A DNA stretch of 64,000 bases, from positions 62,001 through 126,000 of the forward strand of contig PUQB01000368.1 in the NCBI GenBank assembly GCA_003024785.1, read 5' to 3'. The translations under genes were made by a program, and so were the position numbers. Source of the stretch: Selaginella tamariscina (Eukaryota; Streptophyta; Lycopodiopsida; Selaginellales; Selaginellaceae). This document shows, piece by piece, positions 1 to 64,000 of the stretch (positions are counted from its first letter, which is position 1; each line of letters starts with the position of its first letter). A model generated the notes under the pieces. The model saw only the letters and a program-made list of their open reading frames with translations, had not been told where the DNA came from and did not search any database.

Positions 1-338
1 TATTGACCTACTTATACCTATAGAACTTATATAGTAATAATAGAAGAATTTAATTGTTTATTAACGTCCACCATTTCACCGGAAGTTCAATATTCAAAAA
101 GTGATTCTTGTATATAACATTAACACGTCCATTTAAAATCCAACTCAGATTCAACACAGTAAATTAATATTTATTGATAATTAATAATAAATATTATAAA
201 TATAACATGATAATGCAGAAGTTTAGAGATGAAGGAGACGTATTTGAAGTCTTCAAAGCACTGAAAGATACCGTAAATATTATATAAACCACTAACCTGT
301 CTTAAGTCCAAATCATTTTAAATATATATATATTATAT

Positions 339-342
339 AGAG

Positions 343-380
<38 letters not shown>
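339..380. repeat. (GA)n microsatellite
   Basis: About 42 bp of GA dinucleotides interrupted once by GAAG, preceded by a short AT tract. Confidence 0.95.
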
Positions 381-868
381 TCAACACGGAAACTCTACTA
401 GTTCATATTCTTACCCAGTCTCATCAGATTTAGTTAAGTAGTTTGCTCAAACATAATTCAAGTATCTATATATATATATTGGAATGGGTCGTGAGAAATT
501 GACTTTCAATAATGCTATTATAACATGCGTTATTAATAGTAAAATTTTTATTTTCACATGTTCAAAACCTTATTCTTTATTGAAATGTATGAGAATTTTT
601 AAATATATTATTTAATGTATTCACAAATTATATATTTTTGATGTCAGATTTACATTTGTCAATAAGCTCGTGAAACACGTGTAATCGTTACAGATTTTCG
701 CAGTCAAGTCCATCCTCGATATATAAATTAATAAAAACATATTAGCATATACGTCTGCACCACGTAATGCATACGTATAGCTTGTAGTTAAGACTGCACA
801 TATACATGAAAGGGCAGTCACAAAGGATTATTAAATTATATATGTGTTCCACATGTGTGTGTGTGCGA

Positions 869-873
<5 letters not shown>

Positions 874-932
<59 letters not shown>
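874..932. repeat. (TC)n-(AC)n compound microsatellite
   Basis: Uninterrupted TC repeats run directly into AC repeats. The same TC-to-AC junction recurs at 10457-10562 and 24180-24270, so it is a common compound type in this genome. Confidence 0.95.
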
Positions 933-933
<1 letters not shown>

Positions 934-982
934 CAGACAAACTTTATACGTTTACCTCTTATTAAATCATGTGCTAGATCCA

Positions 983-1608
983 TTAAGACTTGAACCACAG
1001 AGAAACCAGGTATGCTAGAGAAAGAAGAAAGATTAAGAGAACAACTGATGTGGTTAACACCGATTTAGACGGGGTTTCGTCCTTGTTAACCATGGGCATT
1101 TGGTCCTCACCAAACTCAAGAGCAGCATATTCCATCACTTGTTTCTCTACAAGCTTCTCTCTTCCTACGAGACCCCAGAGAATATGCTCATATACCTCCA
1201 CTTGTATTGTAGCAACAAAGGACTCTACACAGTCTGGTTTCCATTCTGTCTTCCCAATTGGAGCAAATATCGGTTCCGAAAATGATTCAGGAGGTGCACT
1301 AGAGGTAATCTGCAAAATTAATGATATAATCAATAATATATAAATATAAATATATAGTATCCATATTAATTATGCAAGTGTGTTTATGTGCATGTATAAC
1401 TTTCAATATGCACGTGTGTATATATATGTATTGATACATACCACACTCACGTACATTATGTATATGTATACATATACCTATATGTGTACACACACATATT
1501 GAAGTTTATATCTACATATATTGTGTACCTTACATATACTATTTGTGTGTATATATGTATACCAAGTACACTCATTACAGAACACATAGCTACCTATTCT
1601 CCAAGACA

Positions 1609-1656
<48 letters not shown>

Positions 1657-1678
1657 TATATATATATATTATATATAT

Positions 1679-1751
<73 letters not shown>

Positions 1752-2655
1752 TTACCTTCACAGTGTGTGATGGACTAACAGCAGTCAAGCAGAACTTCCC
1801 TCAGAAGGATTAATATATAGAAGAGTGAACAAGGTCGCAACTTGAGTTATTCGCATATCCAAGTTAAGGTTCCCGGATCGATACCCAAGTGTAACAACAA
1901 ATGGAGTATTAAACAAGTTAAATGGGCGAAATCTAGCCGCAGAGCAAACAAGATGCTGGGTATTATCCGAGGATATTCCCTGTAGCCAGACGTGACCGCC
2001 CGGAAAACTGGTTCCCCAGTTCTTTTCCTGATGCACAAATCCGGTGCCGGAAAATGACGTATTTTGGGTTTTATCGGTGAATGTGTATGTTGCTTGTGAA
2101 CCCAGTGTGTGTATGTGCCAATGACATGGGAAATATGGGACTTTCCGTACCCATCCCTCCGGACCATTGTAACTGTTTTGGGAATCCCATGGGAACTGTT
2201 TAACAAGGAAATCATATATTATATAACACACACACACACACACATATACTGATGTGCAACGCTAACCTGGAATGTATTGGTTTCAATCTTGAGTTTATAG
2301 TTGTCAAACTCAACGTGAACTTCTGACGTAAGAGGCCTCATAACCATTTTCGCAAGTCCCTTTGCCTCCCATTGAAATCCCTTTGGCTTGTTTCCAACGT
2401 CATCACCACCATCAGGAACTACTGAAGTAAGCTTTGCGTCCTATATACATTCGACAAGTATATAATGTAATAATGTGTACACATATAATATCTGTAAGTT
2501 ATATATATATAAATTTCATGTGTATGGGAGAAATATTGTTAATACATGTGTGTGTGTGTGTAAAAACGTTTCCATATAAAAACACAAGCACATACACACA
2601 CACACATTAACGCCGGTGGAATGCCCTCACACACATAGGAGTGTGATATATATAT

Positions 2656-2709
<54 letters not shown>

Positions 2710-3616
2710 AGAAGGGGGGGGGGGGGAGGAGAGAGAATATGTTAAAACGATATATAATAAACACGTTTATACATGAATATACATATAATATAGCAGCATT
2801 TTGTAACTATAGTTTACACTCTTATAATTCATATCTGCATTGGATCAGATTTTGATAAAACTATAGAGTTCTTATAAATTCTCTAATCTAATAATTTATA
2901 TCTGTTTGAACCGATATTAATGTATAAAGAATAAAGAATGTTTTTATTTGCTTTCACAGTGGTGCTACAAATAATAATCAGCTAACATATGCAGATATTT
3001 AATATTATATATATATATATAAAACTTATATTGTTCGAATTAGCTGAGTTTTCTTAGTTTGTTTTATTAATAAAACATGTAAAACCTGGGAGTTCTCATT
3101 TAATGATGTATTTTTTAATTATTTGATTTGTTAAACAAATTTACAAGGTCTCTATATACTTTTATATTAATAAGAAAAATCTTCGACCCAATATAAATTA
3201 AGTATTATAAGCTATAAATTAAAACCCATATAACGAAACTCGGTGAATAGAATTTTCTTTTACAGTATAGCATATTAAAGTGTCAACTGTAGATAAATTA
3301 ATAAATAAATGTAGAACTGCATTTACACGCACCAAGATGATTAACCTTGTATAATTAATAAAAACACAAAAATTAATAATAAATTAAATAATTAAGTACC
3401 TTTGTGATTGTAGCGAGGCAGTGTGTACTTGGAGACGAGGAATGGAAGAGCAGAGTGACCTGGCTCTCGTCTGTGGCATAATTCGTTGCAACAAATTACG
3501 GCGGCGCTGAAGTGTTTTGAATGATCTGTAACACGGGTATACCATCCCTCGAAAGATGGATACGGCCGAATATTCTCTGGAAGAAGACGGCTGTTGTTGG
3601 GCTTGTGAGGATCCAT
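983..3616 (-). CDS. Tocopherol-cyclase-like (lipocalin-like) protein with C-terminal membrane anchor
   Basis: The minus-strand exons resemble the tocopherol cyclase family (Pfam Tocopherol_cycl). The first exon (3400-3616) begins MDPHKPNN and contains the family opening motif FEGWYTRV. A second exon near 2255-2435 reads on from DAKLTSVVPDGGDD. The third (about 1890-2215) contains GWVRKVPYFPCHWH and then QEKNWGTSFPGGHVWLQ, matching the conserved 'EKNWG..FP..W.WLQ' signature. The last exon (983-1320) ends in a roughly 20-residue hydrophobic helix and a short cytosolic-type tail. In plants the family closes the chromanol ring of vitamin E in plastids; the C-terminal membrane anchor is unusual for VTE1, so a different lipid substrate is possible. 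Exon 1 to exon 2 phase does not join cleanly, so an exon may be missing. The end of exon 3 is also uncertain. Confidence 0.72.
1610..1751. repeat. (AC)n then (GA)n microsatellites inside an intron
   Basis: AC repeats at 1610-1654 and GA repeats at 1682-1750 with an AT linker. They lie in the last intron of the minus-strand tocopherol-cyclase-like gene, close to the donor side. Confidence 0.93.
2667..2735. repeat. (AG)n followed by a poly-G run
   Basis: AG repeats end in 13 consecutive G at about 2714-2726. A second poly-G run follows a (TG)n tract at about 17297-17308. Both could form G-quadruplexes. This one lies in a long intron of the tocopherol-cyclase-like gene. Confidence 0.9.
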
Positions 3617-4896
3617 GGATGATCAGATTCATAATCATACTTCTCCATTTGTTGTAAATGATTCATTCATTCATTTCCTAAATTTAAAGGGGGAAAAAAA
3701 TGAATAAAGCACTTCAACTTTTGATATGCATGAAACTCATGGTTCCTTTAACGCCAAGTATAAGAAAAGGAATGGTCGACGTGGTTACATACCACACATA
3801 CATATGCACGCGTACAAACTGGTTATATGTATATTTTAATTAATTATTTGAAAACATCGATCTTAAATGTTTTTCTTCTCTACATTATTAATTAATTTTA
3901 AATTAGGCTAAATTATTATAAGAACTGTAATTTAAAATCAAAGGTGCTCAAATATTATTGTGAGTGATAAAATTGCTAACTTATATTAGTATACCTCAAA
4001 AATAAAAACAAACATGTTATTTTAAATAAAGAAAAGATAATATTAATACATTTCAGAATCTTACAACTGTAGAAATATATGATTAAACTCAGCAAATACA
4101 ATTGAATCTTATACAAAGGGTTTGACCTTTAAAATATATTGCAACTTAACATAAATTAATAAAAATTAAATTAAATTAAATTATTTAATTATTAGTACAT
4201 ATGTCCACCGCTGATGAATTAATTATTAATAATAATTTATTAATTAAAAAATTTTAATTTAATTATTATTCTTAATAATTTATTTCTAAATTAATTTTTT
4301 TAACCCCATAGTATTACATGGATTCATGATGGCCGTCGGATGTAATCACCCATATCATTTATACATGATCGTCTAACCTAACGACTTGTTTATAATTTAA
4401 TATGACTAAACAAATAAATAGACATAGTGAATAAAACATAACTATATAGATTAGGTACTTTTTTTTAATTACCTAAAGATAGTTTAACACTAGTATAAAT
4501 CATATTCATATTGTTTAAACCCTTTATCTTAACATGAATTATTATTAATTTATTTTGTAATTATCATCCAATTAAGAATATTTTGTTGATCGATATTCAA
4601 ATTCCCATACGATATTATTACTAAATTATAACTTTTCCCAATAATTTAAATCATTTAGTTAAAGTATATTCTTGAGATATACTTTCTAGAACCTTATATT
4701 TACGCATATATCAAAATAATATATACTATTTAAAATATTATTTAATTTACTATATATATAAAGCCAATACGGTAGTATATGCTTAGAGATGCTCATATTC
4801 ACTAACCATATTTAGAGTCTTAAACCAAGTATGGATACCCTCATGCAAGTATTTAATCAGTAATTAGGGAAGATTAAAACCTTTTGATTCATAATC
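3617..4896. other. Divergent spacer between tocopherol-cyclase-like gene and PHT1
   Basis: Strongly AT-rich 1.28-kb spacer between two head-to-head genes. It holds a P1BS-like site (4664-4671) and a TATA-like stretch TATATATATAA at 4751-4761, about 140 bp before the PHT1 start. No coding potential is visible. Confidence 0.7.
4664..4671 (+). promoter_or_regulatory. P1BS-like phosphate-starvation element
   Basis: GTATATTC fits the PHR1-binding consensus GNATATNC and lies 226 bp upstream of the PHT1 start codon. PHR1 sites are known to drive PHT1 transporters when phosphate is scarce. In such AT-rich sequence a single match can arise by chance. Confidence 0.4.
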
Positions 4897-6631
4897 ATGG
4901 GTATCGAGGTGCTGGCCGCCTTAGACAAGGCTAAGACGCAATGGTACCACCTCACAACTATTCTCATAGCTGGCATGGGTTTCTTCACAGACTCGTACGA
5001 CCTCTTTTGTATCACTACTGTCGTCAAGCTCCTTGGCCGCCTCTACTACTACGATCCTTCTACAGGTGTGTGTGTGTCCGCGGCGCGCGCATGTGTGAGA
5101 GAGAGAGTATAATATGAACGTGTTTATTACAGGTAAACCAGGAGCACTACCAGCAAACGTCTCTTCTGCAGTAACTGCAGTTGCACTATGCGGGACTCTT
5201 GTTGGGCAGATATTCTTTGGTTGGCTTGGAGACCGTCTTGGCCGAAAGAAAGTCTATGGTATAACTTTGATGCTCATGTTTTCTCCTCGATTGCATCGGG
5301 TCTCTCTTTCGGGCATTCGGCTAAGGGTGTCATTACAACCCTTTGCTTCTTCAGGTGCGTGTGTGTGTGTGTGCGTGCGTGTGTGTATAGCTTATCCTTC
5401 GTTTAGGTTCTGGCTTGGATTTGGCATAGGAGGAGACTATCCATTGTCAGCCACGATAATGTCTGAGTACTCAAACAAAAAGACGAGGGGAAGCTTCATA
5501 GCTGCAGTTTTCGCTATGCAAGGGTTTGGTATCTTAGCTGGTGCTACTGTGTCACTCGTTGTAGCCAAGATCTTTAGAGATGCATATCCAAGCCCCATTT
5601 TCGCCACGGATCCCATAGCGTCTACCCCTAAAGAAGCTGACTATGTATGGAGGATCATACTCATGTGTGGTGCCATCCCCGCCGCTCTCACATATTACTG
5701 GAGGATGAAGATGCCCGAGACTGCTCGATACACGGCCCTCGTTGAGGGCGATGTGCAAAAGGCTGCAGAAGACATGAGTAACGTACTGCATGTCAAGATC
5801 GATGCTTCAGAGTCATTGGTACGTGTCTACATACACAGTTGTGTTCCATAGATCTTATGAAAGAAAGATCTTTTAATTCGTGTTTGCAGTTGCTCCTGTG
5901 CCCAAGTATGGATTATTCTCTAAGGAGTTTCTTGCTAGGCATGGACTGCATCTATTGGGAACCACAACCACGTGGTTCTTCTTGGACATAGCGTTTTACA
6001 GCCAGAATTTGTTTCAAAAGGACGTGTTTACTGCAGTAGGCTGGTTAGACACCGCGAAGAAAATGAGTGCACTGCAGGAAGTGTACCAAGTCTCTAGGGC
6101 TCAGGCACTGATCGCACTTTGTTCACTGTTCCTGGTTACTGGGTAACTGTGGCACTCATAGATCGCCTTGGTAGGTTCAAGATTCAGCTAATAGGGTTCT
6201 TCTTTATGACTGTATTCATGTTCTCGGTTGCAATTCCGTATGACTCTCTCAAGGACTCGCACCACTTAACGTTCATTGTGCTCTATGCGTTTACGTTCTT
6301 TTTTGCCAATTTTGGGCCGAACAGCACCACATTCATAGTGCCTGCTGAGATTTTCCCGGCCAGATTAAGGTCGACTTGCCATGGAATATCGGCTGCAGCG
6401 GGTAAAGCAGGTGCGATAATTGGCTCGTTCGGATTTCTATATGCTTCTCAGAACACAGATAGAAAGCTGGTTGACAAGGGGTACTCGCCTGGTATAGGGA
6501 TGCAGAAAGCTTTGATTCTTCTTGGGGTGTGCAATGCAGTAGGTTTCTTCTTCTCTTTTCTTGTTCCGGAGACGAAAGGAAAGTCACTCGAAGACTTGTC
6601 TGGGGAGAATCAACAGGAAGTTTCTGTTTAG
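4897..6631 (+). CDS. PHT1: PHT1-family high-affinity phosphate:H+ symporter
   Basis: Plasma-membrane phosphate/proton symporter of the major facilitator superfamily with 12 expected membrane helices. Exons are 4897-5065, 5133-5354, 5407-5818 and 5890-6631. Family marks include the N-terminal [10 protein letters not shown], the loop [14 protein letters not shown], the PHT1 signature [14 protein letters not shown] at about 5430-5475, and the C-terminal [15 protein letters not shown]. Total length of about 510-520 residues is normal. Three single-base gaps break the frame: in a T run near 5280 (LMLMF to SSIASG), at the exon 3/4 junction, and near 6123 (ALCS to TVPGYW). Each is repaired by one base, so assembly error is likelier than inactivation. 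Introns 1 and 2 begin with GT-rich microsatellites. A P1BS-like element lies upstream. Confidence 0.94.
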
Positions 6632-6741
6632 AATCAGAGTTAGGTGCTTGTAATCGGCTATGTAAAACCGCATAACTAGAGTATATGCTCGCAATTTTTC
6701 ATGTGATTCTCTCTCTACTACACACACACACACACGCGTAG

Positions 6742-8836
6742 ATGAGCAACACACTAGATGAACTAGCATCATGCATACAAGCATGCAACAAGTTATGCGA
6801 AGCAAGACAGATACACACCACAATTCTCAACCAAATACTCATCGCAGCAACATCTATCTATCCAATCTGATAATCCAAATGTACGGGAGGTGTGGCAGTG
6901 CAGAAGATGCATACTCCGTATTCACCAAACTACCTCAACCCAACACATTCTCTTGGAACATCTTGCTCCAGGCATATGCCCAACGGGGCATCTGCAACAA
7001 GCGCAAGAAACCTTCAAAGTTATGCCGCAAAGAACAACTGTTTCGTGGAATGCACTGATCAAAGCACTCATTCTGAATGGGGAGATCACCCAAGCTGAAT
7101 TTCTCTACAGAAAAATGCCAGAGAAGAGCCTGGTATCGATGAACACAATGATAACTGCATATGCCCAGAACGGGGACGCCGGAAAAGCAAAAGAAATCTT
7201 CGATACAATCCCAAGTCCGAACTTGGTATCCTGGAATGCACTCTTAAAAGCATTTACAGAGTCCCAAATGGTGCACGAAGTGAAACATATATTCGAGAAG
7301 ATCCCACAGAAGGATGTAATCTCATGGACTACCGCGCTTACAGCTTTTGCCAAGTGTGGGCATTTGCAAGAAGCTGAAGAACTCTTTCAGAGAATGCCGA
7401 TGAAGAACGTGGTCTCTTGGACAGCAATGCTACAGGTGTTTGTAGAAAACGGGGAGCTGCAGAAAGCAAGAGAAGTGTTTCAAGCAATGCCAGATCGAAA
7501 CACTGTATCTTACAACACCATGATCGCAGCTTGTTCGGGTTTTCACGACGAAGCCGAGAGATTGTTCGCTGAAATGCCTAGCCCAGACATCGTATCGTTC
7601 AACACAATGATACAGGCATATGCCCAGAACGGGGATATACAGAAAGCAAGAGAGTTCTTCAACAAAATGCCGCTCCACGACTATGTTTCATGTTCTTCCA
7701 TGATTATTGCATTAAGCGAGAGTGGACACCTTCAAGAAGCCGAGTATATGTTTCAATCGATCAAGTTTAAGAACCTGGTGATGTGGAATGCAATGCTTTC
7801 TGCATATGCCCATGAAGGGCATGTCGAACAAGTCACTAAACTCTTCAATGCGATTCCCCAGCACGATTCTGCTTCATGGGAGACTCTTTTCCAAGCATGC
7901 TCGTGGTTTAGCAAACTCGAAACATTAGAGGAAATCTTTTCAAGAATGCCAGAATTGAATTTAATAAGCTGGAACACCATGGCTTCCGTATACTCCCAAT
8001 ATGGAGATGTCAACAATGCCTTGCGTGTCTTGGAAATGGCGAGGAGAGAAACATTGTTTCATGGAACATACTCTTGAATGCATATACACTGAGGTGTGAA
8101 GTCACGCACGCAAGGGACGTGTTTGTTTCGATGCCGGAGTACGACAAAACCTCTCGGACTACCATGGTGAGTGCATATGCGAGAACGGGGCATTTAGAAG
8201 AAGCCCAAATGGTGTTTGACACAACGTACGAGAGAGACGAGGTGCTGTGCACGGTAATACTCAGTGCATATGCCCAGAAAGGGCATATCACACACGCAAA
8301 GAAGATGTATGATGAGTTGCCGGTTCACGATATTATTGTCGACTTCCGTGATGCTTGTTGATATGCCAGAATGGGCATATGCAAGAAGCGAAGCGTATGT
8401 TTGATGCCGTCCCTTATAAGGAGCCTTCTCTATGGAACTCAATGCTTGCTGGTACGCGCAAAGTGGTTGCTATTCGATCGCATGTAAACTCTTCATTGAA
8501 ATGTATGAACGGACGTGGTGTCGTGGAATACTGCAGTGGGAGCGTATGCTCAATACGGGATACACATTTGTTATCTCACATGATGGAGCTCGAAGGCTAC
8601 GAGCTGGACGAGATCACATTTACAACGATGCTCGTCTCGTGTAGCCGAGTAGGAGTTGTAGAAGAAGGCCTACATTGCTTTAGTTTAATGCAGTATGACC
8701 ACGGGATGGTGCCTATAAGGAGCATTACTATGCAATGGTTGATGTTTATGTGAGAGCTGGGCAACTGGAAAATGCAGAGGATCTAGTAAGGAATATGCCG
8801 TTCTTCCCTAACGATGCAGCGTGGGGGAGCTTGCTG
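6742..8836 (+). CDS. PPR protein with P/L/S-type repeats, frame broken in several places
   Basis: Predicted organellar RNA-binding pentatricopeptide repeat protein. The usual N-terminal lead-in (ELASCIQACNKLCEARQIH) starts at the ATG at 6742. About 18 repeats follow, many with the pattern 'VSWNTMI.AYAQNG....A...F..MP'. The longest unbroken run is 6890-8077. Translation shows frame breaks near 6842, 6985, 8040, 8365, 8440 and 8560, and one in-frame TGA near 8358. The last recognisable block (MVDVYVRAGQLENAEDLV...AWGSLLW) runs to about 8836, where a donor-like GTATGT follows; no E or DYW domain was found. The many breaks and the missing end suggest a pseudogene, but PHT1 next door has similar one-base breaks, so assembly error cannot be excluded. 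Confidence 0.85.
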
Positions 8837-8940
8837 TGGGTATGTTTCTATGTCAACATAATATATAAAATAGCTTAAAAAAACGAATATATTCATATGA
8901 ATATTCTAGCATTTGCTAAATTGTTATATACATAAAGATT

Positions 8941-9900
8941 TTAATTAACAGGAGGCCCTATTCCTAGAACGTCGAGTTGCACATAACCTGATGCAATGGC
9001 AGCTCCAAGTATTACTATAGGTGGACCAAGTACAAAAAGACCAATTGTGGCAAATGTCCTACACACACATAGCATATATGTTATATAAGAAATTAAATAC
9101 ATAAATATAAATTTTATGTACCGTGAGTAGTCACGTTGGGAGACTTTGTTGAGGTACTCTTGTCTCCTTATGTTTCTTTGCACAGAAATAGATGGCTTTC
9201 TAGTTCTTGTAAACACTAAGGGAACTGAAAAACTCGAGCTTTGGTTGCTTCCATGTGCCTCTACCAGCTTGTTTCTAATTGTATTCGTGTCTTCGTACAC
9301 ACACACACACACACACAAAGTTAGTACATGGAATATGCTTGTAAATCTGTATGCATATTGATAATACCTCTTCAGTGTGTGTGTGTGTGTATGAAGACCA
9401 CACAACACACACACACACACAGATCTAAAAACTAGAGTATGTATATCCTATATATACATATATATAGGAGGATACATAAACATACCTTCATACTATCACT
9501 GTAACCCACACATACATACACACACGGCATACACAAACGCCACATACATACTCTCTCTCTCTCTCTCTCTCTTCTATTATATATATATATATATATATAT
9601 GAGCACCAAGTGTAGCTTACTTGCAGTTGAAGAGGGCGTTAGGATGTCCAAGCGCTCAAGAGTGGCCTGTGTAGAAGAATCTGCAGAAATAATACAATTG
9701 TTCAAAGCCCTTGTATATTATACAATACGTACCTAGATATACACAATACATTTTATACATATATATGCGTTAATAATTATATAAAATTGGGAGTTACCAG
9801 TGGGAGCATTCTCAAGTTCAGCTTGGGAATGCACTCGGAACTTATGTATTCTTTCACCATTGAACACGCAGGTGTTTGCAACCCTAGTAAGCACAGCCAT
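8941..9900 (-). CDS. Small single-pass membrane protein, probably organelle-targeted, unidentified
   Basis: Four minus-strand exons join cleanly: 9798-9900, 9621-9680, 9122-9290 and 8941-9058, giving about 149 residues. The N-terminus (MAVLTRVANTCVFNGERIHKF) is basic and hydroxylated with few acids, like an organelle transit peptide. The C-terminal third holds one hydrophobic segment (TIGLFVLGPPIVILGAAIA) and ends LDVLGIGPPVN. The segment before it (RRQEYLNKVSQRDYSR) is charged. Consistent phases at all three introns argue for a real gene. I do not recognise the family. A (GT)n microsatellite lies near the acceptor of exon 3. Confidence 0.7.
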
Positions 9901-10350
9901 GATTCACATTCATAAAAAATCCCACATTAATATACTACTGTTCCCTGGACGGAAACCCTCCTCTGTTAATTTAACTGAGCACATTTTCTGTGGACCCAAA
10001 AACGCCAGCATTTACAATTGCATGTCGTTACCTAATCAAGCAACATTTCGAATTTTACCATGCCCAGGTGTTCAATTCCTACCAAAACATCAAATATACA
10101 TGCAGTCAGTACTATATCTATATATATATATATATATATATTTATTTATTTGTGTATTTGTTTCCCTTTATTAAACTCCGAATAGAATTTTTAAATTTAT
10201 TTATATATTTATTAAATAATTAATTATATATATAGAACATATAAACATAAATTTTAATATTTAAGTTGAAGTTTAAATTGAACTGCCGAGGTTATTTAGG
10301 ATATATATGTAATTTCTCTATATAATATAAGTGAATGAGTAAACAAAATC
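9901..10350. other. AT-rich spacer
   Basis: AT-rich spacer between the small membrane-protein gene and tRNA-Arg, with an (AT)n tract around 10120-10150. I see no gene in it. Confidence 0.65.
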
Positions 10351-10423
10351 GACCACGATGGGATTCGAACCCACGACCTTTGGATCCGAAGTCCAATGCG
10401 CTAATCCACTGCGCTACGCGGCC
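10351..10423 (-). tRNA. trnR-TCG: tRNA-Arg (anticodon TCG)
   Basis: The reverse complement starts GGCCGCGTAGCGCAGTGGAT and ends with GGTTCGAATCCCATCGTGGTC. It folds as a 73-nt cloverleaf: a 7-bp acceptor stem with G-U pairs, D-arm GCGCA...TGCGC-like, anticodon stem TTGGA/TCCAA around loop CTTCGGA, and T-arm with loop TTCGAAT. The anticodon TCG reads CGA arginine codons. There is no intron and CCA is not encoded. It lies between two protein genes on the same strand. Confidence 0.95.
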
Positions 10424-10450
10424 TTACTGTTGTTGTTTTAATAATGCGAA

Positions 10451-10454
10451 TCTC

Positions 10455-10524
<70 letters not shown>

Positions 10525-10528
10525 CTCT

Positions 10529-10562
<34 letters not shown>
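10451..10562. repeat. Long (TC)n with (AC)n end
   Basis: About 95 bp of TC repeats with two short interruptions, then AC repeats. It lies between tRNA-Arg and the 3' end of the coiled-coil gene. Confidence 0.95.
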
Positions 10563-10563
<1 letters not shown>

Positions 10564-10579
10564 ACACATTACATACAAA

Positions 10580-12082
10580 TTAGGCTTTTAGTGGAGCATA
10601 TTTATTGGCTACATCCATGAGATCTGCATTTACATGTATGAGGTTCTCAATCACCTGTTATGATCATACATGCAAAACAAAAAAAAAAAAAGTTAACTCC
10701 ACTGTGTGTGTGTTAATTATATATATATATTACCTTTGCGTGCTGTTGCAAGTTAACTTGGAACATATTTATTTCTTCTTCCCGATTTCTCAAAGTTTCA
10801 ATAGCTGTATCACGCTCTTTGCAATTCTTCTCACACTCATCCATAAGTTGTGCAATTGCCATAGCCTGGATAATATAAAAAATCCTAGTTTAACATTTAC
10901 TTATGTATACTCCGCGACTGCTATTGATCTCTTATATATATGTTGTTTTTCTAGTCTACAGTGTGCGTGCGTGCGTGTGTGAAACACGCTTGTGTAGAGT
11001 GTGTACAGGTCTGCTGTTTAGTTAACTACATAGTAACTATATCTCTATAGTATGAAACGTTTAGCATGTGTTAAGTCATGAAACAAACCTGACGCTCGAG
11101 AATACTCGTTTTCACTGCACACTCTTCAGCAAGCTTCGCTTTCTCCATAGAAAGATTGTCCCGTTCTTTCACCAGAGCCTGTAAATGATGAACCACGTCC
11201 CTATACAAACTCATATACATAATCCGATCAAAAATATAATGTGTCTATGGAGGTATGATATGATCTATATACACAGGCCAAATGATAAGTTTACAGTACA
11301 TACCGGCTTTGAGTGTCATGCTGAAACAAGTCTTGTTGTTGCATCTGCAACCGAGACATTAACATGAAGTTGTCTTTTAACAAGTTTTCTTTGCCAACCA
11401 GCTGCAAAACGAGTTAAATAATTACCTAGCAAATTGTACACACACGCACGCACGCACGCACACAACTTGCCTCATTTTGCAAAGAGTGATCAGTTCTTCA
11501 TTTCGAGCCCTTCAGTAGATAGCTCTGCAGATAAACTATCCTTCACCTTCTCAAGTTGCTCGTAAGCTTCTACACCTGTGTACTGAAAACATCATTTAAA
11601 ACATTGTATTTATCTTCACGTCATTATTGGTTTTTGTGGAGCCATACATATATGAATAACTTACCAGTAAGCTGATGCAAGCGTGCCAAAACTCGTCATG
11701 AACCTGTCCTAAATGAAGTTAGCATATATATACATATATCTGCGTTGTGTGTCTGTATGCACGTATGTAAGTATGACTATCTATCTATCTATCTATATGT
11801 GTGTGTGTGTATGTATATGTATGTATGTAATATTATATGCAAACCTGTGTTGATACGCCTACAATCAAATATTTGTTAAAGTGTGTGTGTGAGAGAGCGA
11901 GAGAAGCTGTACTGTTTCCAGATGAACTCCTCGTGGCCTGTGAAGGAAATCGCAGCTCGATCAAGTGCATGAACAATCCGAAGCAGCTCAAACAGCTTCT
12001 TCAATTTGGATCCATCACTGCTGCCATCCTGCAATTCCGAGAGCAGGGCCAGCGCCATCTGATACTCGTCCACTGCATTCAT
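10580..12082 (-). CDS. Coiled-coil protein, unidentified, divergent partner of DRC4
   Basis: About seven minus-strand exons. Exon 1 (11913-12082) reads MNAVDEYQMALALLSELQDG and then a helical region. Later exons lie near 11669-11715 (HDEFWHACISLL), 11470-11602 (GVEAYEQLEKVKDSLSAEL), 11303-11402 (LVGKENLLKDNFMLMSRLQ), 11090-11180 (ALVKERDNLSMEKAKLAEEC), 10735-10866 (AMAIAQLMDECEKNCKERD) and 10580-10654 (VIENLIHVNADLMD..., stop TAA). The last five form one continuous coiled coil of about 170 residues. Two one-base breaks are visible (exon 2 and near 11540 in a G run). It starts 217 bp from DRC4 on the opposite strand, which would suit a cytoskeletal or axonemal role, but I cannot name the family. 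Confidence 0.75.
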
Positions 12083-12299
12083 CGCTCTCAAACCCTAATC
12101 CTCTGTTTCCAGAAGAACCCTAATTTAGACATCTTTACAATGATTGACTTGAATATGGAATATTCACAAAGTTGCGGGCGGGCGAAGAGGTGGGAGAAAT
12201 GAACGGCTAAGATAAGACAGGGAAATCGGACGGCTAGTAAGCCATGACGAAGAACACCGTGTCATTCTTTCAACATTCTATCACGCACAGCTGAGAAAG
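12083..12299. promoter_or_regulatory. Bidirectional promoter of coiled-coil gene and DRC4
   Basis: 217 bp separate two divergent start codons. Telo-box-like AACCCTAAT motifs sit at 12089-12125 on the plus strand, as in other promoters of this window. Confidence 0.6.
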
Positions 12300-14184
12300 A
12301 TGGCACCCAAGAAGAAGGATGCAGGAAAGGGCAAAAAGGGTGAATCACCGGCCCCTTCTGGACCCAGTGTTGAGGAATTACAGGCCCAAGTTAATGCTCT
12401 CGGTGCCGAGAAAGACAATGAAGCGAAGCACAGAAATCGGTCGCAAATCGAAAGAGTAATCTCCAGTTCTCTCTCAAATCCCCTCTTCTCCCCGCACTTA
12501 TCCCCATTTTCCCATTTGTTTTACGGTGTAGAATCCCCCAAATCCCATCGCAGTTTAATTTCTATTATCTCTCCTGCACTGCAACACACATATCGGTATA
12601 TATACGTTATGCACAAGCTGGCGTGTACATATGTACACATGTTACTGTGTTATAGATGCAGTATACACAGACCACACTCTTATAAGAGAGTTCTATTTGT
12701 TTCCAGGACAAAATTAATGACTTCCTCGAGATTAAAAAGAAGAAAGGGACTATATCGATGCAGAAATGCGAGTTAAGGACCGTAAAATGGAGGAGATTGC
12801 GGAGAAGCATCAAACTAACCTCAAAGTGCGTGCGTGCGTGTGCGCGTGTGTATACATACATGTATGTGTTTATATTACATTTAAATAATTTCTATACATG
12901 TTTTATTCTTATACAGGTTCTTAATCAGAGGATGAAACATCTGATATACGAGCAGCAAATGGTTGTAAATAAAGTCAAAGAGGACAATGAATTGGCATTA
13001 AAGTTGCAACATGAACAAGCAGCCAACCGTGAATGTCAACTCTTGTAAGTTACACGCACACGTATATAATCAATATGATATGACTTAATTAAATATAAAT
13101 ATTATGACTTAATTAATTATAATTAACGTCTAAGAGTTACTATACAGCTCTCTGCAGGGATGAACAACGTGAGCTGAAAGACAAGATCAGGGAAGTGGAA
13201 CTTGGTTATGAAGAGCAACTCAAACAAATGAAAATGGTTAGTAATATTTAATTTAGTTAAATTATAATATAAGATAATTAATTGAAGTTTAAATTTTAAT
13301 TAATAGGATCATGCCAAGGAGATTACGAAAATGAGGAAAGATTTCGATACTGATGCAAAGAATCTCCTATTGAAAACTGAGAAGAAGGTAAGTACATTTA
13401 TATACCAATATCTCATATATAAATACAGAAATTACATCAAAATTAACGCTTAAATAAAAAAAATTAAAAATTCCTATTGAAACTACAAAATTATTTATAT
13501 ATATAAATAATTAATAATAATATATTTCATATTACAGATGAGGCAAGTGCAAGCAGAAAATGACCTCCGTAGAAGGCAGGAAATACATGAAATCGAAGAA
13601 CGTAAAAACTTACATATTTCTGAACTTGTAAAAAAGCATGAGAAAGCCTTCTCCGAAATCAAGTGTTACTACAACGATATCACACAGAACAACTTAGATT
13701 TGATAAAAACCTTGAAGGTAAACATTTTAAAATTCGATTAATCATATAATATATATATATATATAATTTTAAATAACTTAATGCAGAAAGTTAAACACAT
13801 TAATTTATATATGTGTGTAATAATACACGCAGGAAGATATAACTGATATGAAGAGGAAGGAACAGGCCAATGAAAAGCTCATGTATGAGATATCTCAAGA
13901 AAATAAGAGATTAACAGAGCCTTTAACTAGGTCTCTAAAAGAAGTAGAGAGCCTTAGAAAGCAGCTAGATAGCCACGAGAAGGTAACATCACGTGCGTGC
14001 GTGTGTGTGTCTGAGTGACTATTGATCTTGCAATATAGATATAAAGCATCTCTCTCTCTCTCTCTCTCTCAGAAAGCAGCTAGATAGCCACGAGAAGGTA
14101 ACATTATGTGCGTGCGTGCGTGTGTGTCTGGACTATTGATCTTGCACTATAGATATATAAGCATCTCTCTCTCTCTCTCTCTCT

Positions 14185-14220
<36 letters not shown>

Positions 14221-14932
14221 GAAAGCAGCTAGATAGGCACGAGAAGGTAACATCAAGCGTGCATGCGTGTGTGTGTGTGTGTCTGAGTGACTGTATTGAT
14301 CTTGCACTATAGATATACGAGCATCTCTTTCTCTCCGAACACATACACACACGGAACATTACGTTTGTGTGTGTGTGTGTCTGAGTGACTGTATTGATCA
14401 TGCACTATAGATATACAAGCATCACCTCTTCGACACATACACACACGGAACATTACGTGTGACACTGTGTGTGTGTGTGTCTGAGTGACTGTATTGATCA
14501 TGCACTATAGATATATAAGCATCTCTCTCTCTCTCTCAGAAAGCAGCTAGATAGCCACGAGAAGGTAACCTTACGCGTGCGTGTGTGTGTGTGTCTGAGT
14601 GACTGTATTGATCTTGCACTATAGATATACAAGCATCTCTCTCTCTCCGACACATACACACACGGAACATTACGTGTGTGTGTGTGTGTGTCTGAGTGAC
14701 TGTATTGATCATGCACTATAGATATATAAGCACCTCTCTCTATCTCTCTCACACAAACGCACACGCACACGCACGCACATTTACGTGTATATATTCTTTT
14801 GGACATGCAGAATAGACAATCACTAATACAACTACGAGGCCAGCATGCAGATGTATTAAGGCATTCCAAAGCGTTGGAATGGGAGTACAGGATGGTTCAG
14901 GAGAAGCTTGAAAATGTAAAATATAATATATT

Positions 14933-14966
<34 letters not shown>

Positions 14967-15511
14967 AAATCAGATAATTAAGTAAATGAAAACTGTAGGT
15001 TCAAGCAGAAAGAAACGAGTTGTATGCACGATTCGAAGCGTGCATCTTTGATGTACAACAAAAATGCGGTGTACAGAGTACACTTCTTCAGCGTCAAGTT
15101 CAAGTACTGGGGAGCGGCTTGAGAAGAAGGTATTTTTACTTAATTATTAATTAAATATTAAAATTACGTTTATTAATTTTTATATATGTTTATTTAGGAT
15201 GCACAACTTGGAGAAGCTCTTGGACATACAAAGATGGATCACAGTGCAGTTCATCTCGTTAAATTTGGAATTGATAAATTGTTAGAAAACAAGAACCAGC
15301 AAATCAAGGCGTTATATTATGAGTTGGGCCGTGTAACACAGGTACGTACATACACACATACACACATGTGTGTACGTACGTGTGTATAAATACAAATTAT
15401 TTACAGGCATATACGGCGGTCATGAGGGCTTTCGAAGCGAAGTTAGCAGAACTTGGAGTCTCATTAGAAGAGATGGGATTGCCACACTTCATCACTAAGA
15501 TAGTTTATTAA
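12300..15511 (+). CDS. DRC4: Dynein regulatory complex subunit 4 (GAS8/DRC4)
   Basis: Core subunit of the nexin-dynein regulatory complex of motile cilia; in land plants needed only for flagellated sperm. Eleven exons: 12300-12452, 12707-12825, 12917-13044, 13158-13236, 13307-13389, 13538-13717, 13833-13982, 14811-14915, 14999-15129, 15198-15341 and 15407-15511. The protein starts [14 protein letters not shown] like animal GAS8 and is coiled coil throughout. Diagnostic blocks are [52 protein letters not shown], and a C-terminal [30 protein letters not shown]. Length is about 450-460 residues, close to the family norm. Two one-base gaps break the frame: in exon 2 after KKKKG near 12745, and near 15118 in exon 9. 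Intron 7 contains the repeat array described separately. Confidence 0.94.
13954..14760 (+). repeat. Tandem array duplicating the exon 7 tail and its intron inside DRC4
   Basis: The last 25 nt of exon 7 plus its donor recur three times within intron 7, at 14073-14097, 14222-14246 and 14540-14564. Each is preceded by a TC-rich tract ending in AG and followed by GTAAC. Between them an intron-derived unit ending 'TATTGATC(T/A)TGCACTATAGATATA' recurs seven times (near 14024, 14138, 14293, 14392, 14493, 14608 and 14707), with (GT)n and (TC)n runs. The copies are nearly identical, so the expansion is recent. Confidence 0.93.
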
Positions 15512-16082
15512 ATTTTAAGAAAATTCTTGGAATATTCTTATGTTATTTAGTGGAGTATCTTTTAAATAATACTTAGCAAAATAATACAAAATTTATATAA
15601 ATTAATAATACATAAAAGTTTTTATTATATTCAATAATACTAATATGGTTTAAACTACGGGGTCAACTGTTTAGGTGGACATGTTGTGACGAGTAAAGCG
15701 TGGAAATCATGAATGTGTAGGACCAAGGGCGTGTGTGTCAGAGGTATATACATAATAATGTGTTCCGTATTGTTATACGTTTATGCTACGTATATTCGCA
15801 TCGTTTTAAGTATATTAAAATACATATATGGATCTGACTGGAAGTCTATCTTTCCCTAAAGGTACAACGGACATAAACAGGTAATAAAAAGAAAAGATTT
15901 TGCATTATTATGTACCAAAATTAGATTTTATTCAAGTGCTAGATCCATAGACACAGGCAGTTAATATTTGTATAATCTAGGAGCAAATTCTGAAAAAAAA
16001 ACAGTGTGTGCGTGCGCGTGCGTGTGTGTTGTGTGTGTGAGAGAGAGAGAGAGAGAGCATATATTAATAGTTGTTTGTATAG
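15512..16082. other. Intergenic spacer DRC4 to USP
   Basis: AT-rich, no gene seen. A (GT)n-(GA)n compound microsatellite lies at about 16003-16058, immediately before the USP start codon. Confidence 0.65.
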
Positions 16083-16355
16083 ATGCTGACATCGAAGAGA
16101 AAGATTGCAATAGCAGTGGACTTGAGTGATGAGAGTGCATACGCTGTGAAGTGGGCCGTACAGAACTATCTGCGGCCCGGAGACGAGGTGATACTGTTAC
16201 ACGTACAGCCGACCTCGGTCTTGTACGGAGCCGACTGGGGTGTGGTAGATCACAATACGGACGAGCAGGATAAATTCGATGCAGTTACCTCTTCCAAGAG
16301 TGAACACCTTGCCAAACCTCTTGCAGAAGCTGGATTTCCCTACAGGTGATTGTGC

Positions 16356-16393
<38 letters not shown>

Positions 16394-16692
16394 TTAATAG
16401 TTACTACTAAATATTATTATTATTATGTTGTTGTTGTTAATATTATTTTATTATTATGTAGAATACACATTGTTAAGGACCATGATATGAAGGAGAGGAT
16501 TTGTCTTGAAGTTGAGCGGCTTGGAGTTAGTGCCATGGTTATGGGTAGTCGAGGATTTGGTGCTTCCAAGGTTGTAGATGTTGAGGTGCGTGCCTCTGCA
16601 TGTGTGTGTGAGAGAGACATATACACGCGCTTATCTGTGTGTGTGAGGAGAGAGAGAAACATACACACACACGTTTATGTGTGTGTGTGTGT

Positions 16693-16743
<51 letters not shown>

Positions 16744-16906
16744 ATACACACACACGTTTATGCAGGTATCTGCACCATGGGGACGTATGGGGAGCGTGAG
16801 TAGTTACTGCGTGCACCATTGCGAATGTCCAGTGGTTGTGGTGAGGCTCCCCAGGGAAGTGGATGTTATTGAAGAGGAGAAGGAGATGGAAGATGCTTCT
16901 GACTGA
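16083..16906 (+). CDS. Universal stress protein (UspA-type, single domain)
   Basis: Soluble ATP-binding-type universal stress protein of about 175 residues. Exons are 16083-16345, 16462-16585 and 16766-16906. The N-terminal strand KIAIAVDLSDESAYAVKWAVQNYL, the following VILLHVQPTS, and the middle VMGSRGFGA are typical. The nucleotide-binding signature G-x2-G-x9-G-(S/T) starts at GSRGFGASK and is completed across the exon 2/3 junction by WGRMGSVSSYCVHHCECPVVVV. The C-terminus is acidic. All introns have consistent phases and both contain GT-rich and GA-rich microsatellites. In plants these proteins respond to drought, hypoxia and similar stress; nothing here shows which. Confidence 0.93.
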
Positions 16907-17173
16907 GGAGAATATGCTGTTTTAACCACTGTATCATAAAGGTGATATAGATCAAAGCCACATAAGATTTAAAAGAAAATAAGTCAATTCTATTTACATA
17001 TTTAAATATATATATATATATAATATATGAGAGAATGTCTTATAACAATTTATTATATAAATTAATATAGCAAGGTTGCCATTGTTATGTTCAGTAAGTA
17101 AAATAATACAATACATACACACTTAGCTAGTTACTTAGCAATTGAATTAGAATGAGTGCCTTTATGCCCTTGG
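16907..17173. other. Convergent spacer USP / multi-UBL gene
   Basis: Short AT-rich spacer between convergent 3' ends; likely contains both polyadenylation regions. Confidence 0.6.
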
Positions 17174-17733
17174 TCACTGTAAGACGCCCTTTATCTGCTT
17201 CAACCAAGCTCCAATGCCCTTCTTCTCTGCTGCTGCAACACCTTCAAAACCTTAAACATGTCAATATCCATTTTGCGTGTGTGTGTGTGTGTGTGGGGGG
17301 GGGGGGGGTTGTTCACGGTTTGAGTTTATTGTATATTTATATGTGTTTACTTGCATAATTCATTGATACCACAGTTCACACTCATGTGTGTGTGTGTGTT
17401 CTCGAGATTTTTAAGGTTACATATAGGACGTTAGCATGCAAGTGTACAGGATTAACACAACACACATACACACACGCACACATGCACACGCAATCCTTAC
17501 CTTGTACAACGCCACCAGTGCTTTCTATACGAACCAGAGCCTTGCTAATCTTCTCTTCCACACTATTCTCATTTGCAAAACTCTCATTTGCACCTCCAAA
17601 CCTCAATAAACGCCTAGCAGAAGAAGGCTTGCTACCACGAGACGGAGTATATTCCATTTGCTGGTTACCTCCTGTAGACTTAAAAACATATATATATGTA
17701 TACATAAAGACATATATATAAATGTATAAGACG

Positions 17734-17831
<98 letters not shown>

Positions 17832-19631
17832 ACTAAAAGATATAATGTGTTTCAAAAGCATATTTACAGCTTGACATGAAATATCGCAAAAAATCCAGAC
17901 ATTTTACAATATAAGAAAAATGGGATAGTAACGCAGGGATTGCTAAAGAATCTTAGTATATATATTATTAAATTTAATATAGTTAAACTTTAAAATACCT
18001 CGTGGAGTCTTATAACAGCTCTGAGGCGACTTCTGAGGTGTGTTAAAGCTCTCGCGGGGCGTGCTAAACTTCTCAGGCGTGGAAAATAGTTTACCACGTG
18101 GCGTGCTGAACTTGCTTTTTCCTCCTGTATATCATAAAACAAAAACCCCTCAATATATGTATACTAAATCAAATAATGTGTATCTAGTATCTATTAGATG
18201 TGATAGTTTTACTGAACTACAATGGTGTGTGCGTGGTGAGAACAAGCGCACGCAGAGAGCGGGAGGAAGGGAGGAGAGCAACACTATATGTTTAACTAAA
18301 CAACAGAAATGTATATCATATTAAGTATCACGTCATCTATAAACAGTAGTTTCTGAGTGTGTAACATTAAAAGCACACAACAGTAAGACTCCTTTAATTG
18401 TATGCATATATATATATACTTATTATGCCTACAATTGTCAACTATGTAGAATACATCACTTTGAAATTTTGATACTTTTGAAATATATACCTGGGCCTTT
18501 TGGAGGTGCTAAGCTGTTAACAACTTCAAGAGGCCTTAGTGAGCGCTTAACCTTCCTTCTTAAATCTCCCACGTGTTGTCCGTAGTTAGCACGGGTATTA
18601 TTAATGTGCCATTGACAAAGCTTTTAGATGTACGCACCAGCTTCAGCTTTCTCGCTGCTGGAGTGTACTCTGCATCTTCTTCTACATGACCAATACATTA
18701 GCATTATGATATAAATCTTGTGTGTGTGTGTGTGTGTTACCTTTGATTTCCGAAGACTGCACAGCCGTACCAGGCCTGAAGGAAGACTTGAACGGGCTAC
18801 TAAAGACAGTAACATGTAGAATAGAGTCGGGAGAGACGAAGTATTCGGCGAGAGTCTTCTTCTCTTGTAAGGTTTTACCTGCATAAACGCATGTATATAT
18901 TTACACACACACACATATGCATGTATATACATGGTATAGCTATATGTGCATATACATGTACAAATACAATAGCTAGAGTGCGTAACTTGTTAAGAACATA
19001 TATACGTTTTTATATATGTGTGTATACAGTTTATACATACCAACCTGAAAAGCTTATCCGCTGTTGCCACTGGGAATGCCGGTTCGAGTCTCCACAAACT
19101 CCATAATCCTTTGTACAGCGGTCCGACCCTGTACGATCAAACCGAAGTCTTCGTGTCCAGCCACTTTCACAGTGATAAGCATTCTTTTATGTGCTTGTTC
19201 GAGGTTCTTGTCACCTACAACAGTATACATTTCCTTAACACACACACACACACACACACAATATGCAATATATACATTTCAATGGTGTGTCCTAATGTGT
19301 GTGTGTGGGTGTTGCTGTCTGTGTGAAAGACATACTTAAATGCCACATGTGCATAGATGATAAGTACAATATACTGCACCCATACGAATATATACTGCAC
19401 CACACACACACACACACAGCTTTACCTGAGACAGTGAGGTCTACGATGCTGTCCTCATGAATTGCGTGCACACCATCGAAATCCTTTATATAGAGATCGT
19501 CGTGCATAACTCGTCCAATGGAAGAAAGAAGCTGCTGTGACTTTGGAACTCCAGTGTGTTTTTCTATGGCTTCCTTAAGTGCTGATATCTGCAAAACAAC
19601 GTATTATTTCTTCATATTTACGCACACACAC

Positions 19632-19662
<31 letters not shown>

Positions 19663-21033
19663 TACAGATTAATGCACGGACATGTGTGTGTACCTTCGTC
19701 TTAAGCATAAGACTAACCAACTATATTATAATTAGCTTCCATGTCTCTCTGTGTGTGTGTGTGTGTACCCGAGTGTGAGGTGAAATTCCCAGTAGAGGCA
19801 GGATTCCATCCTTGGTTTCAACAAACATACGGCCACCTTTTCCCGGAAGAGGTTGAGGAGCTTTCTGCAAATCAAACAAATGACATTAGAATGTGCGTGT
19901 GTACATCCACATGTTAGATATAATGTTTTTTTTCTGTAAATACATATATGTGTGCCTCTCTCTATGCACACAAACACTATATATGTAGAGAAAGAGTTAG
20001 AGTTAATGCTATATAAAATGCCTCTGTGTACACACATATGTCTGCACAGAAACGCACACACACATCATCATAAACACACACACACACAGATACACGCATA
20101 CACATACACATATGGTTTAAGACACGTACCCTGAGCTGAACCACAGACTTATCGAGAATGTTGTAGTCGTGGAGGCGGGCATCGTCTGGGAGAAGGAGAG
20201 TCTTGCCATTCTCTCGAGCAAAGAAGACGAGATTATCCTCATCCACGAACAGATCACAGATCTCTTTATCAGCTTGACACGCATACTTCTTGTATATATC
20301 CTCAACGGGAAGAGTATCTGGGAGGCGTGTGAAAACAGGTGCAATTATCTGCTGCTGTTGCTCGGGAATCGACAGGTTGCTCCTATTAAGACGTTGATTA
20401 ATGAAGTTTTTCGCACGTGCGCACACGCACACACACGTCTATATATGTATATCTGTATGTTTCTCTTTCTACACACAGACACAAGAAGTGAAAGAATGTA
20501 TATGCTTCTCTCCACAAGAGAGAGAAGAGAGAACACCTCTATACATACTCGACAACACAAAGATACATGCAATCATACACAAAAAGTGTGTGCGTGCGTA
20601 AGCGTTGGAAAGGTAAAGGGCGTGTAACACATTCCCGTATGTGTGTCTATTGTGTATCCGACGGATTACATGAGAAATTACTTGAAAACAGATTTGATGG
20701 CGCAGAGAACATAATGTATACACGCATTCATACAACAACCCATAAATTACATACACATTGTGTGTCTGCGTGAATGTCGACCTGATAGAATGACTAAAGT
20801 GGGTTGTACAACACACATCGATAATGGAGACCACTATACACAGGCATCTACAAATGTACATGCATATATGTGAGTGTATACCTGATGAAGGACTTGAGAG
20901 TGGATTTGACGGTGCCCTTGTGAGGCAAATTGGGGGCCAGGAGCACGACGTCCTCGGAGGAGGTGAGGGAGGCGTACGAGAAGACATTGGGGACGGGGAG
21001 ATGTTCTATTCTGATCTTTAGCGTAATTGCCAT
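17174..21033 (-). CDS. Protein with about three ubiquitin-like domains and a TP-rich basic tail, unnamed
   Basis: Ten exons with matching phases: 20882-21033, 20130-20382, 19769-19864, 19426-19588, 19045-19214, 18741-18878, 18491-18681, 17999-18124, 17501-17671 and 17174-17250, about 510 residues. Region 1 (MAITLKIRIEHLPVPN...) ends in the ubiquitin-like pattern ARLHDYNILDKSVVQLR. Region 2 has RMFVETKDGIL...SALKEAIEKHTGVPKSQQLL...DSIVDLTVSG. Region 3 has MLITVKVAGHEDFGLIV...RTGIP, then QQRISFSGKTLQEKKTLAEY and SILHVTVF, a clear ubiquitin fold pattern. The C-terminal part has repeated FSTP/F(N/S)TP and YTP motifs, basic patches and an amphipathic end (EKKGIGAWLKQIKGVLQ). No C-terminal GG is seen, so it is unlikely to be conjugated. 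Two one-base gaps occur (near 19066 and 18603). Confidence 0.8.
17733..17830. repeat. (TGTC)n-(TC)n-(AT)n compound microsatellite
   Basis: Tetranucleotide TGTC repeats pass into about 50 bp of TC and then AT repeats, all inside intron 8 of the minus-strand multi-UBL gene. Confidence 0.95.
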
Positions 21034-21271
21034 ATAATGAATCGCTACCGGCTCCGATCGAACACGCTGGTGGTAGAGATTGGGATACGTGGAGAATGGG
21101 CGCTGTTCCTCCTGCAAACCCTACGCAAAACGGTCACATTTCTCCCAAGAACCCTAAATCTTTCCATTTCACATGCCCTAAAACAGAGACCGTACGTATG
21201 AATATACAGGTTGTGGGTTCAAATCCCACCATGCTCGAATTATTTTTACACACACACACCACCACACGCAC
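21034..21271. promoter_or_regulatory. Bidirectional spacer multi-UBL gene / PPR gene 2
   Basis: Holds telo-box-like motifs (AACCCTACG near 21117, AACCCTAAATC near 21150) and an 18-bp PPR-derived fragment at 21083-21100. A T-arm-like tRNA remnant lies at about 21206-21240. Confidence 0.55.
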
Positions 21272-23245
21272 ATGCATACTCGGACATATGTATACACAGG
21301 AGTGAGTGCAGGATACAGAGAGACGGCTCTTTCAAAGCTTGAACTGGTCGACGAGCTGAAGAAATGCGGCAACACAAAGGAATTGCAACGAGGGAAAATC
21401 TTACATTCGAATGCCATAGAAAGCGGCTGTCACAAGAACAGGTACGTTGCACACACGCTGATATCCATGTACAGCAAGTGTGGGAGCATGCAAGACGCTC
21501 GGGTCGTGTTTGAGAATACGCTCCAGCGTGATGTTGTCTCCTGGAATGTCTTATTACTTGGATACGTGGAGAATGGGGAGAGCTTGGTGGCCTTGGAAAT
21601 GTTCAACAGCATGGACTGTACACCCAACGGTGTTACGTTTCTTGCTGCTTTCAAGGCATTGGCAGCGCTGGCGAGTGCTGGCAAACTTGACAAGAAGGCC
21701 TGTCTACAAAAGGGACTGATCATTCATAGACACGCTAGAATGCGTGGCTTTGACAGAGACGTGCGTGTGGCGAGCACGTTGGTGGACATGTATGGGAAAT
21801 GTGGAAGCATGGTGCATGCTCGAGATGTTTTGGATGGGATTGCGCAGAAGAGCGTTGTTGCATGGACCGCTTTAATACTTGGATACGTGGAGAATGGGGA
21901 GAGTTTGATGGCCCTGGAGGTGTTCAACAGAATGGACTGTGCACCGAACCGCGTGACTTTCATGGCTGTACTCAAGGCATGTGCTAAGTTAGACAAGGAG
22001 GCGTGTCTGCGGAGAGGAGTAACTATTCATAGACAAGCCAGAGAACATGGCCTGGACAGAGACGTGGTCGTGGCAAGTGTCTTGGTGGAAATGTATAGCA
22101 AATGCGGGGCGATGCAACAGGCAAGGGATGTGTTCGATCGGATGCCTCACAGGGATGTCGTATGCTGGACTACCTTAATACTTGGATACGTGGAGAATGG
22201 AGAAAGTATGAAGGCTTTGGATATCTTCCACAGCATGGAGTGTGCACCAGACAGTGTTACATTTATCGGTGCACTCAAGGCGTGTGCAGGGCTGGATAAG
22301 GACTCTTGTTTACAAGCCGTTCATAGACAAGCCAAAGAGCGTGGCTTTGACAAAGACACACTCGTGGCAAACACATTGATAGACGTGTATAGTAAATGCG
22401 GGAGTATGGTAGAGGCGAGAGATGTTTTCGACGGGATGACACGCCCAAGTGTTGTGTCGTGGAATGTGTTGATATCTGGATACGTGGAGAATGGGGAGAC
22501 TTCCATGGCATTGGAGGTGTTCAACAGCATGGACTGTGTAGCAGACTGTGCTACTTTTGTTGCTGCACTCAGGGCTTGTGCTAGCTTAGGAGCAGTAGAA
22601 AACGGGCAGGGAATCCACTATCTGTTATGTAAGCTTGGATTTGAACAGGAGGAGATAGTGGCAAACTGTTTGGTGGACTTTTATGGGAAATGTGGTAACA
22701 TGAATGCAGCTGAAGAGGTGTTCAATCGTATTCGTTCCCGGGATTTAGTGTCTTGGAATGCTTTGATTGGGGGTTACAGTTTGCTCGGTGAGACAGCTCG
22801 TGTGTTCGGTTTGGTAAAAGGAATGCAGGATGCTCGTCTACAAGTGGACGTTGTTACGATGGTATCCATACTTACTGCGTGTAACCACGCGGGTACGGTG
22901 GAAGAAGGCGAGAGATGTTTCTATTCCATGTCGGAGTACGGTGTTACGGCGACTATGGAGCATTATACGTGCATGGTTGACATGTTGGGGAGGGCCAACA
23001 GGCTGCAGGAGGCACTCTCGCTTGTGAGGGGGATGCCATTTGAGGCCAACAGTCTGGTGTGGATGACTCTGTTAGGGGCATGTAAAAAATGGAGCAATGT
23101 GGAGGTAGGCGAGGTTGCTTTTCGTGCAGTGGTGACACACGACAGTAAGGAACACATAGCGGCGGCGCATGTTCTGATGCGAAACATATATGAGAGGTTA
23201 GGCATGCTACAAGACGAAGAGCATATAGAAAACGCTATGTTCTAA
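21272..23245 (+). CDS. PPR protein of the PLS class without E/DYW domain
   Basis: Intronless, uninterrupted 657-codon frame. It starts with the usual 'ELVDELKKCGNTKELQRGKILHSNAIESG' lead and carries about 14-16 pentatricopeptide repeats in PLS triplets, such as 'LISMYSKCGSMQDARVVFE', 'VVSWNVLLLGYVENGES' and 'NGVTFLAAFKA'. The end (MEHYTCMVDMLGRANRLQEA...LVWMTLLGACKKWSN) matches the E1-like region, but no DYW deaminase follows. Expected role is sequence-specific binding of plastid or mitochondrial RNA. The first residues (MHTRTYVYTG) have little transit-peptide character, so the true start may lie upstream in another exon. Successive repeats are unusually alike at DNA level: the word GGATACGTGGAGAATGG occurs four times. 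Confidence 0.95.
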   Translation: MHTRTYVYTGVSAGYRETALSKLELVDELKKCGNTKELQRGKILHSNAIESGCHKNRYVAHTLISMYSKCGSMQDARVVFENTLQRDVVSWNVLLLGYVENGESLVALEMFNSMDCTPNGVTFLAAFKALAALASAGKLDKKACLQKGLIIHRHARMRGFDRDVRVASTLVDMYGKCGSMVHARDVLDGIAQKSVVAWTALILGYVENGESLMALEVFNRMDCAPNRVTFMAVLKACAKLDKEACLRRGVTIHRQAREHGLDRDVVVASVLVEMYSKCGAMQQARDVFDRMPHRDVVCWTTLILGYVENGESMKALDIFHSMECAPDSVTFIGALKACAGLDKDSCLQAVHRQAKERGFDKDTLVANTLIDVYSKCGSMVEARDVFDGMTRPSVVSWNVLISGYVENGETSMALEVFNSMDCVADCATFVAALRACASLGAVENGQGIHYLLCKLGFEQEEIVANCLVDFYGKCGNMNAAEEVFNRIRSRDLVSWNALIGGYSLLGETARVFGLVKGMQDARLQVDVVTMVSILTACNHAGTVEEGERCFYSMSEYGVTATMEHYTCMVDMLGRANRLQEALSLVRGMPFEANSLVWMTLLGACKKWSNVEVGEVAFRAVVTHDSKEHIAAAHVLMRNIYERLGMLQDEEHIENAMF

Positions 23246-23260
23246 TATTTGTTAAGATGT

Positions 23261-23291
<31 letters not shown>

Positions 23292-23760
23292 GAAGAAAGA
23301 ATGAATTAATTAACTCTTTTGAAATAAGATATGTACGCCCCTACATAAAATTATATTGTACATTGTGAAGAAGAACTTATATAGACACATAGGATGTTTA
23401 TATATAAACATAAACCACATATAGCAATATGGGTATGAATCCACATGTTACAAATAAAAAATAGGTTTTCTATTATTATTAATAATATATGCAATTAAAA
23501 GTGTAAAATAAAAGGTTAACATGGTATATTCTAGAAGTTATTAGAGTTATTTATGCAGTGTGGAAAATCTATTTAAAATCGTAGTTTTAATTATTTAGTT
23601 TTAATTTTATTGGTTAAGACAATTAACCACCCTCGAAGTATAAATTAATAGGTGCCAGCTTACTGGTTTTATACCTAAACTTTGAAGCTTACAAACCTGT
23701 AAATATATAAATTCTTAGTTAATATTTGTTAAGTTTAATAAAAGTTAGAGATTTAAGTTA
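23246..23760. other. AT-rich spacer
   Basis: AT-rich spacer after PPR gene 2 with an (AC)n-(AT)n tract at about 23260-23290. No gene seen. Confidence 0.6.
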
Positions 23761-23779
23761 TAATAATTTAACGGGCTCA

Positions 23780-24176
23780 ATACTGGCATCCTTATCATCA
23801 CTTCCTCTAGAAAGACAGTAAGTGCCACACACACACACATGTATATCCACGTACGTGTATTTTCCTTTCTCTGACTTCAGTTTTCTACAAAGTAATAATC
23901 TGACTGGAAATCTACCTGCAAAGCTTGGAACTCTTCTTGCCTTGTAAGTCTGTACACACATATAGATATACAGATAAATACGTTTATATATGTGGATATG
24001 TATATGTCTAACTATTGCGATTGCAAGGATGTGTCATTCAATAGGTTATGGGGTTCTCTTCCTCAATTTCAAAGGTACATGTTTCTTCAGTGTAACAGGA
24101 ATGTAGCGCCGCTCCCCGCCGGGCGCAGTGCAAGGCAGCATTATATGGAACCCGTTCTCCGTTGATCAGCCAGCAG

Positions 24177-24270
<94 letters not shown>

Positions 24271-25745
24271 GGCTTATACCCAAACTCAGATGCACAAGGA
24301 ATGTCTGGAAGAGATGTCAAATTGCGCCAAAGTTGACAACGAAAATAGTATGTGTATGTGTTCATATACGTAAATAAATTTATACGAATTATACGTGTCA
24401 CTTACGTTGTTTACATGAGGGTTCTGCAATAAACTGTGGTGGTCAAGAGATAAATGCAGATGGAACAAAGTTTGAAGCGGACTCCGTAAAATATGAGAAT
24501 TGTAGCGGAACTTATTACTCACCGAGTGGAGCATGGGCAATGAGCAGCTCAGGATTTGCCGAATCTTTCCGTCTTAACCCAGGCTTCTACCAAAGTATAG
24601 CACGAACTTCCGATATAATTGCTAACTTCACCCATCTCCTTAAGATACTTTGGACTTGGAATGAGGTTCTCTCCTCTCTTTCTCACACGCACACGCACAC
24701 GCAGGAGACGGTAATATACAGGACCGGTCGGTATACCGTGCGGCTACATTTTACTGGGGAAAGGAGCTTTCGGCTGTGTGTACAAGGTATATATATATAC
24801 ATACTCACACACACACCCACACACACAATATCATACGTATGTGGTTCAAACAGGTGTGCTGCCGGATGGTACGTTGGTAGCCATTAAACAGCTATGTAAG
24901 AACCACCCGCTTACGAAGGACTTTGTGAACGAGGCTGCACTTATATCCGCTGTTCAACATCGCAAGCTACTCGATGTTGCATAGAAGGAGACAATCGAAT
25001 TATCGTTTTCGAGTTCCTTGAAAGCAATAATCTGCACCAAGCATTGTTAGGTAAGTGTGTCTTTGAACTCTCTCTCTCACACACACGACTTTTCAGGGAG
25101 TAAAGCAAAGATGAAACTTGACTGGCCAACACGGTTCAATATATGTCTGGGAGTAGCCAAGGACCTTGCATATTTACATGAAGAATCATCTCCGAGGATC
25201 GTACACAAAGATATAAAGGGGACCAATGTGCTCCTGGACAAGACTCTATTGCAGATTTCTGTCTAGCAAAGTTCTTCGAGGATGATCAGTCTCACATCAG
25301 TACACGAGTAGCGCGTGCGTGCGTGCGTGCGCGCGCGTGTGTGTGTGAGAGAGAGAGAGAGAGTGAGTGTGTCTCGGAGTGCCTTTGCACACACATGATG
25401 GTTTTGCGTGTAGTGGCTACTTGCTCCAGAGTACTCACTAAGGGGACAGTTAACTGAGAAAGCAGATGTTCATAGCTATGGAGTGTTGGCTTTGGAAATC
25501 GTCAGTGGAAAACCGAACCTAGATCAAACAAGTGAAGAGATGGTCTACCTTCTGGACTATGTAAGCTGTGTGTGTGTGCGTGTGCATACAGAAACAGTAC
25601 TAAGCTGTTGTTTAGATGGCAGGCATGGAAACTCTATGAAGAAGATGGAACTGGTGGACAACAGGGCTGACAACGTAGACAAAGAACACGTGGATTTAAG
25701 TTCATTGCAGTGCCCTGGATTTAGTTACCGAGATGCCTGCAATTA
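23780..25745 (+). pseudogene. LRR-malectin receptor-like kinase (LRR VIII-2 type), degraded
   Basis: Fragments occur in the right order on the plus strand: LRR pieces (NNLTGNLPAKLGTLLAL near 23895-23943, DVSFNRLWGSLPQFQ near 24029-24074), a malectin-domain piece (AINCGGQEINADGTKFEADS to about 24590), the glycine loop LGKGAFGCVYK (about 24755-24785), VLPDGTLVAIKQL with the catalytic lysine, LDWPTRFNICLGVAKDLAYLHEE, VHKDIKGTNVLLD, ADFCLAKFFEDDQSHISTRVA, and [29 protein letters not shown]. The catalytic loop reads HKD, not HRD, and the magnesium loop reads DFC, not DFG. Frame breaks occur near 24968, 25250 and 25640, most LRR and malectin exons are absent, and the C-lobe is cut short after about 25740. 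This combination argues for a pseudogene. Confidence 0.8.
24180..24270. repeat. (TC)n-(AC)n compound microsatellite
   Basis: About 68 bp of pure TC repeats followed by about 22 bp of AC, within the degraded receptor kinase gene between the LRR and malectin fragments. Confidence 0.96.
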
Positions 25746-27672
25746 GGTAAAATGTTATACACTAATTGGATTCTCTAGTAAGAGTACTGATTTATCGTGG
25801 GAGGAGGATCATCTTTGGAAATATGCATATACAGTCAAGATGAACATTTACATACACATACTTGTATATTAGAAAATAAGATTCATGTTTTAATAGTTTA
25901 TACAGAAAACCCTAGTAATCTTCTCCACATCCATTAAGATACTCATTAGTGAGTCGCACCACAACACAAATGGTCTTCAAATATTTTTATTCATCTTCCA
26001 TCTCTTAAACATTCATATTCCACTCTCTCTAATTCATTGCTCATGTCTTCTGGGTTTTCATAGTTCTGTAAATAATGTATTGAAATACACTAAAATTCAT
26101 CTTTTGGTGTGGTCTTTCATCACATAAAGCTTCGTGTCAAACTTGTATAAATAATCGTATTTAATTCTTTTTTTCATTACATATTCCTTATCACCATCGT
26201 CATTCTCGTCCAAAACAACATCTTCCACTTCGTCTTCATGTATTACTTGCTCTTCATATTTTCTCTTCTTCTCTACCATTTAAGCCCTAACGAAACCAGT
26301 CACGTTGGGAGAAGGGGGAGGATTGTGACGATGGATGCACATATAGCAAGGTATGGAGCAAGAATTACAGGATCCCGAGACAAAAGAAGCTCATGTTGTA
26401 TAGGTTATTGCCCTGGCAGGTACTGGTCCTCAATTTGTAATGAGAGCTTTCTTTGAAATGTGATGCAGAAAGCAACAATGTACAGTTGCTGGCATATATA
26501 TACACAAGATGATGATAAATGAGTGTGTGTAGTTATATGTAGATTCTATTAGACATCATGTAGATTTATTATTATTATTATCATATATTTCTATGCACTT
26601 AAATGGATATATATATTTGTATACACTCAAATGGATATATATGAGAATACGATACACATACAAATAACATATCTTATTGAAATAGAAATCAAGCATACCA
26701 CATTTATTGAGTAAACGTTATATAACCACATATCAACAATATTCTTCTCTCCACACACACACACACGCTTGTTTTCCCTCGTACATGTGTATATGTACAC
26801 AAGTAACGTATTTGAATTGAGCTTCTTGCGGCTGTAGTTCTTTTATTTTCTACAGTACATACTAATCTGTATATTTTTATGTAGGTGGTAGGTTGCCTGA
26901 CGAGCATATTCCCGGGGGCATATTCGGTGGACATGGAGCAATGAAGGCAGTCCCTTCTCCTGTTTCCCGGGTATAATCGAAGATCATCTGTCGTGCATTT
27001 TTACAGGTACCTCTATACGATCGTACATGCATTTTTTGGTCATTTTCCATGGATGCGTGTGTTTGTGTACAGAATTATTTATGTAGGGAGAGAGATTTTG
27101 GAATGTAATGTATATGTTATTTCTATTACACTGCATTACACACGACATCCTAAACTGCATATATTGTATACATATATATTTATATAGCTATGGATAAGTA
27201 TAATATATAAACTATACGAAAACTAAAATAAATAAATATTTTGGATGATTTTTTAGGTGGCAAATGAGTTCTACAAGCGTGAGCATCCAGACTCTGATTA
27301 CCGTCATGGGTTTAAAAAGGTCTAAGACGTTTTATGTAAACATATATATTATACAATACTTAATACTTCGGCTTCTCTCTATAACAAAGTTTGTTGTTTG
27401 TTTATTGAGTTGCAGTTTTGAGCAGAAAATCTAGCCCATGCATACACATATGCAGCTTATGTTAGTTTTTATTAACTTAATTATTCTTAATATTATCGAT
27501 TGGGACACATTTTACCTTAGTTCCTCTGGGTGTTTTAAACATACGACACACACACACACACACACGTATGTGTGTGAGAGAGAGAACTCACATAGAACTC
27601 CTTGTGTGTATGTGAAAGCTAAGTAAGTATTAACACTTTACAACTATGCTCATTGCTCATTTATATAAAACC

Positions 27673-27704
<32 letters not shown>

Positions 27705-27739
27705 ACATATAGATAGTGGAATAAAAGTCAGGAACCTAT
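25746..27739. other. Intergenic region with possible small unidentified exons
   Basis: Two plus-strand segments look like exons because they are flanked by splice-like sites: GGRLPDEHIPGGIFGGHGAM at about 26883-26970, and VANEFYKREHPDSDYRHGF at about 27258-27320. A possible start is the ATG at 26331 after an AACCCTAA-like motif complement (AGCCCTAACG at 26283). On the minus strand a 60-codon charged frame (26097-26279, starting MVEKKRKYEEQ) is open. I recognise neither. The rest is AT-rich with microsatellites. Confidence 0.35.
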
Positions 27740-29562
27740 TTAAACACCCTCTTCATCTTCGGCATACATATTCGCAACGAGTATATAAACAGCAGCTTTC
27801 ATCTCATCAAGCTCACACAGCCTTTTTGCAGCTCGACTTGCTCGATCGAAGTCACCGTGCACCTTGGAAGCAGACAGAAGTGTCAACCACGCACTGCCCT
27901 CTGCTTCAAAAGGCATACTCTCCATCACTCCCTCGCCTCACCCAGATGATCAGCCCGTGCAAACATGTCGATTATGCAGCAGTAATGTTCAATGCCTGGT
28001 ACAAGGCCGTGATCAAGTACCATGGACTTAAAACACCTGATACCCGACCTTACATTCCCAGCATGACTGTATCCGCTAAGTATCAAAGCAAAAGTCACAG
28101 TATTCGGAGGCAAACCTTGGGAGTTCATCTCATGGTAAATCTCCTCTTGTTTCACACATGCACTAGTCTGAGAGAAGGCACCTATAACGTGGTTCCATGA
28201 CAATATGTTCCTCTGTGGCATCCTTTCAAACAGCCCCATCACATGGTTGAGATGCCCATTCTGGGCATATATCCCCACTAACGCATTGAACGACACCACA
28301 TTCCGGCTGGGTATATCCCCGAAGACTCTCATGGAGGCCTCGATATGCCCGTCTAGTGCATACGTCTGTGCCAGTGTGTTCCACGACACCACGTTCCTCT
28401 CCGGCATTCTCAAGAAGACTTGCTCGGCTCCCTGTAGATCCCCATTTTGGGCATACGCTGCAATGAGTGCATTCCAGGAGACTATGTCCCGCTTGCTCAT
28501 TACGTGGAACACTTCTTTCGCACTCTCTATGTCACCACTCTCACCGTACCCGGTTAGAACTGCATTGTATGACACAAGTGCTCCACTGTGACCAGTCCAG
28601 TCCACACACGTCTCCACTAGCTGTCTAGCTTCGTCCAGTTCTTGTTCAGTGCGAGTGCTACGATCATGTTGGTAAGAGAGAACATGTCCCAAGACGGCAT
28701 TCTATCGAATGTCTCCTTTGCATCATCTAGATACCCCACCTGAATACAAGCCTCCACGACAGCATTCCATGAAAGAACATCTCTATGAGGAAGTGCATCA
28801 AACAGCGACTTCGCCTTGGAGAGTCTTCCCTCGTCTGCAAATGCCTTGATCATTGCATTCCATGGGAAAGAGTCCCACTGGGGCATTCTGTGGAAGAGGT
28901 TCCAAGCGTCTTCCAGATGCCGGACCCGGCGTTTGCAGTGAGCATCGCTGTCCAGCTTATAGCGTCCCTATGGTGCATGCTCTCGAAGAGGGACTTCGTG
29001 TGCTCCAGCTGCCCGTCTTCTGCATACGCAACCACCATAGCCGTGCAACAAACAGCTTCCCAATTCGGCATTCTCTCTAGAAGCTCTCTCCCGTGCAACA
29101 GATGCCCATTCGAGCAAGTGCTTGAATCATGGCATTCCACGAGATATTGTCCCTCTGTGGCATTGTTTGGAACACAACCCATGCCTCGTTGAGACTCTCA
29201 GACTGAGCATATGCAGATAGCATCGAAGTCCAGGAAGCCACGTCTCTCTGCGGCATGGTGTGGAACAGGAGCTCCGCTTCCCGCAAATGCCCGTTCTGGG
29301 TATAAGCTACAGAGAGCAGATTCCAAGAATAGAGGTTCCTCACAGGCATTTGATTGAACACACAAGCTGCTGATACAACGTCCCTGCATTTCCCGTACAT
29401 GTGTATGAGGAGATTGAGAAGAACGGTCTTGTGGGAGTGAATTCCTGCAAGGATTTGGCCATGGATTTGCCTGCCTCTCTTGAGGTCCTTTGAGTTGGTA
29501 CATGACCGAACAAGCTCTGAGAGCTCCGCAGTGCCCAAGTTATTCTCCACCTGTGTGCACAA
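27740..29562 (-). CDS. PPR protein, third in window, frame broken by one-base gaps
   Basis: Minus-strand intronless PPR gene beginning MCTQVENNLGTAELSELV with the usual 'LKRGRQIHGQILAG' lead. It holds about 15 repeats such as 'MPVRNLYSWNLLSVAYTQNG' and 'MPERNVVSWNTLAQTYALDG'. It ends with the E1-like 'IEHYCCIIDMFARADHLGEA', 'MESMPFEAEGSAWLTLLSAS' and 'AVYILVANMYAEDEEGV'. The frame shifts near 29105, 28880, 28640 and 27928; the protein continues logically across each, giving about 600 residues. Predicted organellar RNA-binding factor. No DYW domain is visible. Confidence 0.92.
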
Positions 29563-29759
29563 GGCCTCCTTGCACCTCGTAACAGCATTCCATAGTTCTT
29601 TTCTGTATATTAATCACTTGTAATCATGATGTTAATAAGTGAGAATGTTTAAGACTTGTTTGAAACGGAGTAACTGGTTGCAAAGAGGTTTGAACCTCCT
29701 CTTAAACTGCAGTTTACCTCGTACATAGCTTGTAATGTTTATACTATCCATCAACATGG

Positions 29760-31980
29760 TTAAAACATCCACTGTGCATTTTTCCTCCCGTGGTTAGGCT
29801 CAGGATGAGGCAGAGTAAGAGTCTGCCTGAGCTTGTCCTCGTACATTTGATCAGCAGCCAATGCATCTGCATCAAAAGATGCATGAGCTTGTGTCTGTGA
29901 GAGGGAGAGAGAGTAGAATGCTTTATATTTGAAGGTTACCTTCATATTCGTGCCGTTCGTGTGATTGAGCAACAAGATCAGCTGCATGTTTGCTCCTAAC
30001 TTGAGTTTGTAGTGCTTGATATAAATCTTGTTTCGACTGGATTACGTCAAAACAATGCATATGCATGTGAGTGTAGGTGTGTGTGTGTGTGTGTGTTATT
30101 TGTCAGAAACGCACTCACACACACACACACAGAGCTTATACCATTTTAGCCTCAAGAGACTGCCTTTGCTTTTCAAGTTCGAGAGCCCTCATCTCCGCTT
30201 GTAGCTTCTCCAATTCAATCCTCTTCTCCTCATCACGTGTTCTTTGAAGTTGCTCTGCAACATATTTTTCTAGTATTAACAACCACTATGTTCGTGTGTG
30301 TGGAGAGAGAGAGAACACTTGTGTGTCCGCATCTTCAAGTATATATCTATATATCTAAGTCTATATCTGCCACACACACACACACACACACCTTTGAACT
30401 TCAACTGGGCCTGCCGCTCCTCATGCACACGCATCATCAAACGCTTTCGTTTCTCCTCCTGGTACTGCTGCTCCTCGTCCTTCCTCTTCCACTCTTCATC
30501 AACCTCACGTTGAATGATTGCCTCCATCTCGGCATCATCTGCCAACTGCTTCGCCATCACTTCCTTGAGGTATGCTGCATATGCAATTGCCTCCTGTCTC
30601 TGCTTCTCCTTGAGCTCCCTTTCCTGGTTCTCTTCTGCCTTCTCCCTCTCGCTTACCATATTTACCAGCATTGCATCTGCCTGCTTCTCGTCTGTCATCT
30701 CTTTCCTCCTGTTGTCCTTCACCAGTTCATTGTAACGCAGTCTTTCTTGTGCTTCTTGCTCCGCCGCTGGAATGCCAATCCCCACTTTAATATGTATGCA
30801 CACACACCGAGGCATGCATATGCGTATAGGAACTGTTTATTCCATTAGAAATAGTAGAACTGCTGCCCCACTAGTACTAACACTTGGTTCTACTATTATA
30901 TACTCATACTTGTTTCATCTAATGACACTAGCTTCTCTCTTTATTTCATAGAAAGCTTATTAAATCTCTCTCTCTCTCTCTCCCTCTCTCTCTCTCTCTC
31001 ATATGTAAAGAGAAATTGCGTAATCTTACATAAAAGCAATAACTCTGGGAAACAGCTAAGTTACAGACTTACAGTTGTGATATTATATTGATTAACAGCT
31101 TCGTAAAACACATACAAGCCTATTTCTAGTGACATTCTCCGATATGTGGTGTCACACACACACACACACACAACACACGCACAATACAACATAATCTTGG
31201 TTTACCTTTTCTTCTCGCTGCCATCTTGGCCCGCATTTCAGCATCCTCCTCTTGCCATTTCCTCACCAGCTGCCGCATTTCCTCCTCAAATTGATCCCGC
31301 TCTTCGTCCTTGAGCCTCTGTACAAGTCCAATTTGCTCCTGGAGGATCTCCATGGCTTCCTTCTTCCTCGTCTTCTTGAGCATGAGCTCCTGCAGCTGCT
31401 CCTGCAACTTCTGCCTGTCCAGCTCCAATATCTCCTTCTGGCACAACCTCTCCTCCTCCTCCAGACGCTTCTTAGCAAGGTTGGCCTCCCTCTGTTTCTT
31501 GCGAATCTCCTCGGCACGAAGAACAGCCATTTTGGAATTCTGCAGCCGCATATCATCGCAACTCTCACGGAAAACTCTATCCAGCTGTTGATCTGCATAG
31601 GACTTGTCACGGGCAATACGTTCCTCCTTGAGCTGCCTAGCCCGTGCCTCAAGCCATGCCCTCCGCTCATTGAGGTTCATTGTCTGCGTGTGAAGCTCAC
31701 AGTGGAGCGCTTCGGATTCTTCCCGGAGGAGTTCACCGAGGCGCCTTCTCTTGTCGGCCAGTTGCTCTTCCTTGAGGGCTGCCGATGCCTTTTCCCTCTC
31801 TAGCCTAGCTCGCTGCTGGAGCTTTGGCTCATTGGACTGCTCAAACTCTGCACACCTCATCATGTGCTCGTAGTGGTTTACCTGATCGATCCTTTGCTGC
31901 CGCGCCTCCTCATACTGGCGCTGCTTGTAGATTCTGTCTTCGTTTGCCGGAAGGCGCTTTGGATGGTAGAATGTGGACAT
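29760..31980 (-). CDS. CFAP53: Cilia- and flagella-associated protein 53 (CCDC11)
   Basis: Axonemal microtubule inner protein needed for motile cilia; in plants expected only in sperm flagella. Five exons join in phase: 31206-31980, 30392-30766, 30142-30254, 29940-30036 and 29760-29887, giving about 495 residues, close to the roughly 514 of animal CFAP53. The start MSTFYHPKRLPANEDRIYKQ and the following highly charged, almost uninterrupted alpha-helix are typical, with landmarks CDDMRLQNSKMAVLRAEE, EEERLCQKEILELDRQKLQ and, near the C-terminus, NELVKDNRRKEMTDEKQAD. The end is NHGRKNAQWMF. No frame breaks were found. It shares a 537-bp divergent promoter with the TKL kinase gene. Confidence 0.92.
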
Positions 31981-32517
31981 TCTGAGCAGGAATTTCTCCG
32001 AGAGACCAGAAATTCAAGACAAGAGCAGGAGCTCTAGCGATCTTTCCCGAATCATTGCTGTGTGAAGCCAACATGCACAGAATTTCTCACCAGAAAAGAG
32101 GAAATGCGGTGCTTACAGATGGCTTCTTGTCGATTCGATCCATTCCTAAGAACCCTAGCATACTCTGTTCCAACGAACCCTAAAGAGATGCAGAAAGGGC
32201 GGGCGGTTGAATTTTGAAATCCCGCGCATGAAATTAGGGCTGACGTGGAGATTTAGGAATTTAATAAAGATCCATGCACTGAAATAATCAAATGTCCTCT
32301 CTCGTGCACTGAAATAATCAAATATCCTCTCTCGTGCACTGAAATAATCAAAGATCTTCCCTTCTATAATTAATTGAATTACAGGCACGTAGTAATTAGT
32401 GACGCCATGAACCACTGTTGCATGAAACTTCCGAGGAAAGGGAAAACGCGGTTACTTGACGCTGCATACGCATGATTGTTAAATACATATTTTGAGATGG
32501 AGTAATGCCAGTTTGCA
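31981..32517. promoter_or_regulatory. Bidirectional promoter CFAP53 / TKL kinase
   Basis: Contains two telo-box-like motifs (AACCCTAGC near 32152, AACCCTAAAG near 32176) and a 30-bp tandem repeat at 32273-32360. Confidence 0.55.
32273..32360. repeat. Three tandem copies of a 30-bp unit
   Basis: The unit reads GTGCACTGAAATAATCAAA plus a TCCTCTCTC-like end; copies start at about 32273, 32303 and 32333 and differ at only a few positions. It lies in the shared promoter about 150-240 bp before the kinase start. Confidence 0.93.
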
Positions 32518-34278
32518 ATGGGCGGGTTGGGAGACTTGTCAGGTGTAGTCTTTAGAATAGCTCCAAATCAGTGTGAATACCTTGTAGAGAGAGTGGAGGA
32601 GTACTTGAAAGAGCTTGATTTTGATTGTGATGCATCCCAGTGTAACCAGACAGTCTTGCAGATTACTAACGCAGTTGCCAGAGCTCGCCATCTGCTTGAG
32701 CATTGCAGCAGTGACTCGGACTGGTTGTGGTACGCAGTTCTCAAGCAGGAACACAAGACCATGTTCCGAATGCTGCTCCAAGAGTTAAGTCAGTCTTTCT
32801 ACTTCTTAAAACTCAAGATGGCAGTAAACAGAGGTGAGATTGATCCAACCTCAAAGCAGGATGCCTGGCAATGGCCAGCCTCGCACAGAGAGGAGCTCAA
32901 GCGGAGGGCAAAGCTGGACAAACAAGCTCTGAGACAAGCTATTGATGAGCTCCGGAATGCCCCAAATGATGCTCACTCACAGGAGCTTGCTCACTATGTG
33001 CACAACCTTCTCCAACATGAGCAGTCGCAAAATGGGGAAGGACTTCCTCGCTACTTGTTCAGGAGTCCTGACAAAGTCGTTCTAGAACGTCGCATCGGAG
33101 AAGGTGCATATGGGTCCGTGTATGAAGCACAGTGGCTGGGACGACATGTTGCAGCTAAGGTGTATGCAGTACAAGACAATACCTTTGATAGGGAGGTTCC
33201 AGCTTTGCTCACTCTTCGTCATCCTAATGTGGTCAGGCTGATTGGATACACACAGCGAGTCCGAGATGGTCCTTTCACACTTGTCATGGAGAAGATGAAG
33301 AGAGATCTACAAAATCTTATCCGTGACAGGATAGAAGCTGATCATTGTCCTCCGTTCGAGCTCGACGTTGCAATTGATATAATACTCCAGATTGCAAGAG
33401 GCATGGCATTCCTGCATGCAAATGATGTCTGCCACCGTGATCTCAAGACTGCAAACATCCTAATCAACGTACCTGACGAAACCTGTAGCTTCTACACAGC
33501 AAAGATTAGTGACTTCGGACTTGCTGAGACAAAGCTGGTAAATGCTCAAACAAAGCTGCCAGTGAGGTAATCTGTGTGTGTGTGTGTGTGTGTGTGCGTC
33601 TGAGGGAGAGAGAGTACAGACCATATATGCGTGTAGACGGGCCGGTACAATCAAATTCATGGCTCCAGAGATATGGGAAGAAGTAAACATAAGCAGGAAG
33701 AAGGCAGATGTATATGGATTCGCAATGACTTGCTACGAAATATTAACGGGGAAGTCACCGTTCCAAGGCTCCACATGGCCAGCTGACCTGTTCTTCATGA
33801 GAGTCAAGGATCATAACTTAAGGCCAGAGCTGCCAGCTGAGCTTCCAAGGTGCCTGTCCCTGCTGTTAGAATGCTGCTGGCATGGGAAGCCAGAGATTAG
33901 GCCCACATTCGAGGAGATTTGCAATTACCTGGTGGTCCTGAAGAATGTGCTGAACATCGAAGGCTCTGCAGTTCCTGACGAGTGTTTCCTGGGATCTTCA
34001 ATTGGAGATATACTGAACCACGAGAAGCAGAGGGCTGAATTGAAAACGAGGGATCATCACGAGGCCATCCTAGCAGAGCTTGAGGCTTGCAAAACAAAGA
34101 CAGAGGCACATTGGCGGGGCATGGTGACTACCATGCCTACAGTCAAAAGCTCCAAGAGATAGTGGCAGCTGTTAAAGAGCACAAGAGCATGCGACTCAAA
34201 CTAGCACAGAATGCAGATATTGTGGATGAACAAAACACCACAAAGACTGGTAAACTGTGCTGCTGTTTTAAATGGTAA
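32518..34278 (+). CDS. TKL-type protein kinase with N-terminal helical bundle and Cys-rich tail
   Basis: Exon 1 is 32518-33566 and exon 2 starts at 33637. The first 125 residues (NQCEYLVERVEEYLKELDFD...ARARHLLEHCSSDSDWLW) form a predicted four-helix bundle like the MCAfunc/HeLo-type N-termini of plant MLKL-like proteins. The kinase domain follows: loop GEGAYGSV, VAAKVY lysine, catalytic HRDLKTANIL, DFGLAE, and APEIWEE after the intron. All key residues are present, so it should be active, unlike MLKL pseudokinases. C-terminal to the kinase is a coiled coil and then the end KLCCCFKW, whose three cysteines could be lipidated. A one-base gap in a G run near 34118 separates HWRG from HGDYHAYSQKLQE; with it repaired the frame ends at 34278, otherwise at 34162. 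Confidence 0.87.
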
Positions 34279-34458
34279 CGCATACACAATGTGAATAAGT
34301 ATATGAAACCAAAGTTTTATATCAAAACAACAGTTTTCTATTAAAATAAAATTTAAATCATACAACTTCACTAAGAAAACCGATCTACAGTGGGCTATAT
34401 AAGCATATAATAATCGAGTTAGTTTAAGAAAAATTAAGCTCAACCTGGGAATGAAGAA

Positions 34459-35102
34459 TTAGTGCTGTACTGGCTTCAAAGGGTGTGCCCGGATCGCTGC
34501 GAAATCAAGCGTTGAGTCCAGTTCATCATCCAACTCTCCCACCACAGCTCTGTATAAAAAACAAACTTATGTGTCTGTGCTGTGTGTGTGAGAGAGAGAG
34601 AAAGAGAGAGAGTCAGTCTTACATGTTATCTCCCCTGATGATATACAAGCCCAACACGTGCTGTTCGACTCCGCTCTACAAATAAAAGAAGAAGTCAGCG
34701 CTGCTGAATCTCTCTCCACACACACACACCCACATACACAAGTACCTTCGTGGAGTAGACACGTTCATGACACTCGTCGATGATAAGGTTAGTGGCTTGA
34801 TCATATCCCTTCAACATACCCTGAAACACAGAAAATTGAACATACACAGAACAAAAAAAACCTCAAAGAAATTCCTTTGAATGCAAAACTCACCACAATG
34901 TTCCTCCCATCATTCGTGATCACAGAAATGAGCTCTGCAAATTCATTTTTAATCACATTATCATTTGTACAAATAATGCACTCTCTCTCTCCCTCTCTCT
35001 CTCCGGCCCTCCTCCCCTCCTCCCCCTCCTTCCTCCCTCACTCTCTCTCGGCTTACGATTGACGAGGTACTCCAGGCCAGAGTCCTTATTGGCGCCCGCC
35101 AT
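34459..35102 (-). CDS. LSM8: Sm-like protein LSM8 (nuclear U6 snRNA ring)
   Basis: Five minus-strand exons in phase: 35057-35102, 34894-34934, 34746-34820, 34623-34675 and 34459-34549, about 101 residues. MAGANKDSGLEYLVNQLISVITNDGRNIVGMLKGYDQATNLIIDECHERVYS contains the Sm1 motif. GVEQHVLGLYIIRGDN is the Sm2 motif (IRG). The end DSTLDFAAIRAHPLKPVQH is characteristic of LSM8 and separates it from LSM1. LSM8 directs the LSM2-8 ring to U6 snRNA in the nucleus. The first in-frame ATG, just after AGTCCC and 131 bp from the divergent WDR82 start, was used. Confidence 0.96.
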
Positions 35103-35233
35103 AGTCCCTCTTCCTCCTCCTGAGCCCTAACCCTAGACACTAAACCCTGATTCGGATCTAAACCTCTCTGTTTTAGGGCAAATATAACTCTGTTTCTAGG
35201 GTTCAAATGTAGGAACTCGATCTTCTATTTTAA
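35103..35233. promoter_or_regulatory. 131-bp bidirectional promoter LSM8 / WDR82
   Basis: Shortest shared promoter in the window. It holds CCCTAACCCTAG near 35124 and AAACCCTGA near 35141 on the plus strand, both telo-box-like, plus a CTAGGGTT inverted copy near 35197. Confidence 0.65.
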
Positions 35234-35838
35234 ATGGAGATCACGGAGGACCTCGTTAGCTGCATGTACGCTGGAGCTGTGTTCAAAGATTGTGTAAGTA
35301 TTCAGCGTGTGTGCTTATGCGTGTGTATGTGAAGGATTTGACGTTTCTTAGGGAGGGAAAATAAATTCGCTCGATTTTAATCCTTCAGAGGATTTATTAG
35401 TCACCGCTTGTGACGACGAATCCATTCGTTTATATGATACTTCAAATGCCAAGTAAGAACAAACAAACAAACAAACACACACACACACACACACACAATA
35501 AACATGTGTGTGTGTGTATTCTATTATGCGAATGACTTTCATGAATTACGTTTTTATTCCAGGTTAGCAAAGACTACACAAAGCAAAAAGTATGGAGTTG
35601 ATCAAATATGTTTTACACATTCTTCACATTCCGTTGTATGTTCTTCAAAAACGGCTGGGACGGTATTACATACATACATACATATATATAGAGTATTACA
35701 AAGCTGTACATGCACGCGTATCTAACATGCACATACATATAGTGTAACTCTTTTTATTGGACGCAGAGTCGCTTAGATATCTGGATTTGAGTAAGAACAC
35801 GTACTTACGTTATTTCAAGGGCCACCGAGACAGGTCGC

Positions 35839-35882
<44 letters not shown>

Positions 35883-37398
35883 CGAATTTATTATAATCAT
35901 AATTTTCTAAATAGCTATACATTTACTTTTGCAGAGTCGTTTGTTTATGTGTGAATCCTAAAAATCAGACTCTCATGTCAGGTTCACTTGACAATACTGT
36001 AAGAACATGGGATCTCCGATCAAACGTCTGCCATGTAAGTATAATATTTGAACTTGTAAATACTATATGACTTACATGTACACCCATATTGTGTGTGTAT
36101 ACATGTACGCTCATGATTAATCTATACAGGGCCTTCTTCGAGTTCGTGGAAGACCATCAGTAGCGTATGATCACCACGGTCTAGTTTTTGGAGTAAGCAT
36201 GGACGGTGGTACAATCAAACTCTTTGATTCACGTAGTTTTGAAAAGGTTTGACTTTACATAACAATACTAGTTCATATTATATATATACGCACTTTGTAA
36301 TATTAATAAAGATGAGTAAGTAATAATATATTATGTAAACAGGGGCCATTTGATACTTTTTACACAAACTCCACAGCTGAAGTCTCAGGGATGAAGTTTA
36401 GCGGTGATGGCAAACTTATGCTGGCTTCTACTACTGATGGCAGTGTATATATACTGGACGCATACAGTGGGAAGCAGGTACGTGTATATTCTTGTATATT
36501 GTAGTATAGTCGTCTATTTATTAACTTAACATTAAAAAGCAGTTGCACGTTTTTAAGCTGGAGCCTCCTCTGGATGGAGGGACTTTAGAAGCTTCGTTTA
36601 GTCCCGATGGTCAGATTGTTATCTCAGGTGATAATTATGCACATTAAGTGATACTTAGTTTCAGTTCATTTTGATTTTATATGTTATAATGTTTCTTTTT
36701 ATGTGCGTCAGGCTCTGGAGATGGAAGCCTTCGTGCATGGAATGCTATTACTGGTGCTGAGGTACTTATGTAGTATAACTTTAATATATGCTCTCTTTCT
36801 CCATACATCGTTTCTTCGTAGATATGTACATAATATGCAAAGTCCTGTTTAGATTAGTATTACACTAATACCTTTTTTTTCTATATAGTTGATAGGATCA
36901 TAACCTATGTTAGTTTTAACTAGCATGTGCTTTATCTATTTTTGTGGAAGGAGTTGCTTTATGAACTATATAGCAACATACAATACATAACACACGCACG
37001 CACACACACACGCGGAAGATGCAATATAGTGTAATGTTTTATATTGCTGATATATGTTGTGTAATCTGTGTGTGTTGTGTGGTGTGTGGTGTGTGTGCAT
37101 TGGTGTGCGTTTAGTAGATATCGCTTGCTTGCTTGTGCGCGCGCGCGCGCGCGTGTGTGTGTGAGAGAGAGAGAGAGAGGGAGGGAGGGGGCAGTTTGTT
37201 CTTCCGTTTTAGACTACTCCAGAGTGTGTATTATTAATTTGAAGCTGATGAAGATTACCATATCAGGTTGTTTGTTGGAGCAATGGGGAGGGTGTGCCAT
37301 CCGTTGTGAAATGGGATCCACGGCATATGATGTTTGCAAGTGCTGCTAGCGTTCTTACATTGTGGGTACCAGACATGTCAAAGCTTAGTAAATATTAA
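35234..37398 (+). CDS. WDR82: WD40 protein WDR82/Swd2 homologue
   Basis: Subunit of the COMPASS H3K4 methyltransferase and of PNUTS/CPF-type 3'-end complexes. Ten exons: 35234-35293, 35352-35452, 35563-35662, about 35769-35833, 35935-36034, 36130-36246, 36343-36477, 36543-36627, 36712-36761 and 37267-37398. About 315 residues form seven WD repeats: INSLDFNPSEDLLVTACDDESIRLYD, VVCLCVNPKNQTLMSGSLDNTVRTWDLR, GLVFGVSMDGGTIKLFDSRSF, GPFDTFYTN, LEASFSPDGQIVISGSGDGSLRAWN, and a terminal FASAASVLTLWVPDM. The phrases DSRSFEKGPFDTF and FASA...LW.P match WDR82 closely. Phases are consistent if exon 4 begins at TCGCTTAGA. The last intron (about 505 bp) is much longer than the others and full of microsatellites. 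Confidence 0.92.
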
Positions 37399-38362
37399 TC
37401 TCTATTTATTGTGGAACAATGCTATAGCACTTAAATATGCATTAAAATAATAATTTATGTTATAATATTTTGTTATTTGGAAACAAGTACACACGCACGC
37501 ACGCACCTATGTGTTGTGATATCTGAAACCGACTGCTAACAGATAGGAGACGTAAGTACTATGCTATGTATATACATGGGCATTTTGTGTTAAAGGTTCA
37601 CTGTATGTATCGTTTTCGTATGCACATATCACGGAGAGTACCAGAATATAAAATGTATTTATAATATATCCGTATATGGTTATATTTATTTGTAGATATA
37701 TATCATATATTTATATTGTGATAAACCCATAATTGGACTTAAATCTTAAAGAACCCTAAGGGCACGGAAAAGGTACGGAGAGGATATTTGTGGCCACAAT
37801 TTGGGCCAATGAGGTGAAGCAAACAAGGGAGCCGCCGCCGCTCATTTGCAACATACCTAGAGTGTAATCCTTGTTCGGTTCTATCTTCTGCACGGCGGTT
37901 TAAAGGGTCGTCTTGCGCAAGTGCGTCATCTGTCGATTCTTCACTCTTTTCTGCCGATTTCCGGAGTTGCTGTTCATAGGCGCTTACAGGTATTCGCATG
38001 GTTCTTGACTGGATTTCTGCTTTTCTGTATGAATGTCACCATGTTTTTCATGAACATCCGCTCATTTCGGCCGATTTTTGCAGGTGCTCTTCATCGTCTT
38101 CGAGGCGCTAGTGTTCTTACAGGTACCTCGCATTGTTCTTTCCTTGAAAAGTCCTAAAATTCATGTTCTTGTCTGCGCATTAGGTGAAAATCTCTTGATT
38201 TTGTGTTTCTCTCTCCGTTAGGGCTTTTAGGGTTCTAGCGAGTCTAATGGCAGCCGTCGCGTCGGATTTGAGAAGTGAGAGCAGCCGCCGCTCTGAGATG
38301 CGGAGCTAGAACAGGTCGCGGATTCTATTGGAGGAACCTTCGGTTCTTTGCAAGCGGAAGCC
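37399..38362. other. Spacer and 5' leader of the RGG gene
   Basis: Intergenic to about 37740; a telo-box-like AGAACCCTAAGG at 37750 marks the likely promoter of the RGG gene. The downstream 600 bp is GC-richer and probably a spliced 5' UTR (AG/GT pairs near 37989 and 38124). Confidence 0.5.
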
Positions 38363-41033
38363 ATGGCGAATCAAAACTTCTTTGCCCTGCTTGGGGATAA
38401 CGAGAGCGACGTTCCTACTCTTATTGCTACTAACGTGGCGCCCAATGCACCTGCTCCTGTTTCCGATGCCAAAAAGCAACCTTCTGGTCAGCAGCAGTCC
38501 GCTAAGCTTCCCACCAAGCCTCTTCCACCGGCGGAAGCAGGTGCGTATTTGTGTTTGATGTTATCTTTGTGAGTCATGGGTTGTCGTTATTGTTTTTTTC
38601 TTTGTTTTGTCAACGGAAGATATGATATCAAATTTTGACTGCATGGTTATTTATGTTGTGTAATGCAGTGAGAGCTGAGAGGGGAAGGGGCCGTGGACGT
38701 GGACGTACTTCGACTGGACGTGGTCGTGGTGGTTCCGACGGAAACGATGAGAATGGCAACACGCGTCCTTATCATCCCCGTGGTGAGCTTGTTGTAAAGT
38801 GTGTGTTGTCCCTTTCAGGTTAATACGTCTTCAATGCCTCGATTATTTATTAAGTAGAAAATAGACATTACTATATTATACATATGTTCAGTCTGTATCT
38901 ATATTTGGGTTTGTTAAATTGTTAATTATACAGACTATATTATGTAAATCACAACTAATACAGCTAATCCAACTACATATGATACGAGTACAGTGTATTT
39001 AATTAATCTTCGTTTGCAGCTGAAGAAACGGAAAACGGAGGAGAACGTGGTGGCTACCGTGGCGGGCGAGGACGTGGACGTGGGGGCCCGCGTGGAGGAC
39101 GTGGCCGAGGACGTGGCACTGAAGCTGACGGTAACGGCGAACCTTTTGAGGATGAGCCCGTGGATGCTCCTCCACGTGGCGAACGCCCCCAACGTGAGCG
39201 TGGTGGACGTGGCGAGCGTGACGGTGATGGCAATCGCCGGTTGTATGACCGTCGGAACTACACTGGTCGCACGTATGTGTAAATACATGTCATATACTAG
39301 CCTATATAATATAATGGTAAAACTAGTAATGCAATTCTTTGTGTGTAACCCATTTGTGCATCTGTTATTATATAGCATCGGCGTTAAACGTGATGGTGCT
39401 GGCCGTGCTAACTGGGGTACTCCAATGGATCCGGTTTCCGTTGAGTAAGTATATTGAATTTAAAGTAAAACTTATTAGTAAGTATATTGAACTTAAAGTA
39501 AAACTTATCAAACTAAAAGAACTTGAGCTTTATTTATTTCGTGTTTTCTCTTTCAGTGAATCAACTGAGCCTGTAAAGGAAGAACCTAAGACTGAGGGAG
39601 AATCCGAGGTGCCTAAAGTACATGAGGACGCACAGGAGTCGCCGAAAAGTCCTAAAGAGGAGAAAGAGGAAGACAAGGAACGTGCTTATATGGTGTATGG
39701 TCTTACATTTAAAATGTTAGTGTCATAAATGTATATTTCTAGAGAAGGGATTGTCGAATATAAGCAACGGAACGTAGTTACAGATTAGTCCAATACTACA
39801 CTGTTATACATATGGTGTATTATGTCGATGCCACAGTATGCATATGGTAGTGTATTATCCTATGCCACAGAGTGTGTGGATGCTTATGCGTCGTACATAT
39901 TCGATATGAACGTATATATGGAGCATATGCATGGTACGTATTAACAAATCATGTATATTAGCACAGGAAATGACACTTGACGAATATGAGAAAATGATGG
40001 AGGAGAAACGCAAGAGTTTAACAGCGATAATGAAAGGCGAGGAAAGGAAAGGCAGGCCGACGAGGCATTTGCCAGCATGCAACTTCATGACAAGAAGAAG
40101 AAGGCCGCTGAGGAGGACTTTGTCAAACTGGTGTGTGGGACGCATTAAATATACATGTTTGTCTATACGCAATGTAGATTTACATCTACTATACATGCTT
40201 ATATACATATACCTAAGCAGTAAGAACTGTTGCAGGAGCCGACAAAGGTAAGAAGAAGGATGCTGAAAGGAGGACAATCCAAGAAGGTAACGTTATTATA
40301 TTTACTATTGATTAATATGTTTTTGTAATATATAAAATTTGTGCAGCATATGCTTAATGCGTCAGAAATTATGTTTATGTATGGATGCCTTTCGTTATAC
40401 CTCACACTACATCCTAATATATATATTACGCTTTTGCAGTCACTGAACATCAACGAGTTTCTAAAGCCAGCTGAGAACGAGAGTCCGCAGTACCGTGAGG
40501 ACGAGGAGGACGTCGCATAACCAGAGGTATAGGCACCACACACACACACACATACACACATATAGAATGTGCACAGTTCTATGAGGAAACGACACCAAAT
40601 AATATGTCGGTTTGACATCCAACATAGAACTGTCGATTGTATATGACGAGTCTGTTCATATGTATGTAATAGACATGTATATACGTTCATGTGCACATTC
40701 TGTTTGTCTCTCTCTAATAAATGATCTCTACATATCATGTAGAGCTAAATATATATATAAAAGCATTCTTACATATGACCTCTCTCTGTATATGCGATGC
40801 ATATAATATACGTAGATATTTTGTAAAGATTATGTTATTGATGTATTGCATCGATGTGTATATTGTAGGTGGCAGAACAACTACTCACGAGGAGCACGTG
40901 ACGCTGCAGCACCGGAGATCGCGGACTTCCAGCAGTTCCCCAGCCTTGGTGAAAGTGAGAAAAGGGTAAAAAGAAAAAACCTTTTACAACTATTTTTGCA
41001 CATTTTCTTTCGCTTCTTAATTTTTGTGTTTTA
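38363..41033 (+). CDS. RGG-repeat RNA-binding protein, HABP4/SERBP1/Stm1 family
   Basis: Ribosome- and mRNA-associated protein like Arabidopsis RGGA. Exons: 38363-38540, 38669-38782, 39020-39272, 39376-39444, 39555-39692, 39967-40130, 40236-40286, 40440-40526 and 40869 to about 41033. It starts MANQNFFALLGDNESD (the Stm1 N-terminal motif), continues with GRGRGRGRTSTGRGRGG and a second RGG block, then GVKRDGAGRANWGTPMDP. The HABP4 core reads EMTLDEYEKMMEEKRKSL, ASMQLHDKKKKAAEEDF and SLNINEFLKPAE, all diagnostic. The C-terminus has SRGARDAA and IADFQQFPSLGE, as in plant RGGA. One-base gaps are likely near 40050, 40250 and 40490; without the last, an early stop (TAA at about 40518) occurs. The terminal codon is uncertain. 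Confidence 0.9.
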
Positions 41034-41830
41034 AATTCTTTTCTTTTCTTATTTTGAACTTTTAATCCTTCTCTCCACTTTTTTGTTAACGGCCCCGTTT
41101 GCTTTCCTTTTTTATCTGTTTTCATTAGCATTTATTTAGATGAGTTTTTATTACCCAAATAATTATTATTTTATGAATTCACAGTGCGTGTGTGAGAATG
41201 TTCACGCACGTAGTTAATGTGTCTTTAAATCTTTATAGCTGTGTTTCTAAAAATAATCGTGTTATCAGTTCTAAACTGATAACATGTAATATATGTAAGA
41301 CCCGTCTTCGTTCAATGTTTTAAGTGTGAGTATACACGATATTGGTGTATAATATGCATATATATATATATATATATATATTATGTTATAGTTAAGAAAT
41401 TGTGATCACATGTACAGTAGAACCTGCATAAATTAATATCCTCTCTAATCTAGCCCCAAACAAACCTCTGTAAATGAATATTCAATATATTTTCAGTCCC
41501 AATAAAACGATAGGAACATAATGGAAAACCACAAAAATCTTAAAATTGTCAATGTTCTTCTGTTTTGTACTCATCGTTCATATCACATTCTCCTGGTCCG
41601 CTGGCGCTTGATGTTGATTTGTCATCAGCAGATTTGGTGAGAAGCTCTACCGATGTTCAAGCATTGTTGAGATGGTAGTCTAGCTCACCGTGATGTATAA
41701 TTGTCTTTGAGTCATTTGAATAAGTTTCTGTGTATATTGAACAGAGTTATGTGAACCTTCTTGCACCTTTTGCAAGGTTTTCTGTGGTGCAAAAAGCTGC
41801 ACAAAATTTAAATTAATTTAATAATTAATT
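41034..41830. other. Intergenic, no gene seen
   Basis: AT-rich spacer with an (AT)n tract at about 41360-41382. No supported gene. Confidence 0.6.
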
Positions 41831-41831
41831 A

Positions 41832-42581
41832 TTGCTGATCTTTAAAACTAATATTAGCAGTGACCCTTGTAAGAGAGTACTGATTTCTATTATATTTAGA
41901 TACAACAAGGATAATGCAGCAATCTATATTAGTTGTTGCCTAGTGAATCAACACAAGGTCGTTTTATCCACAAGGTTGTACTGCGCACATGGACATGAAT
42001 GCGTGGTGAAAAATTATTTTATAGAGAACTATAAAACCCAATGTATGAAGCTATTGATTTTGACCACTCATTGGTACGTCTTGTTTATTATTTATTAGCG
42101 TTATGGATATTCTATAACATATGTAGTGCAAAAGCCAGATGCAACATGTCAAATGGACTTTTCAACATTAAAGAAGTGTACCTTGGCAATGTGTCAGTTG
42201 GCCTATGGCATCTCGCTAGATTTATTGGATGAGTCCTTATGCATCGTGAATAAATGCTTGCATGAATGTTTGTGTCACTTTGTTATAGCAATCATGCAAG
42301 CATTTGATAAGCATTATTTGTGTTAAGATGTGCAATGTTTATTGATGGAGAATGTAGCTTTTGAGTTCCAAAGAATGTTTGGTTCACTCGATTGTATGCA
42401 TGGTTTTAAAAAAACTGTCCCATTGTGTGGACTAACTAATACATTAGCAAGACCTTCACATTTAACATGTCTATTTCGCACATTGAGAGCACACAATTAC
42501 ATCAATGTGCTAGATTGTTCAAAATTGTTCTATGAGTTTTATAATGGATTAACAACGCTCATCAACTTTTGCCATTACTAA
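41832..42581 (+). mobile_element. Degenerate PIF/Harbinger transposase remnant (HARBI1/ALP1-like)
   Basis: Broken plus-strand frames align in order to Harbinger nucleases: KNYFIENYKTQ (about 42008), then LAMCQLAYGISLDLLDESLCI...LCHFVIAIMQAFDKHYL (about 42180-42326), then FGSLDCMHGFKK (about 42375-42412) and YINVLDCSKLFYEFYNG (about 42500-42551). The conserved LGSLDCMHW is present as FGSLDCMHG, and NDINVL as NYINVL. Several frameshifts and stops make it dead. I found no terminal repeats around it. It is a different subfamily from the intact element at 50881-53797. Confidence 0.75.
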
Positions 42582-44666
42582 GCACAACTATGAAATGGGT
42601 TATTATTTAATTAACGACATATATCCCAGCTATAACACCTTGTCAAGACCATTTCATTTTCACAAAGTGCTAAGAAAAAATAAATATTGTACTATACATA
42701 TGTACATGCTAAATAGTACTAATATATTATATAACATTTTACATCAAAGTAAAAGGCAATGCTTAAAAGTGTGAAGTAATGCATTTGGTGTACTACAATT
42801 TTAATTTGCCATCATTTGTGACCTTGCATTTATGTGGCATTTAAAAAACTTAAAAGACAATAATGATAACATACATAGTTTTACACAATATAATTGTCTG
42901 AGAATGAATATAAAGAGGAGGGAGAAGTGTGGGCAAGATTAAAGGGATAATTGAATGTAGAAAGTTTGCTAATCACTTTAATGAGTTTGTAAATTGTTTT
43001 TATATAGTGTGCAATGATTCTACACACTTCCAGTTATGCAATCATTTCATAAAAGCATATTTGACAACGTGGAGAGATGTAAACTTGTTTATTCACTACC
43101 AAAACATCATTTTTTTGGTCTAAACTTTTAAAAGATAACCACCCTTTACTTTTTTATATATTTCCATGTGTTGGGCCTTTATTACTTATAAAATGCAATG
43201 TTGTTTTAATGTGTGAAACTTACTCATGTCAACACACATTATCTTCTCCTTCGAGAGTTAAATATCAACACACATTATTCTTTACTACCAACATAACGTT
43301 CAAGGTAGCACGTCTGTATTACACTTGGTTTGAAGCATTACATTAAATATTGTATTGCCCATGATGGCTGAGCTACTTACCAAGGCAGCCATGTCCATTG
43401 TTCTTATCCACCATTTTAGCTGTCTTTGGCCGAATCAACTCTAAGTGGCTTCTACATTAGTAAGGACAACATCCTCCTATTGGCCTTGCACTTGGCCTTG
43501 CACTTCTTTGTGATGGGCTTTATAACAATAATAACATCAAACTATTTTATCATTTCAGTGGCCTTGCACTTCTTTGTGATGGGCTTTATAACAATAATAA
43601 CATCAAACTATTCTGTCATTTCAGTGTCCCACGCGATAAAAACCAGAATGCCACCGTGGTGAAGAGAGACTTCACTAGCAACTCTACAAGACGAGTGCAT
43701 CATTTAACTTGTCATCAACTGTACGTCCACATAACATACCCCTCCGTGGTTTTGAAAGATTTATTAGCAAATATTAATAACTGTAATTAATCATAATCAT
43801 ATGTGTATGATTAAAAAAAATAAAGTAATAAGTTCACTGTAAATTAATTTAATCACACTTGTAAGACCGTTACACGACAAAACGGATTCGACAGTCACGG
43901 ATTGTGAAAGAATAACTCAAACAAAGAATTCAAAATGGAAAAGTGATTAATAAAAAATTCATAAACTCCTAGCATATCTAAGATCATATACTTAAGAAAC
44001 AGCTAAAACTATATGCTAGGTATATTTAAATAAAACGGATTAAAGATTATTTAACCACATTTAGTAAAAGATTAAGATTGGTATAAGTATGATTGTCGCT
44101 GCATATTATGTAACATGTACTTATTTCATATAAGTAGCAGAGATACCAAAGCCAACTTCTACACCTGGTTTAAAGACTTGGTGACCTCATAATATTATAC
44201 TAATATATATTGCGTCGATATTTATATTTATAAGAGCAAGTAGCAAAAATAACAATTTTTATATTCATATGTTGCAGAAACAAGTGTATACCATATCATA
44301 CACATACATGCGCAAGCGTGTATGCTCATTATACCAAAGCGAATCGTAAGTTGCTATTGAATGTCTTAGAGTTACACAGTTAATAGTCAATACTTTTAGC
44401 TCAATCTTACCAAATACAAGAAATCACGCGTAAGGATGATGTCTGTGACGATCCCGTGACGAGTAATGCCTCGACTTCTCGCTCGAATAACCTACTAAAC
44501 ACACAAACCGTTGATCAATATACACACATGTGTACATCCGAGCGACAGAATGAATTATATAATTTCGACAACACGTAGTGAATTACCTATAACACACACA
44601 CATTTATATACATACACCCATGCAAACCAGAATCATTGAAATGTAAGTCACTTCACGTAAAGATAC
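42582..44666. other. Intergenic AT-rich region with a tandem duplication
   Basis: No gene is supported. The 66-bp duplication at 43493-43624 is the only clear structure. Confidence 0.6.
43493..43624. repeat. 66-bp tandem duplication
   Basis: Two adjacent copies (43493-43558, 43559-43624) beginning TGGCCTTGCACTTCTTTGTG differ at only one or two positions. A 12-bp partial copy precedes them at 43481. Confidence 0.95.
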
Positions 44667-46105
44667 TTAACTGGAATCCCGTCTGCTATCCTTTCGATAG
44701 CCTTTATCCCGATCTCTATCTTTTTGTCTGTCACGTTCTTTCTCTCGTTGTCTCTCTTTCTCCCTGCTCCGTTCGTAATCTCGTCGTTTGTCTCTCTCTT
44801 TTGAATGGTCTCTCTCCTTTTCTCTCGTCTTCTCCTCGTTTGCAGTCTTCTCCACTGCCATTGGATCTTCATTACGCAAAGAAAAAATTAGTTGATTGTG
44901 CATATTATACAATAACACAATGTGAACATACGTACATACGCACATACTAGGGAACATAACACTAAGACATATATATCAACAGACACACACACGCATTCGA
45001 TATGTGTGTGTGTGCGTGTGTGTGTGTGTGTAGCTTATTACCTCCATTTGTGCTTGCAGGAGGTTCTTCACCTTTCAGGGACGCTGGAGGCTCATTAACA
45101 GGGACGACTACGTCTGCAGCCGCTCCATTAGGCCTATCCATGCTCTGTTAGAAAACACTCTCACGTAAATACATAAATAACATAAATATATATGTGAGTG
45201 TACAGAAATATCTACATATATGCGTATTGTAGAGCATTACGGTATTTAAAAATGTGTGCATATATACACAAACATATGTACACACAGACACACACAATAC
45301 ACTTACTTGAGATGCATCCCACGCACTACTTGACAAGACGAATGAGTTAGAACCCTTGCTAACGTCCACGTAGTGTGCTTTTGGTTGTTTATAAAGTGAA
45401 GCAAGCACTTTACAAACAACGTCGATGTCACTCTTCTCCGCTTGAAACACCAACCACCACGGTGGGTTCTGGTAATGGGAACTGAAACCTCCTCGCTGCA
45501 GCATAAACCACCCCACACGCTACCACTTCACTCTTAAATCTTACACACAGCGTTGTTCGTAAACTGTAAAACATTTACGTAATTGATATAATCAATGATA
45601 TATGCACAATGCATACATATACATAAATGTACATATATAGCATGTAGTACGTTACACGCATATACACATGTATATATGAGTGTGCCTGCAGGTGTAAACC
45701 ACTCCACAGAGTACTACTTCGCTCTTGAACGTGTTGTCCGTAAGCTGAATATAGATCATCAGATTAACTATACTACAATAGAGGATAATTCTCAAATATA
45801 CGTTCATTTTATTATTATCTTTCAGTCGTAGCAATATATAAATAGAGTTTTACATTTATCCATGAATGTATATGTTATATGTATTTAGACATCTATACAA
45901 AGATGTTAAGTTACCTGTCATTAGCTAGATTCCATGCTTCCTGAATGAGTTCAAGAGATGCCGTTAGCTGGAGAAGATAATTGAGAACAAACTTGTGAGG
46001 GTGTTCGACATGGCAAATGAATCCCATCTCCTTTAACAAATGCCTCTCAGTTCTGATCAAATCCACCTTCATTTCTTCATATGCCTGCAGTATCAAACAA
46101 ACATA

Positions 46106-46181
<76 letters not shown>

Positions 46182-47065
46182 ACCTTAGAAGTAGTATCTA
46201 GCAGCACCAAAGGAATGTTCCCACGTCTGCACTCCATTCTCTGAAAGACGCTCAACACCTCTCTGGTCTTTCGAGGGCTTTCCTCAAGCTTTGCAGCTAA
46301 CCAAATACAGCTTGCAGCAACTCTCTGTCACATAAAACACCCATATTCAAAACCCAGGAAAGGAAAGCAACGTATTTCATTTTCTTTCCCCCGAAAAATG
46401 AATTTGATAAAATAGTTGATGTGGGCTGCTATACAATGCAGAATGATTTAATAGTCTATATGAGTTTACTGTCCATATAATGGTTTATTGTGCTAATACA
46501 GTATGGTGATGTAAATGATATAGAACCCAACTTCGATTGTCTATGCGTAGATTTACTCTTTATCTGTAACTGTAACGTGTACATGTACCCAACAGACATA
46601 TCATAAATATATCCCCATGATTCTCATTACATATATCATACACATACATGTATATAGATTCTCAGCGTATTCATATATATCATAAATCATGGTTATGAAT
46701 ATACAATCACACTACACTGATTCACATTCCGTATTCTATATTATCCTTAAAAATAAAATTTGATGAATCTATGCTAATGAGGGGGATTGCGATAGGACTC
46801 ACCTAGAATGGCGAGCAAAGAGGATACAAACCTTGACATTGAAGCGAGTGAAGGATTTTTTGCAGTAAAACCTGTGGAAGAAGACCTGGCCAGTCGCCAT
46901 AGCCGCCTGCGGCAATCTCAACAGGATGCCGCTCTCCTGGATCAATTCGCATCCATACAGCCGCAGCATTGTTTCCGTCTCCTCGCTTACCCCATCCTTC
47001 CTAGACGGCGACTCCCGCAGCTGCTCCTCACTCACGTAGAATGTGTCCAGCGCCGTGTAGATCAT
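44667..47065 (-). CDS. Cyclin L (RS-domain cyclin)
   Basis: CDK11-type cyclin in pre-mRNA splicing speckles. Six minus-strand exons: 46832-47065, 46184-46324, 45915-46084, 45307-45563, 45042-45144 and 44667-44866. The start MIYTALDTFYVSEEQLRESPSRKDGVSEETE and the box LQESGILLRLPQAAMATGQVFFHRFYCKKSF-type sequence are cyclin L. VAASCIWLAAKLEESPRKTREVL, YEEMKVDLIRTERHLLKEMGF and SEVVACGVVYAAARRF follow. The tail is a long alternating R/E/K/D region ending KDSRRDSS, replacing the usual RS repeats. A one-base gap in CCC near 45467 breaks the frame before PPWWLVF. Intron 3 carries a decayed copy of exon 4. The gene is head-to-head with FKBP62. Confidence 0.91.
45690..45752 (-). pseudogene. Decayed duplicate of a cyclin L exon
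   Basis: On the minus strand this piece encodes DNTFKSEVVLCGVVYTC, close to FKSEVVACGVVYAAA of the real exon at 45307-45563. It lies in the intron just upstream of that exon and is diverged, shortened and followed by no open extension. Confidence 0.75.
46110..46181. repeat. (GA)n microsatellite
   Basis: About 72 bp of GA repeats inside intron 2 of cyclin L. On the sense strand it reads (TC)n, directly after the donor. Confidence 0.95.
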
Positions 47066-47437
47066 CCCTTTCCCTAAGAACCCTAGACAATACCATTGGT
47101 ATATTCCAAGTATATGTTTGCTGTATCCAACGGTCATAATTAATGTTACATGGCGCAACTTGGACCGTCAGATTGCTAATCATTAATATACCTAATGTAT
47201 AGCCGTCAGATTCCAGCCGGACGATACAAATTCAATTGCTTCCGTTCTAGAAAGTGCGGGAGAAATTAGAATATACTACAGGAGAGCCCGGAAGCATCTA
47301 GAAGCACTTGATATGGACATCCTAAAGAGTCGAGCGCCGTTAGATCTACTATCAAACGGTCTAAGGCGGGCCACGTGGCAGAAGGTTCTTGGTTTATATA
47401 TTCAAGTTAAGCAAAGCTAGGGTTCGTCTAAGGAGCT
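47066..47437. promoter_or_regulatory. Bidirectional promoter cyclin L / FKBP62 with heat-shock elements and G-box
   Basis: Heat-shock-type palindromes TTCTAGAA (47245-47252) and GAAGGTTC (47381-47388), a perfect G-box core CACGTG (47372-47377) within GCCACGTGGC, and a TATATATT box (47395-47402) lie before the FKBP62 start. AACCCTAG sits near 47080 on the cyclin L side. Confidence 0.6.
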
Positions 47438-50294
47438 ATGGCGGACAAATTCGACATTCCAGAGGCGGAGGAGATGGACGAGGAGCCCGGATTTGAGGCG
47501 ACATCGAAGCCGCACAAGCCAGGTGAGGAGCGGGAGATCGGCAAGAACGGATTGAAGAAGCTTCTTGTGAAGGAGGGAGTAAGCTGGGAGACGCCGGATG
47601 CAGGCGATGAAGTCCGAGGTACGTGCTTTGTATCTGTTATTCTTGTTGTTTTCATTGATTCTTTGTAATGTTGGATCTTTTGATCGATCTATATATGTAT
47701 CTAAGACGTTTGATCCGTATGTTTGTATGTGTAATTGCATTTGATTATAATAGGTATGCATACAGTTGCGTTTGATTGTGTTTATATCCTTAATATATTG
47801 ACACATAATGTTTGTAGTTCACTACACGGGAACTTTATTGGATGGATCGAAGTTTGACTCAAGCAGAGATCGTGGGGAGCCTTTCCCTTTCAAGCTTGGA
47901 CAAGGTATGCGCGAGTTTATTTATAAATACCCCATATATATACAGCAGATGAGACTAGTGTACAGTTGAATCAACACAAATAATACATCAATAAATATAA
48001 CATACATATACAGTTATATCATAGTTTGATATGTATAGAAGTGAGCGTTTGTGATCAGGCCAAGTTATTAAGGGATGGGACGAAGGAATTGCTACGATGA
48101 AGAAGGGTGAACAAGCAGTTTTTACGATTCCTCCACATCTAGCATACGGAGAGAGTGGTTCACCACCAACTATACCACCAAATGCTACACTTCAATTCGA
48201 TGTTGAGTTATTATCGTGGGACAGCGTCAAGGATATTACTAAAGATGGTGGTGTTATAAAGAAGATTGTCTCTGAGGGTGAGAAATGGGAGACACCGAAG
48301 GATGCCGACGAAGTGAAAGGTATTTTTTCAATTATACATTTACATAAATATGAAAATTCTTTTGGTTAAGAATACCTAAAGAACTCTTGAATTTGCAGTT
48401 AAGTATGTGGCAAAGCTTGAAAACGGGACAGTGGTGTCACAATCACCTGAAGAAGGTGTTGAGTTCTATGTTCACGAAGGTAGGCTGATCTCTCTCTTGG
48501 TTGATGTTTTAACTTATATTATATATTATATTACAGGTCACTTCTGTCCTGCTCTTGCCATTGCTGTCAAGACCATGAAGAAAGCAGAGAAAGTCATCTT
48601 GACTGTAAGACCCAAATGTAAGTGGACATAGTATATCTATGTACTGACACATTCATTATGTGTATATATTTTGTGTATTGTAGACGGATTCGGTGACCAG
48701 GGTCGTGATGGGGTACCTCCAAACTCTACACTGTTTATTGAACTTGAATTACTATCGTGGAATCCTGTGGAAAACGTTGGCACTGATAAGAAGGTGACAA
48801 AGAAAATAATTAAGCAAGGAGATGGGTATGAGAAGCCCAATGATGGAGCTGTTGTTAAAAGTAAGTATAGACTTCAATATTAATTAGCAGCCTCTTTACT
48901 CATCGATCTTTTGGCAGTTAAATATGTCGGTAAGCTCTTGGATGGTACTGAGTTTGAAAGAAAAGATGAGTTTGAGTTCAAAGCCGATGAAGGTAAGTTG
49001 CGTGTGTGTGTAGAGAGAGATTTGCTAAATGTTTTTCCTGTGAACTTCAGAGGAAGTTATTGAAGGATTAGACAAGGCGGTTTTGTCTATGAAGAAAGGC
49101 GAGGTGGCCATTGTAACTATACCCTCTGACCATGGTTTTGGGGGTGTGGAGACCCAAAGAGAGCTTGCTGTTGTCCCTGCTAATTCCACTCTAGTGTATG
49201 AGGTGGAAGTGATCTCCTTTGTTAAGGTATTATAACAAAATACGTGTATACAAATACATGTGTATGTGTAACATGACACGTGTACACATGCATTCATGTA
49301 TGTGTATACTGAATAGAACTGCAGGCCAAGGAGTCTTGGGACATAGATAAAGTTGGAGAAAATAGAGGAGGCTACCAAGAGGAAGGACGAAGGGAATGCC
49401 CTCTTTAAAGCGGGTAAATATGAACGTGCTTCGAAGAAGTACGAGCAGGTAAACGGTGTGCGTTTGTGTTGTCTGTGGATCACTAACAGTGTTAGTAACA
49501 GGCTTCCAAGTTTATTGAATACGATTCAAGCTTCAGCGAGGAAGAGAAGAAAAAGGCAAAAGCATTAAAGGTTTCGTCTTACTTGAACAATGCAGCTGCC
49601 AAATTGAAGCTCAAGGATTACAAAGAGGCTACCAAGTTGTGTTCTAAGGTAGGCGATCTTTGTTTTGTGTTTAAGTGTGTGATTATCTGTATTATCTAAC
49701 GTTTTTGTTATAGGTGCTTGATCTTGAATCTCAAAACGTGAAGGCTCTCTATAGGAGAGCTCAAGCATACATTCAAACTGCCGATTTAGACTTGGCTGAG
49801 TGGGACATAAAAAAGGCTTTGGAAATTGATCCACAGAAACAGGTAAATAAATAAAATAATAATAAAACACAATACATCCAATACACATGTTGAGAGTATA
49901 TGTACCTATATGGTGTTGGTGCAGAGATGTAAAATTAGAGTACAAGACAGTGAAGCAGAAACAGGTCGAGTATAACAAGAAGGAAGCGAAGCTTTATGGA
50001 AATATGTTTGCAAGGCTTAGCAAGCTAGAAGCATTAGAAAAGGTAAACTTCTAGTGATCTTAATTTCGGTAATGAAAGTAAAAACACACACACACAAACG
50101 TCAGTTTTTGAAGAATTGTAGTATTTTATGTTATTCTTGTTTAGCATATTATATTGTTATATATTGTGGTATACTCTCTCTAAATCATAATGTTTGTAAC
50201 TTACTAATGTGCTTGGAAATTACAGAAGCCAGAAGGAACAGCACAGCCAATGCAGGAAGAAGGAGAAGCAATGGCAGTGGATGCTGCTGCATAG
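47438..50294 (+). CDS. FKBP62: Three-FKBP-domain TPR immunophilin (ROF1/FKBP62 type)
   Basis: Peptidyl-prolyl isomerase and HSP90 co-chaperone of heat tolerance. Thirteen exons: 47438-47618, 47818-47904, 48059-48319, 48399-48479, 48537-48617, 48684-48860, 48918-48992, 49051-49226, 49325-49448, 49502-49648, 49714-49842, 49925-50042 and 50226-50294. FKBP1 is canonical ([51 protein letters not shown]). FKBP2 ([13 protein letters not shown]) and FKBP3 ([32 protein letters not shown]) are divergent as usual. A TPR domain follows ([77 protein letters not shown]). Frame irregularities near 49358 and at 49925 are one- or two-base. Confidence 0.94.
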
Positions 50295-50880
50295 AAGTAA
50301 GAGACTAACACAATGCACTGATTTGTAATGTTTGCTTTGAGCAATATTCATGTTACCATTTTTAACACCTAATTATCTGTATATATACACATCCAATCGT
50401 GTTTCGAAGCAATAAAACAGTGTTCCGGTTGATGTGTGTAAAAGCATCTAACATTAATTCAAATTAAATGAATATTTTATTTGAATGTAAATAACATATG
50501 TAAGAACTGTGAGATATTACACAATAAAAATTGCAAATGAGTAAAGAAAATTAAAAACTTACAAAAAAGATTTATAATAATTTTTAAAATAATTTTACAT
50601 AATTTCTTGTAAAAATACCCTTTAATTTTATATCATGAGCAAGTAATGTGATACATTTAAGATTTAAGATTTGAAATTAATTTGTCAAACAACTTATTTT
50701 ATATAAAAAGAATTTTGTGTTAAATTTTAAAAAAACTATAAGGATAAGATCACCAATAACATAATGAAGAATTAATCAATAACAAAAATTATGATTATAT
50801 TATTATTGAACTCACATTTAACCAAATTGTTTTGTTAAAGATGTATCTAGCAAAAGAAAAAACTAATCTTTGCATACTTA
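50295..50880. other. Spacer between FKBP62 and Harbinger element
   Basis: AT-rich 3' flank, ends with the TTA target-site copy at 50878-50880. No gene seen. Confidence 0.6.
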
Positions 50881-51158
50881 GGGCCAACGCCCACAAGAAT
50901 TAAATTAGGAATATCACATTAGACTAATCGAATTAATTTATTAATTTAATTACATTTCATTCCCACTAACTTAATTTAATTGAAATAATTAGGGCACAAA
51001 ATGAATTAATTTAATTAGCTAATTGCATTCCAACCAAAATATCAATAAATTAAGTTCACCCGCCAACTCCAAATGCCAAATATCGAACAAGTTGATTTCG
51101 GATATGCAATCCATTGGCTTCATCAGGCTGAGGTTGAGCTTCGTTGTCGTCTTCTTGT

Positions 51159-52573
51159 TCAGCTGCAGCTGGGCCTTGAGCAGGAGCTCCAACCTGAGGA
51201 GCTTGTTGTTGTGCAGCCTCTTGTTACCACTCTAATGGCTTGCAGCTCTTGTTCAACATCTGTATCTCCCACATCCATCAGATAGTTGTGGAGAATACAA
51301 GCTGCAAAAACAAGCTCAGAGGCCAGCTTTGGAGACATCTTCATCTCTTGACGAAGAGCTCCAAACTTGTCTGTCACAAGAAACCATCTCAGAGACAACA
51401 AGGATAAGGAAAAAAATGACAAAACTTACTCTTCAATAGAGCAAACGAACACTCCACAAGGTCCCTCGCTGCTGAGAGCTCGTAGTTGAAGATCTCTGTC
51501 ATCCGATTCACGTTCTGCTGCACCCGGAAAGGTATCATGATCGCTGAGCAGCATGGATATCCCTTGTCCCGAGAAGGTATGGAGAAACATCGAAATGCTG
51601 ATCTGGGGGAAGTGGAGTCGTTTCACTGGTTCTTGGAGAACCTCTCCCCTCCTGTAACGCTCGTAAAACCCGCTGTTTTTCCATATCCGAGTGTCATGTA
51701 CAGATCCGGGCCAACCAATGTTGACGTCGAGAAACCTCTTCTTCGAGTCTACAATCGCTTGGAGGACGATGCTTGCATGCTTGTGCTTCATGTACGCTTC
51801 TCTGTTCTCGACTGGCCTGCTGATGTGAATATGAGAGCAGTCGATGCAGCCGAGGACGTTGGGAAGAGAGGTCCAGTCGGTGAAGCCTTCAATGACAACT
51901 TCAGCCTCAGCTATGGTTGTCGGGAACTTGATGTAGTCCCGAAGCTCTTCTTGGATTGCTTTGCATGTCTCCTTGATGATCCGAGCAGCAGAGCTCTCAC
52001 CGATGCCAAACTCCTCAGACAAGTTCAGGTACTTGAAGTTGTTCCTTAGCTTGAAGATGGTACAAGCGAGCCTCAACTTCACTGGAATAGCCATGCGGTA
52101 GTTTGTATCATGTTTGACGAGTCGGAGATGCAATCGAGCTGCCAAGTTGTTGAAGGTTTGTTTGTCCATTCCGAAGAGCTTCAACCATCGAGAGTCGTCG
52201 TACATCTCCACCACAAACCGGTCAAACCACACAGTTGAGCGGGGCTTGACCCACCATTGGAGATCAGACTGAAGTCTCCAGTCCGGAAAACACAGTGAAC
52301 AATCAACTGGAACAGAAAGCTTCGCTCGAAATCCTCAGCGGCATCTGCTTCTTCTTCATCCCTCTTCCTCTTGAGAAAACGTTGATGAGCTTTCTTCAAC
52401 CTCTGAGCAGACCTTCTTCGAGCTTGTTGCACTGTGATCTGGTGAAGATGAAGTAAAACTTGCCTGAAAACAAGGAGCAAAGTGATCCATTCGCTACTTG
52501 GGTTTCCTGAAAAAAAAAATAGAACTTTACTGATGAGAAACATGTGAAAGAACATAAAGGAAACTTCATGCAA
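51159..52573 (-). CDS. Harbinger transposase (HARBI1-like DDE nuclease)
   Basis: DDE_Tnp_4 nuclease that cuts and joins the element. An N-terminal helix-rich region (QRLKKAHQRFLKRKRDEEEAD) precedes VWFDRFVVEMYDDSRWLKLFGMDKQTFNNLA. The catalytic core has NVLGCIDCSHIHI (first Asp), VHDTRIW (second Asp) and, after a short intron (about 51376-51429), LVECSFALLK...WFLV and ACILHNYL with the third acidic region near NYELSAARDLVE. Frame breaks near 52250, 51600 and 51530 are one-base; with them repaired the protein has about 430 residues. The first exon likely begins upstream of 52573. Confidence 0.9.
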
Positions 52574-52680
52574 ATGCCTTAGCTATCTACAAGTGCAAGA
52601 AGAGTATGAGAAGGATGGTGTGTGCAGACGTTCTTTCAACCCAGCCTGAAAGTAAACAAAACCATTAGTTGGCAAACGTT

Positions 52681-53549
52681 TCAACACAAGCTTCCAAACT
52701 TACTCAAGATCCAGGAGGTTGCTGCTGCTTGGCGTAGGAGTTGACAAAGGTAGCAAAGTTCATATTCATTGCTAGCTGCTTCCCGCTCTGCTTGGAGACG
52801 TTCCCTCTCAATCTCAGCCATCTCCCGCATGAACTCCTGCTCGACTTTGAGGCTCTCAGCATGCCTCTGAGCACGATTCTCTTCGACTTCCTTTGTCAAG
52901 TTGGCGAACGTCTTCATTGCCTCACCAACATCAGAGCGACGAGTCCGTTTCTTGAGCCGGCCAGAGGAGCCGGACTCACGGTCCCCCGGAACAGTCTCGG
53001 TGCTCTCATCATTGACAAGACCACTAGCTGCTCCTTGCTCCTTGCTTCCACCTCCTTGTTTGGTCCCAGTATCTCCCTGCTTGTTCTGCAGCTGCTTGGA
53101 GGTGTCAAAAAGGTTTGGAGGTGAGATGTTTGGCTTGCCATGCAGAATCTCCTCCAGTTCGTCATATAGTTCATGCTCCATTGTTGCTGTAGCTTGGCGA
53201 TGGAGCGTTCCTTGGAGGTCATCCCAAAGTAATCTGCTGCCCCGGTTGCAGCATTGTTATCACGGATTTTTTTGAAGGCCGAGACCATGTTGTCCCACTT
53301 CACCCTGATATTCTCATGGCCGACTATACCCTGCAGCAGCCATCTTCTCACCGATCTTCTGAAACCTTTGTGTCTTTGAGATGGCCTTGTTCCTGTCCTT
53401 CCTACTTGTGTAATCCTCTTCCTCCTCCTTTTTCAACTGTACCAGCAAGAAGATCTCCTCCCTGCTCCAATTAGGCTGCCGATTGTGCTTTTCTACTAAA
53501 GAAACATGTGTATCATGCAGTCCATGCAGTCCATGCTCACTGGATCCAT
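52681..53549 (-). CDS. Harbinger ORF2: Myb/SANT-like DNA-binding protein
   Basis: Partner protein that carries Harbinger transposase to its ends. The N-terminal trihelix-like domain reads NRQPNWSREEIFLLVQLKKEEEEDYTSRKD...FQKIGEKM, then GHENIRVKWDNMVSAFKKIRDNN. A middle region is low complexity (GDTGTKQGGGSKEQGAASG) and holds RLKKRTRRSDVGEAMKTF. A C-terminal coiled coil (EENRAQRHAESLKVEQEFMREMAEIERERLQAEREA) follows. Frame breaks near 53520, 53340 and 53170 are one-base. Start was set at the ATG at 53549 (MDPVSMD), though the next frame may be the coding one there. Confidence 0.82.
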
Positions 53550-53800
53550 AGCTGCCACACCCGATACCCTAATTGAGTTAATGATACACGCTGAGTTCAA
53601 TTAAAAAATTAAGGATTTCCCGTCTTAGCTAATTTAATTGTAATGAGCCTAATTGAAAAGAATCTTTGGTGGGAATGATTTTCAATTAAATTAGCAATTA
53701 AATTAAGCTAATTAAATTGGAACTTAATTGGGCCGGTTGGAATGTCAATTAAAAAGTTAATTGAAATTAAGCTAATTTAATTATTGGGCGTTGGCCCTTA

Positions 53801-54222
53801 AACTTACAACAAGTTTAATTAACTTAACTTTGTGAAGCATTTGACAACCAATGTTTTAAATAAAACTATAATAACGAAACTTTAATTATTGTGTTATATG
53901 TAAAATGATAAATATATAAATATCAATCTTAATCATTTTAATTAAGATTAACATACTTAAAAATTAATATACCTTTAAAAGTATAATTTAAATACTATAT
54001 CTAGATGAAAAAAAATATAAAAGGTACAAGCATTCTTTTTATTTTTACATTTAATACATATTTGAAATTCCAAAACTTCGTTATTTTATAGAATTTTAAT
54101 AAACATTAACTGCTTCATGTTTCAAAGTAACATTATAAATATTAAATTTAAATATGATTATGCATATATATGTATTTAAATTTATTTAAAATATAAATTC
54201 GTTTGCTGTACATGTAAATTTA

Positions 54223-54258
<36 letters not shown>

Positions 54259-54415
54259 TGTATATTCTTAATAAGTATCCTAACATTTTAGTTTATTTAG
54301 TTTATAATTACTTATGTATTTTTAAATACATATGAAACTTACTTAATCACTCAGTTATGTATATAATATAAAAACAAGCATGCAAATATAAAAAAATGTA
54401 TAAGATGCATATGAG

Positions 54416-54461
<46 letters not shown>

Positions 54462-56564
54462 TTTACAAAATTTTACTTCATCATATGTTATATATATTTC
54501 TTCTATAAGCTATACGTTAACAATCTAATACATTATATTTATCAATTTATATACTCTAATACTTATTATTTTCTATACACCTAGTTATTAAATTATAATT
54601 TCTAATTCTGCCAAATATATTTCTTAGTTATATAAAATTGTAAGAGATATAAATTAGTAACTTATATACTAAAATATTAAATATTCTGTATGAATATTTT
54701 AATGCTAACTTGTTTTATAAAAATTGTTTTGTACATGTTGTGAACAAGCTACCAGCGAAATAAAAACCTTTTCCATTCCCTTCAATTTTTATATAATGAT
54801 ACCATACATATGTATATTGTAGTTTAAACATAATGTTTTGTTTGTATTTATAATCAAATAATCCAGGAATTCCTCTTATCTTTCCTATATAATATTTTGA
54901 GGTTATCACCTTGGTGAAAATGCTAATTATTTTTACAAAAGAGTTTCTTCTTTTTTATTACATTTTCTATTTTATTTTATTTTTCTTACTTCTTGTGGTG
55001 TGGTTGTTATGAAATAACTTTTAAAATAATTATTGTGTCACACTTCATAACTAACAATTGATTCAATGTTTGTAAGTTATCAACCACCATCCTTAGTTGG
55101 GTGTCAAGTCCAAGTTGTTATAAAACATGACCTACAAAATCGTCTTCAAAGAGTAAGGCATAACATATTAAGTTGAAGACATAACCTATAAAATCATATC
55201 GAAGAGTAAGTCATGACATACTAAGTTTGCTACACTTAGACATGGCAGTACCACTTTGCATCAAGAAAAAAAAAATTTGATACAAAATTACATAACAATT
55301 TTATTTCACGTTTACTTCAAATTTTGAAGTTATGAAAATGCATTGTTTAATTTTTAATTTTTTCAAAATTTAATTTAAATTCTACTTGAAGAGCCATCAT
55401 GTGTTAAAATGCGACAAGAGCAGAAACTAACCCAAATTGTAAATAAAAAATGTATACAAATCAAAAAGAATTTGAAATGTTATTTTAGAAATATTTTTAG
55501 AATTGTGGAAGTCTATCAATAATATGAAGTAAATTCAATTTAGTAATCAATAATTCTTATTTAATTGATGTAATAGATCTTATGTATTTAATGAATAACT
55601 ATTATGTTTTATGATAACATTTATTGATCAATAGTCTGTTGTGAATCGTTTAAATTATTTAATGCCTAAGAATTGAAAGAACGGCGTGTCAATTGAATAA
55701 TAACTTTGAAAAGTAAAACATTCCCTTTTGAATGTGGTGTTGTGTCTAAATTAAAGATTAATTTAGAACATGATTTATATCATTAAAAAATCATGGGGTC
55801 TAAATTAATTATTTCAAACCAATTTATATAGTGACATTTATAATTTCATCTTATAACCACATTTTCATTAATTTGAGACTTTATATGAATATTGACATTT
55901 TATTAATTATTTAATGAGGGATTTAATTAGCAATCTACTAGCAATTTGTTAATATAACTATTTAGTTAGTTGTTTTAGGTTAAATTTATAATACGAAACT
56001 AGTTTTTAATTAATCAACTACAAACCAATGGAAATTTATTATCATAGTTTAACTAATTTTTCATGATTTAATTATTTAAAAAATATTATTAATATTTATT
56101 AAGTATTATTTAAAATTTTATTAATAAAACTAAGACTGTAGAAAATGTTAAATGAAAATGTTTTATATTCTTTAATTTTATGAATCTTTTAATTTATATA
56201 TATATTATAAAATTATGGTTTATTATTTATGATAACTCAAATTGTCAATTCTTAGTTCTAACCTTAACAATATCTAGTATTACTTTAAATGCACGTTGTA
56301 ACTAAAGTGGGCATGATACGTGAAAATGGGAATATAAAATAAATTACTAATTAATACTTAAGTTTAATTATTAATTAATCATTTAATTAATATGTAATTA
56401 AGCCTTAAATATTAATTAATTAATTAATTAATCCTTCAATAACCTTACTTAGTAAGGAATATTCCTAAAATATATTCATATTATTCTAAAAATAGTTTAC
56501 AATAATGAAGAAATACTATTAAACATAATTACAAATGAAATCATTTCTTATCACATATAATTTT
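53801..56564. other. AT-rich gene desert
   Basis: Very AT-rich, with (AT)n tracts at about 54225-54257 and 54419-54456 and TTAATTAAT clusters near 56407-56430. No credible gene was seen on either strand. Confidence 0.65.
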
Positions 56565-57690
56565 TTATAAATACTTTCTTTCTATCATACAAATAAATCT
56601 TTTCATTTTGTTTAAATCATCACTCTCCGGATTAATCAAATCATTTTGGTCAATATCTTGATGTTGTTGCCACCACTTAACACTCTCACGAATGCAATTG
56701 GAGTTGCCATCCTTGTTAATACATAAGATGTGATAAGAGAAGGTCTGCATAAAGGCTCATCTAAAAACTGACGTTCCTTAAGAATAATATTATAAAAGCG
56801 CCCGGTTGCTATCCTTCATTTTATAAAATTCAATATCACAGAAAGAAAAGCTTTAGGAAATGTATGAAGAACGGTGGTGGATACTGCTCACAAAAATTTT
56901 CGAGATTCTTCTTTCTGAGGCACGTATCCAAGTAGTTCACTAGCTCATCCATGATATCGGTATCAGAATATGGATCGAAAGTGATTGGATGAATACAAGC
57001 AATGTTTTGGTTGAGCATAGCCTTCTGAGGAGAGTCGTCTACTACTAAGATATGTGCATTCTTCGTTATCCTTAAGCGACTGATCTCCCCATGAGTCCCA
57101 ATTATTCTTTCATTCTTGAAGAAGTATGGCTTGCTTTCCTTTCTTATATTGTGAAATTCGAGAGGTTTATACACATTCGCTGGTCAAAAATCCAATCTTT
57201 ACGAATCACCTCTTCTGCAACACTACAATGTTTCTTAAGTAAACTCAACAGCGGTGTTAAGTTATGAATCTGCATGCATGACCAAATCCCCACAAGCGCA
57301 CCCATCTCCTTAAGCTTTTGAAAGAGACGATCCAACCCTGGACGAAAAATAATATCATATCGAAATTTACCATGACAAGGAATGAAATCTCCTTGTTTGA
57401 TTTCTGTTTTTCTATCCGGGCCTTTGTCGATGAAGCAGAACACCATTGACATCCAACAACACAATATGGCCATGAGTAACATGAGATAGCGTTGCCTCTT
57501 GAATACTTTGCAAATCACTTGTTTGCTCCCTTTCACATTTATCCGTTGCCACTATTCGTTGCCTATCCCTTCATCATTTAATTGTACATCATCCTTACAA
57601 GATTCAGATATTGCATGCGCTGAAGAAATTGATTTCGGAACTGAAGCCAATAAAAATGATGATGAAAAACTGAAGTGGCCCCCATGGTAA
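56565..57690 (-). CDS. FCP1/NIF-type phosphatase-like (HAD superfamily) protein
   Basis: Minus-strand frames fit an NLI-interacting-factor/FCP1 phosphatase domain. The catalytic loop is readable as IVLLDVNGVLLHRQRP near 57420-57470 (family DxDx(T/V), here DVNGV, so the second Asp is Asn). A middle part KFRYDIIFRPGLDRLFQKLKEMGALVGIWSCM and the last motif HILVVDDSPQKAMLNQNIACIHPITFDPYSDTDIMDELVNYL (57030-57090 and below) follow. The Asn for Asp change may reduce activity, though plant NLI-type paralogs with LDxNG are common. Exon borders are not resolved: frames shift near 57450 and 57160. A basic region at 57500-57690 could be the N-terminus, with one stop. Conserved motifs make the family likely; intactness is uncertain. 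Confidence 0.65.
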
Positions 57691-58011
57691 CGATGTTTTG
57701 AGCTGCATTATTATCCATTTCCTGCATGAACTCTGTCATTCTGACATGTGGCACAAGAAATTGTCGCCAAACCCCTCTCTTACCTCATGGCAATGCTGAA
57801 AATCCATGTTCTCAATTATTTCATTACATCTGCAAAATGATAATTAGCTGACCTTAAAATTATCAAGGTATATTATTTACCTTGTTAATGTGTGACCCAT
57901 GTTTGAACTAAAAGCTTCATTAATCCTTGAGAATTTATTTTCTGTACAAATATAAAAGAAATATACAAAAATGCCTTATGTTACACTCATTTACAACTAT
58001 TCATCACTCTA

Positions 58012-60980
58012 TCAATTCATTATCAATTCTTCTTCTTCGCTATTACCTTCTGAGTGAGGCGAAGAAGGTCTAAGCCGCTTGTGAGATGGTTCAAGATCTT
58101 CTGCATCTTCTATTGATGTTTCCATGGGTCCTGGAGTGTGCGAATGTTCTGTACTCCTCGAGATAACTTCCGGTCTAATATCTGATTGAAGTTCGTTCTC
58201 AGACTCCGAGATTGAACCAGATTCACCTTCAGAGCTATCGCACTTATCTGGAGGGAACTTTCTCAAATACGCCTTTATGGATTCGTTGGGGTACTCAGTT
58301 GAGACCCAATCTATCCACTTGTTCAGGTCCTCAACCATGGTCTTATCCTTTCAACGGCAAACACACATGTATGCCGAAGGTAACACTCCTTCAAGACGGA
58401 CCCCCTAGTGCAGTAGTCAAAAACCCACGCATCACTGTGAGGACCCCTGATCAAGTTGACGATGCTCCGTGCCGCTTGACTTGTAATGTTTGGATAACGT
58501 ACATTGCCGAATACGTCACTCATACCTATCGGTGTATCGGATGGAGGTTCAGGGCCGTTGGAGTGCAAACAGATGCCTGGCCAGTCATTTGGAAGCTTGA
58601 AATTGTTTGGCGCATTCCTAACAACCAAGTGAACAACGTATCAATGCACTTGGGATTAGCATCGTTCATATAAAATCCTGTCCAACGATGTCTATTCTTC
58701 TTGGCGAAGGCGAAGGCAAAAGTATCGGTGACATGAGCAAGAATCAAGAAATAAATACCTGAAAAAGTAGGTATCAGTGAAGAGCGCAAGCATGAATTCA
58801 ATAATAAATACCTTCTATGTATATGCTTGCACGGCTAAGTTTCTCCACCAGATCCTCTAGTGCCCTATCTGTCGAAAGATTTTTTGACACCCGCCGATCC
58901 ATCACGAACAATTGAAACGGTTTCCTACAAGCAGTGATGTTACCCCATAAAGTCTCCGAATCTAACAACAAACATCTGTAGGGCTTGTCGTGATTCGTAG
59001 CATCCTCCTTTATAAGGTTCAATTCGGTTCTCCGCTGCTGAAGGACTGCCATAAGAGAAGGCGTCATCCCAATGTTCTCCTTTTTGGCGTTGGCGTGCAA
59101 TAGATTCTTGCCTAGATCTTCCGATTGGTTCACCCATTCGACAAGCATATCATCGTTCGTCACATGCAAATATTTGCTACCTCTTCATATGTTGAAGTCG
59201 AGGTCCAACCCAGTTTGTGGCAGTGTATTCCCAACCACTCCTTGAAATGCCTGACCGTCTTCAACTCCATTGCCTTGAGATGAAAAGGAGAGGTTGGGCT
59301 GCTGTTATTAATTTGTAGTTTGCCATCGATCACCAAATCAGCCAAGACTTCCATCTCCTCCATCGTTGTTCCATTTAAAGGCTTCAACCATGTGAGCTTG
59401 AAATCGTTGTCTACATCCTTTGTAGATTGAACAGACTTAGCCTTCGGCGTCTTACTGGGTTTCTTTGCAGACTTTTCTGAGGGCTCCCCTTCACTTGTCT
59501 GCTTCTTCTTCAGTGTTCCTTTTGAAAAGGATTCCATAATCCCCAACCATTTGGCAAAGATCCTATCTTCGGGGCAAGAAATCAACATCATCAGAAAGAT
59601 GTTTCCTTCCCGCCCACCTGGGCAAAATCAACTGCTGCAATTTCTTCAACTCTCTGAGGAAAAAGACAGATTAATATACCGGCGAGATAAATCCCGCCCA
59701 AACAATTTGCTTACCCGGTATTCCGCAGATTGTGTATTCCCTGCGGTAGCTCTTTGTGGTCGCTGAAGAGATTCCCACACGGCTCGCGTGTGTTTAAACT
59801 TCTCCCATATTTTGCTGTTGTAGTGGTTGGTGTCGGCAGCGTCCCATTCCGCCGATAACTTATGGTACTGCTCGATTGTGAGATTCGGCTTAGCTAAAAA
59901 CGCCGATCTTTTTGTCAGCTTCTCACGGGTATGCTCGGAAAGTTTTGTTGCCATCGTTCCTTTGTTGTGTTCATCGAGAAGTCGTTGGGCTGCCGTTATT
60001 GTGTGCTGGCCACTAATGATGTAGTACTTGATAGATCTTTTATTCTCCGTCTGAATCTTCATGAGTTGTTCTGGTGTTGTGATCCAGACTTTGTCAGCAC
60101 CCTTCCTTCTTTCATAGTATGGACACAAAACAGCATTATGTGGAACGGTATAAGAATTGTCGTCCTTCATCTTCTCCATGAGCTCAGCTACACGTTCCTG
60201 GTTGAGTGGCCTGTAATTGAAGTTTGGGTTGACGCTGCAATATTTAACCCTACAAGGATAAATCTTATCATCCAACATCATTTCCTTGTGACTTATTGCA
60301 GCATGAGATGCCACAGGTGCAGCTGACAAAACGATTGATGATTTTCTTTTGCGATCCGAATCAACATGTGTGATCCCCGACTGCAGCTGTTCTAGTGTTC
60401 TCGGCACACTCTCCAGCTCCCGAAGCTTCCTAAGCAAATTGAACGTGATCTGTAGAGAACCTGAGACCGAGCCACCTCTCAATCTCCCTTATGATGTCGC
60501 TGTGTTCTTCTTCAATGTGAAGAGGGAAGATTGCTCCACTTGCTGATTTTCTGTATTGTGAAGCAATATCTCCTGACAATACACCTACTCGATGAGTCTG
60601 AAGATCTTCGAAGTAGACATCCAGATGGATCCCCTCCATAGATGGGCTTTCGTTGAGTTGAAGAAGAACTCCAAGGTCAACATCATTAGTGAACACGTGA
60701 ACGTTGCTTGTCCATGAGATGTGACAGAGGTTAATTTGACAGCACCATGGTTGCTCCAATGCGCTTCCATTTATCTTAAAATGGCCAAGTTGATTCCAGA
60801 ATCCCCCTGCCCATCTCTTCTCCTGCTCTTGTCTTTAATGTCACTTCAATTCCACATCTGAATACAAAAATGATTAGTTCAGTATCCGAGTATAACAGAT
60901 TTTTTTAATTTTACCCAGAATTTGACGACGACCGGGTAATGAAGGTTCGGAGGCTAATCCGCCGCCCTCTCGTAAATCAG
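58012..60980 (-). CDS. Large protein with ParB/Srx-like and DNA-methyltransferase-like regions
   Basis: One minus-strand protein of about 900 residues can be followed through several exons and one-base gaps, ending at 58012. Its upstream part (60430-60857; a further exon ends at about 60915) has no recognised domain. Next (59646-60482) is a ParB/sulfiredoxin-like segment: RPLNQERVAELMEKMKDDN...YYIISGQHTITAAQRLL, resembling the 'R.L....V..L..SI' and 'GxHR..A' motifs of ParB. A basic linker (KKKQTSEGEPSEKSAKKPSK) and a helical region follow. The last third has HVTDTFAFAFAKKNRHRW..., then VRYPNITSQAARSIVNLIR and DAWVFDYCTRGSVLKECYL...CVFAVE, which resembles the KP..L...LI and LDPFxGSGT motifs of N4/N6 DNA methylases but with a degenerate motif I. 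The tail is acidic (SSEGESGSISESENE). Domain calls are inference by motif. Confidence 0.55.
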
Positions 60981-61028
60981 CGCTCACACATATATATTGG
61001 CTGCGGCATTTTGAATAGGGATGGGTGG

Positions 61029-61482
61029 GGCGGGATTAATCCCGCCGCTTATATCCTGCGGAAGTGCCTGAGCGGCGGGATTAATCCCGCCGCCTCCGCG
61101 AAGGGCATGAGCGTGGGGCCGGATTAATCCCGCCGTTCATGTCCTGCGTGAATTCCTGGGCGGCGGATTAATCCCGCCGCTCTACGACAAAACCGAAAGC
61201 GGCGGGATTAATCCCGCCGCCCATGGCCTGCGTGAGGGGCCTCGGCGGCCGGATTAATCCCGCCGCCCATCCCCTGTAAATGCCCTGCGCGGAATCCGGC
61301 GGGATTAATCCCGCCCATTAGAACCTACACAGGCCATTGCCGCGAGAATAAATCCCGCCGCATTCCGCGCAGGGCATGGGTGAGCGGCGGGATTAATCCC
61401 ACCGCCGAGGCCCAACCATATAGCGGCGGGATTAATCCCGCCGCCGAGGCTTATAACCTATAGCGGCGGGATTAATCCCGCC
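61029..61482. repeat. Array of eleven 18-bp palindromes, about 44-bp period
   Basis: The perfect form GGCGGGATTAATCCCGCC is its own reverse complement, centred on ATTAAT. Copies start near 61029, 61074, 61117, 61162, 61201, 61247, 61298, 61342, 61386, 61425 and 61465. Six are perfect and five carry one to three changes. Spacers of 21-33 bp are themselves related, sharing CCTGCG(T/C)G and GGGCATG words in both orientations. The array is an island of GC-rich DNA in AT-rich surroundings, directly before the 5' end of the ParB/methyltransferase-like gene. Confidence 0.95.
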
Positions 61483-61499
61483 GCTCGAGGGGCTTAGCG

Positions 61500-62206
61500 A
61501 GATAAAAACACACACAATATATATGTGTGTGTGTATATATATATATATATGTATGTATGTATGTATGCATAGGAGTGTATGTGTGTGTGCAAGAGATAGA
61601 TAAATAAATAAAATTATACAGTACTGGTACACCTAATATATGTGTGACATAGGTATATATATGTGTTGTATATGTATATCGTGTGTATGCGTGTGAGCGA
61701 AACAAATAAAATCATACAGATAAACAAACACACACACACACATATATATACACAGGAGTGTGCGTGTGTGTGCGAAAGATAAAACTAATAAATAAATAAA
61801 ATTATACAGATAACACACACATATATATGTGTGTATATAGATATATAATCTATAGAGAAAGAGAAGAGTCTGTGAATATATAAGCATATATATAAACTAG
61901 TGTTGTATGTATGTATATATGTATATAGGTATATATATATGGTATATGTATATTGTGTGTATGCGTGTGTGAGCGAAACAAATAAAATCATACAGATAAA
62001 CAAACACACACACACACACACATATACATACACAGGAGTGTGCGTGTGTGTGCGAGAGATAAAACTAATAAATAATAAAATTATACAGATAAACACACAC
62101 ATATATATGTGTGTATATAGATATATAACCCATATGAATATATAAGCAATATATATAAACTAGTGTTGTATACTATTTGTTAATATGCATTGATTATATA
62201 TATATA

Positions 62207-62243
<37 letters not shown>

Positions 62244-62314
62244 TGTAAAGCAGTGCGCGTGTGTGTGGGAGAGATAGATCAATAAAAAAAATTTACAGAT
62301 ACTGGTACAACATA

Positions 62315-62373
<59 letters not shown>

Positions 62374-62418
62374 AGATAAAACTAATAAATAAATTTATAC
62401 GCACACTCCTATACATAT

Positions 62419-62451
<33 letters not shown>

Positions 62452-62460
62452 GATCTCACC
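61500..62460. repeat. Microsatellite-based higher-order tandem repeats
   Basis: A block of about 275 bp containing GAGCGAAACAAATAAAATCA, CAGGAGTGTGCGTGTGTGTG and ATATAGATATATAA words occurs at about 61679-61850 and again at about 61955-62125. Partial copies lie at about 61580-61650 and 62260-62330 (TACTGGTAC...ATAATATAT). (TG)n tracts lie at 62210-62242 and 62335-62368. Confidence 0.85.
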
Positions 62461-63029
62461 TGTGTGCACAGCCGCCGCCGCCGATTTCACAGCCGCCGCC
62501 TCTTGAACCTAAGAATATACCTAAACCCTAAAGGAATTAAATATATATAAACCCTAAAGAATATTCCTTCTGAGAATATACTTAAACCTTAAAAAGAATA
62601 AAATATAGATTCGCCCTAAACGAATATTCTTTCATTTATATATAGCGCGTGCGTGTGCGTGGGTGTATCACATACACCTCAAAAATATAAATCATGCAGG
62701 GATTTAACATGTGTGTGTCCATGAGAGTGTTAAAGTTTCATGTGTATCAATACATACATACACATTGCATATATTAATACACATAATATATACATACACA
62801 CGTGTATACACACAGACATACACACATATTAGTAACATAATATTAGAGAGACCGAGTACATATTATAATCATGCATGGTGTATGTTGAGAAGAGAGACAG
62901 TACATATTAACATAGACATGCATGGTGTGTATGTATGAGAGAAGACAGAAAGTACACATATATACATGCACACGTGTATACACACAGACATACATACATA
63001 TTACATGAGTAAATTCATTGTGTTACATA
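62461..63029. other. Intergenic sequence with CTAAACCCT words
   Basis: CCGCCGCCG tracts at 62470-62500 are followed by repeated AAACCCTAAAG/GAATATTC motifs to about 62640. No gene is supported; this may be degenerate telomere-like sequence. Confidence 0.5.
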
Positions 63030-63058
63030 TTAGGGTTTAGGGTTTAGGGTTTAGGGTT
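63030..63058 (+). repeat. Interstitial telomere repeat (TTTAGGG)4
   Basis: About four perfect TTTAGGG units, the plant-type telomere repeat. A single further TTTAGGG unit lies near 63196. Sequence continues for at least 940 bp beyond, so this is not an actual chromosome end in this assembly. Confidence 0.95.
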
Positions 63059-63309
63059 GCTCCCAACAAGCTTAATATAAATATTACACATGTAAATTCA
63101 ATGTGTTACATACAGTCACACAGATTGAGTACATATATCATACATGCGTTGAACATGATGTTTTCAATAAAGAAGCAACCTATTTCTTCAGTTTGGTTTA
63201 GGGTTGTGCATGTGTGTGCATATGTGTTTTTGTAAGTTCTTGTAATGCGTGTGTAAATTTATGATTGTGTTTATATATGTGTGCAAAACAAACATCGAAT
63301 AATTAAGAA

Positions 63310-64000
63310 AATAATATTAATAAACACACTAGGAACATATTTTAAATTATACATAATAATATATGATTTTATCTAATATATAGCCATATATAGTTTTAAT
63401 AATATATATTAATTTAATATTGATAAAAAGGTTTAACATTGAAATATTCTTGAAATAATAAGAAATTAATTGAGAAAATCCCATTAATATATACAAATGT
63501 AAATTAAGTACTCAAATAATTAACTAAATTAATTATCATAATCATGTTTAATATTGGAATATTCTTGGAATAATAAGAAAATAATAAAGAATATCCCATT
63601 AATATAAAGAAGATTAATTACTCAAGTAATTAAGGAAAATATTAATATATATTATTAAAACTATATATGACTATATATTAGATAAAATGATGTATTATTA
63701 TGTATAATTTAAATATGTTCATAGTGTGTATTAATTTAATATTGATAATAAGGTTTAACACATGAATATTCTTGAAATAATAACAAATTAATTGAGAAAA
63801 TCCCATTAATATATACAAATGTAGAATAATTACTGCAAAATTAAGAACAAGACTAATTTAATTATGATAATCAGGTTTAATATTAGAATATTCTTCAAAT
63901 ATTAATAAAATATTAAAGAATATCCCATTGATACTAGGAAATGAAAACTAAATACTCGAGTAATTAAGAAAATAATAATAAAAACAGACTATGAATATAT
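63310..64000. repeat. AT-rich direct and inverted repeats
   Basis: Two direct copies (about 63413-63500 and 63730-63830) share GAAATAATAA, AATTAATTGAGAAAATCCCA and ATATACAAATGTA. Related shorter copies around AATATCCCATT(A/G)ATA lie near 63590 and 63925. The segment about 63327-63412 (TTTAAATTATACATAATAAT) is inverted at about 63641-63735 (ATTATTATGTATAATTTAAA). It may be a satellite fragment or a decayed element. Confidence 0.8.

Follow-up and report, generated by a model that had tools for sequence, protein, structure and literature searches.

It has been proposed that ParB-methylase-like accessory proteins of giant algal transposons bind the element that encodes them and mark it, and the passages on this proposal name no target (PMC12477816). 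The closest described case is Sola1-1_Ec32 of Ectocarpus, reported in 2025, in which a gene encoding ParB and methyltransferase parts (1104 aa) lies on the strand opposite the Sola1 transposase (PMC12477816); the word start "palindrom" is absent from the main text of that paper. In Arabidopsis, VANC proteins of VANDAL elements target arrays of tandem repeats that lie within VANC21 and VANB21 introns and also upstream of VANA21 (PMC5735166), and these motif arrays expand and contract (PMC5735166, PMC10398659).

Here we describe a locus of Selaginella tamariscina, studied in a stretch of 64,000 nucleotides (hereafter, the window), in which a ParB-like gene stands beside an array of palindromes. 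Like Sola1-1_Ec32, as far as that element is described, it is a large DNA transposon with an accessory gene opposite the inferred transposase gene, here a DUF7869 gene, and the predicted accessory proteins are of similar size (1104 aa in the alga, 968 aa here when exons are joined from two copies).

Results

The ParB-like gene and its array belong to a multicopy transposon

Both the ParB-like gene and the array lie within a DNA transposon that is bounded by terminal inverted repeats (TIRs) and present in multiple copies; these copies share sharp boundaries and span 12.7-15.4 kb. The copy in the window measures 12,718 bp; its right end and adjoining part occupy 56289..64000 (minus strand, in the sense of the ParB-like gene), and the element continues past the window end to window coordinate 69006. 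End comparison places the right TIR, ATGCACGTTGTAACTAAAGTGGGCATG, at 56289..56315, where it agrees at 25 of 27 positions with the left TIR at C691:131006 (window 69006), and in the copies whose ends were inspected the TIR ends are equal save for one- or two-base differences. A 4-bp target-site duplication flanks three of the five two-ended copies, namely TTAA, ACAT (in a copy that contains a run of N) and ATAT (which depends on the reading of the end), and is not exact in the other two. For the window copy, one TTAA lies at 56285..56288 and its counterpart outside the window. The target-site duplication of Sola1 is 4 bp.

The element is laid out as TIR, DUF7869 gene, array B, AT/GT-rich middle, array A, ParB-like gene, NIF-type phosphatase gene and TIR, with the DUF7869 and ParB-like genes divergent. 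The middle, of low complexity and rich in microsatellites, extends over 61486..64000 and on to about 64651, followed by array B (64652-65239) and, beyond it, the DUF7869 gene. In sister copy L165 a profile search matches DUF7869 (PF25273) at E 1e-26, and its product is probably the transposase; a literature search on DUF7869 found nothing. Downstream of the ParB-like gene, the NIF-type (NLI interacting factor-like) phosphatase gene (56836..57536, minus strand) is broken by a frame change in the window copy, where PF03031 scores below the cut-off (E 7.3e-4 and 0.045); a longer open reading frame in sister copy L171 matches above it (E 1.5e-7). The idea of a domesticated mobile element, put forward in the preliminary description, thus holds for the mobile element, and the gene is not a single domesticated one but accessory to a transposon present in multiple copies.

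The accessory gene encodes a weakly ParB-like segment

Reading by eye together with sister copies gives a multi-exon gene on the minus strand at 58015..60856, with array A on its 5' side. Two introns were read by eye, at about 58757-58809 and at 59654-59714; the latter (minus strand, 61 bp, GT...CAG) is found in each of the six copies in which this region of the gene is present. The window copy carries about six frame changes, whereas sister copies retain longer open exons (478, 304 and 273 aa), and no single copy among those sampled is open throughout. Scoring by codon usage lacked the power to assign the frames, with 4 of 9 segments ranking in the top 5% of the null.

An approximate ParB-like domain, at 59950..60280 (minus strand), comprises box I, RPLNQERVAELMEKM, and box II, YYIISGQHTITAAQRLL, the latter being the GQH segment on which the gene was originally likened to ParB. 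The segment is present, and by sequence comparison the similarity to ParB appears weak but above chance: of 2000 shuffles each, 13 reach the ParB HMM score when the ParB segment is tested and 116 when the entire composite is, and local hhalign to a mixed ParB profile scores 25.0, above every one of 100 shuffles (highest 18.0), at a probability of only 16.8%. Global hhalign brings boxes I and II into register with a long insert, while alignment to a phage ParB-methylase profile placed the ParB segment wrongly (E 0.16). Neither of the profiles expected from the preliminary description, PF02195 for ParB (at E up to 10) and PF01555 for N6/N4 DNA methyltransferases, matches the protein.

Wider searches of Pfam, NCBIfam and PADLOC gave neither a ParB nor a methylase match, PHROGs none of relevance, and PDB sequences nothing usable. 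In the protein database, no homologue was found for the gene at E 0.01 (6993 candidates) or for its ParB part at E 1 (593 candidates); because this search needs shared 5-residue words, these negatives are weak evidence of absence. Four stretches in viral contigs fit a pattern, none of them a relative. Searches with phage ParB-methylases returned 7997 hits, the best 120 of which were all near the query and were not used for profiles. Among the papers listed in literature searches, none was recognised as describing a plant ParB-methylase.

The methylase-like region differs at the presumed catalytic positions

The methylase-like C-terminal region previously ascribed to the protein (approximately 58347..58960, minus strand, QLFVMDRR ... 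VFDYCTRGS) is a resemblance judged by eye without profile support, and its methylase profile score is reached by 421 of 2000 shuffles. The catalytic [DNS]PP[YFW] motif is absent from its presumed place, which VMDRRVS occupies in all seven copies; D-R-R and [DY]-Y-C-[TS]-R-G-S stand where DPPY/W and DxFxGxG would be expected, the places in each case having been chosen by eye. Since the region has neither profile support nor a catalytic motif at the place so judged, methylation of the array by the gene product, as once suggested, is unlikely. Phage ParB-N6_N4 methylase fusions share the domain order proposed in that suggestion but no matching sequence, either by tblastn against 50,697 phage records at E up to 10 or with a profile built from 57 such fusions. 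A match of this region to designed dTor proteins, in which 0 stretches pass alone, was set aside.

Palindromes lie in arrays 5' of two element genes and in an intron

Array A (61029..61482, upstream of the ParB-like gene) is real by site search and spacing analysis and consists of 11 sites spaced 39-51 bp apart (mean 43.6, sd 3.5). Six are perfect copies of the 18-bp palindrome GGCGGGATTAATCCCGCC, three have one mismatch and one has three, while the eleventh, near 61342-61359, has more than four in an ungapped comparison; the count of eleven given originally is therefore correct, their description as perfect applying to six. Apart from these six, the window has no GC-rich perfect 18-bp palindrome, the remaining listed ones being AT-rich or of CA/TG type. 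Two further copies were absent from the first list: a degenerate one near 60943-60965, seen by eye, and one with two mismatches at 59681..59698, inside the 61-bp intron of the ParB-like gene. The latter occurs in the same intron with identical sequence in 6 of 6 copies. A protein-coding array is ruled out because the site spacings are not multiples of 3, and the sites show no clear helical phasing (best R 0.54 at 10.7; five periods tried). All 53 Rfam matches listed for 57500-62600 are under the gathering score.

Across the 300.7-Mb genome the palindrome occurs with at most one mismatch at 46,888 places and the same pattern read backwards at none, which makes chance an implausible source. We examined 15 arrays, each a cluster of at least five sites, taken from the matches that head the listing for contigs C1 and C2 and from C691 rather than sampled at random; the sites at C2:121589 and C2:125460-125654 were not among them. 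Fourteen lie directly 5' of a ParB-like gene (6) or a DUF7869 gene (8), and the lone exception has no neighbour gene; as the copies are relatives, these 14 are not independent. The adjacency of gene and array noted initially is thus confirmed, on the gene's 5' side. Widespread occurrence of the palindrome without the gene had been regarded as evidence against a link; the palindrome is indeed very common, yet nearly all the arrays examined adjoin element genes. Among three further stretches, L184 holds 18 sites in two clusters and the other two hold none. Outside the plant, exact matches were seen in 49 stretches of prokaryote genomes and one of viral contigs; our guess is that these are hairpin terminators.

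The CpG observed/expected ratio is 1.0-1.2 in five array stretches, compared with 0.41-0.79 elsewhere in one copy. Within the palindromes, CpG transitions (0.024 per site-position) do not exceed other C/G transitions (0.038), and transversions affect CpG positions more often (0.025) than the remaining C/G positions (0.008), which is not what decay predicts. Low CpG decay could also stem from selection on the motif or from its recent amplification. The absence of such decay from the arrays may bear on demethylation only indirectly.

Discussion

On balance, we favour the explanation that the palindromes are bound by a protein that the element itself encodes, the ParB-like one being the likeliest candidate. 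This protein would dock on the array in front of each of the two genes and on the intronic site of its own gene; once docked, it would control both promoters and hold silencing marks off them, in much the way that VANC does for VANDAL elements. The methylase-like half would probably be a dead or structural remnant without methylation activity. A caveat is that the intronic palindrome may simply have been inherited.

A bolder and less probable proposal is that a ParB-type clamp counters host silencing, loading on the parS-like arrays and the intron site, spreading along the element, and blocking or removing cytosine methylation; the methylase half, its catalysis lost, would then act as a reader or have a structural role, and RNA polymerase II at element promoters may be a target of the phosphatase. 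It is unlikely, in our judgement, that the arrays are instead docking sites of the DUF7869 protein, used for transposition or self-repression, with the ParB-like protein in another role. The arrays do belong to the element in the sampled copies and lie 155-174 bp from the DUF7869 coding start (the start of the nearest match) in 8 of 8 cases. Subterminal repeats of Spm/En serve transposition or repression by the element's own protein; the present arrays, however, lie about 3.8 kb and 5 kb from the element ends and are not subterminal, and one of them heads the ParB-like gene, whose intron holds a further palindrome.

We regard as rather improbable that the arrays are enhancers recruiting a host transcription factor. 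Each palindrome can be read, we presume, as two inverted E2F-like half-sites (ATCCCGCC) plus two overlapping WUS/WOX-like TTAATCC sites, and the promoter-proximal position before both divergent genes would suit such a factor, as would the conservation of cores but not spacers. Yet so many genomic sites would titrate a host factor, and many sites keep the palindrome over all 18 bp (of 269 sites, 117 are perfect and 80 have one mismatch) where half-sites would suffice. Still less credible is a palindromic minisatellite that expands by itself and binds no protein, its units kept alike by slippage and conversion. Variable array length between copies (10-28 sites) and the tandem and inverted duplications in the spacers agree with it, but it predicts equal divergence of core and spacer, whereas across the 11 units of array A (ungapped columns) conservation reaches 94% in the 18-bp core and 45% in the spacers; nor does it account for the constant place of 14 of 15 arrays, 5' of one or the other of two unrelated genes. 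Despite the GQH segment and the real adjacency, the initial notion of a domesticated nuclear ParB-methylase binding or methylating its own array has almost no remaining claim, its single-domesticated-gene form being refuted by the multicopy transposon with TIRs, and the catalytic motifs, at places judged by eye, being replaced in 7 of 7 copies.

The preferred reading, a ParB-like protein acting on arrays of its own element, can be set against the known systems. As in bacterial ParB-parS, a ParB-like segment stands beside clustered palindromes; here the setting is a transposon of a eukaryote, a Pfam search of the ParB-like protein shows neither an HTH nor a dimerisation domain, and the 18-bp palindrome is, we take it, unlike the parS consensus. 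With VANDAL/VANC of Arabidopsis, in the aspects described in those reports, the element shares a multi-gene organisation and short-motif arrays of variable length in noncoding DNA, here upstream of the DUF7869 gene (8 arrays) and the ParB-like gene (6), the intron holding a single site rather than an array; the Selaginella motif is an 18-bp palindrome, and the likeness drawn here is one of gene and array layout. As regards Sola1-1_Ec32, likened here from its published description alone, both elements have ParB-like and methylase-like regions, and action on their own DNA is proposed for both; the Selaginella element resides in a plant genome, its methylase region lacks profile support and, at the place judged by eye, a catalytic motif, and it adds palindrome arrays before two genes and a NIF phosphatase gene. 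A plant counterpart with its own array was initially expected to be new. Because the Ectocarpus gene has been reported, and ParB plus methyltransferase accessory genes are described in algal transposons (PMC12477816), the kind is known, and the palindrome arrays are the new part. A gene of the algal kind shares its genome here with a candidate target that recurs tens of thousands of times and is placed before two element genes, which makes the proposal that such proteins bind their own element directly testable. If true, VANDAL/VANC would be joined by another anti-silencing system that uses arrayed sites, in a lycophyte.

Results

The palindrome array at 61029-61482 (array A) comprises 11 sites spaced 39-51 bp apart in the window sequence. 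The preliminary description had counted eleven perfect 18-bp palindromes here; the number holds, but only six of the sites are perfect and five are imperfect. Its placement of the array directly beside a ParB-like gene is confirmed: this minus-strand gene starts near 60.86 kb and ends near 58.02 kb, and array A therefore lies on its 5' side. Among the array A units, the 18-bp cores are 94% alike and the spacers 45%. Since pieces of the spacer are present in both orientations, the palindromic character of the majority consensus extends in part past the 18-bp core. An extra copy with two mismatches lies at 59681, inside an intron of the ParB-like gene, and its sequence is identical in all six copies where this intron was found. 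At up to one mismatch, the palindrome occurs at 46,888 places in the assembly from which the window comes (300.7 Mb in 1391 contigs; the window is C691:62001-126000); the reversed palindrome, used as a control, occurs at none in the same assembly. Exact matches were also seen in 49 prokaryotic stretches, several within one genome (a Prevotellaceae bin, an Anaerolineaceae bin), and are probably hairpins.

In stretches fetched around most of the first-listed palindrome clusters of the assembly, the ParB-like gene was met repeatedly beside arrays. Comparison of these copies revealed a transposon with sharp common ends; the window copy measures 12,718 bp and a copy on contig C2 15,382 bp. Its terminal inverted repeats, ATGCAAGTTGTAACTAAAATGGGCATG and ATGCACGTTGTAACTAAAGTGGGCATG, are alike at 25 of 27 positions, and some copies differ by one or two bases. 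TTAA stands at both flanks of the window copy; the flanking repeat is ACAT in one other copy and, depending on reading, ATAT in a third, and two of the five two-ended copies lack an exact flanking repeat. Further left-end pieces, matched over 1.0-1.4 kb, lie near the full C2 copy (C2:161000-187900; loci L171, L161 and L172), and the transposon family therefore seems to cluster in the genome.

From its left end, the element carries a DUF7869 gene (putative transposase; two ORFs match PF25273, at E 1e-26 and 1e-10), a second palindrome array (array B; in the window copy it lies past the window's end, at window coordinates 64652-65239) faced by the start of that gene, a microsatellite-rich stretch of 3-4 kb, array A, the ParB-like gene, which is oriented oppositely to the DUF7869 gene, and a gene for a NIF-type phosphatase (E 1.5e-7) before the right end. 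Across seven contig pieces we counted 15 arrays with five or more sites each, together holding 269 sites at up to four mismatches (117 perfect; median spacing 45 bp). An array was assigned to a gene when a match to the N-terminal part of that gene began no more than 1.5 kb away; on this criterion six arrays head the ParB-like gene, eight head the DUF7869 gene, and one lies beside neither. All eight DUF7869 arrays are 155-174 bp from the nearest match to that gene; of the six others, five are 747-751 bp from the nearest ParB-gene match and the one of the window copy 288 bp. In all, 14 of the 15 arrays thus head one of these two genes; because the copies are relatives, this placement counts as a single conserved arrangement rather than as 14 separate events.

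Several other features were noted in and around the element. In a sister copy of the element, the DUF7869 gene (L165:4306-7463; C1:320305-323462) lies in three ORFs; on visual inspection, LQMDNCAGENKN and FLMVGHTHEDID in its C-terminal half resemble acidic catalytic motifs. The middle of the window copy, rich in microsatellites, holds four plant telomere repeats (TTTAGGG) at 63030-63058 and a 73-bp inverted repeat (63341-63413 and 63641-63713), 96% complementary with arms 227 bp apart. ORFs on the minus strand at 51426-52334 and 52681-53432, which lie in AT-rich flanks and on visual inspection resemble a DDE transposase of PIF/Harbinger type and its Myb/MADF-like partner, are probably a second, unrelated DNA transposon adjoining the ParB-like one. 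PPR-like ORFs, again by eye, lie at 6767-8361, 21182-23245 and 27925-29613, some with frame changes that are perhaps residual assembly indels. Such PPR genes and the TTTAGGG repeat, both read by eye, mark the genome as that of a land plant.

The window copy of the ParB-like gene contains about six reading-frame changes. Sister copies have longer open frames, e.g., two of 478 and 273 aa in the C2 copy and one of 304 aa in a copy on contig C1, and none of the sampled copies is open throughout; the breaks may stem from decay or from indels in the assembly. The predicted protein has a ParB box II (YYIISGQHTITAAQRLL) and a stretch resembling box I (RPLNQERVAELMEKM); if a long insert is permitted, both fall in register with a 24-domain ParB profile. 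The local hhalign score of this segment (25.0) was reached by none of 100 shuffles (maximum 18.0), although the reported probability is just 16.8%. Against a narrower profile of phage ParB-methylase fusions, the segment aligned at the wrong place. In HMMER, the segment's score was equalled by 13 of 2000 shuffles, and that of the whole composite by 116 of 2000. None of the domain libraries searched gives a ParB match. For the methylase-like C-terminal region, 421 of 2000 shuffles score as well as the real sequence, and in all seven copies the place where we judge DPPY/W to be expected reads VMDRRVS and that of motif I reads [DY]YC[TS]RGS. If of methyltransferase descent, the region is, from these motifs, very likely inactive.

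In the five array stretches measured, CpG observed/expected is 1.0-1.2, i.e., not depleted; elsewhere in the C2 copy it is 0.41 (DUF7869 part), 0.68 (middle), 0.73 (ParB-like gene) and 0.79 (phosphatase region). At sites with up to two mismatches, transitions are not higher at CpG positions than at other C/G positions (0.024 vs 0.038), whereas transversions are (0.025 vs 0.008). Such missing CpG decay would be expected of hypomethylated arrays; a motif under selection, or one amplified recently, would give a similar picture.

Discussion

Since one palindrome is arrayed before two divergent genes and recurs at one intronic site, our data point to the palindromes as putative protein binding sites coordinating the element's expression. 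The ParB-like protein is our favored candidate for binding the arrays, others being a host factor and the product of the DUF7869 gene; once bound, the palindromes would coordinate expression of the transposon's genes.

Among the matches listed in limited open-access literature, none describes an element of this sort from a land plant or ties palindrome arrays to genes of this sort, and to that extent the suggested novelty stands. A gene of this kind is already reported: in the brown alga Ectocarpus, a Sola1 element of 21.5 kb encodes, on the strand opposite its transposase, a 1104-aa protein with ParB-like and DNA methyltransferase domains (PMC12477816). Compared by that description only, our ParB-like gene fits in place, orientation and rough size, which adds weight to the weak ParB signal. 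A survey of the ParB-CTPase fold, in its accessible portion, gives sulfiredoxin as the eukaryotic example and N6_N4 methyltransferase fusions in phages (PMC12704722). VANC proteins of Arabidopsis VANDAL transposons recognize arrays of short motifs in noncoding parts of the element, among them introns and the stretch preceding VANA21, and cause methylation loss (PMC5735166, PMC10398659). On these accounts, the array architecture of the Selaginella element is much alike, although the parts differ.
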